Below are positions 1 through 64,000 of a DNA stretch of 64,000 nucleotides, piece by piece; positions within the stretch are counted from its first letter, which is position 1; each line of letters begins with the position of its first letter. The DNA lies in assembly GCA_002786025.1 (NCBI GenBank), contig NHNW01000016.1, forward strand, positions 62,001-126,000, given 5' to 3'. Source of the stretch: Zasmidium citrigriseum. Its lineage: Eukaryota; Ascomycota; Dothideomycetes; Mycosphaerellales; Mycosphaerellaceae. Made by a program: the position numbers and the translations under genes. The notes under the pieces were generated by a model. That model had not been told where the DNA came from, ran no database searches, and worked only from the letters and a program-made list of their open reading frames with translations.

Positions 1-456
1 GGATCGAGATATGGCGACTTTCATGCTCAGTCGCATCATCAATACTTTAACGGTGAGAGTCACTTTGAGCACCATCAGCAAGTCTCACACAGTCTTGCGC
101 CGCCAAATGCGCGCCAAGAGCACCATCCGCAAGTTCACCACGACTACAGCAAAGCCCAAGGCCTCTACTGGAGAACTCACGCACCAGCGCAAGGTCTTCA
201 CATACCATCCGATGAGCAGGCCTTCACCTCCAACGATGTCAGCATATCCACTCCAGCGCAAATCACTCACTCGAACAATCAGAGCTCTCGTGCAGTCCAG
301 ATCACAGCACCAAGCCCCTATCAGAGCACCTTCGAGCAAGCGCCTCGAGGTCACCAGGTTCACCAGAGCGCTCAAAGCCTCTATCACCGCATCTACGCCC
401 CTGAACCCCTGGATGAGCAAGCGCTGATACAAGGCCTTCATCAGCGCAGCTTGTAA
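1..456 (+). CDS. 3' end of an unknown gene, Gln/His/Ser-rich C-terminus (partial)
   Basis: The frame starting at base 1 is open from the window edge to a TAA at 454-456, giving about 151 residues rich in Gln, His and Ser with repeated HHQ and HQ pairs. The 5' end lies outside the window. The stop overlaps a good 5' splice site (GTAAGT at 453). If that is used with the acceptor ending at 547, the frame stays open to a TAA near 657-659 and adds about 35 residues. The composition suggests a disordered tail. No domain is recognisable, so no function is assigned. Other overlapping open frames here have poorer composition. Confidence 0.35.
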   Translation, partial: GSRYGDFHAQSHHQYFNGESHFEHHQQVSHSLAPPNARQEHHPQVHHDYSKAQGLYWRTHAPAQGLHIPSDEQAFTSNDVSISTPAQITHSNNQSSRAVQITAPSPYQSTFEQAPRGHQVHQSAQSLYHRIYAPEPLDEQALIQGLHQRSL

Positions 457-847
457 GTCGGGTGGACGCGAAACGCCTTCGGCCAGGGGATGTTAGCGAC
501 CAAGACGTCTTGAGTCGTTGCATTTGATATCAATCATCTCTTCTCAGGGGCCGCTCAGGTTCGGTCGGGGAAGCTCCAGCATCTCCAAGAAGTCTCTTGC
601 CACAGTGCCACCATCTCTACCGTTTGAGAAGTTCTGTCTTATCGAAAGGCCGCGAGCTTGAGTAATACACGTTGCTTTCTCTCTTACTAGGTCTACACAA
701 TACACAATCCCGAATCCCTTCGCTCTGTGTCCTTCCTGACCCAGGCCAGTTCTATAATCCCCTCCCATTCCACTCCATGGGAGTCCTGTGCCATACTATA
801 CAATCCATGCAATCATAAACCCACCATCCCACCTATCCATTCTTCCA
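457..847. other. Intergenic, convergent 3' ends
   Basis: This interval separates the end of the plus-strand partial gene from the stop of the minus-strand beta-glucosidase. It may contain a last small exon of the first gene (about 548-659). Nothing else is supported. Confidence 0.4.
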
Positions 848-3847
848 TCAAATACCGTAGGGGTTCACCATCACAGACTCGGGCAAATCCCTCGAACTAA
901 ACCCCAACCAAACCGTAAAATCCCCCCTCGGCAGCACCCAATTCTGCCTCCTCACATCCCAATAACTCAAATCCCTCCGTGTCAACTCAAACTCCACCGG
1001 CTGTCTCTTACTCTCATTCTCAACACCCACCTCAACCTTCTCAAAACCCCGCAGGACCTTGACGGGCATATCGACGAGCGCACCAGTCGAGTCTTTGACT
1101 TTGGACGGGTAGGAGATGTAGAGCTGCACGACGCAGGAGCCGGCGACTTTGCCGAGGTTGGTGAGCGTGGCGCGGACGGTGGCGACGGGGGTGTAGAGGT
1201 CGGGGTTGCCGCCTTCGCCGCCGCCGGCGGGGGAGAGGGAGTGCGGTTTGGAGGGGTCGTAGGGGAGTTCGGGTTTGCCCTTTGGCTGGCCTTCGGAGGC
1301 GGAGTCGAGGTAGGGGTAGATGAATTTCTTGAGGGGTTTGAAGGAGTCGGGCCAGACGGCTGAGGACGCGTCTGGAATGCTGTCGTCCAGAGATGGTGGG
1401 TCGAGGAGTTGAGGTCGAGCGGCTGGGACATCGCCTCTTGTCGGGTGGGATTGCACGATGACGGAAGAGAGGTGGAACTCGGTGTAGGAGAGACCGTGGC
1501 CGAACTCGTAACGTGGGGTGATATTGTGCTTGTCGAAGTAGCGGTAGTCGATGTAGAGGCCTTCGCTGAAGTTCTGTTGCGGAACGATGTTCTTCGGCAT
1601 GGTCAGGATCTTACTGTCTGGGCCGTAGTCGTCCTCGTCTTTGGCAATGGTGTATGGCAAGCGGCCTGAGGGATTGACTTTGCCGAAGATGACACCTGCG
1701 AGTGCGTTGCCTGATTCTTGTCCGGGGAGGTGAGAGACAAGGACTGTCTTCACACTGGGTAGGTCGATCCATTCTTCCATGATGACAGGCCCAACGTTGT
1801 GCAGCACAACAATGGTGTTGGCAGCAGTGCCCGAGCTCTGGTACGCATTGCCGCACTTCTTGGCGACCTCATTGATCAAAGTGTCGCCATGCTTCTGTGT
1901 CTTCAGATCCGGTCGATCACCTTTGACGGGGCCCCAGCTCTTGAATCCCTCGCCCGAATCAGCTGTCGCAAAGACAATGCAGAGATCCTGGTTCTCGGCA
2001 ATTCCGCCCGCATGCTTTGGAGCCTGTCGCTCGTGTGTCGTAATCTTCACCGCAGACTGGTCGAAGGTCGCATTCAGGGCCTCGAAGGGAGACACTAGGT
2101 ATGGGAACTCAGAGGCGCCTGAGCCCCAGCCGACAGCAAGTGTGTACTCATTACAGGATCGATCTTCGCAGGCATTAGGGCCTCGAGGGTTCGAGAATGC
2201 ATCCTCACCGAAGATACCGATCTTGATAGGTTCGCCGAAAGATTTGCCGGCTCTGGAGCTGTGGATGTTGGAGCCGTCTGGTTTGAGAGGAAGGACGTTG
2301 TCGTCGTTCTTGACCAGGACGATACCTTCAGCAGCGATCTTTCGAGCCAAGTCGTCGTGATCGCCGCCTTCTTTGGTATTGCGAACAGGCACAAACTGAT
2401 TCACAACAGCCTTTTCATCGTCGCCAGGTGAGCCGGGGTGAAGCTTGCCTTCTTTCTCGTTCGTCCAGCTGCTGAAAGTTGCTGAGCTGCTTTCGATCCT
2501 CTTCGGCCAGGTCTCGGTGTCATCTTGTCCTAGTTGATACCACGCTGCAACAATTCTCAGGGCAGCGTCGTTCAATCGGTCCATAGGTACGGATCCGTTG
2601 AGAACAGCCTTTGTCAGTTCAGCGCCCCACAGAGTCACGCCGTCCTGCCATCTCAATCCATCACCGGGCATCGTCATGTCCAGACCGGCAAGAGCACTTG
2701 CCACGCCTGATCTTTGCGCAAGCCAATCGCTCTGAATGAAGCCCTGAAAGCCCATTTCATCCTTCAGAATGCCGTTCATGAGCTTGCTATTCTGACAAGC
2801 GTAGGAGTTGTTGACTTGGTTGTAGGAACACATGACCGAAGCCACGCCAGCTCGAACCGAATCCGCAAATGGCCAAGCATACAGCTCGTGCAGCGATCGA
2901 TCGTCGATGTTGGAGGAGATGGCGTTCGGCAGTCCCCATTCCCACGACTGTCGGAAATGCTCCTGCTCATTGCCAACAAGATGCTTCGCAGTCGCCATGA
3001 CACCAGACTCCTGAATGCCGCGAATCGTCTCGGCAGCCGCAATGCCCTGCAATACTGGATCCGCACCAAAGCCTTCCCAGTTCCTGCCACCAGCGGGCAA
3101 TCGTCCCAGCGGACCCATGGAAGGACCCAAGATGACATTAATGCCCTTCATCTTCGCCTCGAAGCCATGCGCCTTGCCCCGCTGATACATCAACTCCTTG
3201 TTCCAGGTCGCTCCAACCGTGATGCCCGCTGGGAATGCACTCGCATTATCCACAAACCGCAACCCCAACGGACCATCCTGCAAACACAGACTCGGAAAGC
3301 CAAGTCGATCCACAGGTCCCGTATTTCCCACACAAGGCCCCATCATCCAGCCCGTCCCCGTGGTGACATTCACCTTCTCCACCAGAGTCATCTCACTGAC
3401 CATCTTCTCCGCCTTCTCATAACTCTCCTTCCACCGCTCCATAACCCCTCCTTTCGGTGCAGGATACCACCCCTCGCTCTCCCCATCCTCGGGCACACCC
3501 GCAGACTTATACACCCAAATCCCACCCGCACTCAGGAGCAACACCAACGTCGCAACAAACAACACCATCAACCCACAGCAGAATTTACTCGGTATCAGCC
3601 ATTGCGCCCACCCGCCCCTCCGTCTCCTCTGCTCGCCTAACCACGTGCTCTTATCCGAATCAAACACACTCCGCAACGGCTGCTCCGCGTCATCGGTATA
3701 CGGGCGTTGGGAGCTCTTCAGAGGGTCGAATTCGTCAATATCGGAGAGGTCGTTGCTGTCGTTTTCGTCATCGGCGTCGTCGTCGAGGGATTTGCGTTCG
3801 AGGAAGGGGCGGTCGAGCTCGTAGCTCTCGGGCGGTTTGAGAGGCAT
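848..3847 (-). CDS. Membrane-anchored beta-glucosidase, glycoside hydrolase family 3
   Basis: A 999-residue protein if started at the first ATG (3847). The frame stays open upstream to a GTG at 3985 without another ATG, so a spliced 5' exon adding the Ser/Thr-rich stretch is possible. It has an acidic cytosolic N-terminus, one transmembrane helix at about residues 92-111, then the GH3 domains. The KHLVGNEQEH motif and the QSDW block hold the substrate-binding residues and the nucleophile Asp (about D374). A fibronectin-III-like region forms the C-terminus. This is the architecture of the type II membrane beta-glucosidases of Aspergillus (bglE type). The expected reaction is hydrolysis of terminal beta-D-glucosyl residues of cellobiose and oligosaccharides outside the plasma membrane. 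No introns are needed. Confidence 0.9.
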   Translation of the reverse strand: MPLKPPESYELDRPFLERKSLDDDADDENDSNDLSDIDEFDPLKSSQRPYTDDAEQPLRSVFDSDKSTWLGEQRRRRGGWAQWLIPSKFCCGLMVLFVATLVLLLSAGGIWVYKSAGVPEDGESEGWYPAPKGGVMERWKESYEKAEKMVSEMTLVEKVNVTTGTGWMMGPCVGNTGPVDRLGFPSLCLQDGPLGLRFVDNASAFPAGITVGATWNKELMYQRGKAHGFEAKMKGINVILGPSMGPLGRLPAGGRNWEGFGADPVLQGIAAAETIRGIQESGVMATAKHLVGNEQEHFRQSWEWGLPNAISSNIDDRSLHELYAWPFADSVRAGVASVMCSYNQVNNSYACQNSKLMNGILKDEMGFQGFIQSDWLAQRSGVASALAGLDMTMPGDGLRWQDGVTLWGAELTKAVLNGSVPMDRLNDAALRIVAAWYQLGQDDTETWPKRIESSSATFSSWTNEKEGKLHPGSPGDDEKAVVNQFVPVRNTKEGGDHDDLARKIAAEGIVLVKNDDNVLPLKPDGSNIHSSRAGKSFGEPIKIGIFGEDAFSNPRGPNACEDRSCNEYTLAVGWGSGASEFPYLVSPFEALNATFDQSAVKITTHERQAPKHAGGIAENQDLCIVFATADSGEGFKSWGPVKGDRPDLKTQKHGDTLINEVAKKCGNAYQSSGTAANTIVVLHNVGPVIMEEWIDLPSVKTVLVSHLPGQESGNALAGVIFGKVNPSGRLPYTIAKDEDDYGPDSKILTMPKNIVPQQNFSEGLYIDYRYFDKHNITPRYEFGHGLSYTEFHLSSVIVQSHPTRGDVPAARPQLLDPPSLDDSIPDASSAVWPDSFKPLKKFIYPYLDSASEGQPKGKPELPYDPSKPHSLSPAGGGEGGNPDLYTPVATVRATLTNLGKVAGSCVVQLYISYPSKVKDSTGALVDMPVKVLRGFEKVEVGVENESKRQPVEFELTRRDLSYWDVRRQNWVLPRGDFTVWLGFSSRDLPESVMVNPYGI

Positions 3848-5074
3848 GGTGCTGGGCTTGTGAGGTGTGAACCATGTGGCGGATTCGAGGGCGGTGCTGG
3901 AACTTCGTTGGCGGCCGCCGCTTGATTGACCGCTGGAGGTTCTTGTGCCGCGCGGGTAGGCGGGGTTGGGGGTTGAGGGAGACACGATGGCGGTTGGATT
4001 AATGGATGCTTGAGGGAAGGTTTGTTTGTGGTTGTGCTACGAGAGAAGGTGCGTGTGATCGTGTGACGTCTGTTCTTGCCAGCGCATGACCGCCATTCTC
4101 GTGATCGCGGAAGGAGCGAATCGTCGCTCAGGAGCCGCGACCGTTTGCTGGTGACGATGAGCTCAGCATGTGAAACGAGCACTACCCCTGGACATCTTCA
4201 GCCGGAGACCGGACCGCGAAGCCGAGATACATCTATTTTGACCTCACCTCTTGATTGTGTTTGTTAGAAGACGTATTGGCCTGGAAAGATGATTCTGGAA
4301 GCTCGCTTCATGCCTCATCGCTAGACAAGACTCATATGCATGGATCGCCGTCCCAATGAAGTCCCACAGCCTGATCGTCGCATTCCTGACCCAGAATTCC
4401 CGAGAATTTCCCTCTCGGAGGGGGGTACTGGTCCTAACATCTGACTTTTGATATCCTGCAAGCAGCCGTTAGCTTCCGTATCTCGACATCCAATGACGAC
4501 TACTTTGGCGCCACCTTCTCCACTCCACTTCAAAACCCCTTTTCGACAACACCACAACGCTTCAACCGCTCGTCAAGCCTGTCAGCTGCGCAAGGCAGGC
4601 AGTAGCTACTCTGTGACTCAAGTGGGAGCATTCAAAGTGTCTTTGCGGTGCAAGGATAAGGAGTGGCGGTTTCACTTGGCGTGGCTATCTTCCAGAAGAC
4701 ATCTGGATGATTGCCGCTCGATATGGAGTTCGAGTGTAGATAAGTCTTTCGCTGATACTCTTTGGTCGATAGCTTCTCGATTGAAAATGCGCAAGCGAGT
4801 CAAAGGTAAGTTGATGTTGCGAATGCACAGGATTCAAACCTGAAAGACCACCCACTTGATAATCGCAGTCATCCACTAGCTTCCGAGCATTTTAACCAAT
4901 CGCGCGCCGAGCCTGGCATTGCAAGGCAGGCAATCCAATCCCCAAGCGAATCTGCGAACTTTGGCGGATCTCGTACCATCCTTTTTTCCAATCTCACGTG
5001 CTGCAACTTTCTCACAATTGACTTCTCCCAAAGTATACACGTCTCTCGAGACCATCTGGCCAAAATCAAAAATC
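3848..5074. other. Intergenic, divergent promoters
   Basis: Lies between the start of the beta-glucosidase (minus) and the first Sulfotransfer_4 gene (plus). Bases 3848-3985 could still be coding for the beta-glucosidase. A B-box-like GGTTTGAATCC on the minus strand near 4830 has no acceptor stem around it, so it is not a tRNA. Short open frames at 4448-4843 show no protein-like features. Confidence 0.4.
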
Positions 5075-5887
5075 ATGGACAACCCCACATACACCCCCAA
5101 CCAAACCCGCACCCGCCCTCTAGCAGTCCTCTGCCTAGGCCTCCCCCGAACAGGAACCCGCTCCATGGCACACGCCCTCGAACTCCTAGGCTATACGCAC
5201 TGCGCGCACGGCTTCGACATGATGGACAGCGCCGCCTACTCCGCGCGCTGGGAACAAGCTGTGGACGCGAAGTACTTCAACAAAGGCGTCCCCTTCACCC
5301 GCGAGGATTTCGACGAACTTTTGGGCCACTGCGCCGCCACGACAGATTTTCCCTGCGCGGCTTTCTGGCGGGAACTTTGTGCCGCGTATCCTGAGGCGAA
5401 GGTTGTGCTTGTACAGAGGGATGAGGAGAAATGGTATCAGTCCTTCGTGGAGGGCGTTATTGAGACGCAGTTCACGCCGAGTGGGACTTTTGTTAGGGAG
5501 TATGTCGAGCCTTTACTCGGATCCGGAGTGGGGAGGTTGAGTATGAAGATCATGCAGGGATGGTTAGAAGCCACGACCGCAGAGGGCATGAAAGTTAACG
5601 CGCGGGCTGCGTATCGGAAGCACTACAAGGAGATCAAGGCGGGCGTTGCGAAGGACAGGTTGTTGGAGTATCGATTGGGGAGTGGATGGGAGCCGCTTTG
5701 TGAGTTTTTGGGGAGGGAGAAACCTGATGCTGCTTTTCCTTGGATTAATGAGAAGGATGCGCTGCTGGAGAAGATTGAGGAGTTTAAGGGGGCGAAGCAG
5801 AAGGAGTTAAAGGCGGTTTTGGTGAGGAGAGTTTTGCCTGTTGTGGTTTGTTTTGGGGTTGCGGTTGTTGCTTGGCGGTGGTCTTGA
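5075..5887 (+). CDS. Sulfotransfer_4-type P-loop protein, copy 1
   Basis: A 270-residue protein. The upstream in-frame ATG at 4919 would add 52 residues with no family match, so the start at 5075 is preferred. The P-loop GLPRTGTRSM (about residues 22-31) sits right after a hydrophobic strand, as in the 5'-PAPS-binding loop of sulfotransferases. Other family features are the FPCAAFWREL block, VVLVQRDEEKW and RLGSGWEPLCEFL. A C-terminal hydrophobic segment (VLPVVVCFGVAVVAW) suggests tail anchoring. The family (PF17784) is expanded in fungi. Real sulfotransferase activity is rarely shown and its substrates are unknown. It shares the overall plan and the GWEPLCEFLG block with the gene at 9158. 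Confidence 0.8.
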   Translation: MDNPTYTPNQTRTRPLAVLCLGLPRTGTRSMAHALELLGYTHCAHGFDMMDSAAYSARWEQAVDAKYFNKGVPFTREDFDELLGHCAATTDFPCAAFWRELCAAYPEAKVVLVQRDEEKWYQSFVEGVIETQFTPSGTFVREYVEPLLGSGVGRLSMKIMQGWLEATTAEGMKVNARAAYRKHYKEIKAGVAKDRLLEYRLGSGWEPLCEFLGREKPDAAFPWINEKDALLEKIEEFKGAKQKELKAVLVRRVLPVVVCFGVAVVAWRWS

Positions 5888-6123
5888 TGAGGGAGGGTTT
5901 CACATCGACAGACGACAGTACGACTGCGGCGTGAGTCCGCTCAGCTTAGAAATGGAAGGCGTTTCTTCGTGGATCTATCTGGGCGATCGAAAATGGCACA
6001 GTCCCACCCAATCCTTCAAGCGCAATGACGAAACCCGGAACTCCGAGCTCCCTCAACCAACAACTTCTCATCCTGCGACATCTTCAACCTTTCCGAAAAC
6101 ACGCAATACTATTGACTCTTGAG

Positions 6124-7395
6124 ATGACATTAGCGCAAGCATATGGGCCATGCCCTAAATGTTTCCAGCGGTTTACGCACAGTACGGCCATGCTTTCGGC
6201 AAACCGTGCTTCCGCTAATCATTCGGTGCCACAGAATCGTCTCTATCGAGGCACGTAAAGCGCTGTAAACCGGGCTCACAGTCTCGTACCAGACGAAAAG
6301 CATGCCAACAATGCTGTGATGCAAGAGCCAGGTGTGAGGGGGGCAGGACTTGCTGCAGTCGGTGCAAGATCCGAGGCTTGCGCTGCACGTTCACATCGCT
6401 GCATGAAAGTGCACAGCATACCGATGACATTCGCATTGTAACAACCCCTGCGACTCCAAGTCAGCGCGATACTTACGATGGAGCCATCTTGGAAGAGAGG
6501 CTACGAGTTCTGTCCCGAAATGCGGACGACGCATCGAGTTCCGGAGCCTCGCACCAGTCCAAGCACATCGTAATCCTGCACATGAGCGTCGTCAAGTCCT
6601 GGGCTCGTCTTATGGCTACGCACGGCACCGACTACCTCCCACCAATGATTCATCCGGTGCAATCGATACCCAAGCCTCTCGCCAACTGCTACACTCTCGT
6701 CAAGATGTGGGCGGACCGTGCAGAAGGCAGCTCCGATCTGGTACAGAGAACCCTTCTCTGCGAGGTAGGCAGCATTCTACAAGATCACGCCTCATTCAAC
6801 GAATCCGATGTCCTCGCAGCGGCACAATCTGTCTTACTTCTACTCACGATTCTCTTCTTCGACTTTGACAACAATTCCATCCTAGCGAAGTCCGCCAGCG
6901 CCCAACTCCTAATCGACGTCTGGTCCGTCAAACGCCACCTCGCAGCAACAGGCCTCTTTCTCGACGAAGAAACCCAACACACAACTCCACCCTGGAAAAG
7001 CTGGGCCCTCGTCTCAGCGAAACGCCGAACAATCATGGCGTTGCACCGACTGGAATACAGCTGGTCCCTCCTCAACGGCTACCCGATCGTTATGTGTTGG
7101 GAACTCAATCCCCTCCCTGCTCCAGCTGCACGGTATCTCTGGCAGGCGAAAGATGAGCAGACGTGGGAGAGGCTGTATGGGCAGTGGTTGAAGTTGTGGA
7201 AGGGTGGCGTGTATAAGATGCATGAGCTGTTGAGGTTTCACTCTGGTGGGGAGATGGATGAGAGGAGTGAGCTTTGGTATGCGGAGGCGGATGAGTTTGG
7301 GCATATGCTTGTTGCTGAAGGTATGTTGGTGATGTGGTTGCTTGAGGGAGTGGGTGCTGACGAATGTAGCGAGGTCTGTGGCTTTTCCCGGGTAA
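6124..7395 (+). CDS. Transcription factor with C2H2-type finger plus Zn2Cys6 cluster
   Basis: Rebuilt as exons 6124-6181, 6235-7320 and 7370-7395 (introns of 53 and 49 bases, with GTACGG/GCTAAT/CAG and GTATGT/GCTGAC/TAG), giving 389 residues. The first intron splits a zinc finger. Joined, it reads C10-x2-C13-x12-H26-x3-C30, followed directly by a binuclear cluster with Cys at 43, 46, 53, 60, 63 and 70. The rest (SVVKSWARLMATHG, FDFDNNSILAKSASAQLL, MALHRLEYSW) resembles the middle homology region of fungal C6 regulators. Without the second intron the frame runs to 7574 with implausible sequence. It is probably a nuclear sequence-specific regulator. Its position between the two Sulfotransfer_4 genes and next to an SDR suggests local regulation, which is inference. 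Confidence 0.8.
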
Positions 7396-7646
7396 CAAGA
7401 ACAGCGATGAGTGCTGCGACATGGACAATTAATGTGGCAGGGCGAAAACTCGCGTCGAGTCAAAACATAGCTCGGAACTCCGGGCTCCGCTCAAGGCCTC
7501 TGATCCACACCCACTTCGTCGAAAAGGACAAACCACACCTCCGGACCTGTTACAAATCGGCTTGCTGTCGATGAATTCAAAAGACGAAGTCGCCGCTGCC
7601 CACGCCAGAATGAAGCAAGACATCCAATCTTACGACTCTTCGCACC

Positions 7647-8769
7647 ATGGAAATTCAAGACCCAGCAATTCCTCTTGGCTCCCTCGCCGTGGTCATTGGC
7701 GCCAACGGCCATATTGCTGCTGAGACTTGCGAGAAGCTACTTCAAGCGGGACTTCGTGTCCGTGGTACTGTCCGCGATGTGCAGAAGCAAGCATGGATGA
7801 ACAGACTGTTCGATCCCCAGTGGCCGGGCATGTTTGAGCTGGTGCCTGTGCAGGACTTTGGGAAGGAGGGAGCGTTTGATGCTGCTTTTGAGGGTATGTC
7901 TACTCACACATGAACCACAGCATGCTGACCTGATCTGTACAGGAGCATCAGCAGTAATCTACGCCTCCCCACCCGTCCACTTCAGCGCCGACCCCAAGCA
8001 ATCGATCGCCCCCCTCATCCAAACAATAACCAACACCCTCTCCGCCGCCTCCGCTCACCCCTCCATCAAACGCTTCACCCTCGTCTCCTCCTCCATGGCC
8101 GTCCAAAACGTCGTCCACAACCAACCCCGCCGCCTCACGCGCCGTATGTTCAACGACGCGGCTATCGTCCGAGCTCTCTGCCAACCCAATGCCGACACTT
8201 TAAGCGTTTACAGCGCTGGACGAACTTTGGCGGAGTTGGCGTTTTGGACGTGGGTTGAAGAGCACAATCCGGGCTTTGTGGCGAATGTTGTGGTTCCGGA
8301 TGCGAATTTTGGGAGGTTGTTGAATAGGGGGTTGGATTTGGGGGTGGCGACGAGTATTCAGGGGATGCTTGTGAGGGCTGTTGATGGGGAGTTGGGGAAG
8401 GTGAATCCTATCAGTAAGTCGTCACTGCCCTTTCAATTTCATCTCGTTTGTTGACGATTTCTTGAAGGCCATGTCGTCGACGTCCAAGATACCGCCCGCC
8501 TCCTACTCGCAGCCACGATTCTACCCGATGTCAAGAACGAAAGGATCTTTTCTTATCACCAAATCGAGAACTGGACGTCTCTACGCAAGAAAGTCCGGGC
8601 TATTCGCCCGGATCTCGTCAAAGGTGATGACGATGAAGATGCGGGAATCGATCTTGCCGATGCTAGCGAAGCTATTGCTCGGTCGGAGGAGCTTTTGAGA
8701 AGACTGGGCCGACCGGGATTTACGAGCGTGGAAGATATGTTGAAAGATCTTGTGGAGTCGTGCTATTGA
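7647..8769 (+). CDS. Extended SDR, aldehyde/flavonol reductase-like
   Basis: Exons 7647-7893, 7943-8413 and 8468-8769 give 339 residues; both introns have GTATGT or GTAAGT donors and GTTGAC or GCTGAC branch sites. The N-terminal Rossmann motif VVIGANGHIAAE binds NAD(P)H. The VSSSMAV strand carries the usual Ser. The catalytic YxxxK position reads YSAGR (about residues 172-176), so the Lys appears replaced by Arg. The closest known type is the fungal aldehyde/methylglyoxal reductase or dihydroflavonol-4-reductase-like group. It lies just downstream of the dual-finger regulator on the same strand. Substrate is unknown, and activity is uncertain given the Lys to Arg change. Confidence 0.82.
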
Positions 8770-9157
8770 GGTGCAATGCAGAGCAGCCCAAGCGTTGGGC
8801 TGACCATTGACGGAGTATGCTCAGACTTTATCGAACGAAGCTTCACTGACATGTTGAGGGTTCTCAACACTCGTAAGATTGCGACTTCCAGCTAGAATAC
8901 TCAACTCCGGAGAACGAAACGAAAGCACGTGAGACTGTATCAGCTCTCGATGTTTTCGTCATCCCCTCGTATGCAGTACCTGACTGGGATAAAGCTGCGG
9001 CTGAATCCTTTGAGCCCTAAGCGGATGAAAAGTACGATCCTTCAATGTTCTGGATCCAGGGCTTACGAATCTGACTATACCACTTGATCCACGACTACAC
9101 GTCGAGCTGATTGCCTGTTGTAGTCGACTTTCTCCTCCAACGAACATTGGCAGCACC
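8770..9157 (+). other. Intergenic, promoter side of second Sulfotransfer_4 gene
   Basis: No coding potential or RNA gene is visible. It presumably holds the 3' UTR of the SDR gene and the promoter of the gene at 9158. Confidence 0.5.
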
Positions 9158-10009
9158 ATGGCCACACAAGTCGACTTCGACCGCATCGGCAACTACGCCC
9201 TCATGTACAACAAAGACCTGAACATCGACCGCCGAAACTCCAGCCGCACCGTCCCGATGGAAGTCCTCGCTCTGGGCTTTTCTCGCACCGGCACACTCTC
9301 CATGCGCAAAGCCCTCGAAATCTTAGGCTACCCAAACCCCTACCATTTCAGCAGCTTCTACGGCAACGTCCGCGAATGCGACATCTGGCAAGACCTCCTC
9401 GCGGCGAAGTTCGAAGGGAAAGGTCAAGTGACCAAAGCACAGTTTGATGGTTTGCTCGGCCATGTCGGCGCTGTGACGGATATGCCTTGTCATCTTTTCG
9501 CAGCGGAGTTGATGGAGTTCTACCCCGATGCGAAGATCGTGCTTGTGGAGAGGGAGATTGAGTCTTGGTTCAAGTCTTGGTCGGCTTTTCTAGATAACGC
9601 CTTTGATCCTATGGTGCCTTTCATTGCAAGTTTCGATCCGTACTGGATGGGCCGGATCGTCGGTGTCGGGACCGCTGGTGTCGATAAGCAGGTCGGCAGT
9701 GCGAAGACCTTAGCCGCTGCCAAGGCGAGATCAAAGGAGGAGTATCGAAAGCACTATGCTCTTGTGCGGTCACTTGCTCCGAAGGAACAGTTTCTCGAGT
9801 TCCGGTTGAAGGATGGATGGGAGCCGCTGTGTGAGTTTTTGGGCAAGCCGGTTCCTGATGTGCCGTTCCCGCGTGAGAATGACTCGAAGAGCAATGGGCT
9901 GATGTTTAAGGAGTTGGGGATTTTGGGGTTGAAGAATATTTTGAGGAATGGCGTTATTGTGGTGACTTGTGTTGCGATTCCGGTTTTTGCTTATTGGAGG
10001 TTGAGGTAA
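9158..10009 (+). CDS. Sulfotransfer_4-type P-loop protein, copy 2
   Basis: A single-exon protein of 283 residues. The P-loop is ALGFSRTGTLSMRKALEILGY (about residues 38-58), with the family blocks MPCHLFAAELMEFYPDAKIVLVERE and LKDGWEPLCEFLGKPVPDVPFP. A hydrophobic C-terminal segment (VIVVTCVAIPVFAYW) again suggests membrane anchoring. It is a diverged paralogue of the gene at 5075, with the same layout and a conserved C-terminal anchor. It has a longer N-terminal leader (about 34 residues before the first strand). The biochemical role is unknown; the family fold implies a nucleotide or PAPS-type ligand. Confidence 0.8.
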   Translation: MATQVDFDRIGNYALMYNKDLNIDRRNSSRTVPMEVLALGFSRTGTLSMRKALEILGYPNPYHFSSFYGNVRECDIWQDLLAAKFEGKGQVTKAQFDGLLGHVGAVTDMPCHLFAAELMEFYPDAKIVLVEREIESWFKSWSAFLDNAFDPMVPFIASFDPYWMGRIVGVGTAGVDKQVGSAKTLAAAKARSKEEYRKHYALVRSLAPKEQFLEFRLKDGWEPLCEFLGKPVPDVPFPRENDSKSNGLMFKELGILGLKNILRNGVIVVTCVAIPVFAYWRLR

Positions 10010-10102
10010 TGGCAATTAACTCTGCGGACTAATGTTTTTCAGGGGAAGCAAGCAACCTCTGACTGCCAGACTTCCTCGCCACTCCTTCATCTCGTAGACT
10101 GG

Positions 10103-11794
10103 TCATATCGGTGGCAAGGCTGCAGTTTGATTCGTTGACACGGCCACAAATCCCTTCATATCCCTCTGGCTATTCCTTTCCTTCAGCGGAATAAAGTCTC
10201 CGTCATCGCTGTGTCTCGGGCGGGAGTTGACCATGGTGTTAATGCTGATAGCAGTTGCTCCGGAAAGCCCTGTTGATGCACTCTTGCTCGAAGGATTGGA
10301 CCCGGCCGTGGACCCCATGAGCTTCGGCCAGGCGCGACGGAGCAGGCTTCGAATGCCGGGCATACAGGCGCAGATGATGGCAGTGTGCAATTCGATAATT
10401 GTCCACATGCCAGCCTGCTTGTAGTCGTCTGTACTGCTGGTTAGCATGCATACAGGTTCGGGTGGAAAGGGGAAGAAGACGCACGTGTCAGGTTCTCCGA
10501 GTCGCCGAACTTCACTAACATCTGGAGCCGCATGATACTGACGATCGTGACGAAGAATCCGACTCCTGTTTGTCATACCGGTCAGTGAGAAGACCCAGCG
10601 AAGAAAAATTACGAACGTGAGTCCATACCAAACATCAGCATCACCAGCAATTTCTTGCGGAGATTCAGGTCCATTTTCCATAGCACAGGTATGGGCAGTC
10701 CGACCACGATCACATCGAGTAGGATGTTGAGAGCTGCTGCCGCCCACGACTGGGCGTTGATATCATTGCAGGTTCCTGGATACTCCTTGGTCCAGCGGTG
10801 CCATGCCTGGAAAGCGAACATCAGAACTGGAACCTCTGAACAATTTGATGTCGAGCAAAGACTCACCAAGCTCATAGGTCTGCATTGAAGCATAGTGATG
10901 AGCAGAAAGGTAATAAGGTAAGCCACATTGAGCCCGAGCGCTCCGTATACCAACCGACGAAAGTTCTTCGACTGGAAGATGCGAAGATACGTGAACAGCA
11001 TCGAGATTTTGATGACGGGCATAGCCACTACGTACATCATTTCGTCGAAATAGTAGACCTAGGCCAACATCAGCATCCTTCTCGACCTCGTATTCAGAAT
11101 ACACTTACCTTGAGAAGCTGCGTGATGTTGTCAGGATGAATGGTCCATACGTCTCGACCCATGCCAAGTTTGGCCAGATATCCGGAAAGCACAGAGATAG
11201 GAATCATGAGAATCCAGGCGAAAGTGATGGTAGCATCATCCCACCACAGGTCGTTGTCGATGCGAGCGCCCCTTTCGCATGGGAAAGTCACCTTGGAGAG
11301 CATGCGCATCAGGTAGGCTGTAGTGGCAAGTGCAGCTCCGATGTAGGTGCCAGCGGGAACGCTGGACACTTTGCGCACTGGTCTCATACAAAGCGTTTCT
11401 GTGGCATTCTTTGCAGCTGGTCGGGTTTCGTGGTCAGTGGCTGTCAGCAGCGGACGAGCATATTCAACGTACTGAGCTGTTCACGGGGAATACACGACTT
11501 CCTCACACATCCTTCCACGATGGCAGCGTTCGTCTGGTTCTGGCAGCTGGCAGAAAGGTCAAGGTTGCCGAGTGATTGACCAGAGGCAGCGAGGGCTTCT
11601 GCCAAGCATAAAACCTGTAAGTGAGTCAGTAAAGAAGATCCAGCAACCAGAATCCCGGGATGGGAACCCACCGCGCACTGCGGCATCGTCTGCAGCAGCT
11701 GCAAAGCCCGATCCAGTTGGTCTTCTTTGCTGGCATTCTCCTGACTGGCGACCAAAGCCGCAAAGTCCACGAGAAGCACCCAGAAGAGCTTCAT
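10103..11794 (-). CDS. CFEM-domain PTH11-type GPCR-like integral membrane protein
   Basis: Seven exons: 11672-11794, 11473-11614, 11109-11416, 10867-11058, 10629-10806, 10485-10565 and 10103-10428 (449 residues). All six introns are 50-63 bases with canonical ends and phases that agree. A signal peptide (MKLFWVLLVDFAALVAS) leads to a CFEM domain with MPQCAVLCLAEAL, ASCQNQ, GCVRKSCI and ETLCMRP. The first exon junction falls inside the CFEM PxCA..C motif. Seven hydrophobic helices of the rhodopsin-like fungal type follow, then a Ser-rich cytosolic tail. PTH11 in Magnaporthe senses surface cues during infection, and CFEM domains can bind haem. The ligand here is unknown. It diverges from the GMC oxidoreductase across an 860-base spacer. 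Confidence 0.85.
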
Positions 11795-12657
11795 GGCCCC
11801 GACCGAAATACCAGTCCGTCTTGTTTATGCAAAACGGGAAGAATCTTGTCCGAGGAGAGAGCTCCACTCACGCTCAACTATGTACCAGCGAAATGGGATG
11901 TTGCGATTTGCGTAGGCATGTAAAAGAAGACTTTCCTTGGTATTGCTGGTCCAGTGTCAACGCTCTTCTTAGTGGGGCATCCGGCTTCGCGGAAGATCAA
12001 CTAGTTTTACGTGTTCTCGCAGGACCTCAGCCTGAGCTGCGAAGTAGGGTGAATTTTGACGCTCTCAGCCCGGGAAAACGCTCAAGATGGAGAACGAGCT
12101 CGCCAATTGAATTAGTCTTCTCTTTCCTGCTTAAATTGTACATTGAAGGAGATGTTTACGATATCCATCTTCTTGGTGACCTGTGCTGGCAAAATATTGG
12201 TGTTCGCTAGCAATTGTTTTCGTGCGCTGGCACCTCAACTTGTCAAGCCTTGAAGGTCCGTTTTGGAAGCCAACGAATTGTCATTCCAACCAGGTGTGCC
12301 AGTGCCTTTTAGAGACCAACCAGCGTGTTGGCCAAGGAGCTTGTCTCAAAGACCCTCGCGATCTTTCATGAGCCAGACTACCGGACTTGAGGCTAAGAGG
12401 CAACTGTCGGAGGCTATAGGGATGTCCCGAACAATAGCCAGGTAGGCTCACCGTACTTTTATTACTCCACCACACCCTCGTGCCTGGTTGCCCAACTCGT
12501 GTCCGAGTCCGACGATTGAAATGAAGGACGGGGTCTCTTGTGTAGATCATCGCCCAGGGGCAATAGCCCATGCACATCTGTTGGGTAGATTTAATAAAGT
12601 CTTCCTCGTCGTGTCGACATCGCCGAGCCTTTTGTGTCTCAATCACCACTCTTCGAG
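11795..12657. other. Intergenic, divergent promoter region
   Basis: Shared upstream region of the CFEM receptor (minus) and GMC oxidoreductase (plus). Short open frames here have no protein-like composition. No convincing core promoter element or RNA gene was found. Confidence 0.5.
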
Positions 12658-14785
12658 ATGTTTCTGCGATATCTCACAGCGGCTTTGTCCCTGGCACCGC
12701 TGGGGAATGCATTCCCACACTTTCACGGCGACTCAAATCACCCACATCACCCACGCGCAGCGAACACCACCGACTATGAGTATGTGATCGTTGGATCCGG
12801 TCCAGGAGGAGGTCCGCTTGCCGCACGCCTGGCCATCGCAGGACACAAAGTCCTACTCATCGAAGCTGGAGGTGACTTTGGAGACAATGTGAACCAGACC
12901 GTACCAGCTCGAAATCTCCAATCGGCTGAAGACCCCGACATCAAATGGGACTTCTTCGTCACTCATTACAAGGACCTGGAGCGCCAGAAGAAGGATATCA
13001 AGATGGCATATCGTCTCAGCGATGGCAGCTTCTACCATGGACTGTATCCTCCAGAGGGAGCCGAGCCACTTGGAATCCTCTATCCTCGTGCCAGCGCTTT
13101 GGGCGGGTGTGCTGAGCACAACGCTGTTGTTACCACCTACCCTCATAGGAGCGACTGGACTTATCTTCAGACGTTGACCGGCGACGACTCGTGGGCGCCG
13201 GAGAGGATGCGGGAGTACTTCGAGAAGCTTGAGCACATCCAGTATGGAGGTGGTGCCGGCCATGGGTAAGTCTGTAGGGCAGATGCCATCCTTTTGCATG
13301 TCTGAGACGTATACTGACCTTCAGTCAGCAAGGAGGGCTGGTTTCACACCTCACTCACATCGTTGACGCTGGTTGCCGCGGACTTCAAAGTCCTCTCGGT
13401 CGTCCTTTCAGCCGCGTCAGCACTTGGCAAGGTAGGCGTTGGACGTTCGATGTGCATGTCTTCGAGTCGTATGCTAACCGCATGGACAGTCGGACCTCGT
13501 CAGCAGCCTCATCAACACCGTCACTGGCCTTGCCAACATCCTTCTCGTCGATTACAATGCCGACACCGACGAGCGCGACCAGATGCAAGATCTATTCCAG
13601 ATCCCACAAGGCATCGATGCCGACAGCTCCACTCGTAGCACTCCTCGCAAGTTCATCCTGGACACGGCCAACGCTGTCAACGCCGACGGCTCTCGGAAAT
13701 ACGTGCTTGACATTATGCTCAACACCCTCGCAACGAAGGTGCGGTTTGACAACAGCACCAGACCTCGGGCGATCGGTGTCGAGTATCTCCAGGGTAGCCA
13801 ACTCTACGCTGCAAGCGCCAGTCCCACCGATGGAGGAAAGTCGGGATACGTTGCCGCGGGCAAGGAAGTCATCATTGCTGGCGGAGTCTTCAACACGCCA
13901 CAGCTCCTCAAACTGAGTGGCGTTGGGCCTCGAGAAGAGCTCGAGAGATTCGGAATTCCAGTCGTTCACGATTTGCCGGGTGTTGGTAACAACATGCAAG
14001 ATCGTTATGAGATTTCCATTGTCGGACAGGCCGATTCCAAGCTTTCGATCTCCAAGGAATGTACCTTTGGGTATGAGAGTGAGGACCCATGCTTGGACCG
14101 CTGGTATGAGGGTAAAGATCAGTTCGCACGAGGCCCATATGCAACTGGCGGCGTGGCAGTCGGTGTGACTCTGAAGTCATCCGGTGCAAGCGAATCGGAA
14201 GATGCTGATCTGATCGTCATCGGAGCGCCTGGTCTCTTCGCTGGGTACTACCCAGGTTTTGCGTACGATGCCGTCGCCCCAGGTAACATCTGGAGCTGGC
14301 TCGCTCTCAAGGCCCACAGTCACAACAATGCCGGGACAGTCACCCTCCGCTCTGCCGACCCTCGCGACGTCCCACAGATCGACTTCAACTCCTTCGACAC
14401 TGGCAACACGACTAATGGAGGAGATGAGATAGACGTGCAAGCCGGCTACGAAGGCCTCCTGTTCGGACGAGAGGCCTTCGACAAGTTGATCCCCTTGGAC
14501 GGCACCTTCACCGAGATCCAGCCCGGGCGGAACGTGACTGGAGAGGAGGGACTCAAGGATTGGGTGAGAAACAACGCATGGGGTCATCATGCCTGCTGTT
14601 CTGCTCCAATTGGCGCGGATGAGGATCCCATGGCCGTCCTGGACTCCAACTTCCGGGTTCGTGGTGTCGATGGGTTGAGGGTGGTGGATGCTTCGGCGTT
14701 TCCGAAGATCCCAGGCACATTCATCGCAGTGCCAATCTACATGATCAGTGAGAAGGCGGCTGATGTGATCATCAATGGCGACTAG
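12658..14785 (+). CDS. Secreted GMC (glucose-methanol-choline) FAD oxidoreductase
   Basis: Exons 12658-13265, 13329-13431 and 13490-14785 (668 residues; introns of 63 and 58 bases). The ATG at 12658 starts a signal peptide (MFLRYLTAALSLAPLGNA). The FAD-binding ADP fold VGSGPGGGPLAARLAIAGH..LIEAGGD is next. The second GMC signature lies around GGVFNTPQLLKLSGVGP. The C-terminal block WGHHACCSAPIG holds the conserved catalytic His. The second catalytic position, normally His or Asn, appears to be Phe in PGTFIAVPIYMISEKAAD, a variant I recall in some fungal GMC clades. It likely oxidises an alcohol or aryl alcohol extracellularly and yields hydrogen peroxide; the substrate is unknown. The CCAAC..GTTGAC-type branch sites and reading phase support the models. 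Confidence 0.88.
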
Positions 14786-15615
14786 AGTCGGTGGCTTGCA
14801 GTCGAATAGATTTCTGTTCCATGGTTGCGAGCGGAATGGGGTGATTGTAGCACCAGAAAAGCACCTTCAGATCTGGTGTATTAGTATGGGCGCTTGCGTG
14901 ACGTATATCTTACTGTAATCAATCTTGCTTCTCTCATCGATCAATGCATCATCGTGCACAGTCCCGTTCTTGATGAAAATTGATGGTTCCGACGGGTTGT
15001 CGCATTGTATGTTGTTCAGTCAAGGGTGGAAGGAAGGGAAGAGTCAGCTGCTGGTGCCCGAGGGCGCACAGACCCCTTCTGAGTCATCCGAGTAGGTAGC
15101 CTTGTCTCTGCACAGGATCTATCCATTCGAAAGTCTTACGAACATCACCCTTTACATTCACATACTTCTTGCTTACGGAGTAGCATAGTCCATTCACCAC
15201 AAACGAACATTGGTCATATGTAAAAACTCTCCGAAGGTAGCATGCTAAGTTACAAATAAGGGTCTGAAAGCGAAGGATTCGCACAGGACGGGTATTTTTA
15301 AAGCCGTCATTCTATCAGACCCGGATGTCGTCTAGCAAAAATCTTAGCTGACCGAATTCGCGGCCTCGGGGCCGGCAGTGCAGTCTCCGCCGAGAGCATC
15401 CGGCAGACTGATGGATGATGTTGAGAACTGAGCAGAATGGGATTGTGGGGAAGAAGTCGTGTTGGAGCGAAATGCCTCACATAGGTTGAAACGATTGAAG
15501 GATTGTGGGACTGACCAATTCCGGAGAGCTTCATATAAAAGCATGGCCGCCAGCTGCACCTCTTTTGATCCTGTTGGAGTTGCAACTCTTATTCTTCGTC
15601 GACAGAAACGACACG
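14786..15615 (+). other. Intergenic, upstream of the hydrolase gene
   Basis: Contains the 3' flank of the GMC gene and the promoter of the hydrolase. An open frame extends upstream of 15616 to 15505, but the homologous enzyme starts at 15616. No other gene is visible. Confidence 0.5.
15515..15541 (+). promoter_or_regulatory. CCAAT and TATA-like elements of the hydrolase gene
   Basis: A CCAAT at 15515-15519 and ATATAAAAG at 15533-15541 lie 100 and 80 bases before the ATG at 15616, a spacing typical of fungal core promoters. Seen by eye only. Confidence 0.4.
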
Positions 15616-16407
15616 ATGCGAACCAATTCGACCATCACGACCGACAATGATATCACCTGGTACTACGAGCAAGAGGGTTCGGGTCCCGACGTTGTTCTCA
15701 TCCCCGACGGCCTTGGGGAGTGCGGTTTCTTCAGCAAGCCTATGTCACAGATAGCAGCCAGTGGGTTCAGAGTGACGACTTTCGACATGCCCGGCATGTC
15801 ACGATCCTCCAAGGCTCCGGTAGAGACATACACCAAGGTCACGGCGCAGAAGCTAGCTTCGTACGTGATCAACCTCCTCGACCACCTCAAGATCCAGAAG
15901 GCCACATTTTGGGGCTGCAGTTCCGCCGGCTCGACAGTTCTGGTGTTGTGCAAAGACTATGCAGATCGAGTTCGGAACGCCTTTGTCCATGAGGCTCCAA
16001 CGACGCACATCGAATGGTTCGAAGAGCTTTTCAACTTGGACGACGAAGCCATGTCTCAACGTATGGACCAAGTCAACCGTAAAATGCAGAACTTTGGAAA
16101 TAACTGGGACGATCTCGGTCCTGAAGTCCATGCTCGACTTTGGAAGAATTATCCGGTCTGGGTTCGTGGATATCCGAGAACAATTCCTGATTCAACGCCG
16201 ATGGAAGATTTGGACAAGGTGGCGAAGGTGCCGGTTTTCTGGACGGTCGGGAGTGAGACGCGAATGTCATTGTTCTTTGTGAATGTTGTCGGAGCGACGA
16301 AGGCTGGGATTGAGATCAAGCTGCTTCCTGGTGGTCATTTGGTGTATGTCAGTCATCCGGATGAGTTTGCGAAGCATGTGATTGAACAGACGAGGAAGTA
16401 TGTATAG
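15616..16407 (+). CDS. Alpha/beta hydrolase, zearalenone hydrolase (ZHD101)-like lactonase
   Basis: A single-exon protein of 263 residues, one shorter than ZHD101 of Clonostachys rosea. Near-identical stretches run along its length: the N-terminus starting MRT.STI, ITWYYEQEG, VTTFDMPGMSRS, TAQKLASYVI, WVRGYPRTIP and YVSHPD.FAK. The published ZHD101 triad Ser102/Glu126/His242 corresponds to Ser102 in WGCSSAG, Glu126 in VHEAP and His241 in LPGGHLVY. The Trp in PVWVRGYP matches the substrate-contacting Trp183. ZHD101 opens the lactone ring of the mycotoxin zearalenone. A related lactonase activity is likely, but the cap region (about residues 133-165) is diverged and substrate range cannot be read from sequence. 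It sits between a secreted oxidoreductase and a transporter. Confidence 0.88.
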   Translation: MRTNSTITTDNDITWYYEQEGSGPDVVLIPDGLGECGFFSKPMSQIAASGFRVTTFDMPGMSRSSKAPVETYTKVTAQKLASYVINLLDHLKIQKATFWGCSSAGSTVLVLCKDYADRVRNAFVHEAPTTHIEWFEELFNLDDEAMSQRMDQVNRKMQNFGNNWDDLGPEVHARLWKNYPVWVRGYPRTIPDSTPMEDLDKVAKVPVFWTVGSETRMSLFFVNVVGATKAGIEIKLLPGGHLVYVSHPDEFAKHVIEQTRKYV

Positions 16408-16880
16408 CCATGAAATGCAATTAAAATTGCACCTGTAGATGAATGAAGTTTGGCGACTTGCACCGACATACTGATGTCGAAGTCCTCTTGGAATGACAGC
16501 TTTGAAAATTGCATAATCCGTTCAATTCAGCGGCGAGACCGCAACTTATCAAGCCGCCAACACACGCCAATGACATCGCATCGTTCGATTTCCCCACGGG
16601 ATCTCCACATCGAAGGATGCACCCCATAGATACGAAACGCGCCATCTCTGGCTAAACGGCGATTGAAGTTCGCGCCAGTCGACATGGCATCTGGAACGAC
16701 GAATCACGATGACGCTTCGACTTTGAATCCACTTTTTCCCCATTCCTGCGAATCTGTGAGGTCATGGCCAATCTGAAAAGCAACGGCGATGCTGGAAGCA
16801 GCAGCTGTGAAATATACTCGATGAGATACTTGCCGGAGTGACTTGCTGTCCTGCATCAACTTTGCGTATACTTTGACACT
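16408..16880. other. Intergenic
   Basis: No gene, RNA or repeat is supported. It separates the hydrolase and the transporter, both on the plus strand. Confidence 0.5.
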
Positions 16881-18074
16881 ATGGCCGGCCAAGCGAGTTC
16901 GACAGCTCTGGAGAAAGATGAGCGGCATGAGAATATAGAGCAAGCGCCGCATTATCGACACGGCGATTGTACATCTTCCAAACTTGCAGGATCATGATGT
17001 CCGCTGACCATGGACAGATGGCGGGAATCCTCTCGCTCACATACACTCTTATGCCGACTCGGATTCTGCTTCCACAAGGCTGGCTGCGTTTGGAGGAGCG
17101 TTTCAGCCTGGTTTGTACAAACCGCCTAAGAGGAAGTTCGCAAATCCTGTGAGTATAGATTTGAATGCTAGTAAGCGCTGAGTGTGGTAAATGGGATACT
17201 TACAGCTTCAGGTGCCGTTGGGACTGGCTGGCTTTGCGTTGACGACGTTTGTGCTTTCTATGATCAATCTTGGAGCACGAGGTCTGGCCACTCCGAATCT
17301 GGTGCGTAGTATCGATCTTACAGTGAACGATGTACTCATCAATCATAGGTCATTGGACCAGCATATGCCTATGGCGGATTCATTCAGCTCTTGGCTGGCA
17401 TGTGGCAAGCAGGCTTCACACCGAGCAGGGCTAACGACGTTACTGACTTCGGACAGGGACATTGCTCTTGGCAATACCTTTGGAGGCACAGCACTTTCAT
17501 CATATGGCGGATTTTGGATCTCCATCGGGATCATCCTTACACCTGGAGGCTTTGCGATCGAAGACGCCTATGACAATTCTGGTGACTTTTACGCAGCCTT
17601 TGGCGTATATTTGATCGGATGGTTTATCTTCACTTTCTTGGTACGTACATGCAACGGTAGGTGATTACAGCCTTCGATTCTTAGACTGACTGGCTCGAAT
17701 AGCTTTGGATGCTAACATTGAAGTCCACCGTGGCGTTCAACCTTCTCCTGCTCACCGTCTGGATCACCTTCCTCCTCTTGGGCATCTCGTACATGGATGC
17801 ACAGAACAGCCCGGAAGGTATGCCAAACGTTGCGTTGACTAGAGGCGGAGGAGGTACAGGCATTGTGGCAGCATTCTTGGCTTGGTATAACATGTATGCT
17901 GGAATTGCGGATCCGTCGAACAGCCTCTTCATCGTACCTGTCGTACACTGTAAGCTGTAGCGTCTGGTTATCTTACGTATTAGCTGACCAGATAATTTAG
18001 TCCCATGGAGTGAAAAGGGGAGACAGCAGAGGAAGGCGAAGAAAGAAGGAATGAGCGTGGAGGAGCTCGCTTGA
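16881..18074 (+). CDS. GPR1/FUN34/YaaH family acetate/ammonium transporter-like membrane protein
   Basis: Seven exons: 16881-16968, 17018-17148, 17212-17301, 17349-17404, 17457-17640, 17703-17949 and 18001-18074 (289 residues). The family signature is clear: YGGNPLAH, FGGAFQPGLYKPP, KRKFANPVPLGLAGFALTTFVLS, GPAYAYGGFIQLLAG, GNTFGGTALSSYGGFW and PVVHFPWSEKG. Six hydrophobic helices are expected in the plasma membrane. Family members include yeast Ady2/Ato and Aspergillus AcpA, which move acetate; Ato proteins have also been linked to ammonium export. The fourth intron (17405-17456) must use a GC donor (TG|GCAAGC) to keep the family's MW.xxxGNTFG sequence. It could supply or remove small acids near the lactonase and oxidoreductase genes, which is inference. 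Confidence 0.86.
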
Positions 18075-18365
18075 AGTCATCGCCGCATGGCTATTCGAGG
18101 ACTGCTTGGCGATCGAGCCATTCTCAATTATGATGAGAGTCCTTGAGAGATCATTCTCTTGTTGGAGAGCATAGGAAAGGCAGTATCATTGGGGATGGAC
18201 GATCTGTCGCGAATATCGCTTGGACTGATTGTATAATGGGTCTATCGAGCTGGATATATCATAAACGGATACAAATTACATCGATGTTGAATCGAACTGA
18301 AAAGCTCCTCAAAATCACTCATCAAAATCACTCCTCTAACCTACTCCTGAACCTCGTCCCAAGCG

Positions 18366-19403
18366 CTACACGTTCACCTGCTGCCCTTGAATCGGTTGGA
18401 GGGCCCTCACAGAGTTGGTACTAACACTGAGAAGCCTTCGAAGTTGAGATGCGCTTAAAGTCTCACTTCGACCCGCTACAAACCAACGGATCCCTTCAGT
18501 GCAACTAGGTGTAGTTAAAGAACCTCGATACGTCCAGTAGTTGTTGAAGTTGGCCGATGTGAGAATCCTCCCAAAGTTTGGTGAGACGGGAACTCTTGTA
18601 CTGCTTCCCACGGGTGGAAGTTGAGCGCCTTGTTGATCGACCTGACGAAAGACTTGGGCAAAGAAAGGGCTTTCGGCGCCCTGTGTTAAAGTGATGCCCA
18701 TCACCGCGCGAACGTTGCCAGCGCCACCGCCGAAGACGAGGTGGATTTCTGCTCGTGTGAATCGTCCACCTATGGCGTGCTCCGATGTTGGCGTGTGAGT
18801 ATGCCACCTAAGTTCCAATCAGCCCTTTCTCCTTGTTCTCGACGTTCTCATCCTTCTCGGGAAAGCATGATGTTGGTCTTGTTGGCATAGCCTCCGTGAC
18901 TATTGGTCGAGAATGGACTTCTAGAAGGACGTTGCACTCACTGCAGAAGCCTGTACGACCCGCCATCAAAGCGCAGTATCGGAATCACAGTATTCTACGA
19001 GCTCTTAGCATGCAGCGCCCTATTCGTACTCGACAACCTACTTCATTGTCCGGGTGCCATTCCAGTCCATAGCCCCTGTTGAAGATCTCTCCCAGAGTGA
19101 CGGAGCCTGGTAAGTCGATAGTTGGTCGATGAGTGCTTGCGAACTGCCCAGCAGGAAGATTGATTGGTGATTGTTGTCTGCCCGTGCCGCAGGTGGACCA
19201 TTCTTACAGAGTCAGCAGCAGCCTGATAAGGAGTTCCGTCACGTGTGACTCTTTTCCGTACCTTGACATTGCAAAGCCCAATCTCTTCCTTGATTTGTAT
19301 AGTTGTATGTAGGACAGGTGGACTGTCGGCTTTCGAGTAGAAGTGGGCATGATAAGGTCCGGACTGCGAGAAGGCCCACCACAAGGCTGAGGGATTTCAA
19401 CAT
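18366..19403 (-). CDS. Secreted alpha-class carbonic anhydrase
   Basis: Exons 19262-19403, 19042-19202, 18942-18994 and 18366-18807 (265 residues). A signal peptide (MLKSLSLVVGLLAVRTLSC) precedes the domain. WSTCGTGRQQSPINL is the N-terminal alpha-CA block. WHTHTPTSEH and AEIHLVF provide the three zinc-ligand His (about H121, H123, H141). NNYWTYRGSLTTPSCTEGIRW is the hallmark C-terminal block with the substrate-pocket Thr. The last intron is longer (134 bases) than the others. It catalyses CO2 hydration outside the cell, often for pH or bicarbonate supply. Length matches fungal family members. Exon 3 (53 bases) is the least certain, though the joined frame reads smoothly through it. Confidence 0.85.
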
Positions 19404-21640
19404 GGTGATCCCCGGATAACGGGAAAGGTCTCAGCCAATGATAGAGGTCACGACGAATGCACTTAGCTCATGGGAATGCAACATACGGATTTGCACACAG
19501 TCTATATATTGTTCTTTCTTGCTTCCTTTTGGCATGCATCAACGACATGTTCGCTCCATAACCACTGCCAAGTGAGCCCAGGCTCTATCAAGACGATTAG
19601 CAACGTACAACCTACGTCCGATTTGGCAATTACTCCCATCACCTGATGGTTCCCAGGCCAGAAGGAGGTGGTGGTTTGCGAAGTCCGACCAACACCGGTT
19701 TTGGACGATAGAGTCTGTCACGTCAACGAAAACCGATTCCTCAACGCAATTGACGCCTCTTTCGCTTTACATTCAATGAGTCAGAAGGGAAGCGGGAAGG
19801 AATTAGATCACATGCCTTTTTGAGGCTGAAATTGCATCGTTCGAGATGGGGCCTGAGAAATGCCAACAGGCGCATTGTGCTCGCGAAGCCAGCCGTCTTG
19901 CTTGGATCAACATAAGACATGCAATGACTCATTGAGGGCAAAGTGTCTTTGGTGAGATATTCAATACATACCAAAATGGAGCGAAGAGCAGTACTCACCG
20001 AAGGGCATGCTGAAGTCTGTAACATCAGTCGCTTCTGCCCACTGGTCAAAATCCTCTCGCACCAATTTCTCCTGTCTATTCTACCACAAATACGATGACA
20101 CGATATCGGAAAGTTGCCTGCTATCAGGCCGGCGGAATTGATCGGTATGGGCTCCAATGGATGAGGTGTTTACCACACCACTGGCCAAGCCATATCGCCT
20201 CTCATGCAGCCACTTGTTGTACAGCTCGAAGCTCCGCTAAGCCTTCTTGCCAGGTCGGGGCTGAAGAGGCAGACCGGTGAGCATTCTTGGCTGAGGATGG
20301 CGAGGCCGAGCGAGGGCTTTTGGGGGCGAAATCTTCATCCATGGAGCAGACTGGTGTCTTCGGCAACATGTCAATGGTGTTTGTCATATTGAGGGAGTAA
20401 GAGCCTTTACTGGCGCTTCAACTTTCAAGACTTGGATATCCTCGATAGTAGCTCGATGGCCCTCAGACTTATTGACTACAGAACTGTTGAAGATAGTTGA
20501 ATCGCGTCGGAACGACTACCTTATCCCGTACGATCAGATGAAATCTTGTGTCACCCGACTCTGTCCGTCAATTAATTCTTTTGTCCCCATTGTCGTCAAT
20601 CGCACCATGTTCTGCAACCACGGCATGTCCGAGAGACCTCGCCAATAGCTCACTCATGGCAATCGGCCTCCTCTCTTGCATCTTCATTGTCTTACCATAC
20701 CTTACAACCTCTCGAGAACTGTGGTTTCTCTCACAACTTCATCAAGTCATCGTCGACATGGACGTATGTCGCCAATTGCCACGACGTTGAGGCTGGAGAG
20801 CACTTGGCCATTGGCATCTTTGCCAATGCACAGAATGCGGCCAAAGTCCTCCTTGCAACAGCAGAGCTCTTGACACGTAGTATTAATAGTTGAGGCGAAT
20901 TTTTGCAAGTGTTTCAATGCCGGACAGATAGGTGTTGTCATTGCGAACCCGTCAAGGGCGACAGGGAAACATTGGGAGTATTCAAGGCCGGTGCTTTCGT
21001 GGTGTTTCAGCAGATGATGTTGATATAACCTACTCATTCCCAAGACGACTTCTATACTAGACTAGGTGAAAGTACACCAGAGATCCCAAAGGATGATCAA
21101 CGATTCTACCATGATCCTCGAAAGCCCGGCGAGTGATCCGTTGTGTCTGCTCAGGAGAGCTTCTCCCGGTCTCACACATTATGGACCAGCCTTCGTTCAC
21201 CACAATGGGCTATTTGCTACGACGCACTGGCAGAAATACTATTCAACCTCCTTGACGTTCGTTCTGACATTAGCGTGAAACTTTCGGGGCTGGGAATATC
21301 TGCAGAAGCGATCGGACGCACCTTGATTACTGCGGGTGGAAATGGGATCATGAAGTCGCATCGTTCGATATGTTGAGATACGAGAGGTTACATCGGGAAT
21401 AGTCCAATAGTAAACTATGAATATAGCAGCTTTGTCCGCTGGAGATCGCCGTCTAAAGGATTAGCTTAAGGACAAGGCTGCCCCTTCAGAACGATGATTG
21501 CCATCAGCGGAGGACTGAGACACGGCGGCAAGGTATAAGAAACGCTGATGCTGCCTCAGATCTTTTCTTGAACATCTTAAACTCCTTAAATACCTCCCAC
21601 CAACCTTTTTGCATCAGTCGGCACCCAACGAACTTCCAAA
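19404..21640. other. Gene-poor interval of 2.2 kb
   Basis: No intact gene is supported. It contains scattered open frames of up to 138 codons, none with protein-like composition, plus one possible relic described separately at 20747-21043. Base composition is ordinary, so it is not a RIP-mutated repeat. Confidence 0.45.
20747..21043 (-). pseudogene. Possible relic of a CVNH (cyanovirin-N homology) lectin-like gene
   Basis: The minus-strand frame includes CKEDFGRILCIGKDANG followed by QVLSSLNVVAIGD. The order Cys, Leu-x-Cys, acidic-x-NG, SSLN, IGD resembles the first repeat of CVNH domains (L.A.C..xxG.W..SSLNL...IGN). The frame then ends, and the expected second repeat is broken by stops in all frames. 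It could be chance; the overlapping plus-strand frame 20687-20893 is also open. Treated as a weak pseudogene candidate. Confidence 0.25.
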
Positions 21641-22151
21641 ATGGCACCCAGTATCTCAGCTCTCCTTTGCGGTGCGATGTTTCTACTATCGCACATGACC
21701 GCCGCCTCGCCGGCCGGTCCAACTCCAGATGAAGCTGCTGGATACCTCCAACAGCTTTATGTTCAGCCTGATGGCACTGTCACCAATCATACCGTCGGCA
21801 ACAAACTTGCTTACGATGCTACAACGCTGTACTTTTGTACGTACGCCCGGCTGAAAAACTCTCTACACACATCTGCTAATACTATGCGTAGACAAGGATC
21901 CCAACTGCAATGAGGTCAACTTCGGCTTAGAGTACCATAAAGGGCCGAACAATCCCTACGAAGCGCCGGTGGGCCCTTTCAACCCTTATACTACCTGGCA
22001 AGGCGTCAAATGGATTAGCGGTGTCTATCGAGACCTCATAGCCATGTGCTTCCAAGGTTCATCCTGCGCCAATGCAGTAGAAGTGACTCAAGATGGACGT
22101 TGCAACAATTATGGTGGAGCAGCTTTTGACAAGTTAGTCATCGAAGGTTGA
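21641..22151 (+). CDS. Small secreted protein with four mature cysteines
   Basis: Exons 21641-21836 and 21892-22151 (151 residues; one 55-base intron with GTACGT, GCTAAT and TAG). The first 23 or so residues form a signal peptide (MAPSISALLCGAMFLLSHMTAAS). The mature protein has four Cys (DPNCNEV, AMCFQG, SSCANA, GRCNNY), no membrane segment and no recognisable domain. Size, secretion and Cys content fit a candidate effector or extracellular protein, but nothing in the sequence shows a host role. The ATG is preceded by a CA-rich leader typical of fungal transcripts. Confidence 0.75.
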
Positions 22152-22517
22152 TTCGAGATCACTCGATTGGGCCATATTAGCATAGGCTTGGTTATTCCCA
22201 ACCAAAAGCATCTCCTACATGTTGCAGAGGAAGTAAGACAGTTCTTACAGTGGGAATGAAAGCACGCGATCTGCGTCGAGGTCTGGCATCTTCCTCCTAT
22301 GCCCTACTTGTGGTGAGATGCACTAGTGTATTGCAAGACATTCTTGCTCTCATGGAATACAAACTACGCTCGGCAGGAGAAGGCTTTTGCTTGTTTGTCT
22401 CTGGAACAGTATACCATGAAGCAGTTTTGTCAGTGAGTAATAGCCATTCAAAACCCCTTATCAGTGTTGATTGTTGTGGCCACTCCAGTAGCACACAAAA
22501 CAGTCAACCTGACAACC
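22152..22517 (+). other. Intergenic
   Basis: No gene is supported. Overlapping short open frames around 22250-22600 look non-coding. Confidence 0.45.
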
Positions 22518-22934
22518 ATGTTCCGACAAAACCAAAAGACCATCCTTCCAACAAACACACAAACAATTACAGTTCGACCGGGTCTGAGGCCCATCGAGTC
22601 TGAAACACCCGCCAAGTCGCCCCTGACCGCTGCCGCCACCTACCTCTCCAGCACATGGCAGTGGCTGTGTGGAGCTCGCTGGGACTACGTCGTCTCCATA
22701 CATGACTTCTCGACCATCACCCCTGAGCACATTGTCATTGGCTGCTACAGTACGCAAGCAGCAGCAGAGGAAGCCAGGGAGAACGCGCTCGAGACAAGAA
22801 AGGGCCGAGGTGGCAGAAGGATCTGGAGGCGGAGTGAAGAAATCCAGAACGAAGACTATGGTACTCTGATCGAGGACAGAGACAACCGGAAGTGCGATAT
22901 CATGGCCTTGGTGGAGAGAATGAGAGTCGGCTGA
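22518..22934 (+). CDS. Hypothetical charged protein, 138 residues
   Basis: The frame is open from 22464. The ATG at 22518 is chosen because residues after it are protein-like. It carries a central YLSSTWQWLCGARWDYVVSIHDFS segment, an Ala/Glu-rich probable helix (AAAEEARENALETRKG) and an Arg-rich stretch. No signal peptide, no membrane helix and no recognised domain. An open frame on the opposite strand (22461-22967) is less protein-like. It converges with the gene at 22964, whose stop is only 30 bases downstream. Confidence 0.5.
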   Translation: MFRQNQKTILPTNTQTITVRPGLRPIESETPAKSPLTAAATYLSSTWQWLCGARWDYVVSIHDFSTITPEHIVIGCYSTQAAAEEARENALETRKGRGGRRIWRRSEEIQNEDYGTLIEDRDNRKCDIMALVERMRVG

Positions 22935-22963
22935 TGGAAGGTCTTCCCGGCAGACAGCTGTAT

Positions 22964-23743
22964 TCACGATCTGCGTTTTGAGGCCGCAATCTCAATTCTC
23001 TCATCAATCTCTCTCAACTTGTGCCCTCGCTGTACTTCCTCCGGGGAAGGATTCGACAGCTCTGGAGTAATCACCTTCACCTCTTCCAATCCTTCATGCT
23101 TCTCGATCTCGGCCACAACCTGTCTCGTCATCACGCTCCAAGTCTTCGGTTGAATGAATCGTATCGTTTGAACTCGGATGAACCACAGAGATTTCAAGTT
23201 CGGCATGGACGATATCCTGCTCGCTATGTTGAGCATATCCCCGCCAACTAACGTGACGACAGAGAGCTTTGTGATTGCGGCCAGTCGTCTTGATCTCAAA
23301 GACGTAAGGAAAGCGTACAGATGTTGTACGAAGAGCCGGTTCGCTTGGTAGAAGACCTTCTCGGCTTCGTATCGTATTCGGCGGCATGTGAGAAGGATCG
23401 CTAGGACAGACGGTGGGTCGGTGGACTTTCGTCGACGAAGCCGCAGTCCGTGTTCTTCCAACTGCGTCGACTCCAGGACTAGCTCGTAGATATACAGACG
23501 GATTTCGGCGGGTATTGAAAATAGGGGCGAGGCGTCTTGCGGAGCAGCCTTTTGTAATCCTGTTCGTGCGTCCAGAGACTCCCGATCTTCGAATGGATGT
23601 GATGAGATTGTGCACTGTTCGGAGATGGAGCCTTGAAAATTGATGTAAAGACCACGCCTCGCCGCATGTTGTGAGTTGCGATCAGATGGCAGCTGATCGT
23701 CCATGAGCTCCCATTCTTCGTTGTCAGCAGTATCGCTTGTCAT
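22964..23743 (-). CDS. F-box-like / DUF7730 (2EXR-type) fungal protein
   Basis: A single exon of 259 residues from the first ATG at 23743; the frame runs 21 bases further to a TTG. The block SPLFSIPAEIRLYIYELVLE is the typical opening of the fungal 2EXR/DUF7730 family, which resembles a degenerate F-box. It is followed by LTCRRIRYEAEKVFYQANRLF, the usual second motif (L..CR.I..EA..ifY..N.f). The rest predicts a repeat-like alpha/beta region. These proteins are abundant and lineage-expanded in Pezizomycotina, and their biochemical role is mostly unknown. Soluble, with no signal peptide. Confidence 0.75.
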   Translation of the reverse strand: MTSDTADNEEWELMDDQLPSDRNSQHAARRGLYINFQGSISEQCTISSHPFEDRESLDARTGLQKAAPQDASPLFSIPAEIRLYIYELVLESTQLEEHGLRLRRRKSTDPPSVLAILLTCRRIRYEAEKVFYQANRLFVQHLYAFLTSLRSRRLAAITKLSVVTLVGGDMLNIASRISSMPNLKSLWFIRVQTIRFIQPKTWSVMTRQVVAEIEKHEGLEEVKVITPELSNPSPEEVQRGHKLREIDERIEIAASKRRS

Positions 23744-23962
23744 GTTGTCTGTCAATTTCCTCAAGAGATCTAATGTCTAATGACTAGAGCTGTCTTCCGA
23801 TGACACAGAAACATTGTGAGAAGACGCATGAAGAGCTACAGAGGCACTGCTGCCTCAAAGCTGATGCCTAGCGAATGCACGATGACATAGTTGTTTCCCC
23901 TTCATCGACGAACAGGTCGGGCTTATCTCCTCAAGTGAACAGACTTCTGAATTCATAACACA

Positions 23963-24805
23963 TCAGTCAACCCACCCCATTCCCTGACTATCTCTCTTGC
24001 CGTTGTTCATAGACACCCCGTACGTCGAAGTGCAATTGGTGTACGTGTAGCAATACCCGCCTTGCGGATCGTTCGCGTCCAAGAAGCTCACATTGCAAAA
24101 AGCATCCGCAGGGCACTCTGCATCGCTATGACAATGTATCGCAGAAGCGCTGCCGGGGCCGGACACGTACACGATGTTCTCGGTAGTGTTCGTACAATAC
24201 GCGTTCTCTCCGTCTGCGTCTGCTTGGCAGCGGCAATTGGCGCTACAGCCGTCGGTGCCGGGCTGTGTGTCCCTCGTTCTATTGACATAGAGGCCGGGAT
24301 CGGATGTATCGCAGCGAGGGAAGCCGGGCAGAGCTGGGTTGAGGATGCCAGCAACTATACAACAGTCGACGAAGACGAGTGAGAAAGCATCAATGCGGAG
24401 CCTAGCCGACTCACCAGTGACCGTTGTTGTTACAGTAGTGGTTGGAGTTGCCTCGATACAGGCGCATACAGTCTTGACTACGCTCACAACGGCGCTTTTG
24501 GTGAGCATGTTCAAGCCGCTCGAGCACTTGGCTGCGTTGTTCGCCGCGGCTCTTTCGTAGATATCGGCCGGAACATCGGGTATCGCGGTGCGTTTTGCGC
24601 GGCTTTTAGGTACTGTTACCGTAGCGGTCGTGGTGACGGTCGCGGCAGGGTATTTGGAGGAACAGTAACTCAATGCCGGCTTGTACGTGGCCAAGAGCGA
24701 GGAGAGCTGGCTGTAGGGTTGTTTCGTGCAAGCCGGATTCGAGGCTGCGATACTCAGATTTGCTGCGCAGAGGACAACAAGCGAGGCGAAGCGTGATATA
24801 CGCAT
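23963..24805 (-). CDS. Secreted Cys-rich protein with Thr/Val repeats
   Basis: Exons 24415-24805 and 23963-24354 (260 residues, 60-base intron). The frame is open far upstream, but the ATG at 24805 begins a clear signal peptide (MRISRFASLVVLCAANLSIAA). An N-terminal half with four Cys and two Thr/Val runs (ATVTTTATVTVP; TPTTTVTTTVT) precedes a dibasic-like KSRAKR site. The C-terminal half is Cys-dense with spacing like small EGF-type or trypsin-inhibitor-like modules (CSANCRC, CHSDAECPADAFC, GGYCYTYTNC). The Thr runs are likely O-glycosylated. No known family is recognised. It is probably an extracellular or cell-wall-associated protein. Confidence 0.7.
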   Translation of the reverse strand: MRISRFASLVVLCAANLSIAASNPACTKQPYSQLSSLLATYKPALSYCSSKYPAATVTTTATVTVPKSRAKRTAIPDVPADIYERAAANNAAKCSSGLNMLTKSAVVSVVKTVCACIEATPTTTVTTTVTGESARLRIDAFSLVFVDCCIVAGILNPALPGFPRCDTSDPGLYVNRTRDTQPGTDGCSANCRCQADADGENAYCTNTTENIVYVSGPGSASAIHCHSDAECPADAFCNVSFLDANDPQGGYCYTYTNCTSTYGVSMNNGKRDSQGMGWVD

Positions 24806-26070
24806 GTCGATGTCGTTGAAGCTGAGTCCCGACTTAATGCGTGTGGGATCGGTGGTTTTATTAGTATGCAGGCTGCAGAGGGCTGGACTCGTGCAGATAC
24901 TTGTGTTCACATGCATCTTGGACGGCGGAGTTCTTCGCCTACGATACGCTCCATTGGGAAATGGACAAAACTGACTGCCGAAGGCTTGTGATTTCAACAG
25001 AATTGATTGGCTGCTTGAGCGCTGCTGAGTCCTGGAATCTCCGTTGACTTTCCTGTTCCTGAAGTTCTCCATTGACTTACCTATCTCGGACGCAAAATGA
25101 TGCTAAGAGGGTTTGCCCTGCATCTTGTCAGCCAGCCTCTTGTGCGTACTAATACGTCAATCCCGGTCTAGACCAAGCTCCTGGACGCTGTGTGGGGAGA
25201 CCTCTCCTCAGTGCATTTGGACCGCTTTGTGCATAGAAGCTGAGTTCAGTCTCCCGCCGTGATCTCTCAGCTCGGCTGCTTCCATAAAGTCGAATCTGAT
25301 CTGGTAGTCGTCCTGCGCTGCAACGATCAAGCTGGTTGAAAGACTTGATAACGAAAGAACAGCAGACTGGGTGGCCCTGCAAACCTGGGCTGATGTCGAT
25401 TACTTGCAGGCCAGAAGACTGGATCTCGAGCGACGAAGCTTCACCCGAGACGTTCTCGCTGAGTCTCGTTGCCGGCTTCGGCTGCCGAAGAATTGTCGTT
25501 AGCCAGAGATACGCGGTCGCTCACGAGCCAACGTGAAATGTTCGAATCCCCACTAAGGAAGAATCACAGTATGAAGCCAGGAAATGCGAAAAGTGAACGA
25601 CACTCTTCTAAAGCGCAAAGGACCACCTTATTATTCTCTCCGCAACCAAAGCGCTCACATGTCGACAGTCCAAATCCTGCTGCGCAAAATCCCTACCTCC
25701 CCTCACGCCTACGCAATCATCTCGGCGTCAGCACAGCCCGGCGTTCAGATTACCCAAACGGGCCTCGCTCCCGCCAATGACGAGCGTATTCGCATCCTTG
25801 ACGTGAGAATGCCATGTGCGCAGTACCTTCTCAAGAATCATTTGTATTTCGCGACATATGCTCGCGTGGGCAGTGTCTGACGCTGCCAAGTGACAAATGA
25901 TGGGTACAGCCTCGTGGTTGTTCGGTGGCTTAGCACAGCCTCGCTTATCCTGGCCATGGAACGTCCGGCAGCGGATTCCATGTGATGACGTTGCGAGTAT
26001 ATGAGGGCGTGAGATCCGTTGCTGACGGTCTCTGCATCTCTGTACTTTACTTTTACGTTGGAGGAGCATC
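24806..26070. other. Intergenic, 1.3 kb
   Basis: No gene is firmly supported. A plus-strand frame at 25584-25880 (98 codons) has some protein-like stretches (MSTVQILLRKIPTSPHAYAI) but no domain or splice support. A B-box-like GTTCGAATCC at about 25539 has no tRNA stems. Confidence 0.4.
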
Positions 26071-26514
26071 ATGACAAACTGCTATATTGACGACGCTGGA
26101 TATACGGTCTGCGACGACGATGCATGGGATGATTGGGTTCGCTGGCTGGTTCTTGGATTGGTGGTAGGAGGAATCGTATTGCTTTTACTGGGATTCTTCC
26201 TGTTCTCGTGAGCACCTCATACCTTGAAGTTGAGGGGCCACCACTAACGGTCTCCCTGCAGATGCATCTCCGCCCGAAGACGAAACAGGGCCGGCATCAA
26301 GCCCTACAAAGGCACAGCTTGGACGCTCGGAGTGACACCGCCTGGACACGCCCCTCCAACATACACCAAAGACGTCGAGCTCGAGTCGCAGCCGCCTCCA
26401 GTATACACTGCTGCTGGGAACGATGTTCGGCCGGGAATGGAACAGGGTCTTCCGAGTTACTCACCGCCGGCACAGCAGCCACTTCCACGAGAGGGGCATG
26501 AGGCGACCCAGTAG
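26071..26514 (+). CDS. RCR-family single-pass membrane protein with PY motifs
   Basis: Exons 26071-26207 and 26262-26514 (129 residues; 54-base intron with a CTAAC branch site). A short extracytosolic N-terminus with two Cys precedes a transmembrane helix (about residues 29-46). The basic CISARRRNRAG stop-transfer and the KPYKGTAW block follow. The cytosolic tail has PPTY, PPVY and LPSYSPP. This is the plan of yeast Rcr1/Rcr2 (PF12273), which act in the endosome-vacuole route, affect chitin deposition and Congo red resistance, and use PY motifs to recruit the Rsp5 ubiquitin ligase. The match is by architecture and motif and is good for this small family. Confidence 0.75.
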
Positions 26515-26675
26515 TTGAGGATTTCTGTTTGGATAGATGTGAAAGGGGTTTTGGGAGACACATGATGTGGTTACGTCAGTCGTCAGTATGCATTTGGGAA
26601 GCGAAGGAGTTGGTGGGACTCATTAGCGATAACCAGAAGAGTATCGTTGTTGTAAATGGATACACCCGTTCTTAA

Positions 26676-27795
26676 TTACAACGACTGACGTTGAGATGAG
26701 TGGATGTCCCTCCGGGCATCAAGAACGAACTCAGCAGCTTTTTCAAATGCAGCTGCCTTCTCCTTCAGACCAATCTTGGCCATGGCCGGCACTACAAAAG
26801 CATCAGCCAACGATCCATCTCCCATAAAGCTCGAGGTAACTTACATTCACACCACCCATGAAACGCATCCTCAAAAACCTTCGCCTCCGCAACCCGTCCC
26901 CTCCCCTCCTCCTCAAACTCCCTCCTAACCCTCTCCACAAACCTCATCTGCTCATCAACAAGCACATCGATCCCCGCAACAATAAGCAGCACATTCCGCG
27001 GCAAATTCTCAATATCTCTCAGACAAGGATTCAATCTGACGTCGTTCTTCGTCGAGGCCCTGACAGGTCCAGCGTAGGCATCATAAAGCGCCAGGAACAC
27101 CGCAATAGGGTCTTTGGATGGGGGATTTCCGCTCTTGGGTTTCTCCCAAGGCGGCAAACGCATATCAACAGGCCCATAGAAGCCCACGGCGGCTTTTGCT
27201 CGGTTGTGGGCCATGTACATGAGATTGGCGCCGGCGGAGAAGCCGGAGACTGTTAGTTGGGAGAAGTCTGCGCCCAATTCGTCTCTGGCATGCACTTCGA
27301 GCCAGTCGAGGGCGTCTTGAACATCCTGGTGGCCAGATCAGCCCATCAGGCACTCAAGGATTGATGCGGAATATGACAGACCTCATGAGCAGCAGGAAAA
27401 CCCCACCTCGGCGCAAATCGATACGCCACTGCAACAACCACACTCCCCGTCCTCCTTTTCAACATATCACAGAACTCAATGTCCACCTCCGGCGCCCCTC
27501 CGACAAAGGCACCGGCGTGGAAGTTTACGTGAAGCCCGCCGCCAGTTCCATTGCCGAAGACTAGGGCTCTGACGGTTCGGCCGTCTCGGACTGGGATCCA
27601 GATGACCCGGTAAGCGTTGCTGAATGTCCAGGGGAGGGTTTTGATGGCGATGGTGAGGAGGGAGAGGGGTTGGAGGAGGAGTGGGCGCCAGCGGTAGGGC
27701 CAGGGGATGGGGTGGAAGGGGGAGAGGGCGGAGAGAAGGGGTTGCAGCCAGGAGAGGAGAGTGTGTAGGAGCGATAGGGGTGAGAAGGACATCAT
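26676..27795 (-). CDS. Alpha/beta hydrolase fold-3 esterase/lipase-like protein
   Basis: Exons 27382-27795, 26845-27325 and 26676-26791 (336 residues; introns of 56 and 53 bases). The N-terminus has a hydrophobic, probably membrane-associated segment. The oxyanion-hole motif is VNFHAGAFVGG, a variant of HGGGF. The nucleophile elbow is GFSAGANLM, the acid is in the VAGIDVLVDEQ block and the His in AFHGWCE. These are the marks of the hormone-sensitive-lipase-like fold-3 family (PF07859). The last exon is supported by a splice donor directly after HGWCE. The likely reaction is hydrolysis of a carboxyl ester; the substrate is unknown. It diverges from nothing close and lies head-on to the RCR gene. 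Confidence 0.82.
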
Positions 27796-27993
27796 CTCGT
27801 AATGAACGGATATCGTTGTGCGAAGTGGAAGATGGATATGGGCGATTTGTTTAATGCTCAGCTCGCATTCGCTTGGTCTTGAAGGCTTGGCCAAAAGATA
27901 GCTCGTTTCGGCCAGGTCCACGTGCAGGTGTGCTACACGACTCATCAGCAAGCCTGGCCAACTTCAACAAACCTCCTACTCACCGGATGCCAG

Positions 27994-30168
27994 CTACACA
28001 ATCCTCACCGTCCGCGTTTCAGCATCCGCAAACCAATCCTCCCAATTCTCCCACGTCCCCAACTCTCCCCACCCTTCCCACTTCCTGAAATTTCCATCGA
28101 CAAAATCTGCTCCATCGGGTCCAATCGTGAGGGTCTCAGCACCGACCACTACTGATTTGCTTGCGCCGAGCCCGACTCGCTCGTGTACCCCGTCCCCTCG
28201 CGGGGAAAAAATCAATACGCAGACGAAAGTTCTCTCCTCGGTGGGGACGGTGTATAGCAAGAGACAAAGTACTTTTCCCTGGACTCTCGCCTCGGTCGAG
28301 TCAGTGACGGCATTGGAGTCGACGCTCTGTCTGTGAATCCAGTGGTTTCTACTTTGCGCTTCTGACACGATGAGGCAGTCCGGAATGACGATGTTACCCT
28401 GTAGGCCGGCTCGGCGGACGCAACCGGCTCCATATTGATCGCTTTCCCAGTCCGCTTCAACCACCCTCCCTCGTATATCGATGTAGCCGCCAGTTTCAAG
28501 CTCTCCGAGCGCATTGTCGGTCGATGGCGTACATTGTGCGCGCAGCAGCTCGATGTGGCTCTGGACTTCGACCTCTGTCGGAAGTTCTGCGACTTCATCC
28601 CGCAAGATCTCTGCTGCCTTGACGTAAGTACAATAATTTATCTCACCCTCCACAGACGTCCAAGACCAAGATGGTAAGGAGTTCGACAATGGTCTCCTCA
28701 AAGCATCCGGCTTCTTCCTGTTCGGGAGGACCTTAAACCAGCCCAAGCAACGAGTCATGTCGCTCTCCCAAAGGCCCGCCAGATACTGCGTGCGTAAAGC
28801 TGCTTGAAAGTACGATGCGATGCCAGAGAGAGCGGGCAGTCGGTCACTGGCGTATGTGAGGCGCCGTGCAGAGAAATCTCGTGCCACCCTTCGCCATGCA
28901 TCTGGTCGGACATCTATGTTCTGGTCAGTTCGTGTTGGCGGGGGTGCCTTGTCGCCCGTCCATCCTCGAGGTACGATGCCGTGTTCACAGAATGTTGTAG
29001 TCACGCAATTCCAGGTGACGACGGAGTCGGTGAAGTCGATGATGCGGGTCGAAAGGAGTCGTTCTTGGTAAGTCCTGGACTTATTCAGCAGATGACAGTG
29101 ATTGCCGATTCAAGACCTACCATCCTCGCTCCATAAGTGGCCCTCGGAAGGTGCAGTCTTTGACTCGCAATCTGGCTGTCTTACGGACTCGCAGAGATAC
29201 GGGGCCGTATTCGGCGTCAATGTAACTTGAATATACTGTCTGCACCGACAGACGAGTGTTGGCAGCTGGTGCGTCAGGGCCCAAGAACGGTGAGCGACTG
29301 TCTGGCGACATGACTACCCCAATCGTCAATAAAGCATTTCGGTATATGTCACTCATGGTTTGAGAGTGCCGTGCCCAGTCACTGCGATCGTCCTGGATGA
29401 TGCACAGGCTGTCGATCCACAGGTACTGCACCCCGAGTTCGTGGGCAGTCGCAATAGCGTCTTGGAAGACTCTCGGCAAGTCGTTCCATGCAATGCGTTC
29501 CTGAAGACGTGGGAGAGAAGTCATAGTCGTGTGTAGAGGTACGTGGTCTCCCCAACAATAGCTCAGGGCAATATACCGACCAGAGGGTTCGTGCAAACGC
29601 GTGTCGACAAGTCTGATGTCAGTCTCTCCGCAGTAAAGCAATCGTGTAGGGACCCATTGGTGGCTCTGGCTGGCTTTACATTGCTCGTGTGTCTCTAGGC
29701 AAGTTGTCAAGGATTGCTGTAGGAAATCCCACATTGATGCATCTCCGGCTGTGTGCGCCACGTCACGGAAAGAGTCGTTGCTGCCAATATTTAATCTGGA
29801 GTCTAGAAATGCCGTCAACAGTGCCTCTCAACTGTCAAAGAGCATCCATGTTCATTACCACTTGTCGTGTAAATCTGGAACTCGGTCAAGAATTTGGCCG
29901 CGCCATCTGCGTGGTAGATGTGGATGAAGACGAGGCCCAGAGCGAGGGTCAAGACTCGTATGTTGGCGTCTCGCTGTGCTGTAAGGTCTTGCACGAATTT
30001 TGTAGACTCGGCAGACTCCAGTGCGCGGAGAAGGAGGCGGCAATTTGGACATGACGAAGTGCGTAGGCCCGTCACCCACTCGGCTGCCGGAACCTTCACT
30101 TGATCTTTTTCCTCCTCGTATGTCAGGTTGCGGCAGTAGAGGCAGCGCTGTGAATCATTCGCCGACAT
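27994..30168 (-). CDS. HET-domain (heterokaryon incompatibility) protein
   Basis: Exons 29859-30168, 29121-29802 and 27994-29074 (690 residues; introns of 56 and 46 bases). The N-terminal region has a CLYC..CPNC zinc-ribbon-like pair. The HET domain then shows YIALSYCWGDH, PRVFQDAIATAHELGVQYLWIDSLCI and, across the second splice, RGWTYQERLLSTRIIDF. The C-terminal half (PSWSWTSVEGEI) is typical of fungal HET proteins. HET domains trigger or transduce programmed cell death in allorecognition, and many genomic copies have unknown roles. No NACHT or WD repeats are present, so this is the short HET-alone class. Confidence 0.88.
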
Positions 30169-30828
30169 GGTCTTTGGGCGAGCATCTTGTTGAAGAGAAT
30201 GGTATTGATGAATATAGTGAACAAAAGAAATGTTGCCTCACGCTAGGCAGCTCCTTCGGGTTGAGCTTTGAGATTGGAGATGTGGTATCGAGTTCTGCCG
30301 GACTGTTTAAACCAGCTTTGCTCGCAAGTAAAAGGTAGTTATGAAGTCAATGAAACGCTGCTGACTTTGGCGACATTGTGAGTTGCAGTGAGACGGAGGG
30401 CAAGAAGAAGAAGAAGAAGAAGAAGAAGAAGAAGAAGAAGAAGAAGAAGACGGAGAGGAGATGTGGTCTAAAAGTGGCTCAAAGCCAAGTTGAAGGCGGA
30501 CTAGCGTCTGTGATCTTAACCGCCAAAAGCCATGGGACAGACTCTGAGGACCAACGTGCCAACTTCAGGAGGTGCAATTCTTCTTCTTTGAAATCATCAA
30601 CTGCATCGAAGAAAGATGTCAAATGCCTCGTTGTGCCTTGGGCGAGAACATCATTTCCATTCGAGTATGCCGGACTGATGGCGTGGCCGGCTTCGCGAAC
30701 ACGAGCGATGCCGCTCCTACGGGCCCGAATACGTGGCCTCGAATATTGCCGTCAATCCTGTGCTGTCTTGATCCTTCCTTTGACATCAACCTGGATAATG
30801 TCATCAATATCTACATTCGGCGAATGTC
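30169..30828 (+). other. Intergenic with a microsatellite
   Basis: Divergent promoter region between the HET gene and the Zn2Cys6 regulator. It contains the AAG repeat listed separately. Open frames through the repeat encode only poly-Lys and are not credible genes. Confidence 0.5.
30402..30450 (+). repeat. (AAG)n microsatellite, about 16 units
   Basis: Uninterrupted AAG repeats run for 49 bases. They lie in the non-coding region about 380 bases before the regulator's ATG. Such runs commonly vary in length between strains. Confidence 0.9.
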
Positions 30829-32121
30829 ATGGATGCACGAGCGACTTCTTCACCGAGCTCGAGTGAGCAGCGGCCACGGCGCACAATCAAAGCCCATCGC
30901 AAGTCCCGCCGAGGATGCTTGACCTGCCGAGGCCGCAAAATCAAGGTGATCACATCTTCCTTTGCTGACACCCAGTCTCCTAATTCATGACAGTGCTGTG
31001 AACGCCGCCCACAATGCGCCAATTGCCTCAAAAGCGGGCTGAATTGCGAGTACCCAGACCAGCAGCCTACAGCTGTCTCGACCAGGATCGGGAGCATTCA
31101 GTATCAGTCCAGTGGTTACAGTCTACGGGACATGCAATTCTTTCATGACTTCGTTACTGTCAGCTTTCCACATCTGCCACTCGACAGCGATAGTGTCTGG
31201 AAACAGGACGTTCCGATCCTGGCACAGCAGCATGAGTTCTTGATGCACGCCATGCTGGCAGTCGGTGCATCACATCTTCACGCTAACACCAATCTGGAAT
31301 TGAAGCACACAGTCGAGAGACATCGAGCCATGGCCATGCGCGGGCTGACCGATTTCGGGAGCAAGGATGAGACCTCGTGTGCGGACATTGCTGGAAGAGT
31401 GGACAGACTCAACGCCCAGCTGGCGACTGCTTACGCACTGACGTTTTGTGCCGCATATATGGGCGACTCTACGAACGTCTTCATAATCTTTGTACGGAGT
31501 GTGGCATCATTGTCCATGCAAATTATGGGTTCTGGCTACTCGTCGCCTTTCTTCCCCGGTGGCGGTCGGTTCATCAGCGCGACAGACCACATAGACACCA
31601 TGAGACCCCGACTCGCCGGCGCTCCCAAGTTACTCTGCAGCAATGAGATCGGGCAAGCTCAAAAGAGTCTGGACAAAATCGCGGAACTATGCATCTTCAC
31701 CCCTGTGGAATTGGAGATCTGGACCAACATGCGACAGCTGACGGAAAAGATCGACAAGCCCTTCGATGCATACTGCCACGTCATTGACATCTGGAACATA
31801 TTCACTGCCATGAACGCAGAGGATCTCGAACGCTTCGCAGACACGTCCAATATTACGTCGAGCGCTTTGCAGGCGCATTTCTTGGCTTTCAAGCAGCTGC
31901 TGACGCCTTGGCTGGAACTGCAACGGTCTCCTGGACGAATGAAACATTCAGTAGCGAGGAAAGTCATTCCACCACTGACAACACCGCCAAATCTGGATGG
32001 TGACTCGAAAGCCATGTTCGAGTGGCCTATTCAGTACCTCGGAGCTGAGCCACATCGCCCTATACCTGAGAGACACTCGCCAGACATCGTCCAACAGCAA
32101 GAATGCGAAGTCAAGTCATGA
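30829..32121 (+). CDS. Zn2Cys6 fungal-type transcription factor
   Basis: Exons 30829-30945 and 30994-32121 (414 residues; a 48-base intron with GTGATC, GCTGAC and CAG). The intron splits the zinc cluster between the third basic residue block and Cys41. Joined, it reads C31-x2-C-x6-C41-x6-C48-x2-C51-x6-C58, flanked by RKSRRG and GLNCEYP. The cluster is followed by a region like the Upc2/sterol-regulator or Pro1-type C6 proteins: LRDMQFFHDFVT, QEHEFLMHAMLAVGASHL-like and an Ala-rich helix. It is nuclear and DNA-binding by family, with unknown target genes. The long frame at 31132 alone would lack the DNA-binding domain, so the upstream exon is preferred. Confidence 0.85.
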
Positions 32122-32612
32122 GCCGTGCAATCATAGAGCATCAGTGCGCGTTCGCGCACTGATCCTCCAGTGGACCATGGCGAGCCGCGGTGGGAGCGAA
32201 GACAGTCTTGGCATCTCATAGTAGGTCTCAGAGACTGCACACAAGCCTTAAGATGGCGCTCAGTAATTCTCTCCATACATCAGTAGAACCTGTCTATGGT
32301 CAAGGAGACGAACCAAATACTTTCTTCGACTGTCGGCGCGAAAGGCATATCATGTCGCTTCTAGCGGACAAAAGTCTCGGCTTGCAGGGGAACATCGCCA
32401 CCACGTCATCAGCTCGCTGGGAGAAATGTAGGAGCTGAATGATACACTCCTAGACTATTGAACTCACTGCCACCACCACGGAACCAGCGAAGCGCTCGAC
32501 AAAGCTCAAGATCCACCATTTCGAAGCGAGACCAACGACCTGAAGCGGTTGCCATCTCTGGCACAGTGATCTTGCTATTGAGACACCCAGCCTTACCCAC
32601 CGGTCGAGCATC
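32122..32612 (+). other. Intergenic
   Basis: No gene or RNA is supported between the Zn2Cys6 regulator and the membrane protein gene. Confidence 0.5.
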
Positions 32613-33637
32613 ATGGACTTCTTTAACTGGCTCAAAGAATCTTTGACCAGCCTCTCGATGCCGTCTCTCGGTCCGACTGCTCTTCTAGCCCTGGCTCCCC
32701 TCCCCACGATCCCTCTTCGCACCGATCTGGCTGGAACTGCCTCCTACCTCGACACCCTCCTGATCGCCCCCGGTCTACATCTCCAAACCACCGCTACAGA
32801 GTTGAATAAAGGCGAGTATCCCGCCTGTGCCGCCATGACTACGGGATACGTCTTCAGGGTGGAAAACCCAGCCACCGTGCTGTTCTTGCAGAAGGTTGGC
32901 AAAACAGGATGTCTGACTACCCTCGCTGTTGAGCCGGCGAGGAGCGAAGGTGCACAATGGGAAGTACTTGTGGGAAGTGCGGTGACGATGGCTGGTTTGG
33001 CTGTGTTGCTTGGGGCGAGGGATTACGTTTCGATGGTGGTTGTTGAGATGCTTATCCTCGCTCGATTGGTGAACATCTTCGTCATCCGACGACGAGCGAA
33101 GGCTGGATGGTTCGGTGCTCCAGAGCCTGGTGTGAAGAGCGATCTCCTCGCTTTGTTGAGTCAGGACCGATGGTATCGAATCCAAGGCATGACGGATGAT
33201 GTGAAAGCGGTGACCTCAGGAACATGGCTACGAGATGCGACCTTCTTCGAAGAGTCTCTCGTCAGCTTTGGGACGTTGGTTGCGTGAGTCTCCCAAATGC
33301 ATCCTCTGCCTGGATCCAATCACTGACTCAATTCAGGTACCTCGCAGCCGCTCTCTCCGTCTATAGCACGCCCATCGGCAGCCTCGGCATCCTAATCATC
33401 CTCATCAGCAACGCCGCCATCCTCGGACTTGCCAACCATGCCACCAAGACTCTGACGATGTTCAACCGCACCATCAGCATCAAGCACCCTCCCAAACAAT
33501 ACGCCCGACGTCTGGACCTGACGCAAGAAGTCGTGCAAGAATTCCGCCGAACAGACTGTTTCGTGGCCATGGGCATGATCCAACCCGACAAAGAAAATGA
33601 ATTCGCAAAATCATACAAAGGCTCAGTGGTGATGTAA
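32613..33637 (+). CDS. Hypothetical multi-pass membrane protein
   Basis: Exons 32613-33283 and 33337-33637 (323 residues; 53-base intron with GTGAGT, ACTGAC and CAG). Hydrophobic segments appear near residues 118-150 (VLVGSAVTMAGLAVLLGA, VVVEMLILARLV) and 222-255 (VSFGTLVAYLAAALSV, SLGILIILISNAAILGL). The C-terminal third is cytosolic and charged. No domain is recognised. Similar two-to-four-helix proteins of about 320 residues are common and uncharacterised in Dothideomycetes. Reading phase and the helix that runs across the splice support the model. Confidence 0.7.
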
Positions 33638-33768
33638 AACTACAAGATTCTGTCATTAAAAATTAATGCTTCCACCATATCGGTCTAAGTATACATCTCT
33701 GGATTTCATCAACGGCCGTGCAACAAACCGACCGCAAATCCCAACCCCAACAAATTCACTCCATCATG

Positions 33769-36636
33769 TCAATACCCATGTCGACTCCCCCTCCTCGTAC
33801 TCATATACATCTCCAACGCACTCCCATTACTACTACTCGCCGTATGACTCGTCGCCTGACTGCGTCTCGCAACCCTCGACTCCCACGCCATCGGCCCACC
33901 CTTCGGACTCTCCGGCTCCGTCAACCCCGGAATCGTGCCATTCAGCGCGCCGTTGGTACGTAAGACGGCCATGAGCGCGGCGGAGAGGAGGGCGTTCTGT
34001 TTTTCGAGCGCTTCGAGGCGGGCGTCCATCCTTGCCGCGGCGCGAGAAGATCGGGATTTGGGGGCGGAGGCTTGTTGGGTTGTGATGTGTGGGAGGGTGG
34101 GTTTGGTTTTGGAGTGGGTGGAGGAGATGGGAGAGACGTCGTGCGAGGGGAGGGTGGGGAGGTCTTTGGATGTGACTTTGGCTTTGCTGTTTGCTTTGCT
34201 TGTTTTCTCTGATCCAGAAGCCGGTGGTGTTGGTGGTAAGGCACGAGTTGGTGGTGGAGAGGGGAGAGGAGGGGCTTTTTCTTCTTCTTCGCTGCGCTGG
34301 TAGCCTGGACTCTTTGATCGAGGGGAGGAGTGGATGCTGTTCTGATTACTGGTGTTGTGCACGCTGGTACGGCTGCGGCGTTGAATCGCAGCGCGGGAGT
34401 AGGAGGCGGATCGGGGACGAGGGGCGTAGGTCTTGCCTTCTTTGAGGATGAGCTTGGTTGGTTTTGGTGAGGGTTTCGTCTTGGGGATGGGGACTTCTTC
34501 GGCGACGAGCATGACTGGGCTGAAGTTCATGCCGGAGTCTGAGTTTCTCTCTTCGGCTGTTTGGGCTGTTGGTGAGATGGGCGTGTAGGTGACCGCATCG
34601 TCGACGTCGGTTGCCTGGGATGGAACCGGTGAGACTGGCGTCTGTGTCGACTGTGTGACTTTCTTCCAGCTGGCGACACTCGAAGCACTCGCATGACTCG
34701 CCGCCGAAGGTGCCCTCAATGGCGGTGGACGCAAATCTGGAATCTGGATCTGTGGCCTGATTTTCCTCAATCGCTGCCTCGTGGCCTGAGCCGGAGCGTG
34801 AACAACTGAATCGATCGTCCTGCTGACACTCGGACGATCACGCAGCTTGCGAGCGCGAACACGCTCTTCTCGCTCCTTGCGATTCGTTGGGTACATTCGT
34901 CGCCCAGGACTGCCGTTCTTGTTGCGAGACTTGGGTCTCTTGATGGGGCCAGTACATTCAGTGGTGACGGTTGCTCGAATAGGCTCCATACCGAAGTCGA
35001 AGTCGCTGGCCGACTTGATGCTGGGAGCAATCTTGGGAGTGGCTCTGCGTTCCTGGCCATGGTTGGCGATGATGCTCTCGATTGTTCTCGGATCCCGTCT
35101 GAGTCGGAGTGGACTGCGTGGCGGAGGTGGACCGGGACTGTCAGAGAAACTTCGAGTTGGGCCAAGAGTAGATGCAATGCTGGAAGCCCTTTGAGTGAGG
35201 ACCGGATAACTTCCAAGCCGACGAGGGATCGGATGCTTGATCTCGACTTCTTTCTCTGGACTGGGGTGCTTCACCGGGAACTCCTCCCTCGGCAGTGAGA
35301 TCTTCGGCGTCAGTGGCTCTGCTCCAGATGTTGCTTGGCCAGATAATACTCGATCAGTACCGTATGAGCTCCTCCAGACAGGATCATCGACAAGCTCAGT
35401 GGCATACGATTCAGCCATCGACGCTGACTCAGGTTCGGGAGTGGGAGGATTTGATGCGGCACGCCTGATGGGAGTTGGGAACCTTCTCGACAGTCGACTG
35501 GCAACCTCTTCGTAAGATGTCGCAGGTCGATGTTCGTCAGCAGTGGTGTTGGTGTCTTGCTGATACTGCTGCTTATTCAAGGCATGCAAGTAACTGTCAA
35601 GCATCTCACTGTTGTTCGACTCCTCGTGGAAACAAATCGACACCCTGGAATCCAGAATATCCGGACTGAGATACGATGATGAAGAAGGGCCAGGCATTTC
35701 TGAGACGGCATCGTCCTGCTCCATGACATCCGAGAGTTTCGGCGAAGGGACCTGCAAAGCCAAGTACGGTTTGCCTGGGCAGCGAGGTCAGAATCCACAT
35801 CGACGCAAGGCAGCAAACAAGTAGAAGACTCCCACGTACCCGTCCACGATACCTTCTGCTCCACGCACGGAATCAACAACCCACCCTCATCCCTGAGAAC
35901 GCCATTCAACCTGGAGAAACCCTGTCAGCCACGAAGAAAATGACAGACGACACATCACAAACCTATCACTGGCACTCTGCACCGGCGTTACATCCCGCTT
36001 CTGGCCGCGCCTCAAAAACCGCAAAGCATTCTTGCCGCTGACCGATCGCTTCGGCGGAACAGGCTCACATTTACTCGGCCGACGATGCGGTGCCGTCGGG
36101 CCGGTAGTCTTCAAGAAAAAGGCCAGGTCGTAATACTTATTATCCCGGGGCAAGTTAACAAGACTCTGTTGCGTGATCATATTGCTGCTGCTCCCGGCGG
36201 CGTCGCTGCGAGGACCATTCGAATACGGAGCCTGATTCGTACAATCGTAGTGCATCGACCAGGAATCCTCCCTCGAAAGCGGAACAGTCGTCGACGACCA
36301 ATGCTCGTCGTTAATCTCCTCAGTCTGCTGGATAGAGTCCTCTCTCAGAATCGTCGAGCTGGCCTTCCGGATCTTGTCCCGTTGGAATTGCTTGTCGTGG
36401 ACGGACGACGCAGTAGAAGAAGAGGCCTGACCCATATTGACACAATAGAGCGGTTCGGCGCCAATGGTCATGCCTGTAGGGGCGCCGAACATATCGGGAG
36501 GGGGCCCAGTGGGAGATTGGGAGGGGTCGCCTTCCGGAGGAGCTGATGTTATCTCCCACGCGCGCGGCGTGTGGTTGGCAAAGGACGGCGGATGTGGTTT
36601 TCGCCGCAGGTGCTGCTGCAGGCCGGCCAGCTGCAT
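33769..36636 (-). CDS. Large Ser/Pro-rich, probably disordered protein (916 residues)
   Basis: Exons 35963-36636, 35840-35910 and 33769-35774; introns of 52 and 65 bases, phases agree. The 71-base middle exon joins SDRLNGVLRDEGGLLIPC and VEQKVSWTGKPYLALQVPSP, the only well-folded-looking stretch. The rest is Ser/Pro/Arg-rich with many SP and TP sites, poly-Pro runs (PPLPSPPPTRALPPTPP) and a short C-terminal helix (ARLEALEKQNALLSAALMAVL) like a coiled coil. No known domain is seen. The start at 36636 is the first in-frame ATG, and the long upstream non-coding stretch leaves room for a long leader or an unseen exon. Many proline-directed kinase sites suggest a regulated scaffold, which is inference. 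Confidence 0.72.
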
Positions 36637-38278
36637 TGGACCGGACGGAGCACGAGAATTGGGCGGAGCAGAGCGAGTAGAGTGCTGACGGGATTTGCTT
36701 CAGATAGAGCGTCACGGGACTTGGGGTCACCTTGCCAGCTCACGGCGTGTTGCAGAGTTGCGTGGTGGTTCCTTTCAGCTGAGCTTTCGTCGTGGCGCTG
36801 GGCGAGAATGTGCTGCGTCGATCATCTGGGTGTGCAGGAAGTGGTGGAAGCTGTTGTCATCCTCGAGAGCTGAAAAAAGAGAGCCGGGCCACGAAAACCC
36901 AAGATAAGAGAGAAGGCAAGAAATGAAACGAGCAGCAAACAAGAAATCCAAAAAACTCCAAGATCGAAACGAAGGAAGATCAAAATCAAGCCGGGAAGGA
37001 GAAGTACAAAAACAGGCAGCCTGCATGCAACAACATTGCCCCCAGATATCATCCACAAGCAGCAGTAGAATCTCAAAAACCTCTCACAAAGCCCAGCGCC
37101 GCGCAAGGAGAGAGCACTCGCCCTGGCGGCAGCAGCAAAGCAAGAAAAGCTTCTGTGCCACCGAAGTCGAAGCACAGCAGCAGCACTCGGCGGCACTGGA
37201 CTGAGGAGCGCTGTTCCGAATGACTTGCCAGCGAAAAGCTCGGACGGGCGTGTGTCACGGTGCCGGGTGATGGGTTGTCTTGGATCGACCGGGGTCGTGG
37301 GATTCCTTGCCACTTGATGGAGATGCAAGGCTGTCGAAGTTTCTTTTCCATTTCACCTTCCCTCGCCCCATCTCATAGTAACGTATTATTCCCGTAGCTC
37401 CATCTCTCGTCACTCTTCTCTCATTAGCAAACAATCGTCCGCCAGAACTTCTCTTCATGATCGGAACCCCCCGCCCCTCCCACGTAACACAAAACTCCAC
37501 CTCTGCATGAAACGCCCGACCATGCATCCGGAAATTCTTGTGCGGCCACTGTACCACCGTGGCACCATCGCACAAAAAAAGACGGCGCTGTCAAATCCCC
37601 CAAATCTCTACAACCTGTGCATGGAAAGACTGTAGAAACAGCCACAATGCCACCCTCGAGCACGACTACAACCCTTCGAAACAAACGCCTTTCAAAAGAC
37701 ATCATCTGCTGACGCCGCCTCGTCGTAACCGCGCGCATGGCACTCTCCGTCAATGAATGACAGATCTTCTGGAAAGGACAGCCGCATGAAACCCGGCTTC
37801 GACCACGTACGTCGTGTAAAGGTTACATCCTTCCTTCATTCACGACAACACGCGCTGCTTCCGTCCGTCGGTGGTACAAAGGCGATGCCTTTTCCTACAG
37901 ATCTCATCGCTTCGATCAAGAGAGGGATGGCATTCATTCAGGTCCAGAACTCCAGCGAAGAGCACATCACATCATCACCATCATGTAGCTATTTACGTTT
38001 CCACGGGGTATGCTTCTTTTCCGTTATCCATCTCTACCTGTTGTCCAGCCCATAGTCGCGAATTCTGCGTACCATGAGAGATGCCGCGAAGGTCTATTTT
38101 TGCAGCTCTCACCGAGCGCCGCAGATGGGGACAGACAGTCCCTCGTCGCAGAAGCATCATGCGGCGAGTTGAAGTCGAAGTCGTATGTAGTGACCAAGCT
38201 GTTCCATCGCGCCACCATCTCGCAATCCCATGCAGGTGAAATGCAGAAGACGTCTCTGCTGCTGAAACAACCCCATCA
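36637..38278 (-). other. Long upstream non-coding interval, 1.6 kb
   Basis: Lies between the start of the 916-residue gene and the stop of SEN1, both on the minus strand. It is rich in CT/GA stretches. Open frames such as 36822-37328 (minus) lack a conserved look. It probably contains the 5' leader and promoter of the 916-residue gene. Confidence 0.45.
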
Positions 38279-41200
38279 TCACCGCCGCGCAGGCTTCTTC
38301 GGCATAAAAGGACTAGCAGCAGCAGGCCTCTTCTTCGGCACAAACGGCTTGGCCTGCTGCACCACCGCACCGCGAGGCTTGTTCACCGCGGCGCCCTCCT
38401 CCCCATTCGCAGACAAGGGCGTTTCAGCCCGCGACCCAGACGCGCTGCGCGTCGCTCCGTTGGCGCGACCATCCGAATCCTCGGCATCCTCCATGTCGAC
38501 GTCGTCTTTCACCTCCGATGATGGCGTCGACTGCTCACGCTTGAGGGCGTTCTTGGCCTTGACCATATCCCCAAACTTATACGTAACTCCATCCATGCGA
38601 TCAGGATCCTGGGGCTCAGTCTTGACAGGCGGCGTAGGCTCCTTCTTAACAGAAGCCGCAGGCGTCGACTTCCCAGACCCACCACCAGCAGAACCGCGTC
38701 TCTCAGAATCCGCCTCGCCACTCATTTGTGCCACATGCGCATTAACATCCAGCATAGAACGAGTATTCGAGGCATATTCACTCGCAGGGAACGCACTCGA
38801 GGACTTGCTCAACATGCCCATAATATTGCCTGTAGTGTAGCAATCCCTCGACTGTGCATCTTCAACCAGCTTCTTCCAGTACCGTCCGCGCACAAGACTG
38901 TCCGAATTGCCCAACACCCACAAACTTGATTTGGCTCGTGTGAGACCGACGTTCATGCGTCGTATGTCCTGCAGAAAACCAATTCCGCCGGCTGGCGACG
39001 CTCGCACACAGGAGAAGATGATGACTTCGCTCTCACGACCTTGGAAGGCGTCGGTGGTGTTGAAGTCGATGATGTCTTCGATCTGAGCGCCGTATTTGTC
39101 AAGGAAACGTCTCTTGAGCTCCCGCAGTTGCGACTTGTATGGCGTGATGATGCCGACTTTGCCAGTGAAGTCGTAGTTGCGGAAGTCGTTTCTGAGGCGG
39201 TCGAATAGGGCCATGGCCACGTCGATCTCGGCAATGTTGATGAGGGAGTGGCCTTTGGGAGCAGATTGATGCTGGCCGCGAACATCATAGAAGCGATACG
39301 GCGCAAGAAGAGCACTTGCGTGCCATGGTTGCTTTCTGAGAGCTGCCATGCCATCGCCATCCTTGAGCAAGCCGTCGTAGAATGTGCGACTTGGGAAGAT
39401 GCTGATGTCGGGGTGCATGCGGTATTGTGTATCCAGCAGATGAACCTCGTCAGGGTAATTGTTCTGCATACGCACGAACAAACTCTGCTCGTACTGGAAT
39501 TTGGCGGCCTCTTTGGAAAAGACGGTGGGCGGCAGCTGCTTTGGGTCACCGACCATGATGCACTTGATGCAGCCATACTTGAGCGGGATGAGGGAGCTCA
39601 TCTCCACACACTGGGCAGCCTCATCGATGATGACGGTCTCGAACTCGATGTTCAGACTCTGGAACATGTCATGTCCAGTACCGCTGAGAGTACCGCAGAT
39701 AACATGAGCTTCGTCCAGGACAGCCTGCTGAGCTCGCTTGCGGTTCAGTTCCTGCTCTCGGCCGGCATTGCGCTCCTGATCCTTGACGTTGTCGATGCGG
39801 GTACCGAGTTCAGCTTTGCGACGCTTCACAGCACTGATATTCTCCTCCAGGGACTTCCGCTGGGCAGGCTCGAGCTTCTTGTCTCCAGTCTCCGAGGCAT
39901 TGCGTTGGTCGTACAGCTCTCGCAACTTTGCTGAAACATTTTCGTGCTCTTTGAACAGCGCTGCGTTGGCTTCGCGTTGCTTCTGGTCTGCTTGAGAGCT
40001 GCCCAGCTTCTTGGACACGAGCTCGTCGATGGTCACGTCCTGGACCTCGTTCTTGATGGCATCGCTGCGACCAATACGGACGACATTGATGTTGTGGTGA
40101 ACGCCGGACTTGGTCTTGACGCCCTCCTTCAAACGCATGACCAGCTCGTCCACGGCAGCATTGCTGGGTGCGCAGACCAAGAGTTTCTTTGAAGGCGCAT
40201 CACCAACGACGTTGGCGTTGCCGTTGGGTCTTGGCATGTTGATTCTGGTCGCACCTTTCGCAGCATTACCCAACGTCTGCGACAGCAATCCACCGACAAT
40301 GGCAATGATCGTCTTGGTCTTTCCAGATCCTGGTGGGCCTTGAATGAGCGAGAAACCTTCATTCTCCAGGGCGGCATTGATGGCCTCCGACTGAGCTTTA
40401 TTCAGGTTGTAGACATCTTGGAGCTGGGAAACCTGACGCTCGCTGAACGTAATCCGTGGCGACGGCTTGGCTCGAACGATCTGATTGCAAAGGTCGTAAT
40501 ATTGCAATCCCTTCAATGCACCATACTCACGCTCAAGCGGCGTAATGCTCTGGACCTTGAGACCATACACAAGCGTTTGCATCTTCAGCTGCGGAGCCAG
40601 CTTTGAGCTTGGCATAAGCTGGTAGACAATCTCAAGATGTGCCTTTTGCCGCTTCACCCGATAGATCCGGGCGAGGCAGTTTGGCATCTGTGCCTCGTCC
40701 GCAGGCTTCTTGCCCATCGAGAACAAGATAATGTCGCCCTCTTGAAGCTGCAATTCTCGATTCTCCTGATGGCCAATAATACTGCTGATCTCGATGAAGT
40801 GGTCCACATTGCTGCGATTCTGCACTTTGATCTCGTATGGTTTGGAGCTGTTCTCCTCTCGAGACTTGACCATTCCTTGCCAAGCCTCGAGGAGCAACAG
40901 CGGCTCGAAGGTCTGTTGATATGTTGTTGGGTTTGTGAAAGAGTTTTCGACGGCGGAAAACTCGTTCTCGTTCGACTTGGGAGGAAAGTCACCTTCATGG
41001 AAGAAGTCCCAGCCGAGGATGATCCGGTGCAGAGAGCCCAAATCGGGAGCAAGACGCGCACGCATGTCCTTGAGAGAACGGGCTGCTCTCTGGATCTTCG
41101 TGGGGCCCTTCTTGATCTCCGGTCTCAGACCAGTAGCACCACTCACATCCAGTTGCGCTCGCTGCTCCTTCTTCGGCTTCTTGGCCTCCCCAAAGAGGTC

Positions 41201-44200
41201 GTCATCCAGGTCATCGTCGTCGTCATCATCTTCAGACTCCAGATCGGCATCATCCACCATGACCGTCTGCCCAGCTGTGGAGTGATCTTTGCCATAGTTC
41301 CCGATACCAGCCACGCCACTGCCAGCGCCGAGATTGGCTTTTGCGATGGCAGCCTGCTTTTGCTTCTCTTGTTCTGCCAATGCCTGCTTGCGCTTGAGCA
41401 AGAAACTGTTTTGATCATCCTTCTTCTTTTGTTCTGCCTTTCGCTGCGCGAGACTGGGCAGCTTCTGCATCGGCTGTGAAGGCTTCCGTTCGGCTGCGCT
41501 GGTCCATTTGTCGAGATCAATGACGCCCTTTGGCTTCGTGGTAGTAGTGGGAGTGGACGATCCGGACCTGCTATCCTGCCCGACCCATCCTTGCAACGAG
41601 CTTTGCTTCTTCCGCTGAGCAGCGACAGTGTCAAGCTTCGATTCAAGTGCCTGTCCAAGATGTTCCTCCAGCGCCCGCTGAAGTGTCGCTTTGTGTTGCA
41701 TCGTCAGCTTCGTCTTGACCTTTGCATGCTTGTCAGATGAGCTCGTAACAATATCTTCGACATATTGCGCAGCATCGGCCGGTACGTCCAATTTCACATC
41801 GTGCAGTCGGACCAAGATCTTGCTAGTCAGACTGACAGCCTTTGTGATGAGATATTCGTCGCGGAGTCTCAGCCACTTGGTGATGCACTTGAAACTCCTG
41901 TTGGGCTGATCGAGAAGATTCTTGTTCGCCTGCTCGCTAAGCGCACCAGCAATGATCGAATATTGGTCGAATGCAAAGTCAGCAAAATCCATGGTCTCAC
42001 GACAGAAGTCCTGCATCATGGTCTTGTCGTAGCCCTGGCTGCTCCAGGCTTCTGTCTGCTCAAAGATAGTCTCTAATACGTTCCAAGTCCGGATCCAGAA
42101 GAGTTGAAGGGCACCCGCGTCTGAATTAGAGAGTGTCTTAATCCGCAGCACTCCGTCTTGGGAATCGCAAAGACAACCGTAGATGTCTCGGCAGAGCTTG
42201 AGAAGCACTGGACAAGGCCCGAATACTTGAGCTCGAGCAATGAGTTTGAGTGTACCGGCGAATGCGGTGAGCGAGGGTCCAAAGAAAGCTTTGACAACGT
42301 GCATGATGCTGTCGCGTCTGCTGTCCTCCCCGCTCAGTGTCTTGAGAAGGCCGAGTGCAGATTGATGGACCTCCTGGTTGCTGTTGAAGAGAAGCGACAT
42401 GAGGCCTCCTGCTGATGACCCGTCCTGGAAGAGATCCACCAATTGGTCGGGGTCGAAAGAGTCGATGCGTTCCAGTAAATCCGAGATCACGTAGCCGTGG
42501 ACTCTCTGGAGCGCAGCATTCCATGCCTCTGCCTGCTTCGGAGCAGACTTCACGATCTTGGCCGGTATTGCTTCCAGCTCTACAAGCCCAGTGATACCAG
42601 ACAAGATGGACATGACAAGAGCCGGATAGCCAGGCTTGACGTGCTGCATGGACATCTTCCAGACGTTCATGCTGGTCAGACCAATCTCATGGTCCAGATC
42701 TCTGGTCTTTTCGATCACACGGCGGTCTCGCTTCAAGCTCTTGACGTCCAGAGCCAGCACGTTCTCCACGATTTTCAATCCCAGTGCCTGAGTAGAGGTG
42801 ACTTGCATTTCAGTCTTCGTCTCAAGACCTTCGAGTTCTTCCAGGATCACGCTCATGTGGTCTTTCGCCACCGCTTCCACCAGATGCGTGAAGACAGGTC
42901 CTCCATCTACGGTCTCCATGACCTGAGAGGTGGCCGCGAGCAGAGCCGAAAGGCCAACCTCCCACGTCACTTTGCTCGTAGAATGCGGGTACTCGCTGCC
43001 TTGATATTTGTGCAGGAAGAGGTCCAGGATGGTGCGCAGTGGCGGCACCACAGTGGCAGGCTTGATGCTTTTGATGAAGGCATTTACCCAACCCATCTGC
43101 TGCTTGAGATGATCGTATGGGCCATGTTGCCGATCTTCTGTGACTTTGAGAAGGTGCTCAAACCCAGGTGCCCTGCAAATCGTGTCCACCACGCTGAGAG
43201 CTGACACACTTCCCATGGCCTCCCAGAAATCTGTTGGCGCGAGCTCGAGCAAGAGCTGGTAAGTGTTAATGAGGTCGAGGAAATGCGGTGCATCGATTTG
43301 GAAGTGTTCCAGAGACAGGGTGTAAAGATTGAGATCCATGGCCCGAAGATGATTTGTGATGAGTGTCTTGTCAAGCTTTGACACTATTATGCGAGTTGCA
43401 TGCCAAAATCTGGGCAAGAAGCTTAGCTCGAGACACGTTATCTGCACTCGCATGGCTGCAGCTTCCAAGAATGGCTTGACACTGTGTTCAAACTCGCTGG
43501 TCGTCAAAGTTCGCTTGATCTTCGTAAAATTGCGTTCAGCCCAGGAACGTCGCTCGTCGTCATCCGAGAAGAGAAAGGCTGCCATGCCGGGAGCGACAGT
43601 GGGCAGCGTGACCTTCTTCTTCGTCTGGACCATACGGAACGGCTTGTCGAAGGCGGACTTCAGAAGCTCTTCGTTCCGTAGGAAAGGTTTGCAATGCAGT
43701 GCCTCGAACAGTGCATACATGCCAGTAGGACCAACAGCATTCATCGTCCGTTCCTCTGGGGGCAAGTCCAAGAGCGTTTCTTGCAAGTTGTTAAGATTTG
43801 CGACAACACGCTCATTGCTCAGCGAATCGTACTTGGCCATGAAAGCCTGCACATCCTCTGGAGGGAAGTCATTCTCCAATTGCTCTCGTAGCCAACTCCT
43901 CGAGCGATGAAACTCGCGAATGCAGATATCACAGCGGGTCAGCTGTTTCCGAAGTCCGGCTTGCAGTTTGTCCTGATATGGCTTCGCATCGTCTCCATCG
44001 AATGCAAGTATCTGGCAAGCGAGCAAAGCCTCCTCTTTCCGCTCGACTGCTGCTTTCACTTTGGTCCGCCTCGCCGACTTCTCCTGCTCCGACTCTTGCG
44101 CCTCATCAACATCCTCGTCGTAGTACACATCGCCGTCGTCGGGGTGCGATCGCGGGCAGAACCAGTGTAGATTCTCGTCGAGCTTGGCGAGGTCACTGTG

Positions 44201-44273
44201 AAAGATGTATTAGCTTTGACAACGGGATCTCTTGGTGAATCGCAACTCACTCGACCTTCGCCACCAGATCCAT
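38279..44273 (-). CDS. SEN1: Sen1-type superfamily 1 RNA/DNA helicase
   Basis: A 23-base first exon (44251-44273, MDLVAKV plus two bases), a 55-base intron, then one exon 38279-44195; 1979 residues. The joined N-terminus reads AKLDENLHWFCPR, as in fungal Sen1. The large N-terminal helical domain is followed by an acidic linker (DLESEDDDDDDDLDDD) and the C-terminal helicase. The helicase has Walker A GPPGSGKTKT (about residue 1290), LVCAPSNAAVDELVMRL, VIIDEAAQ, MVGDPKQLPPTV, LDTQYRMHPDIS, TTDAFQGRESEVIIFSCVR and VGLTRAKSSLWVLGN. Sen1 acts in the nucleus to terminate Pol II transcription of non-coding RNAs and to resolve R-loops. The basic, low-complexity C-terminal tail is typical. Length is within the family range. 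Confidence 0.95.
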
Positions 44274-45208
44274 GGCGATCAGACACCGGGCCACGTAGGC
44301 CCGGCCAGGTAGATCTCGTGACTTGCTTCAATCCTCCGCCTCAGGCTGGCGAAAGGCACTGGGGTGGATCGAATTGCTGGGTAGCGCAGGACGTCACGAG
44401 GAAGGGCAGCTACGAGGCTCACCTCCGATAAAGTCAGAGAACAGTGGGCGCTGGAGATATGTAAGTGTGATCTCGAAGTGGTGTCGACCGGTCAAGTGGT
44501 CGTTTGGAGCGAGTGTAGTCGGCAAAGGTTCAAATAGTGCAGCGGAGGTGCCGCTGCTGACAGTGAAGCTTCTGGCGCGAGTGAGTGAATATGCTGCTCA
44601 GTTCCCTCCGCATGTGACAGTCCCGCCAACGCCGTGCTCAACTCCGCATATGCAAACCCAGATGGTTGGTGATGTGGAAGAGATTGTCAAAGAACCCGCG
44701 ATCAATTTGAAGGTGACGTTTGGACGCGCTTGCTTCGCGTCTAGAAATGAGCTAGCACGGCCCGTTCCGAACCCTGTCCAATATTGACTTTTGTCACATG
44801 CGTGAACCTGGAAATCAATGGAAGGCGCGACACGGAGTTTTGAAATGCATGAGATCTTCGTCAATGAAACGCCACGACACCACTGGAACCATACGCCCAG
44901 CTTCGCAGAGAGCATGGCTCCAAGTCCATCGGCCAACGATCGCTTGGACTCATGAGAGTTGGTGTTCGACAGGTACCTACCAACACACATCCCAGTGACG
45001 GGATACTTGTAAATGTACTGATACGAGTGGTAGGATCAATGCTGATTCTATCCATGCAGACTGCTTCAAGGAATCGACCTGGCTCCCATACAATAAATAA
45101 TTTACCCTCTCTATCATTATTTGTATCTGCGTCTCCACAGAAGAACAACAGCTCATCAGACATCCATTCCTGACTCCGGCTGTGACTCGTCAGGTTGAGT
45201 CACACCGT
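44274..45208. other. Intergenic
   Basis: Promoter side of SEN1 and 3' flank of the secreted protein gene. Open frames (for example 44323-44787 plus) are not protein-like. Nothing else was seen. Confidence 0.45.
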
Positions 45209-45904
45209 CTAAAGACAGCTGGAAATCTGATTCTCATCTCCATAGAACGCCCCAATCGTCGCCTCCTCGATCAGGCCAGGCAGAGTCTCACGAGTGGCAC
45301 CCTGAGGTGCATCGGCCGTAGATCTCAGTTTCTTGCAAAGAGCAGTGAGCGCAGCACCATCTTTCGGACATTGATCACCGTAGTAGAAGTTGTCGCTGGA
45401 GGCCTGCACTGGACAGGTGCAAGTCACCGCACCGCTTCTGCTGACTGTGCAGGGAGCTCCATTGCTAGAGATGTCATCAGCTTGTGAAAGTCATGCGGCG
45501 AAAGTCTATGTGGCTTACCAGTCGACCCACGGAGCGGCGTTCGATCCTGTGCATGGGATGGCATAGACTGGAGGGACTTTGCCGCTCGGTGGGTTCCAGT
45601 GACCTTGGCCCCAGCTACCAGAATTTCCATTCTTGGTGTCGTACTGTGAGGGTGGAGCATAAGGGTTTCGAAGGGAGAATGTCGAGATGAGACTCTTCGT
45701 GCGGGACTTGCAGCTGTCATTGGTCTGACCAGTGTTGAGTCCAGTGTATGGTCCAACACAAGAGCAGGTGGCGTATGAGGAGTTTCCAGAGATGTATTGA
45801 CAGAAAGCGGCGGCGCAGAGGGCGTATGGACCATCGCAGACCTGTTGATTCTGGTACAAGGCGGCCAGTGTGCCAGTCGCGAGGAAGAGGAGGGTTTTGA
45901 ACAT
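45209..45904 (-). CDS. Secreted Cys-rich protein, 213 residues
   Basis: Exons 45519-45904 and 45209-45464; 54-base intron with GTAAGC donor and a GCTGAT branch site. The signal peptide is MFKTLLFLATGTLAAL. The mature protein has about 14 Cys, including CDGPYALCAAAFCQ, TCSCVGPY, CNGAPC, CTCPVQ and CPKDGAALTALC. The Cys-x-Cys and CxxxxC patterns repeat between the two halves, suggesting two similar disulphide modules. The second half ends GDENQISSCL. No family is recognised. It is a probable apoplastic or cell-surface protein and a candidate effector. Confidence 0.75.
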
Positions 45905-46697
45905 GGTTGCGGTGATGGAGTCGCTGGAAGTTGGTCGGATCGTTGATGCTGAGCTGCACGAGGTGCGAGGTTCCCCTACTTATACCCATCGATCGGACGA
46001 GTATGTATAAGCAAACGCTTCCCGAAACACCGCTTATACATCTTGATGTGTCTACGGACACGTTCCAAGTCCTGTGCGATTGAACGAGACTTGGCGTATA
46101 GCTGATCTGTTCGGGTTAGCATTCCGTGAAGTCAAAACGGAGCGTCCCAAAACGTTGCAGATTTCTGGCCCCAATCTCCATTGCGGCTCGAAGGAATGTC
46201 CGATGGCCGATTCTGCTCCAGATTAGTACGTTCTTACGGCGTTAGTGAGGGAGCAAAGGAGGTCATTGAGCACGTAGGAATATGCTCGTGCGAGGGCTGA
46301 AGGAAAGAAGGCAAGCGAGTCGAGTGTCACCTCAACGCTAACCTCAGTGTATGCCGTCTCTGCATTGAGAGTATACAGCTTATGCGCTGCGAGGGTGATG
46401 TCAATGTTGCGATGTTGCTCGTGTAGTGAAGACTCTTGTGAGGAGGAAGGAAGGGAAGGAGAAGATGGAGATGGAGATGGGCCTAAATTTAGATTGCGGA
46501 AGGCTCGGCGCGGTCGTCCGCTTCCCGCGCGCTAGTCTGGCGACATCTTGCATCCTGACATTCGGTTCTCATCAAGTCAACAACATTGTGCATACAAACT
46601 TCTTGCGGCATATTTTGTCTGGCGTCTTGGAGTATGCAAACCCTGTGTGAGCGATAGTCGTTGTTTGTTGTCTGGACTACGACCTCTCACTGCCATC
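45905..46697. other. Intergenic, divergent promoter region
   Basis: Between the secreted protein gene (minus) and the adaptor-like gene (plus). No gene, RNA or repeat is supported. The open frame from 46548 joins the next gene but precedes its likely ATG. Confidence 0.45.
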
Positions 46698-48611
46698 ATG
46701 TCCCAGGATCTTTTCGCCGCGTTCTCTGACCCTCCGGCATCTCAAGCTCCCCAGGCGGCGAAGAACGACTCATGGGACTTTTCTGCTGGAAGCACGGGAT
46801 ATACAAAGCATGCTTCACAGACCCCAGAGATCACCAGTCAAGCAATCCATTCACAGCCGGAAGGGAAAGATGATGACGATTTCGGAGACGATGACTGGGG
46901 AGACTTCGAGGATGCCTCCGCTGCTACTACGTCTGCAAAGACCACAAATACAGCACCAACTGCATCTGCTCCTGTAAAAGCTCAAAAATCTCCGGCGGCA
47001 CTTCCTCCCAAAGTAAAGAAAGCTGAGACCCCGCCTCAGCAGGACTCCAAGGTTGGTCAGCATCCATTCGCCGGACATATGGATTTCTTGTTTGAGCCTG
47101 GCGAAGACGAATACGATGCTGGCGAAGATGATCTGGCAAATCTAGCTAAGGACCCTGAGGCCGCCATGGCTTTCTCTAAACGTCTAATAGCCGAGCAGGA
47201 GGCAAGAGCGAAGAAAGCCGGAGATGGAAATGCCAGCCGTCCTCAAACCGTGTCAAAGCCTGTTACGGCCGACTCCCAGAAATTGGAACATCAGCAGCAA
47301 CAACGAAGGAGGACTTTAAGCAAGCCTTCCCCGGCGCCTTCTACTGCATATTCGAAATCGAAACCTCAGGCGCCTGCGAACCCTCCTCCTGCCAGGAACA
47401 AGCTTCGTAAGAAGTCCGGATATGCGCCAGCTAAGGATCCCGATGTTCTCTTTGACGCTCATAACCTATCCGGACATGAAGATGATGACGACTTTGGAGA
47501 TTTCGAAGGTGGTGAGGAGCCGGCCATCGCTGTCGTAAGCCCGACCGAGCCGCCGCCCAAGCAAAGCTCACCTGCAATGCCTTCGATGGATCTCCTGGGA
47601 CTGGACGACAACCTCAAACCTATAACTCAGATCGGCCGATCCCGAAGTGATTCGCTGCGTAAGGCAAATGAGATACTTGGTCCAACGAAGAAGCCCGGCC
47701 ATTCGCGACACTCGTCCTTGATCGATGACAACCCGTGGGACGACTTTAAGACTGAAGCACCGAAACCCACGCAAGCTGGCGCTGCAATTACTGCTACTCC
47801 GGCAGTGACAGAGGATGACGCCTGGGACGACTTTGAGGCAGCAGAGCCAGTTTCCCAGCCAGTGCCCACCAGCAATTTGCCAACGCCTCAACCGCCCAAC
47901 ATCCCATCAACACACTCCAGAGCTGAGTCTGAGTCAGCATTACCACCGACAAACATACCTCCTCCAGCAATCCTACTATCAGCCTTCCCATCACTCTTCT
48001 CAGCAGCACAGGATGCTCTGTTCATGCCGCTTTCCCGCTTGGATCAATTGCAGCGACAACAACTTCTAGCTCACCCCGCAACGCATCAGTTCCTGCGCGG
48101 ATACTTGGAGACAGCGATTGTTCTCGCACGTATCATCGCTGGACGGAAACAACGTTGGAAGCGTGATCAGATCTTGTGTCAATCCATGCGTATCGGACAA
48201 GCGGGAGCGGGTGGTAAGAGCGGGATGAAACTCACCGGAGTCGACAAGGGAGAAGCTACCAAGGAAGAGCAAGAAGCGCAAGAGGCACTTCGACTGTGGA
48301 GAGCGCAGGCTGGTAAGCTCAGAGGAGCGGTCACCACCGCATCTTCCACATCGACCAGCAGCACAGCCAAGCTGCCTTCCATCCCAGAGATAGGCGAGCA
48401 GATGCCAGTCAGAACACTAAAGGTGGTCGAGGGAGGATTCACCGCGCCGCACGCCTGTGCTCTTTGCGGCCTGAAACGAGAAGAGCGGGTTGCCAAAGTT
48501 GACATCGACGTCGATGACAGTTTTGGCGAATGGTGGGTGCAAGGGATGGATATGCATCTGGCCTGTCGGAATTGGTGGGATCAGAACAAGGCGAAGCTGA
48601 AGTCCAGGTGA
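46698..48611 (+). CDS. Acidic Trp/Phe-motif protein, clathrin/AP-1 accessory-like
   Basis: A single exon of 637 residues from the ATG at 46698; an in-frame ATG at 46548 lies in likely leader sequence. The protein is mostly disordered with repeated short motifs: DDDFGDDDWGDFEDA, DDDFGDFEGGEE, DNPWDDFK and DDAWDDFEAAE. Such DxxF, WxxF and acidic-FG(D/E)F motifs bind clathrin adaptor appendage and ear domains, as in yeast Laa2 and animal aftiphilin. The C-terminal third is folded-looking, with a helix around FLRGYLETAIVLARIIAGRKQRWKRD and a Cys pair CALCGLKREE with a later HLACRNWW that could bind zinc. Role in vesicle coat assembly is inference from motifs. Confidence 0.65.
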   Translation: MSQDLFAAFSDPPASQAPQAAKNDSWDFSAGSTGYTKHASQTPEITSQAIHSQPEGKDDDDFGDDDWGDFEDASAATTSAKTTNTAPTASAPVKAQKSPAALPPKVKKAETPPQQDSKVGQHPFAGHMDFLFEPGEDEYDAGEDDLANLAKDPEAAMAFSKRLIAEQEARAKKAGDGNASRPQTVSKPVTADSQKLEHQQQQRRRTLSKPSPAPSTAYSKSKPQAPANPPPARNKLRKKSGYAPAKDPDVLFDAHNLSGHEDDDDFGDFEGGEEPAIAVVSPTEPPPKQSSPAMPSMDLLGLDDNLKPITQIGRSRSDSLRKANEILGPTKKPGHSRHSSLIDDNPWDDFKTEAPKPTQAGAAITATPAVTEDDAWDDFEAAEPVSQPVPTSNLPTPQPPNIPSTHSRAESESALPPTNIPPPAILLSAFPSLFSAAQDALFMPLSRLDQLQRQQLLAHPATHQFLRGYLETAIVLARIIAGRKQRWKRDQILCQSMRIGQAGAGGKSGMKLTGVDKGEATKEEQEAQEALRLWRAQAGKLRGAVTTASSTSTSSTAKLPSIPEIGEQMPVRTLKVVEGGFTAPHACALCGLKREERVAKVDIDVDDSFGEWWVQGMDMHLACRNWWDQNKAKLKSR

Positions 48612-49408
48612 AGTCTTGTCCGACTAGATAACAGCGGACACAACATGCAACATGCCTGCCCATGTCGACCCATTTCTACGGGACCACACAGGACGGCACG
48701 AGGGACGACTTTGATTTCGAGGATCCCGGCAATCTAGATGCGTCAAATGGTGGCACGGTCGTCAGTTGCTTCCTCAGAGCGAAGGCTCCTCCGCGAGCCT
48801 GCTGTTCGCCAGTTTTCTGCTTACGAGATGCTGCCGGGTATGCTTGCCACGGAACAATTTGTCAATCACATGCTTGCTAATGAGCACATAGCGTCTAATT
48901 TGAGCCCCCGGCATGAGATAGCAGAGAAGGTTGACAGACCCCAAAAGGAGTAAACACATGGGTGCCAAGTCTCCACACTTCTTCTCCTCACGAGGCTGAA
49001 GTCACAAGATTATATACAACTTATGCAACAATGCGAGATACGATACACAAACGGCGATCTGCGAGACCACGAAGTTGAAATCTCTTCACTGCGATCACAC
49101 GCGCAGTCGTTGCACAAGCCACCATCCATCTCCTGTCAGGTCTCGACACTCCCGGCCGCTTCCTGGCTTGGCGACTACAGCCCGGGGAAGCCCGCCACCT
49201 AACACGCAATAACCTCGCCGTCGTATAAAGTCTCGACCGCTCACTGGGGCATTCGTACTCCCAGGCCACCATCCCGATAAGATCCATACAAAACTCAAAC
49301 GAACCCCCATAAGAACCATTCGGTCGACCCACACAACACATCAACCGATACCGAACATACGATCCCGACTCCACCACCATCCTACGACATTCAAAGCAGA
49401 CCTACCTC
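48612..49408. other. Intergenic; one doubtful small open frame
   Basis: A plus-strand frame at 48738-48953 (71 codons) has a protein-like middle (EMLPGMLATEQFVNHMLANEH) but no signal, domain or neighbour support. A minus-strand frame 49021-49380 is also open. Neither is called a gene. Confidence 0.35.
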
Positions 49409-49799
49409 ATGACGCTCTCCATCTGCCAGATCTGCGGTCAATGCCTCTGTCAGTCTGATCTGTCGAGCGACCCGCTCCAACATTTCTGCATTGGCCTCGA
49501 TGGGCCTGCTATGATCGACTCGCATGATTTTCTGCCCAAAAGTGTACGTCCAACCGTCCGCACTTTTCCCATTGCATTTCACAGGACTGATCACTCAGCA
49601 GCTCGACTCGGACTCAGAGCAAGAAGATAGCCGCATCATCATCAAGAAGCCGACGACGAAGCCAGCCGCCTTGCCTGTACAACACAACCCAGACGACGTC
49701 AAGGAAATTGGACGACTGCATCTCGAGCTTGAGGAATTGAGAAGGGCTATGGCGAAGAACACTACCATTGCTCCAAAGGTGAAGGCTGTGAAGGCTTGA
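49409..49799 (+). CDS. Small hypothetical protein with Cys cluster and C-terminal helix
   Basis: Exons 49409-49543 and 49602-49799 (110 residues). The first exon holds CQICGQCLCQ and later HFC, a possible zinc-binding cluster. The second has an acidic start (LDSDSEQED), a KKPTTKP linker and a short amphipathic helix (EIGRLHLELEELRRAMAK). The intron (GTACGT donor, ACTGAT branch) ends in a tandem CAGCAG, so use of the first AG would insert one Gln. No family is recognised. The frame is open upstream of 49409 without an ATG, so an extra 5' exon cannot be excluded. Confidence 0.5.
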
Positions 49800-50070
49800 G
49801 TGGCAACTCGGTCATGAAGAATGCGAGGCGTTTGAATTTTGAGAAGGCGTTTTGGATGGGAGTGTGGGTAAGCGGGCGAAGCATGCTTTGCTTGATGATT
49901 TGTACATTTTCATCGGATTAGGGGAATTGTTTGGAGGGAACTCTTTTGAGAAGCACTGCTCAGTCACGAAAATGCCAATTCATTTCGAACTCAGAACCGC
50001 TTTCTCCAGCAATCGCTCTCACGTTCAATGAGAAGTGTTCAAGCCACCGAAATCCCCTCCGGCCTTCTGA

Positions 50071-50664
50071 TCAGCGCTCCTCCACGTCATGGCCGCCCTC
50101 ATCCTCTTCAGCCCTTCGTCTGTTTCTCCTGCCAAGATGCTTCTTCCTATCCTTACGATCCTTCCTCTTGGGCGCATCATCCTCAAGCTCAATACCCACA
50201 CCTTTGCTCATCTCGTTTGCAGCCTCCGCATCCTCTCCCAACCCACCTTCTTCACTCGCCCTCTTATCCCCCTTGCCCTTCGCTCCGTCTCTCGTCTTCC
50301 CATCGAGACCCCTCAATCCACCATTGCTCCTCTTTTTGTTAAACTCTTCAGGCATGTACTTGATCATGAACTGCTTGCTCATCTCGGCCGCACTCCTTAA
50401 AATCGACTGTTTACCTCCGCCGCCGTAGGGCTTGCCGTTCTGTTCAAGCTCTTCAGGGGATGGGACGTCTTTCTTTGAGATGTGTTCGAACTCTTCGTGG
50501 GCGTCGGCGTGGGAGATGAGTTCGGGCGAGGAGGTTAGGTCTGAGGAGGTGCTGGTGTTGGAGCTGTCGGCTGCTTGGTCTTTCAGAGCTTCCTTGGAAG
50601 AGTTCGCATTAGGAGCTTCTCCTGGCTTTTTGGGTGGGCTGTCTGCGTTGTTGGTGGTGGGCAT
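50071..50664 (-). CDS. Hypothetical charged low-complexity protein
   Basis: 197 residues from the first ATG (50664); the frame extends to a TTG at 50688. Ser/Thr/Glu-rich N-terminus (TSTSSDLTSSPELISHADAHEEFEHISKKD), a short more ordered block (ILRSAAEMSKQFMIKYMPEEFNKK), then a Lys/Arg/Glu-rich tail with a nuclear-localisation-like KRKDRKDRKKHLGRRNRRR. It could be nuclear or nucleolar. It stands head to head with the first gene of the ENNV...CxC set (324 bases apart) but lacks that C-terminal module. Confidence 0.6.
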   Translation of the reverse strand: MPTTNNADSPPKKPGEAPNANSSKEALKDQAADSSNTSTSSDLTSSPELISHADAHEEFEHISKKDVPSPEELEQNGKPYGGGGKQSILRSAAEMSKQFMIKYMPEEFNKKRSNGGLRGLDGKTRDGAKGKGDKRASEEGGLGEDAEAANEMSKGVGIELEDDAPKRKDRKDRKKHLGRRNRRRAEEDEGGHDVEER

Positions 50665-50988
50665 TGTCTCTTGGATTGGAATGGTCAATATGGTCGTGGG
50701 TCCGGCCCAGTGTTGAAATTCGCGATAAATATGAACTTTTGTGTTTGCTCGAAAAGCAAGGGCTCTTCTAGCTGCTTCTAACTTGATGTTGTCTTCGGAA
50801 GCTTGTCATTGATATTCTTGCGCTCAAAACAACAGGTCTCTACAAAGCGCATGGGAGCGGTCAAAGCATCTAGCAAACCACTCCTTCTTGCAGCCGGGCC
50901 AACGACGTTGGTATTTAATACTCACTTCATACACACCTATCGACCGATCCCAACAAATCTCACATCCTCAAGTCAGAGACGCACCAAC
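50665..50988. other. Divergent intergenic region
   Basis: A 324-base region between the charged protein gene (minus) and the first ENNV...CxC gene (plus). The plus-strand frame is open from 50803, but the ATG at 50989 fits the protein start better. No clear element. Confidence 0.45.
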
Positions 50989-51447
50989 ATGCCAAGAGCA
51001 CCCACCACAAACGACATCGACGACGACTACGACATTCTCGGCGACGCCGATCTCCAAGAATTCAGCAAGGCCAACCAAGACGAGATCGAAGACGACTTCG
51101 TTCTTGTCCCGCCCGAGAAAAAAGACAAGAGACCGGAAGATATACCCATCGATGCCGATAACGACTCAGATGGTTCTCTCGATAATGATATTCCTGCCAT
51201 GGAAGACGATTCGTCTGATGACAACGGAGACGACTTGGTGTGGGATATGAGACACACTACTCGGGATTTGTCTGCTGAGGGAAAGTCCGGTGATGAGGGC
51301 GGAAGGGAGGGGCACGTTGATGAAGGGGGAGAGGAAGCCGAAGACGATCGTGAGCGGGAAGGAGTGGACGAGGGCAAGCGTAGTGAGGAGAACAATGTGG
51401 ACATTGCCCGGGGCTTGCAGGGAGCTGCGGGAGGCTGCGCTTGCTAA
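50989..51447 (+). CDS. Small acidic protein with C-terminal ENNV-x12-CAC module (member 1)
   Basis: A single exon of 152 residues. Body very acidic (IDDDYDILGDADLQEF, DEIEDDFVLVPPEKKDKRPEDI, MEDDSSDDNGDDLVWDM) and probably disordered. The last 19 residues are ENNVDIARGLQGAAGGCAC followed directly by the stop. The same ENNV-x12-C-x-C-stop arrangement ends the genes at 52643 and 53548, whose bodies are unrelated. A C-terminal CxC is a known Rab-type geranylgeranylation signal, so the protein may be membrane-tethered through its tail; that is inference. No known domain. The ATG at 50989 is preferred over in-frame upstream codons. Confidence 0.75.
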   Translation: MPRAPTTNDIDDDYDILGDADLQEFSKANQDEIEDDFVLVPPEKKDKRPEDIPIDADNDSDGSLDNDIPAMEDDSSDDNGDDLVWDMRHTTRDLSAEGKSGDEGGREGHVDEGGEEAEDDREREGVDEGKRSEENNVDIARGLQGAAGGCAC

Positions 51448-51850
51448 GACCTATACAGTCGCGAACGTCTTGAGTTGGGCTGTCTTCCGACTTTGAGCAC
51501 GAAGAAATTCTTGCGAATTGAAGATTTAGTCTCTTAGATCATTTGCTGTAGCCTCTCTCGTCCTAGGCAGGATGGGGATCTCCCAGATAACATGGCGAGG
51601 AACTGCTGTGGTATGCTACATTTAGCGGCTCATGATTCGCATGCTCAATGTCCATGTCCACATACAGTAGTATTGATCATCTCGAATTCTGATGTCCCTT
51701 GACCACACGTGGCTACTCTACAAGGAAGGACACAATCAGGCTGCATCGGCCGCGGCTTCCATCGGCAATCATTCTCAAAAGCCGACGCCATCCACAAACT
51801 TTCCCTGAACCTCACCTCCACTCTTCCATCAACAAGAACATGCCACCACG
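51448..51850 (+). other. Intergenic
   Basis: 3' flank of member 1 and promoter of the Rieske gene. Nothing else is supported. Confidence 0.5.
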
Positions 51851-52351
51851 ATGACAGCCTCCGACACAAACCCCTGGATATACGCCGGCCTCGCCTCCTC
51901 AATTCCAGACATAACCAAAACCTCCACAAAGACCAAAATCCACGACACGACAATCAACCCCGACTCTTCAAATTCCCCTCCGCCACCACCCTGCCGCATC
52001 CTCCAAATCAACAAAGACACGCCACCAACATACCTAACCCCCGACGCCGCCCAAACAACTCTCAGTCTAGCGCCACAGGTCCTTCTCTTCCGCTACCGCA
52101 ACAAAATCCACGCCATCAACCACGAATGTCCGCATCGCAGTTATCCTCTATCGAGAGGGTCGCTGTATGATATCGAGGATTTTGGGATTGTGCTGAGTGC
52201 GGGTATTGTGTGTCCAAAGCATGGTTGGAGTTTTGATCTTTTTACAGGTGAGAGTGATCGCGGTGGGTATCGGTTGGGGGTTTGGGAGGTTGAGACGAGA
52301 GAGGGGGAGGATGGGGAAGGGGAGGGGGTTTGGGTTAGGAGGAAATCGTGA
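51851..52351 (+). CDS. Single-domain Rieske [2Fe-2S] protein
   Basis: A single exon of 166 residues. A Pro/Ser-rich leader is followed by a Rieske domain: VLLFRYRNKIHAINHECPHRSYPL then GIVLSAGIVCPKHGWSFDLFTGES. The cluster ligands are C93-x-H95 and C121-x2-H124, the standard Rieske pattern with a longer spacer than in most ferredoxins. No oxygenase catalytic domain is attached, so it would act as a small electron carrier or as a nitrite-reductase-small-subunit-like protein. No signal peptide or anchor is seen. It is embedded between two genes of the ENNV...CxC set on the same strand. Confidence 0.82.
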   Translation: MTASDTNPWIYAGLASSIPDITKTSTKTKIHDTTINPDSSNSPPPPPCRILQINKDTPPTYLTPDAAQTTLSLAPQVLLFRYRNKIHAINHECPHRSYPLSRGSLYDIEDFGIVLSAGIVCPKHGWSFDLFTGESDRGGYRLGVWEVETREGEDGEGEGVWVRRKS

Positions 52352-52642
52352 AGGGTGATTACTGTGAGGAGAATACTCTCCAACATCGGGAATAGGTCGA
52401 TTGGGAACGTGTCTCTTTCTTGCTCGTGCATAGGTCACGACGAGCTTCCACGATGGCTATGATCACGGCTGAAAGGTGTTTCAAAGAGGAGACCTTTCCA
52501 CATGGAGCTGGAGCAGACACATCAATAAGCTGCCCTATTTCGCACAAACATTGCTCGATCAGTCAACCTCTTAAATACTTCCACAGTCTTGGGGAGACAT
52601 TTCTTCCTTTCCACGTCAGCAATATCGACAGGCCACGACTCC

Positions 52643-53134
52643 ATGTCTTCGTCTACGAAGTCCACCTCTGAAAACAAGAACCCACCGTCCTCCAGCGACC
52701 GCAACTCCAAGAAGCCGATCCGACCCACCCTAGCACGACTGACTCCCCTCACCCCGATCACCGAAGACGTCTCCCCGCTCGACCTAGACGAACGTTTGTC
52801 GCTCTCCCCAGACGCCGAACGATTCCTCAACTCTAGAGACCAGCCTAGGCAGGAGGGCCATGACGAGTTCAATCTTGATGACATAGACGGCGTCGACTGG
52901 AACGATGTTCCGGCAGAAGACAGGGCGGAGATAGATAGTCTGATGGCGGAGACCAAACAAGAGGACATAAACAAAGCGAAGAATCGACAGGAAGTCCAAG
53001 ATGCTGTGGAGGATATCTTGGAGAGGAGAGGATTGAGGAAGAGGTGTGGTGATGAGGATGCGAACAAGCGGGATGAGAATAATGTCGACATCGCTGCTGA
53101 GGAGAAGAAAGAGGAAGGCCGATGTTCCTGCTAG
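52643..53134 (+). CDS. Small charged protein with C-terminal ENNV-x12-CSC module (member 2)
   Basis: A single exon of 163 residues from the ATG at 52643 (the frame opens at 52589). N-terminus Ser/Lys-rich, then RPTLARLTPLTPITEDVSPLDLDERLSLSPDAERFL, an acidic patch (DEFNLDDIDGVDWNDVPAEDRAEIDSL) and a helical Lys/Glu-rich part (INKAKNRQEVQDAVEDILERRGLRKR). It ends ENNVDIAAEEKKEEGRCSC-stop, with the same 12-residue spacer as members 1 and 3. The terminal CSC is a possible double prenylation site. No known domain. Confidence 0.75.
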   Translation: MSSSTKSTSENKNPPSSSDRNSKKPIRPTLARLTPLTPITEDVSPLDLDERLSLSPDAERFLNSRDQPRQEGHDEFNLDDIDGVDWNDVPAEDRAEIDSLMAETKQEDINKAKNRQEVQDAVEDILERRGLRKRCGDEDANKRDENNVDIAAEEKKEEGRCSC

Positions 53135-53547
53135 ATGTAGACATTACCCAGGAACGAAGGGCCGAAGGTTGAGCTGAGGATGAGATACTTGCTATTTAAT
53201 CCGTCCCACGATCGGCTACATCTCGGATATTAGGATAGCATGTCAAGCCTCTCGTCTGCTTTCCGTGATCATGCAGAGCTACTATGTTCGAAATTTCCTA
53301 TACTCCTTCAACACCACACGTAACATATCAAGACCGCCTGGAGAACAGAATTCTCGTTTGCTCTCATAAGAATAGCGCAAAGAGTCTCCTTAATAATGTT
53401 CGTTTCCAGAGAGTTCCATAAGCCAAAGCGAACGTGAAGTGAGACCAAGCAAACACTTCCACGCACATTAAAGCTCTGTTGGATCTCGCCTTGTAGTGCG
53501 TCTTTTCGATCTTCGTCAACTACATTGCATCACAAACGCAAGCATCC
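53135..53547 (+). other. Intergenic
   Basis: 3' flank of member 2 and promoter of member 3. No gene or RNA is visible. Confidence 0.5.
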
Positions 53548-54083
53548 ATGAAGCACCGAGCCGCAAAGCGGCCTCGCCGCTCCCCCGAACCGCCTCCACC
53601 TTCAGTCCACGTCCGTTTGCTCGAAGGCCACATCAACGCCCTGTCATTTCTATCCAAGGACTACAACTCTGGCTGGTCAGGCGTTGCTCAAGCCATCACC
53701 AACAGGAAAGAGGGAAAGGAACCCGATGTCAAAAGAGGATCCCGCAGCAGGGACTGGTTGTTCCGCATACGAGACCTGGACTCCGCAAGTTTATCAGAGC
53801 TTGGGTTCTATAATCTCCCACAAGAGTTTCGAGAAGCGGTGCAGAAGGCGATTCAAAGCATAAATGAAGAGGCAAGCAATGGAGATGAGGAAGCAAGGGG
53901 GATGAAGACAATGTCGGAGAGCAAGACAACATTTGCGAGGAAGGCAAGAGGACTTCCAGCGAGGCCTCAAAGGCAATGGGATTGATAAGATGGCGTGATC
54001 ATTGTGTGAAGCAGGCCGCAGGCGAGAACAACGTCAATATGGATGTCTTCGAGAAGAGTGGTCCGGCCGGATGCTCTTGTTGA
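53548..54083 (+). pseudogene. Member 3 of the ENNV-x12-CxC set, with an apparent frameshift
   Basis: The ATG at 53548 opens a 145-codon frame that ends at 53985. From about 53901 the next frame is open, uses codons like its neighbours (GAG, AAG, GAC, GCC) and ends at 54083 with GENNVNMDVFEKSGPAGCSC-stop, the same module and spacer as members 1 and 2. The two frames meet at a run of five G (53897-53901); one more G would join them. The body has a basic start (KRPRRSPEPPPP), a folded-looking part (VRLLEGHINALSFLSKDYNS, WLFRIRDLDSASLSELGF) and an acidic linker. A sequencing error, a real mutation or a missed splice are possible; no good intron signal spans the point. Otherwise the 145-residue version would lack the module. 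Confidence 0.55.
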
Positions 54084-54262
54084 AGTGTCTGATGACATTG
54101 ACGGATAGAGGAGAGACAAGCCGGTCTTCCCTCAGGCGGGAGTTTCAAGAAGTTGAGTGAGTTCACGTACATTGTTGAATGCACAGAACAGTACAGGTCA
54201 TTATAGCCCAGGACCCCCATTCCTTTCAATCAGCATCCCATCTCCCATTGCCCTTCTTCCTA

Positions 54263-55609
54263 TCATTTCTGCCCGTCTTCCCAGGCAACCTTAACAAAAC
54301 TCTCCACATCCTCCCACAAACTCTCCGGACACTCCAAGCCCCCAAGATGACCGCCCTTCTCCTGCTCACTAAAGAACACAAGATTACAGCTCTTCTCCGC
54401 CCATCCCCTCGGCACAGGAACAATCTCCTTGGGAAACAACGTATACCCGCAAGGCTTCTCCACATACTCCAGCTCGAGAGCCTTCGGACTGGGGTTCATC
54501 AAAGTGCTCAGCCTCAAAACCGGCGGTCCATCCCCAGGGGCGTCCGATGGATAAATGGATCGGCTGTGCCAAATACATCGCGGAAACGTCTGCGTGAACC
54601 AATACAGCGTCACAGTCTCAAGGAACTTATCCAGTTCCAGAGTTTCGTCGGTGAAAGTCTGCAGTAGCGGAGCGAGGTACGCCAATAACGCCAGAGGACT
54701 CGAAGAAAGAGCCAGTCCGAGTGTCGAGGGCTTCTGCCCTTGGAATATCCCAAAACAGAATTGTGTATCCATGAACTGTCCCGCTTTCATCAAACACATC
54801 TGTTCGGGACTCCCCTCCTCCAGCTTGCTTGAGTCGATGCCCGGCGGAAGACCCATCATATTCACATGCATGCCTTTGCAAGCATCGTACTTGAGCGCCA
54901 GACGGCGGGAGATGAGACTTCCTAGATCGCCGCCTTGGGTCAGGTAGCTGGAGCCGAAGCCTAGACCTGCCATAAGGGCGTTGATAGCGTCTGCTGCCAT
55001 GTCGACGTTGTAGTCCATTACTGTTGGCGGTCCAGAAGAGTAGCCGTAGCCTGGGAGACTTGGGACGATGATGTGGTACGGCAATTCCTTCGCAGTGGGA
55101 TACTTCTTCCGAACGATCTCCAGCATGTCGAGAAAGTCGCAGATCGAGGTCGGATAGCCGTGCAGAAAGACGATTGGGACAGCATCCTTTCTCTCCGAGA
55201 ACAACGCTAGGAATTGCAGCTCGAGCTCATTGCCCCAGGCGTCGGTGACTTGAGCCTTGAAATTCGGAAACGAATTGATGCGGTCTTCATGTCTGCGCCA
55301 ATTGAACTTGTTGAGCCAGTAGTCTTTGGCGTCCGAAAACCAGGTACGTTGCAGGCCGTATTGGTCGTTTCCGGCGGAGTTTTCGAATGTCTCTGGTGCG
55401 ATTGAGGATAGGGAAAGGAGTTGCTTGAAGTGCTGGAGTTGATCTTCGGAGGCATGAGCCTTGAAAGGTCGGATGTCCAGAGTAGCACCAGCGGGAAGCT
55501 TGCTGTATTCGACCATTTTGGATGATGGCTCGTGGGTTGAGCTGGGTTGTTCAGTGGGCGTGAACGCATCTTTAAGTATCCCCTCGAGAGGTACGGTAGA
55601 GCTCATCAT
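54263..55609 (-). CDS. Epoxide hydrolase, microsomal-type (EHN plus alpha/beta hydrolase)
   Basis: A single exon of 448 residues. The N-terminal EHN region (about residues 45-145) has LQHFKQLLSLSSIAPETFEN and WFSDAKDYWLNKFNWRRHEDRINSFPNF. The hydrolase has the oxyanion motif HGYP (150-153), nucleophile Asp in GGDLGS (about D228), YWFTQTFPR in the lid and the catalytic His in EKGGHLGGLE (about H421). This is the plan of EPHX1-like and fungal epoxide hydrolases, which open epoxides to diols via an Asp ester. No N-terminal membrane helix is evident. The first two codons are both ATG; either could start. Confidence 0.88.
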   Translation of the reverse strand: MMSSTVPLEGILKDAFTPTEQPSSTHEPSSKMVEYSKLPAGATLDIRPFKAHASEDQLQHFKQLLSLSSIAPETFENSAGNDQYGLQRTWFSDAKDYWLNKFNWRRHEDRINSFPNFKAQVTDAWGNELELQFLALFSERKDAVPIVFLHGYPTSICDFLDMLEIVRKKYPTAKELPYHIIVPSLPGYGYSSGPPTVMDYNVDMAADAINALMAGLGFGSSYLTQGGDLGSLISRRLALKYDACKGMHVNMMGLPPGIDSSKLEEGSPEQMCLMKAGQFMDTQFCFGIFQGQKPSTLGLALSSSPLALLAYLAPLLQTFTDETLELDKFLETVTLYWFTQTFPRCIWHSRSIYPSDAPGDGPPVLRLSTLMNPSPKALELEYVEKPCGYTLFPKEIVPVPRGWAEKSCNLVFFSEQEKGGHLGGLECPESLWEDVESFVKVAWEDGQK

Positions 55610-56029
55610 GAATCACAAAGCTGTACCCGACTCGAACACCGTAGAAGCTTCTGGGGGTTCCAATGTGTCGCACGCGAGTACGAACTGTGTATGACTGGGC
55701 AGATTGTTCTATGGTGACGCAGGAAAGGCTGCCAGCTGAGCTCGAGGACGAGATTGGCTAGACTGGATCCTGCGGATCTCCCCGAGGAGGAGCAGGGCTG
55801 AAGGGTTTCGCAGATTTTGGGTTGCTGAGCTGGAAGTCGGTAGAAGGGGAGAGACCATGTAGGGCATATTCGAGTTGATGGAGATGTCCTCTTGATTCGA
55901 ACTGTGAGGCGTTCCAAGGCCTTCGCTCCAACTGGAAATCGATCTATCCCCGCCGCACTCTCACACTCCAAGCTGCCAATCGTCCTCATCCACGCTCATT
56001 CCCACCCGAGCATTGCGGGGATTAGCGTC
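55610..56029 (-). other. Intergenic
   Basis: Promoter of the epoxide hydrolase and 3' flank of DBP8, both minus strand. Nothing else is supported. Confidence 0.5.
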
Positions 56030-57610
56030 TCAGTCCTTCTTCTTCCTGCTTTCCTTTACACGCTTCCTGTTGCCCTTCACATCCCTGCCTTCCTCGATCG
56101 CTAGCATAGCCTCCCTCTTCTTGTCCCCGACGACGTTCAATGCATCCCTGACAACCCTCGTCTCGACATTCACGCCTTCCTCCTTGTACTCCTCCATCTG
56201 CCTTCCGACCCTCGCTTCAATCGCATGCACAAGCTCGACATCTCTCTGCCCGACAAAGCTGATAGACGTACCCCTCCTCCCCGCACGTGCTGTGCGACCC
56301 ACGCGGTGGATGTAGTCGTCTGGGTTGCGTGGTAGATCGTAGTTGATGACGAGGCCGACGTCAGGAATATCCAGACCTCGAGAAGCGACGTCCGTAGCGA
56401 CGAGGATGCGAGCTGCTCGAGCACGGAAGCGAGCGAGGTTGGATATTCGATCTTGATGCTGGAGTTTGGAGTGGAGGGCTATGACTCTGTGTTCAAGTGC
56501 TCGGAGCAGATACTCCAGCAAATTGGCCGTTTCCGCGCGATTGCAGAAGATTATGGTGGTTTTGTCTTTGTTTTCCGGCGTGAGAAGCATGATGTGGAGG
56601 TATTTCTCCTTGTGGAGGACGTTTACCAGTTGGTAGGTCTGGGTCAACGTCTCGGGAATGGCCAGGGCGTCCATATCCACTTCGCACACGTAGACAGGTG
56701 GTTTTCCGGCTGTACGCGGCATCTCCTTCAGAGCACGTACTTCTGGGGTGACGGTCGCTGTGAAGAGGGATGTTTGACGCTTCGCTGGAGGTGGGAGAAC
56801 TTCGAGACAGGCCTCAACGTCTGGAAGCATGCTGCCCTTCGTTCCACCGGCCAGCAGTCGGTCTGCTTCATCAAGAACGACGAATTTGCAGCTTCTTAAT
56901 CCTCTAATCGTGTCTTCGCCTGAGTTGTCGATGTGATCAGCGAGCCGGCCAGGCGTCGCGATGACAATATGCGGCCGTTTCGCAAGCTCGATAGCCTGTA
57001 TCCTCATCTCCGCTCCCCCAGTGACGAGCAAGCATTTGAGTCCCTGACCACCGCCGATGGCTTGGAACTGCTCGTAGATTTGGAGAGCGAGCTCTCGGGT
57101 AGGCGTGAGAACGAGTGCGAAGATTCCTGATGGCTCCCTTGCCCACTGCTGGAGGATAGGCAGGCCAAAGGCTATCGTCTTGCCGGAACCTGTCCTTGAA
57201 CCACCTATACAGTCGCTCCCCGCGAGAATGCGAGGGATTGTGGCTTTCTGAATGCGCGTGGGGTGTTTTATAGACATATTCGAGAGAGAGTGGACGAGCC
57301 ATGGGTCTACGCCGAGTGTCGAGAAGGTCGGCTTGTCGCCGTCGATGGATGCTTGAATCGAAGCTGGCAACTCGCTCCCCAAGTTCTCGTCCGATCCCTG
57401 AGTAGCGATAGGCGTGTTGGACGGCGTCGCCTTCTTCTTAATCCTCGAGATAGGTGCGTCCATGGCCGGGAGGAAAGGCTTCTCTCCCTCGCTATCTTCC
57501 GGTTCCGGCGAGAGGCGTCTGCGCTTATTTGGGCGCTCCATCTTCACGTTATGCGCTCGTTGCGGTGGATGTGGGAATTCCTTTGCGCTCGACATCTCGA
57601 AATTCTCCAT
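56030..57610 (-). CDS. DBP8: ATP-dependent RNA helicase, Dbp8-type
   Basis: A single exon of 526 residues from the ATG at 57610; the frame runs two codons further to a GTG. The DEAD-box motifs are in order: the Q motif ([30 protein letters not shown]), Walker [44 protein letters not shown] (motif III), [21 protein letters not shown] and [10 protein letters not shown]. The short basic N-terminus and motif III FTAT match Dbp8, a nucleolar helicase needed for early 40S ribosomal maturation with partner Esf2. Its start is 123 bases from that of KRI1, on the opposite strand. Confidence 0.92.
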
Positions 57611-57733
57611 CGCCACAGCTTTAGACTTTCTCGCTTAGCCCCGAATCCCGCGGCCCGGCCCGCGCTCCGCGGCCAGAATTAAAGTCGCCTGGAAATTTTG
57701 GAGTATCCCATCTGATCTCCAACATCATCCAAC
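57611..57733. promoter_or_regulatory. Bidirectional promoter of DBP8 and KRI1
   Basis: Only 123 bases separate the two start codons. The interval holds a GC-rich block (about 57649-57676) and GGAAATTTT at 57691-57699, close to the ribosomal RNA processing element (RRPE, AAAWTTTT) known upstream of yeast ribosome-biogenesis genes. A shared promoter would co-express the two genes. The RRPE assignment is by resemblance only. Confidence 0.55.
57691..57699 (+). promoter_or_regulatory. RRPE-like element
   Basis: GGAAATTTT, one base short of the yeast RRPE core, 35 bases before the KRI1 start and 81 bases from the DBP8 start. A single short match; could be chance. Confidence 0.3.
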
Positions 57734-59626
57734 ATGGCACCAGAACGACCCTCGAAGCGCGCCAAGCTGCTCGATGACAGCGACGCTTCTGACAGCGATG
57801 CCGGCGTCAAGCTCAACATCAACGAGGAGTACGCCAAGCGGTTCGAGCACAACAAGAAGCGCGAGGAGCGACAGCAATTAGAAGAGAAGTACAAGGATGC
57901 CTCCGCCTTCAAGCGAAAGCGCGACAACGATGATGAAGAGGAGGAAGACTCTGAAGACGACGAGTCTGAGGACGACGACGCTCAGCTTGCGACAGAAGAT
58001 GTCGACGACGAGATCATGGCCACGCTGCAAGCGATTAAGAGCAAAGACCCGAGGGTGTATGACCAGAGTGTGAAGTTCTACAAGGAATTCGATCCGGAGC
58101 AAGCGGGCGGCGCGGATGTGAAGAAAGAGAAGCCGATGTATCTGCAGGACTACCACCGAGAGAATCTGTTGGCTGGGCACACCGGCGCCGAAGAGGAGGG
58201 TGAGAGGCTGCCGACGTACGCTGAAGAACAGGAGCAGCTGAAGAGGGAGCTTGTGGGATCTATGCACGCTGCTGGTGTGGAAGAAGAGGAGGACGATGAG
58301 AACGACTTCATGGTCAAGAAGAGCAAGCCGAAGCACGAGGATCTGCCAGCTGCGAAGAAGTCGAAGTCGAAGAAGAAGATCACCGACGATGATATTAAAA
58401 CTGCCGACAAGGATCCAGAGACGTATCTCTCCAACTTCATGGCTGCTCGCGCCTGGCTGCCAGGAGATGGTTCGCGTTGGGAAGCCTTCGAGTCGGACGA
58501 CAGCGACGATGACAAGCGGGCGGATGAGTTTGAGGAGGCCTACAACATGCGATTTGAGGATCCTCAGACGGCCAATGAGAAGCTACAATCCTTTGCAAGA
58601 GATGTCGGCAAGTATGGTGTGCGTCGCGAAGAGAAGAGCGGTCGCGCAAAGGCGAGAGAACGCGAGAGAGAGCAGAAAGAAGAGGCGAAGAGGGAACGCG
58701 ATGAGGAGAAGGCTCGTTTGAGGAAATTGAAGATTGAAGAGGCTGAGGAGAAAGTGAAGAAGATCAAGGAAGCTGCTGGCATCCGGGGACAAGAGCAGTT
58801 GAATCTGGACGAGTGGAGGGATGTTATTGAGGGCGACTTTGATGACGAGAAGTGGGAGAGTGAGATGAAGAGGCGGTTCGGCGATCAGTACTACGGCGAT
58901 GAGGATGAAGAAATGGGCTCTGGCGATGAAGACGCGGACAGCAAGAAGAAGAAGCCTAAGAAGCCGAAGTGGGACGACGACATCGACATTGGCGATCTGG
59001 TTCCGGACTTCGACGAGGGTAAGAAGCCCAACATCACTCTTACAGACGATGAGGACGAGGATGAAGAAGGCGGTGTCTCCATCATGGACGACGAAGACGA
59101 CACTTCCTCTAAAAAGAAGAAGAAGACGAAGAAGGATCGCGAGAAGGAGAAAGCCGACGCCAAACGCACCGCCCGCAAAGAACGCATGAAGATCGAAGAA
59201 ATGGTCGATGCAGCTCTTTCTCTCCACGAAGCTGCAGCATCCTCGTCGAACGGGACCCCGGTCGGATTCCGCTACCGTGAAACCTCACCCACCGCATTCG
59301 GCCTCTCAGCTCGAGACATCCTCTTCGCCGACGACTCCGCTCTCAATCAATATGCCGGTCTGAAGAAGATGGCCGCCTTCCGGGACGAAGACAAGAAGCG
59401 CAAAGACAAGAAGCGGTACAGCAAGAAGCAGCGTCTGAAGCAGTGGCGTAAGGAGACTTTCGGCAAGGTTGATGAGCCGTCTGGTGGTTTCGAGCGCGTC
59501 TTGGGGTATGAAGAGCAGGTCCCCGCGGGTGACGATGGCAATGTGAAGGACGGCGCGAGGAAGAAGAAGAGGAGTAAAGGCAAGAAGAGCAAGTCGAATG
59601 ACACCGGCGGGGCTGTGGATGCTTAG
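57734..59626 (+). CDS. KRI1: Ribosome biogenesis protein Kri1
   Basis: A single exon of 630 residues. The N-terminus is basic and acidic (KRAKLLDDSDASDSD, NINEEYAKRFEHNKKREERQQLEEKYKD). Kri1 blocks follow: KFYKEFDPEQ, PMYLQDYHRENLLAG, FMAARAWLPGDG, the acidic DVIEGDFDDEKWESEMKRRFGDQYY and the C-terminal KRI1_C region (GFRYRETSPTAFGLSARDIL, ALNQYAGLKKMAAFRDEDKK, KKQRLKQWRKETFG). The Lys-rich tail resembles a nucleolar targeting signal. Kri1 binds Krr1 in the nucleolus and is needed for 40S assembly. It shares a promoter with DBP8, another 40S factor. Confidence 0.93.
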   Translation: MAPERPSKRAKLLDDSDASDSDAGVKLNINEEYAKRFEHNKKREERQQLEEKYKDASAFKRKRDNDDEEEEDSEDDESEDDDAQLATEDVDDEIMATLQAIKSKDPRVYDQSVKFYKEFDPEQAGGADVKKEKPMYLQDYHRENLLAGHTGAEEEGERLPTYAEEQEQLKRELVGSMHAAGVEEEEDDENDFMVKKSKPKHEDLPAAKKSKSKKKITDDDIKTADKDPETYLSNFMAARAWLPGDGSRWEAFESDDSDDDKRADEFEEAYNMRFEDPQTANEKLQSFARDVGKYGVRREEKSGRAKAREREREQKEEAKRERDEEKARLRKLKIEEAEEKVKKIKEAAGIRGQEQLNLDEWRDVIEGDFDDEKWESEMKRRFGDQYYGDEDEEMGSGDEDADSKKKKPKKPKWDDDIDIGDLVPDFDEGKKPNITLTDDEDEDEEGGVSIMDDEDDTSSKKKKKTKKDREKEKADAKRTARKERMKIEEMVDAALSLHEAAASSSNGTPVGFRYRETSPTAFGLSARDILFADDSALNQYAGLKKMAAFRDEDKKRKDKKRYSKKQRLKQWRKETFGKVDEPSGGFERVLGYEEQVPAGDDGNVKDGARKKKRSKGKKSKSNDTGGAVDA

Positions 59627-59822
59627 CAGGCGCCTGCTTTCAGCCGGTGCGTGGAAGGCTTTAATGTCTGGGACTGACACAGTGTAGCGGCTCTAGAATT
59701 GTCGACTTTTCGAATGTACTGATATACTGCGCTGTACCCGAGGTCCTCCGCGCTTCTCCATCACTCTCCGCTTTCAACGCTCCGACCATGTTCCTTGAGC
59801 TAACATCACCTTTGACGACAGG

Positions 59823-61995
59823 ATGCCGCCAAATGCATCTCAAATCAGCGAACACTCGCAGTCGAAAGGACCTAGCAGAGCATACAAGGCATGCCTGCAC
59901 TGTCGTAAGCGGAAATCGCGATGCGACCTGGGAGGGCAAGATGGACCACCTTGTCGGCGCTGTCGCCACGAACTGAGAGAATGCATTATCCCGGAGGAGA
60001 GAGCGTGGTCGAAATCGGAGTCTGAGGTTGCGACGACGAGGAAGGCCAGTACTGCAGAGATGTCAGAGGACTTGGCCGCTAAGAGGCAGCGTATCGAGCC
60101 GAATGTGCAAAAGGACGGCGATGACAGTGGCCGGACCCTTCCACGGTGGCTTCCTGAACGCGATCCTCCTCTGAGTCGCCAAGACGATGGCCAAGCACTT
60201 CCGCGAACTGATCTCGTCAACTCTGTCATGCAGACCGTCGTGACGAGTGGCAAAGACGCACTGGGACTCCTGTTCCAAGCTGCCGACTCACCTGAGAACG
60301 AGGATCGAAGACCAGACGATTTTGAGCCAGACGCCATGGAACAGGAAAGGGTCGAGCGAGCTCTTTCGCCCGGTCAGTGTCCTGCAATACATCACCGACC
60401 TGTTGCGCTTTCTGAAATATCAGACACGGCCTACCAAACCTGGAGCGCAAGTAGGTTTGTGAAGATGGGCTGGCTTGTTCCAGCTGAGGCGGTCACTTAC
60501 CTGGACCTGTTCTTCAAGAATATGGCTGGCCTCAGTCCGGTGGATCTGAGTGCGTACTCTGGGACAGATGGCCACTTCGAGCTCGTGACCAAAGAGCCGA
60601 TCTTGTGCTGCGCCATCCTAATGATCTCCTCCCGTTACCACATCCTCCCGGGCGTAGCTGGCATCTCTCGAGGCTACTTCATCCACGAGCGAATCTGGCG
60701 CCACTGCCAGCATCTCGTCATGCGGTTGGTCTTTGGACAAGAGAAGGGATCGTCGGCCAAGACTCGCACACTGGGCTCGATCGAAGGATTGATTGTCATG
60801 TCCGAGTGGAACCCCAGAGCTTTGCACTTCCCACCTGAAGCGGATGGCTGGGACTCAGATCTGCTGCTCACTCCGAGTGCACCGCGGCCGTCACACTACA
60901 CCCAGGTGAAGAGCATTATTGACGTTATTGAGCCCGCGAGGAGATCTGACAGGATGTCGTGGATGCTACTCGGCTGTGCGCTTTCTCTGGCCCATGAACT
61001 GGATGTGTTCGAAGACGACGAGGGTGCAGAGCCGCCGTCCCCAAAAGCTGCGCAGATATCTCGACTACGACGGCTGCTTTTTGCTTCTATCAACCAACTA
61101 GCAGCTAGGCAAGGGTCGACCTCGATGCTGTCGCAGCAACATGCTACGCTCAAGAACGATTCTCCACCAGCAGACTCCAGTGGCCCTTCGCATGAGGCAT
61201 TTCTGCAAGCATGGACGGAGCTTGTGAAGCTGTTCAAGTCGTTTTCGGACATTGCATTCCCATCGAAGTCGGCGACGAGGAGACTACTGCGATCGGGTCG
61301 GTACACGTCAATTCTGGAACATTTCCAACCCTTGCTTGTGCAATGGAGTGAAAAGTACCTTGACAGTTCACGTAAGTACGTCTCCGTAATTTTCGCTACT
61401 CTTCAGACCAATGCTGATAATACCACAAGACATCGCTAAAGAGATGCAAGACCATCTCTTCATCGAACACCAGTACACCAAAATATACTTCAGCTCCCTC
61501 GGCATGCAAGCGGAGTGCGAACAGTTCTCTGCTGATGGCTCTCTGCGCCGTGACCACACTACGACCGTCCTTGACCACGAGCACGCACAGCAAGTCATCG
61601 CTGATTCCTGTGCTCTGCTCGAACGAGTTGTCCAGCTTTCTGAGAAAGGCCTTCTTCGTTTCGCCCCGGTCCGAGTCTTCCTTCACGCAACGACGGCATC
61701 GATGTTCCTTCTCAAAGCTTTGGCACTGGGTGTACGCAACAGCCAACTGCGCTCGGCTTTGGCTATCTTGGACAACACTGTCACGGCATTGAGGACCAGC
61801 GTTCCAGACGACATCCATTTGGCACACACTTACGCCTCCCTCCTCAAGACGCATATCTGGCGCCTTCGAAAAGCTTTTTCGACCTCATCCACTGCGAAAT
61901 CTGCCGTTCGGACACAAACGCCGGCAACACGAACGCCTCAAGTTAATGATGAAGTAAGAGCGATGGGTGGTGTGTTATACGATAGAGCTAGCTAA
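59823..61995 (+). CDS. Zn2Cys6 transcription factor, ARO80-like architecture
   Basis: Exons 59823-61371 and 61430-61995 (704 residues; 58-base intron with GTAAGT and GCTGAT). The DNA-binding cluster has Cys at 24, 27, 34, 44, 47 and 54 (RAYKACLHCRKRKSRCDLGGQDGPPCRRC). The middle homology region shows LDLFFKNMAGLSPVDL, CCAILMISSRYHILPG, GLIVMSEWNPRALHFP and WMLLGCALSLAHELDVFED. The last part (SLLKTHIWRLRKAFS) is typical of ARO80-type regulators, which activate aromatic amino acid catabolism in yeast. The frame ends only 175 bases before a RIP-mutated repeat, and related proteins usually have a longer tail, so the 3' end may be trimmed. Confidence 0.83.
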
Positions 61996-62169
61996 CTGTC
62001 TCGAAGCCGAAGTGTGAACGATATGCCAAGCGCACGTGACTAAGCCTTATGTGCTGCCTTAGGCTAGTTGCTCTTGCTACTCCCCTCATAACAGGTGGCA
62101 TTCCACAGCCACCATCTATGCTCTTATGCCTATCGATATCTATCGCTCTTATCTCAAATCGACCGAACA

Positions 62170-64000
62170 GGGGGGGTATTAATATTATCTTAATTATATC
62201 TTATAACCTACGCTAGCTAGCGGCTATTAGCGCTTTATAATAACTCCCCTTATAATAAGCTCTTATCTATACTCCTTTCTTAAATACCCGTAGCCGTAAT
62301 ATACTCGCTCTTTACTTCGGTAATAACTATATAACGCGGTAGTATTAGGCGCGTCGTCGTTACGATTAGTTCGTTAGTACGGCTAGCGTTCGTTATATAC
62401 GCTCTATATAAGGGTCCCGTACCTTTAATAGATAAAGGGTTATCGGTCGTAGTTAGTTTAAGATCGTATCTAGGGTTATAAGGTAACCTCTACGCGATAT
62501 AAACTTATAGAGGTCGTTACTATAATAGACTCTAGGTAGCTTCTTACTACGCCTTTCGTTAATAGTATAAAGGATAAAGGAAGAAGCTAAGTCTAGCGCT
62601 ATACCCGCGATCTTAAAGAGGCCTATCTATAGGAGTTCTTATAACTTCGGACGGTATATTACAGTACTACGTAGTAGTACTAGATCCCTAGTCTTAAAGT
62701 ATTTACTCTAGGTATTAATCTTATTATTAAAGTATTCGATCCTTCGGTCTACGCTCTACCTTACGTTATATCGAACTATATACTAGATCTACTTACGCTT
62801 TATAAAGTAGTCTAGTACCCTTATCGTATATCTATAGCTAGAACCGCCTACTAGGTAGTCTACTTTTAATACGTCTAATAGCTTCTACTTACGCGGTAAT
62901 AGGTATTCCGGAAGCTCTTCTACGTAAACTACTATTTTAATCTACGCTAGAGTATAACTTACCCTAAGCCTAAGGATAGGCTTATAATTTATAGCGAATA
63001 CCGCCGCCTAAGCCTCCTTAACCTAGTTAGTAAGGGTATTAATAGGGTGCCTAGTCTTATCTATAGTTAGTATCGAGGTAGCCTTTTTAATAGTACGCCG
63101 GAGGGTACGATTAAAGTTTTCTACGCTACCCGTTAAGCTCTTAGTAGCCGTTAGTAACGGCCGCGTATAGATATCTCGGTCTTAAAGGAAGTTAGCTACT
63201 ATAGTATACTCTAATCTAGGGTTAAAGAAAACTATAATAGGATACGTATTACGTTAGAAACTACGCTATAGAGCGCTAATAACCGTCTCTAATTCCTTAT
63301 CTAGTAGTAGTTCGACCTCGCCGAACCTTATAAAGGCGTCTACTATAACGAATAGGTACTCTATACTATCTATAGTCTTCGGAAATAGGCCTATTAGATC
63401 GATCTAAAGGACCTCGTACGGGTTAAGGACGGACAACGGCTATATTAGTATATATAATTCTTCTAGGCGCTATAGGTTATAATTAATATAACTAGTAATA
63501 TAGTCGTAAATATCTTTTATTATTCCGGGCTACTATACTCGTTAAATAAGCTTAGTATATACGATCCTTAGGTTAAAATACCTAGCTTAATTATATATTA
63601 CTCTTAGAAGGCTAGAAACCTTATCTAGTATAATATACTACTACTAAACTTTACTACTCTTACCCTTCTATTAATTATAATAACGCTTCTATAGAGTCTA
63701 AGTACCCTTATTATACTTAAACGGTACTACCTTACGCTTAAATACCTAGTACTATATCTTACTCTAATCTTAAGGGACCTACTAATAGCGAAGGTATCTT
63801 ATAATATCCCTATACTACTACTCTTAGATCTTAAGCTACCTCGTAGGTTTAGCTATATCTAGCGTATTTAGTAGCGTAATAGGCTTATAGTACTCGTAAC
63901 GGTAGCGTTACTTCTAGTACGCTAGTTTAGCGTCGTCTAGTCTATACTAGTAAAGAATCTTAGTTTCGAGCGATAGGTAGTTAATTACTAAGGGCGTAGT
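62170..64000 (-). mobile_element. RIP-saturated Ty3/Gypsy-like retrotransposon (partial, 5' part outside)
   Basis: From about 62170 to the window end the sequence is AT-rich and nearly lacks CpA and TpG: by eye there are only about three in 1.8 kb, while CpG is retained. The switch at about 62165-62175 is sharp. On the minus strand the remains of a pol C-terminus can be read with many TAA/TAG at former Gln or Trp codons. The 3' end of the element faces the window interior and its 5' part continues beyond base 64000. This pattern is typical of repeat-induced point mutation during the sexual cycle. No LTR or target-site duplication was identified. Confidence 0.85.
63240..63545 (-). pseudogene. 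Integrase relic of the retrotransposon
   Basis: The minus-strand frame shows remains of the integrase zinc-binding region (PGIIKDIYDYI near 63515) and the catalytic core opening DLIGLFPKTIDSIEYLF followed by VIVDAFIRFGEVE (about 63310-63405). Downstream, near 62660-62690, GDLVLL-type residues of the integrase C-terminal region are visible. Interspersed stops are all TAA or TAG, as expected from RIP. The DLIG..P..S.EYL..VVD pattern is that of Ty3/Gypsy-type integrases. It is inactive. Confidence 0.6.

Follow-up and report, generated by a model that had tools for sequence, protein, structure and literature searches.

A Rab-like C-terminal tail encoded in a small gene cluster of Zasmidium citrigriseum: a possible prenylation signal on non-Rab proteins

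The locus and its three tails

The window, i.e., the whole analyzed stretch of 64,000 nucleotides from Zasmidium citrigriseum, encodes a 19-residue tail of the form ENNV-x12-C-x-C-stop at three places (Table 1). This terminal layout had been reported in the initial annotation, and it is present at all three ends. Each tail has the double-cysteine C-terminus of Rab GTPases (CAC, CSC and CSC). None has the Cys fourth from the end that characterizes a CAAX sequence, the tail cysteines occupying the third-last and last positions. ENNV is found once more in the window (15688-15699, minus strand), there without a CxC end.

Table 1. Features of the locus, with positions counted from the first letter of the window.
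Feature	Positions	Strand	Description
Gene 1	50989..51447	+	152-aa acidic protein, pI 4.05; no Cys apart from the two in the CAC end
Tail 1, ENNVDIARGLQGAAGGCAC-stop	51388..51447	+	V-D-I 51397-51405, 10-residue linker, CAC 51436-51444
Rieske [2Fe-2S]-domain gene, outside the module set	51851..52351	+	PF00355, E=1.1e-09
Gene 2	52643..53134	+	163-aa acidic protein, pI 4.58; one Cys besides CSC
Tail 2, ENNVDIAAEEKKEEGRCSC-stop	53075..53134	+	V-D-I 53084-53092, 10-residue linker, CSC 53123-53131
Gene 3 body frame	53548..53985	+	145-aa basic ORF, pI 10.11, no Cys; stops before tail 3
Tail 3, ENNVNMDVFEKSGPAGCSC-stop	54024..54083	+	V-N-M 54033-54041, 10-residue linker, CSC 54072-54080

Tails 1 and 2 share the frame of the ATGs at 50989 and 52643. 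The view that three genes each end in the module thus holds for genes 1 and 2, but not for the third, where the ATG at 53548 and the tail are in different frames. The three genes had also been described as adjacent, which is correct apart from the Rieske-type gene that sits between genes 1 and 2. Further genes in the neighborhood include matches to Zn2Cys6 and SEN1.

The codon log-odds of the gene 1 frame (0.35) and the gene 2 frame (0.29) are in each case the best of six frames. When synonymous choice alone is considered, the gene 2 frame is again best (0.04), whereas the gene 1 frame reaches -0.01 compared to 0.06 in an antisense frame. Genes 1 and 2 have no other match within their own genome and no match in the PDB by sequence at E<=1, and gene 1 has no Pfam match at E<=1. 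The protein search, whose fungal coverage was without a positive control, returned 235 word-sharing candidates for gene 1 with none at E<=10, and 72 for gene 2 with none at E<=1. A single-sequence structure model of gene 2 is of low confidence (pLDDT 56.5) and lacks a compact fold, and a second alignment-free structure model is also poor (pLDDT 49.7).

The reading frame of tail 3

A protein running from the ATG at 53548 into the module, as originally proposed, is contradicted by the sequence: the stop of this frame is at 53985 (...RQWD), and the tail is encoded in a different one. Codon preference is best for the body frame in 53850-53940 and for the tail frame in 53895-53985, with no intron-like gap between them, and over 53884-54080 it is tail 3's own frame that has the best codon log-odds. 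When every GT-AG intron of 35-200 bases leading into the tail frame was considered, none of the 33 possible introns looked usable; all of their donors have at most 3 of 6 consensus bases. The frame change may reflect a mutation, a fault in the assembly or an unusual intron.

For the gene 3 body, the same protein search (fungal coverage without a positive control) gave 18 word-sharing candidates, with no hit at E<=1, and the PDB search by sequence at E<=1 gave one weak match, to CASC3 (E=0.06). The match of this body to DUF7877 (PF25289; E=0.0014, 19.5 bits) is below the curated cut-off of 27 bits. Across the genome, a single match to DUF7877 exceeds the cut-off, and of five weaker matches at least three resemble bromodomain stretches by eye. 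The assignment was dropped.

Uniqueness and constraint of the tail

Throughout the 44,446,153-base genome, the pattern ENNV[DN][IM] has three matches, all of which are the tails described here, compared to none for the reversed-pattern control. These sites span less than 2.7 kb and 3/3 end in CxC-stop. With one mismatch allowed there are 41 sites compared to 23 for the control, and a CxC or CC end was found at 0/27 of the extra sites that were read (27 of 38). The looser pattern NNV[DN][ILM] gives 45 sites (the three tails and 42 others) against 24 for the control. Within 25 codons, 0/42 of these others reach a stop preceded by CxC or CC; 38 of them were read over 25 codons, where 19/38 reach a stop, and four were read from loci.

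Between the tails, the numbers of identical bases at codon positions 1/2/3 are 14/14/7, 12/13/10 and 16/12/7 out of 20 codons, counting the stop. As divergence is concentrated in third codon positions, with first and second positions kept, the tail looks constrained as protein. For the patterns searched, the tail is unique in the genome. Together with its terminal location in 3/3 cases and the third-position divergence, this supports the earlier suggestion of selection on a C-terminal signal.

No similarity was detected between the bodies: of 1000 shuffles, 565, 536 and 237 scored as well as the actual local alignments. Disordered tandem duplicates can, however, diverge past recognition, and common ancestry of the whole proteins, against which the initial annotation had argued, would be compatible with this result. 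We infer an origin by local tandem duplication, in which the tail was retained and the bodies diverged.

Comparison with Rab tails and the prenylation pathway

In Rab tails, the CIM is an 'AXA' motif and CxC is the site of RabGGTase, according to passages in PMC3504004 and PMC9141697. The three tails resemble the hypervariable tail of Rab GTPases in having a hydrophobic-x-hydrophobic element, a hydrophilic linker of about 10 residues and a terminal C-x-C. In the Z. citrigriseum genome, 10 Ras-superfamily genes with a CC or CxC end were seen among 30 loci (of 39 matches), and 8/10 of these Rab-like tails carry [VI]-x-[VIL] 6-15 residues ahead of the first Cys, with 2/10 being without that form. 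One of them, L014, consists of V-N-V, 10 residues and CNC, which is exactly the spacing of the module, and L015 is one residue off with V-N-L, 11 residues and CAC. Judging from their sequences, we take L014 to be Rab6-like and L015 to be Rab5-like. Tail 1 compared with L015 beats 1999/2000 shuffles of the tail 1 residues preceding CxC; overall, 6/24 tail-to-Rab comparisons beat at least 1970/2000 shuffles and 18/24 do not.

An aliphatic-x-aliphatic CIM upstream of the Cys is seen as V-D-I in tails 1 and 2, and as V-N-M in tail 3 if Met is allowed. The strict form [VI]x[VLI] counts only 2/3 tails, because Met, which tail 3 has here, is not a typical CIM residue. In a set of 23 distinct CxC-stop ends with at least 20 open codons each, collected from the window and the loci, [VI]x[VLIM] exactly 10 residues before CxC is found in the three tails only. 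However, A-x-A is a weak motif, since [VI]x[VLI] also lies in range at 2/17 other CxC ends and two of the Rab-like tails do without it. ENN directly ahead of the CIM is common to all three tails, and none of the 10 Rab-like tails was seen to have it. The earlier notion of ENNV as part of a docking signal could be given a concrete form, with V-x-[I/M] standing where most Rab-like tails of this genome have [VI]-x-[VIL], and ENNV is best interpreted as belonging to a putative Rab-type prenylation tail.

Genes that such a tail would depend on are found in the genome, namely a REP-like gene (best PDB match REP-1, E=1.7e-21) and a RabGGTase beta subunit gene (E=3e-97). PPTA repeats of alpha subunits lie at two places, either of which may encode the RabGGTase alpha subunit. 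There is also a GDI gene. Unlike Rab GTPases, the module proteins have no detected GTPase domain, and their bodies are charged and poorly folded. The P-loop GxxxxGK[ST] and D[TI]AG are absent from all three bodies, and the three proteins have no match to the GTPase Pfam PF00071 at E<=1. There are five DxxG strings in gene 1 and one in gene 2, which also has NKRD; these motifs mean little alone. As no GTPase domain was detected, the Rab surface (F3F4/switch region) for the Rab-binding platform of REP is presumably absent. REP is held to require the Rab GTPase domain plus the CIM (PMC9141697, PMC4358939), the GTPase domain initiating an affinity that is then enhanced by the CIM contact (PMC9141697). 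RabGGTase is presented as Rab-specific, with REP recognizing the GTPase domain (PMC4358939, PMC9141697, PMC1175975), and a 2005 account names Rabs as the only known RabGGTase substrates (PMC1175975). The lack of a Rab domain therefore argues against efficient REP binding.

Possible functions of the tail

The explanation that we favor, at about even odds, is that the module serves non-Rab proteins as a Rab-type prenylation tail, and that these proteins are doubly geranylgeranylated via REP/RabGGTase and anchored to endomembranes. The CIM gripped by the C-terminal binding region of REP would be formed by the Val of ENNV together with the Ile or Met at the second position after it, the hydrophilic 10-residue linker would extend toward the active site of RabGGTase, and geranylgeranylation would take place on both cysteines of CxC. 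The products would then be delivered to endomembranes, where they would display their charged, poorly folded bodies. REP binding, prenylation and membrane location of the tailed proteins are predictions, and the bodies might most simply be rapidly diverging membrane-tethered adaptors or baits. The lack of a detected GTPase domain, the separation of tail 3 from the ATG frame and the synonymous choice in gene 1 argue against a prenylation tail, as does the lack of a detected homologue in other genomes, although this carries little weight given a search whose fungal coverage was without a positive control.

Some known systems resemble parts of this proposal. Ykt6 is, like the module proteins, a non-Rab protein with two C-terminal cysteines, and a passage in PMC12001115 describes it as a non-GTPase that is doubly prenylated by FTase and by GGTase-III, the latter sharing the beta subunit of RabGGTase. 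Unlike the module proteins, Ykt6 is a SNARE with tandem cysteines, a CAAX-type end and the alpha subunit of GGTase-III, and it has no CxC, as far as the relevant parts of PMC12001115 and PMC9141697 describe it. In plants, non-Rab substrates are reported to be prenylated without REP (Shi et al. 2016, as cited in PMC9293207), and a passage in PMC12197051 makes the same point for what it words as non-Rab GTPases. As presented there, these plant substrates are similar to the proposed reading of the module in that RabGGTase acts beyond Rabs. Passages on Rheb tails (PMC5869587) offered no precedent drawn on here.

Alternatively, the terminal cysteines could be S-palmitoylated, with the ENNV part recruiting a palmitoylating enzyme or a membrane partner. 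Palmitoylation requires no GTPase domain, which is in its favor here. Fungal casein kinase I is also a non-Rab fungal protein, and its C-terminal lipid anchor was once ascribed to RabGGTase, as an anchor is predicted for the module; a section of PMC1175975 describes it as apparently palmitoylated, and unlike the module proteins it is a kinase. Nevertheless, palmitoylation does not account for the constant distance to the stop, for the CIM-like V-x-[I/M] or for the layout shared with the Rab tails of this genome, and we consider it unlikely. The tail could also be unrelated to lipids, with ENNV as a partner-binding site and CxC as a metal ligand or part of a disulfide. Short invariant ends of disordered proteins are often partner-binding motifs, which agrees with such a function. 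However, a CxC end is a known prenylation end, and other cysteines number none in gene 1, one in gene 2 and none in the gene 3 body. With so few further cysteines no complete metal site is evident, and a role of this kind is less likely still.

A Rab-tail decoy, in which the CIM binds REP or GDI with no need for prenylation and competition from the proteins adjusts Rab delivery, would fit the tail layout shared with Rabs and the REP-like and GDI genes of the genome. This is improbable, as a decoy alone would not require a conserved CxC, and the CIM contact is described in PMC9141697 as enhancing an affinity initiated by the GTPase domain. A functionless recent partial duplication of the 3' end, or chance, would be in line with three sites within 2.7 kb and with the different frames of the gene 3 body and its tail, but is already disfavored and has little probability, since agreement at 7-10/20 third positions against 12-16/20 first and second positions points to old divergence and protein-level constraint.

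Implications

Returning to a prenylation tail, we tentatively propose, at somewhat less than even confidence, that the cluster encodes natural non-GTPase clients of REP/RabGGTase, i.e., fast-diverging, poorly folded proteins with a complete Rab-type tail that borrow the prenylation and delivery of Rabs. Among the matches listed from the open-licence literature, no title or abstract opening reports tails with a CIM and CxC on non-GTPase proteins of fungi. Such proteins would be likely to escape family searches, because their bodies lack conservation.

If the tail is used as Rab tails are, an enzyme thought to act on Rabs only has other natural clients, and REP could select cargo without a Rab fold. 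Proteins that share only the tail with Rabs would test whether CIM plus CxC suffices in a living cell. If the proposal is true, membrane-tethered disordered proteins would join the prenylated proteome.

Genes and tails at the locus

The window belongs to a 44.4 Mb genome, and the Zn2Cys6 and SEN1 matches among its genes are fungal in kind. It holds three copies (tails 1 to 3) of a module consisting of ENNV, 12 residues, CxC and a stop. Genes 1 and 2, the small open reading frames (ORFs) ending in tails 1 and 2, each have the top codon log-odds in their own frame among six; with synonymous choice only, the gene 2 frame is again top and the gene 1 frame is not. The initial annotation placed the module at three gene ends, which holds for genes 1 and 2 and for tail 3 as sequence. 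However, tail 3 does not end the protein starting at ATG 53548 (gene 3 body), as this frame stops at 53985 and the tail sits in a different frame. No GT-AG intron leading into the tail 3 frame looks usable, the donors of all listed candidates having at most 3 of 6 consensus bases. The body frame gives the top coding signal over 53850–53940 and the tail frame over 53895–53985. Because of this frame switch and the lack of a good donor, we count tail 3 as a genuine module copy of coding character, possibly separate from the body.

Features of the locus and of the genes compared with it (layout: CIM or CIM-like element, linker, CxC)
Feature	Location	Strand	Description	Layout
ORF	50071–50664	-	197-aa charged orphan, coding-like in own frame; no Pfam match at E≤0.001; divergent to gene 1, ~325 bases from its start	
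Gene 1	50989–51447	+	single open frame; terminates in ENNVDIARGLQGAAGGCAC	VDI-ARGLQGAAGG-CAC
Rieske-domain gene	between genes 1 and 2		Pfam match	
Gene 2	52643–53134	+	single open frame; terminates in ENNVDIAAEEKKEEGRCSC	VDI-AAEEKKEEGR-CSC
Tail 3	54024–54083	+	third module copy, ENNVNMDVFEKSGPAGCSC	VNM-DVFEKSGPAG-CSC
AT-rich TATA-like stretches (by eye)	50912–50920; 52570–52579; 53467–53474		tatttaata; cttaaatact; cattaaag; each ~65–80 bases ahead of one of the three ATGs	
Low-G+C stretch	62001–64000		37% G+C vs 49–57% in rest of window	
L014			presumably Rab6-like	VNV-NAPKPESEGG-CNC
L015			presumably Rab5-like	VNL-NARGDSGPKEG-CAC
GDI-family gene	contig C61			
Second GDI-family gene	contig C74		best PDB match REP-1	

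Low G+C is typical of RIP-affected repeat blocks in ascomycetes, which the stretch at the end of the window resembles.

The bodies are dissimilar: the pI is acidic in gene 1 (4.05) and gene 2 (4.58) and basic in the gene 3 body (10.11), and local alignments between bodies score no better than shuffles. A motif scan found neither a P-loop nor D[TI]AG in any of the three. Genes 1 and 2 have zero Pfam matches at E≤1, the gene 3 body has a sub-threshold match to DUF7877, and structure prediction gave low-confidence models for both gene 2 and the gene 3 body. Searches of the genome turned up no further copy of these bodies (gene 3 had a single unconvincing match, E=2.4), and those of protein databases, where fungal coverage had no control, yielded no relative.

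Rarity and constraint of the module

Genome-wide, ENNV[DN][IM] occurs at 3 sites, all at this locus, and the reversed control pattern at 0. When one mismatch is tolerated the count rises to 41 sites (control 23), and none of the 27 read, those of the 38 non-module sites that came with loci, has a CxC or CC end. The looser NNV[DN][ILM] gives 45 sites (control 24); no CxC or CC stop follows within 25 codons at the 42 non-module sites (38 read over that span, 4 from loci), while any stop does in 19 of the 38. A dispersed repeat on five contigs carries near-identical EDNVNIEIN[EK]L[IV]LDN[AT] (L050, L053, L058, L068 and L072).

Identical bases at codon positions 1/2/3, out of 20 including the stop codon, number 14/14/7, 12/13/10 and 16/12/7 for the tail pairs. 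Third positions have diverged while first and second are kept, so the tails are no recent DNA copy, and their protein sequence, tail 3 included, appears to have been kept.

Comparison with Rab tails

Ras-superfamily matches lie at 39 places in the genome, 30 with loci, among which ten genes have a CC or CxC terminus in a match-compatible frame. Eight of these Rab-like tails carry [VI]-x-[VIL] 6 to 15 residues ahead of the first Cys; of the remaining two, the first carries F-K-I and the second lacks an element of this kind over that span. The ORFs of the Ras-superfamily genes L017 (437 aa) and L020 (353 aa) are large and both end in GRCC; L020 has no clear CIM within the usual range.

L014 and L015 share the layout of the module, and in L014 the spacing of ten is also the same. 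The tail 1–L015 alignment outscores 1999 of 2000 shuffles; of the 24 tail-to-Rab comparisons, 6 outscore 1970 or more of the 2000 shuffles and 18 fall short of that. As control we took 38 distinct CxC-stop ends from the window and loci, excluding six window-overlapping loci; 23 have at least 20 open codons ahead, a filter that removes L014. Among these 23, [VI]x[VLIM] exactly ten ahead of CxC occurs in the three tails only; [VI]x[VLI] at 6–16 is present in tail 1, tail 2, three Rab-like genes and 2 of the 17 remaining ends. As other CxC ends can also carry it, the motif by itself is weak; its apparent retention in three tails with dissimilar bodies is the stronger point. The element seen in the Rab-like tails is the CIM, which passages of PMC3504004 and PMC9141697 describe as an aliphatic-x-aliphatic motif of the hypervariable tail that contacts the C-terminal binding region of Rab escort protein (REP).

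Proposed prenylation route

Besides the GDI-family genes, the genome has three prenyltransferase beta subunits, matching GGTase-I, FTase and RabGGTase, and alpha-subunit repeats at two places. On the likeliest reading, REP would grip V-x-[I/M] of the tail, the linker would carry CxC to RabGGTase, and geranylgeranyl would be added to both cysteines; the protein would then be delivered to an endomembrane, its charged, poorly folded body on the cytosolic side. Against this route stand, above all, the view that REP requires the GTPase domain as well (in parts of PMC9141697 and PMC4358939) and the older one that RabGGTase has Rabs as its sole clients (in a section of PMC1175975). Relaxed specificity has precedents in Ykt6, a substrate of an enzyme that has its beta subunit in common with RabGGTase (excerpts of PMC12001115), and in plant non-Rab substrates independent of REP, as cited in portions of PMC9293207 and PMC12197051. 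Contact of plant REP with the Rab C-terminus is judged probably absent in one part of PMC9293207, so that a fungal role of this contact is assumed from the mammalian complex.

Judged from sequence, the prenylation idea of the initial annotation is strengthened, from a CxC end to what looks like a complete Rab-type tail. The module proteins are not Rabs, and they may reach membranes in a Rab-like manner.
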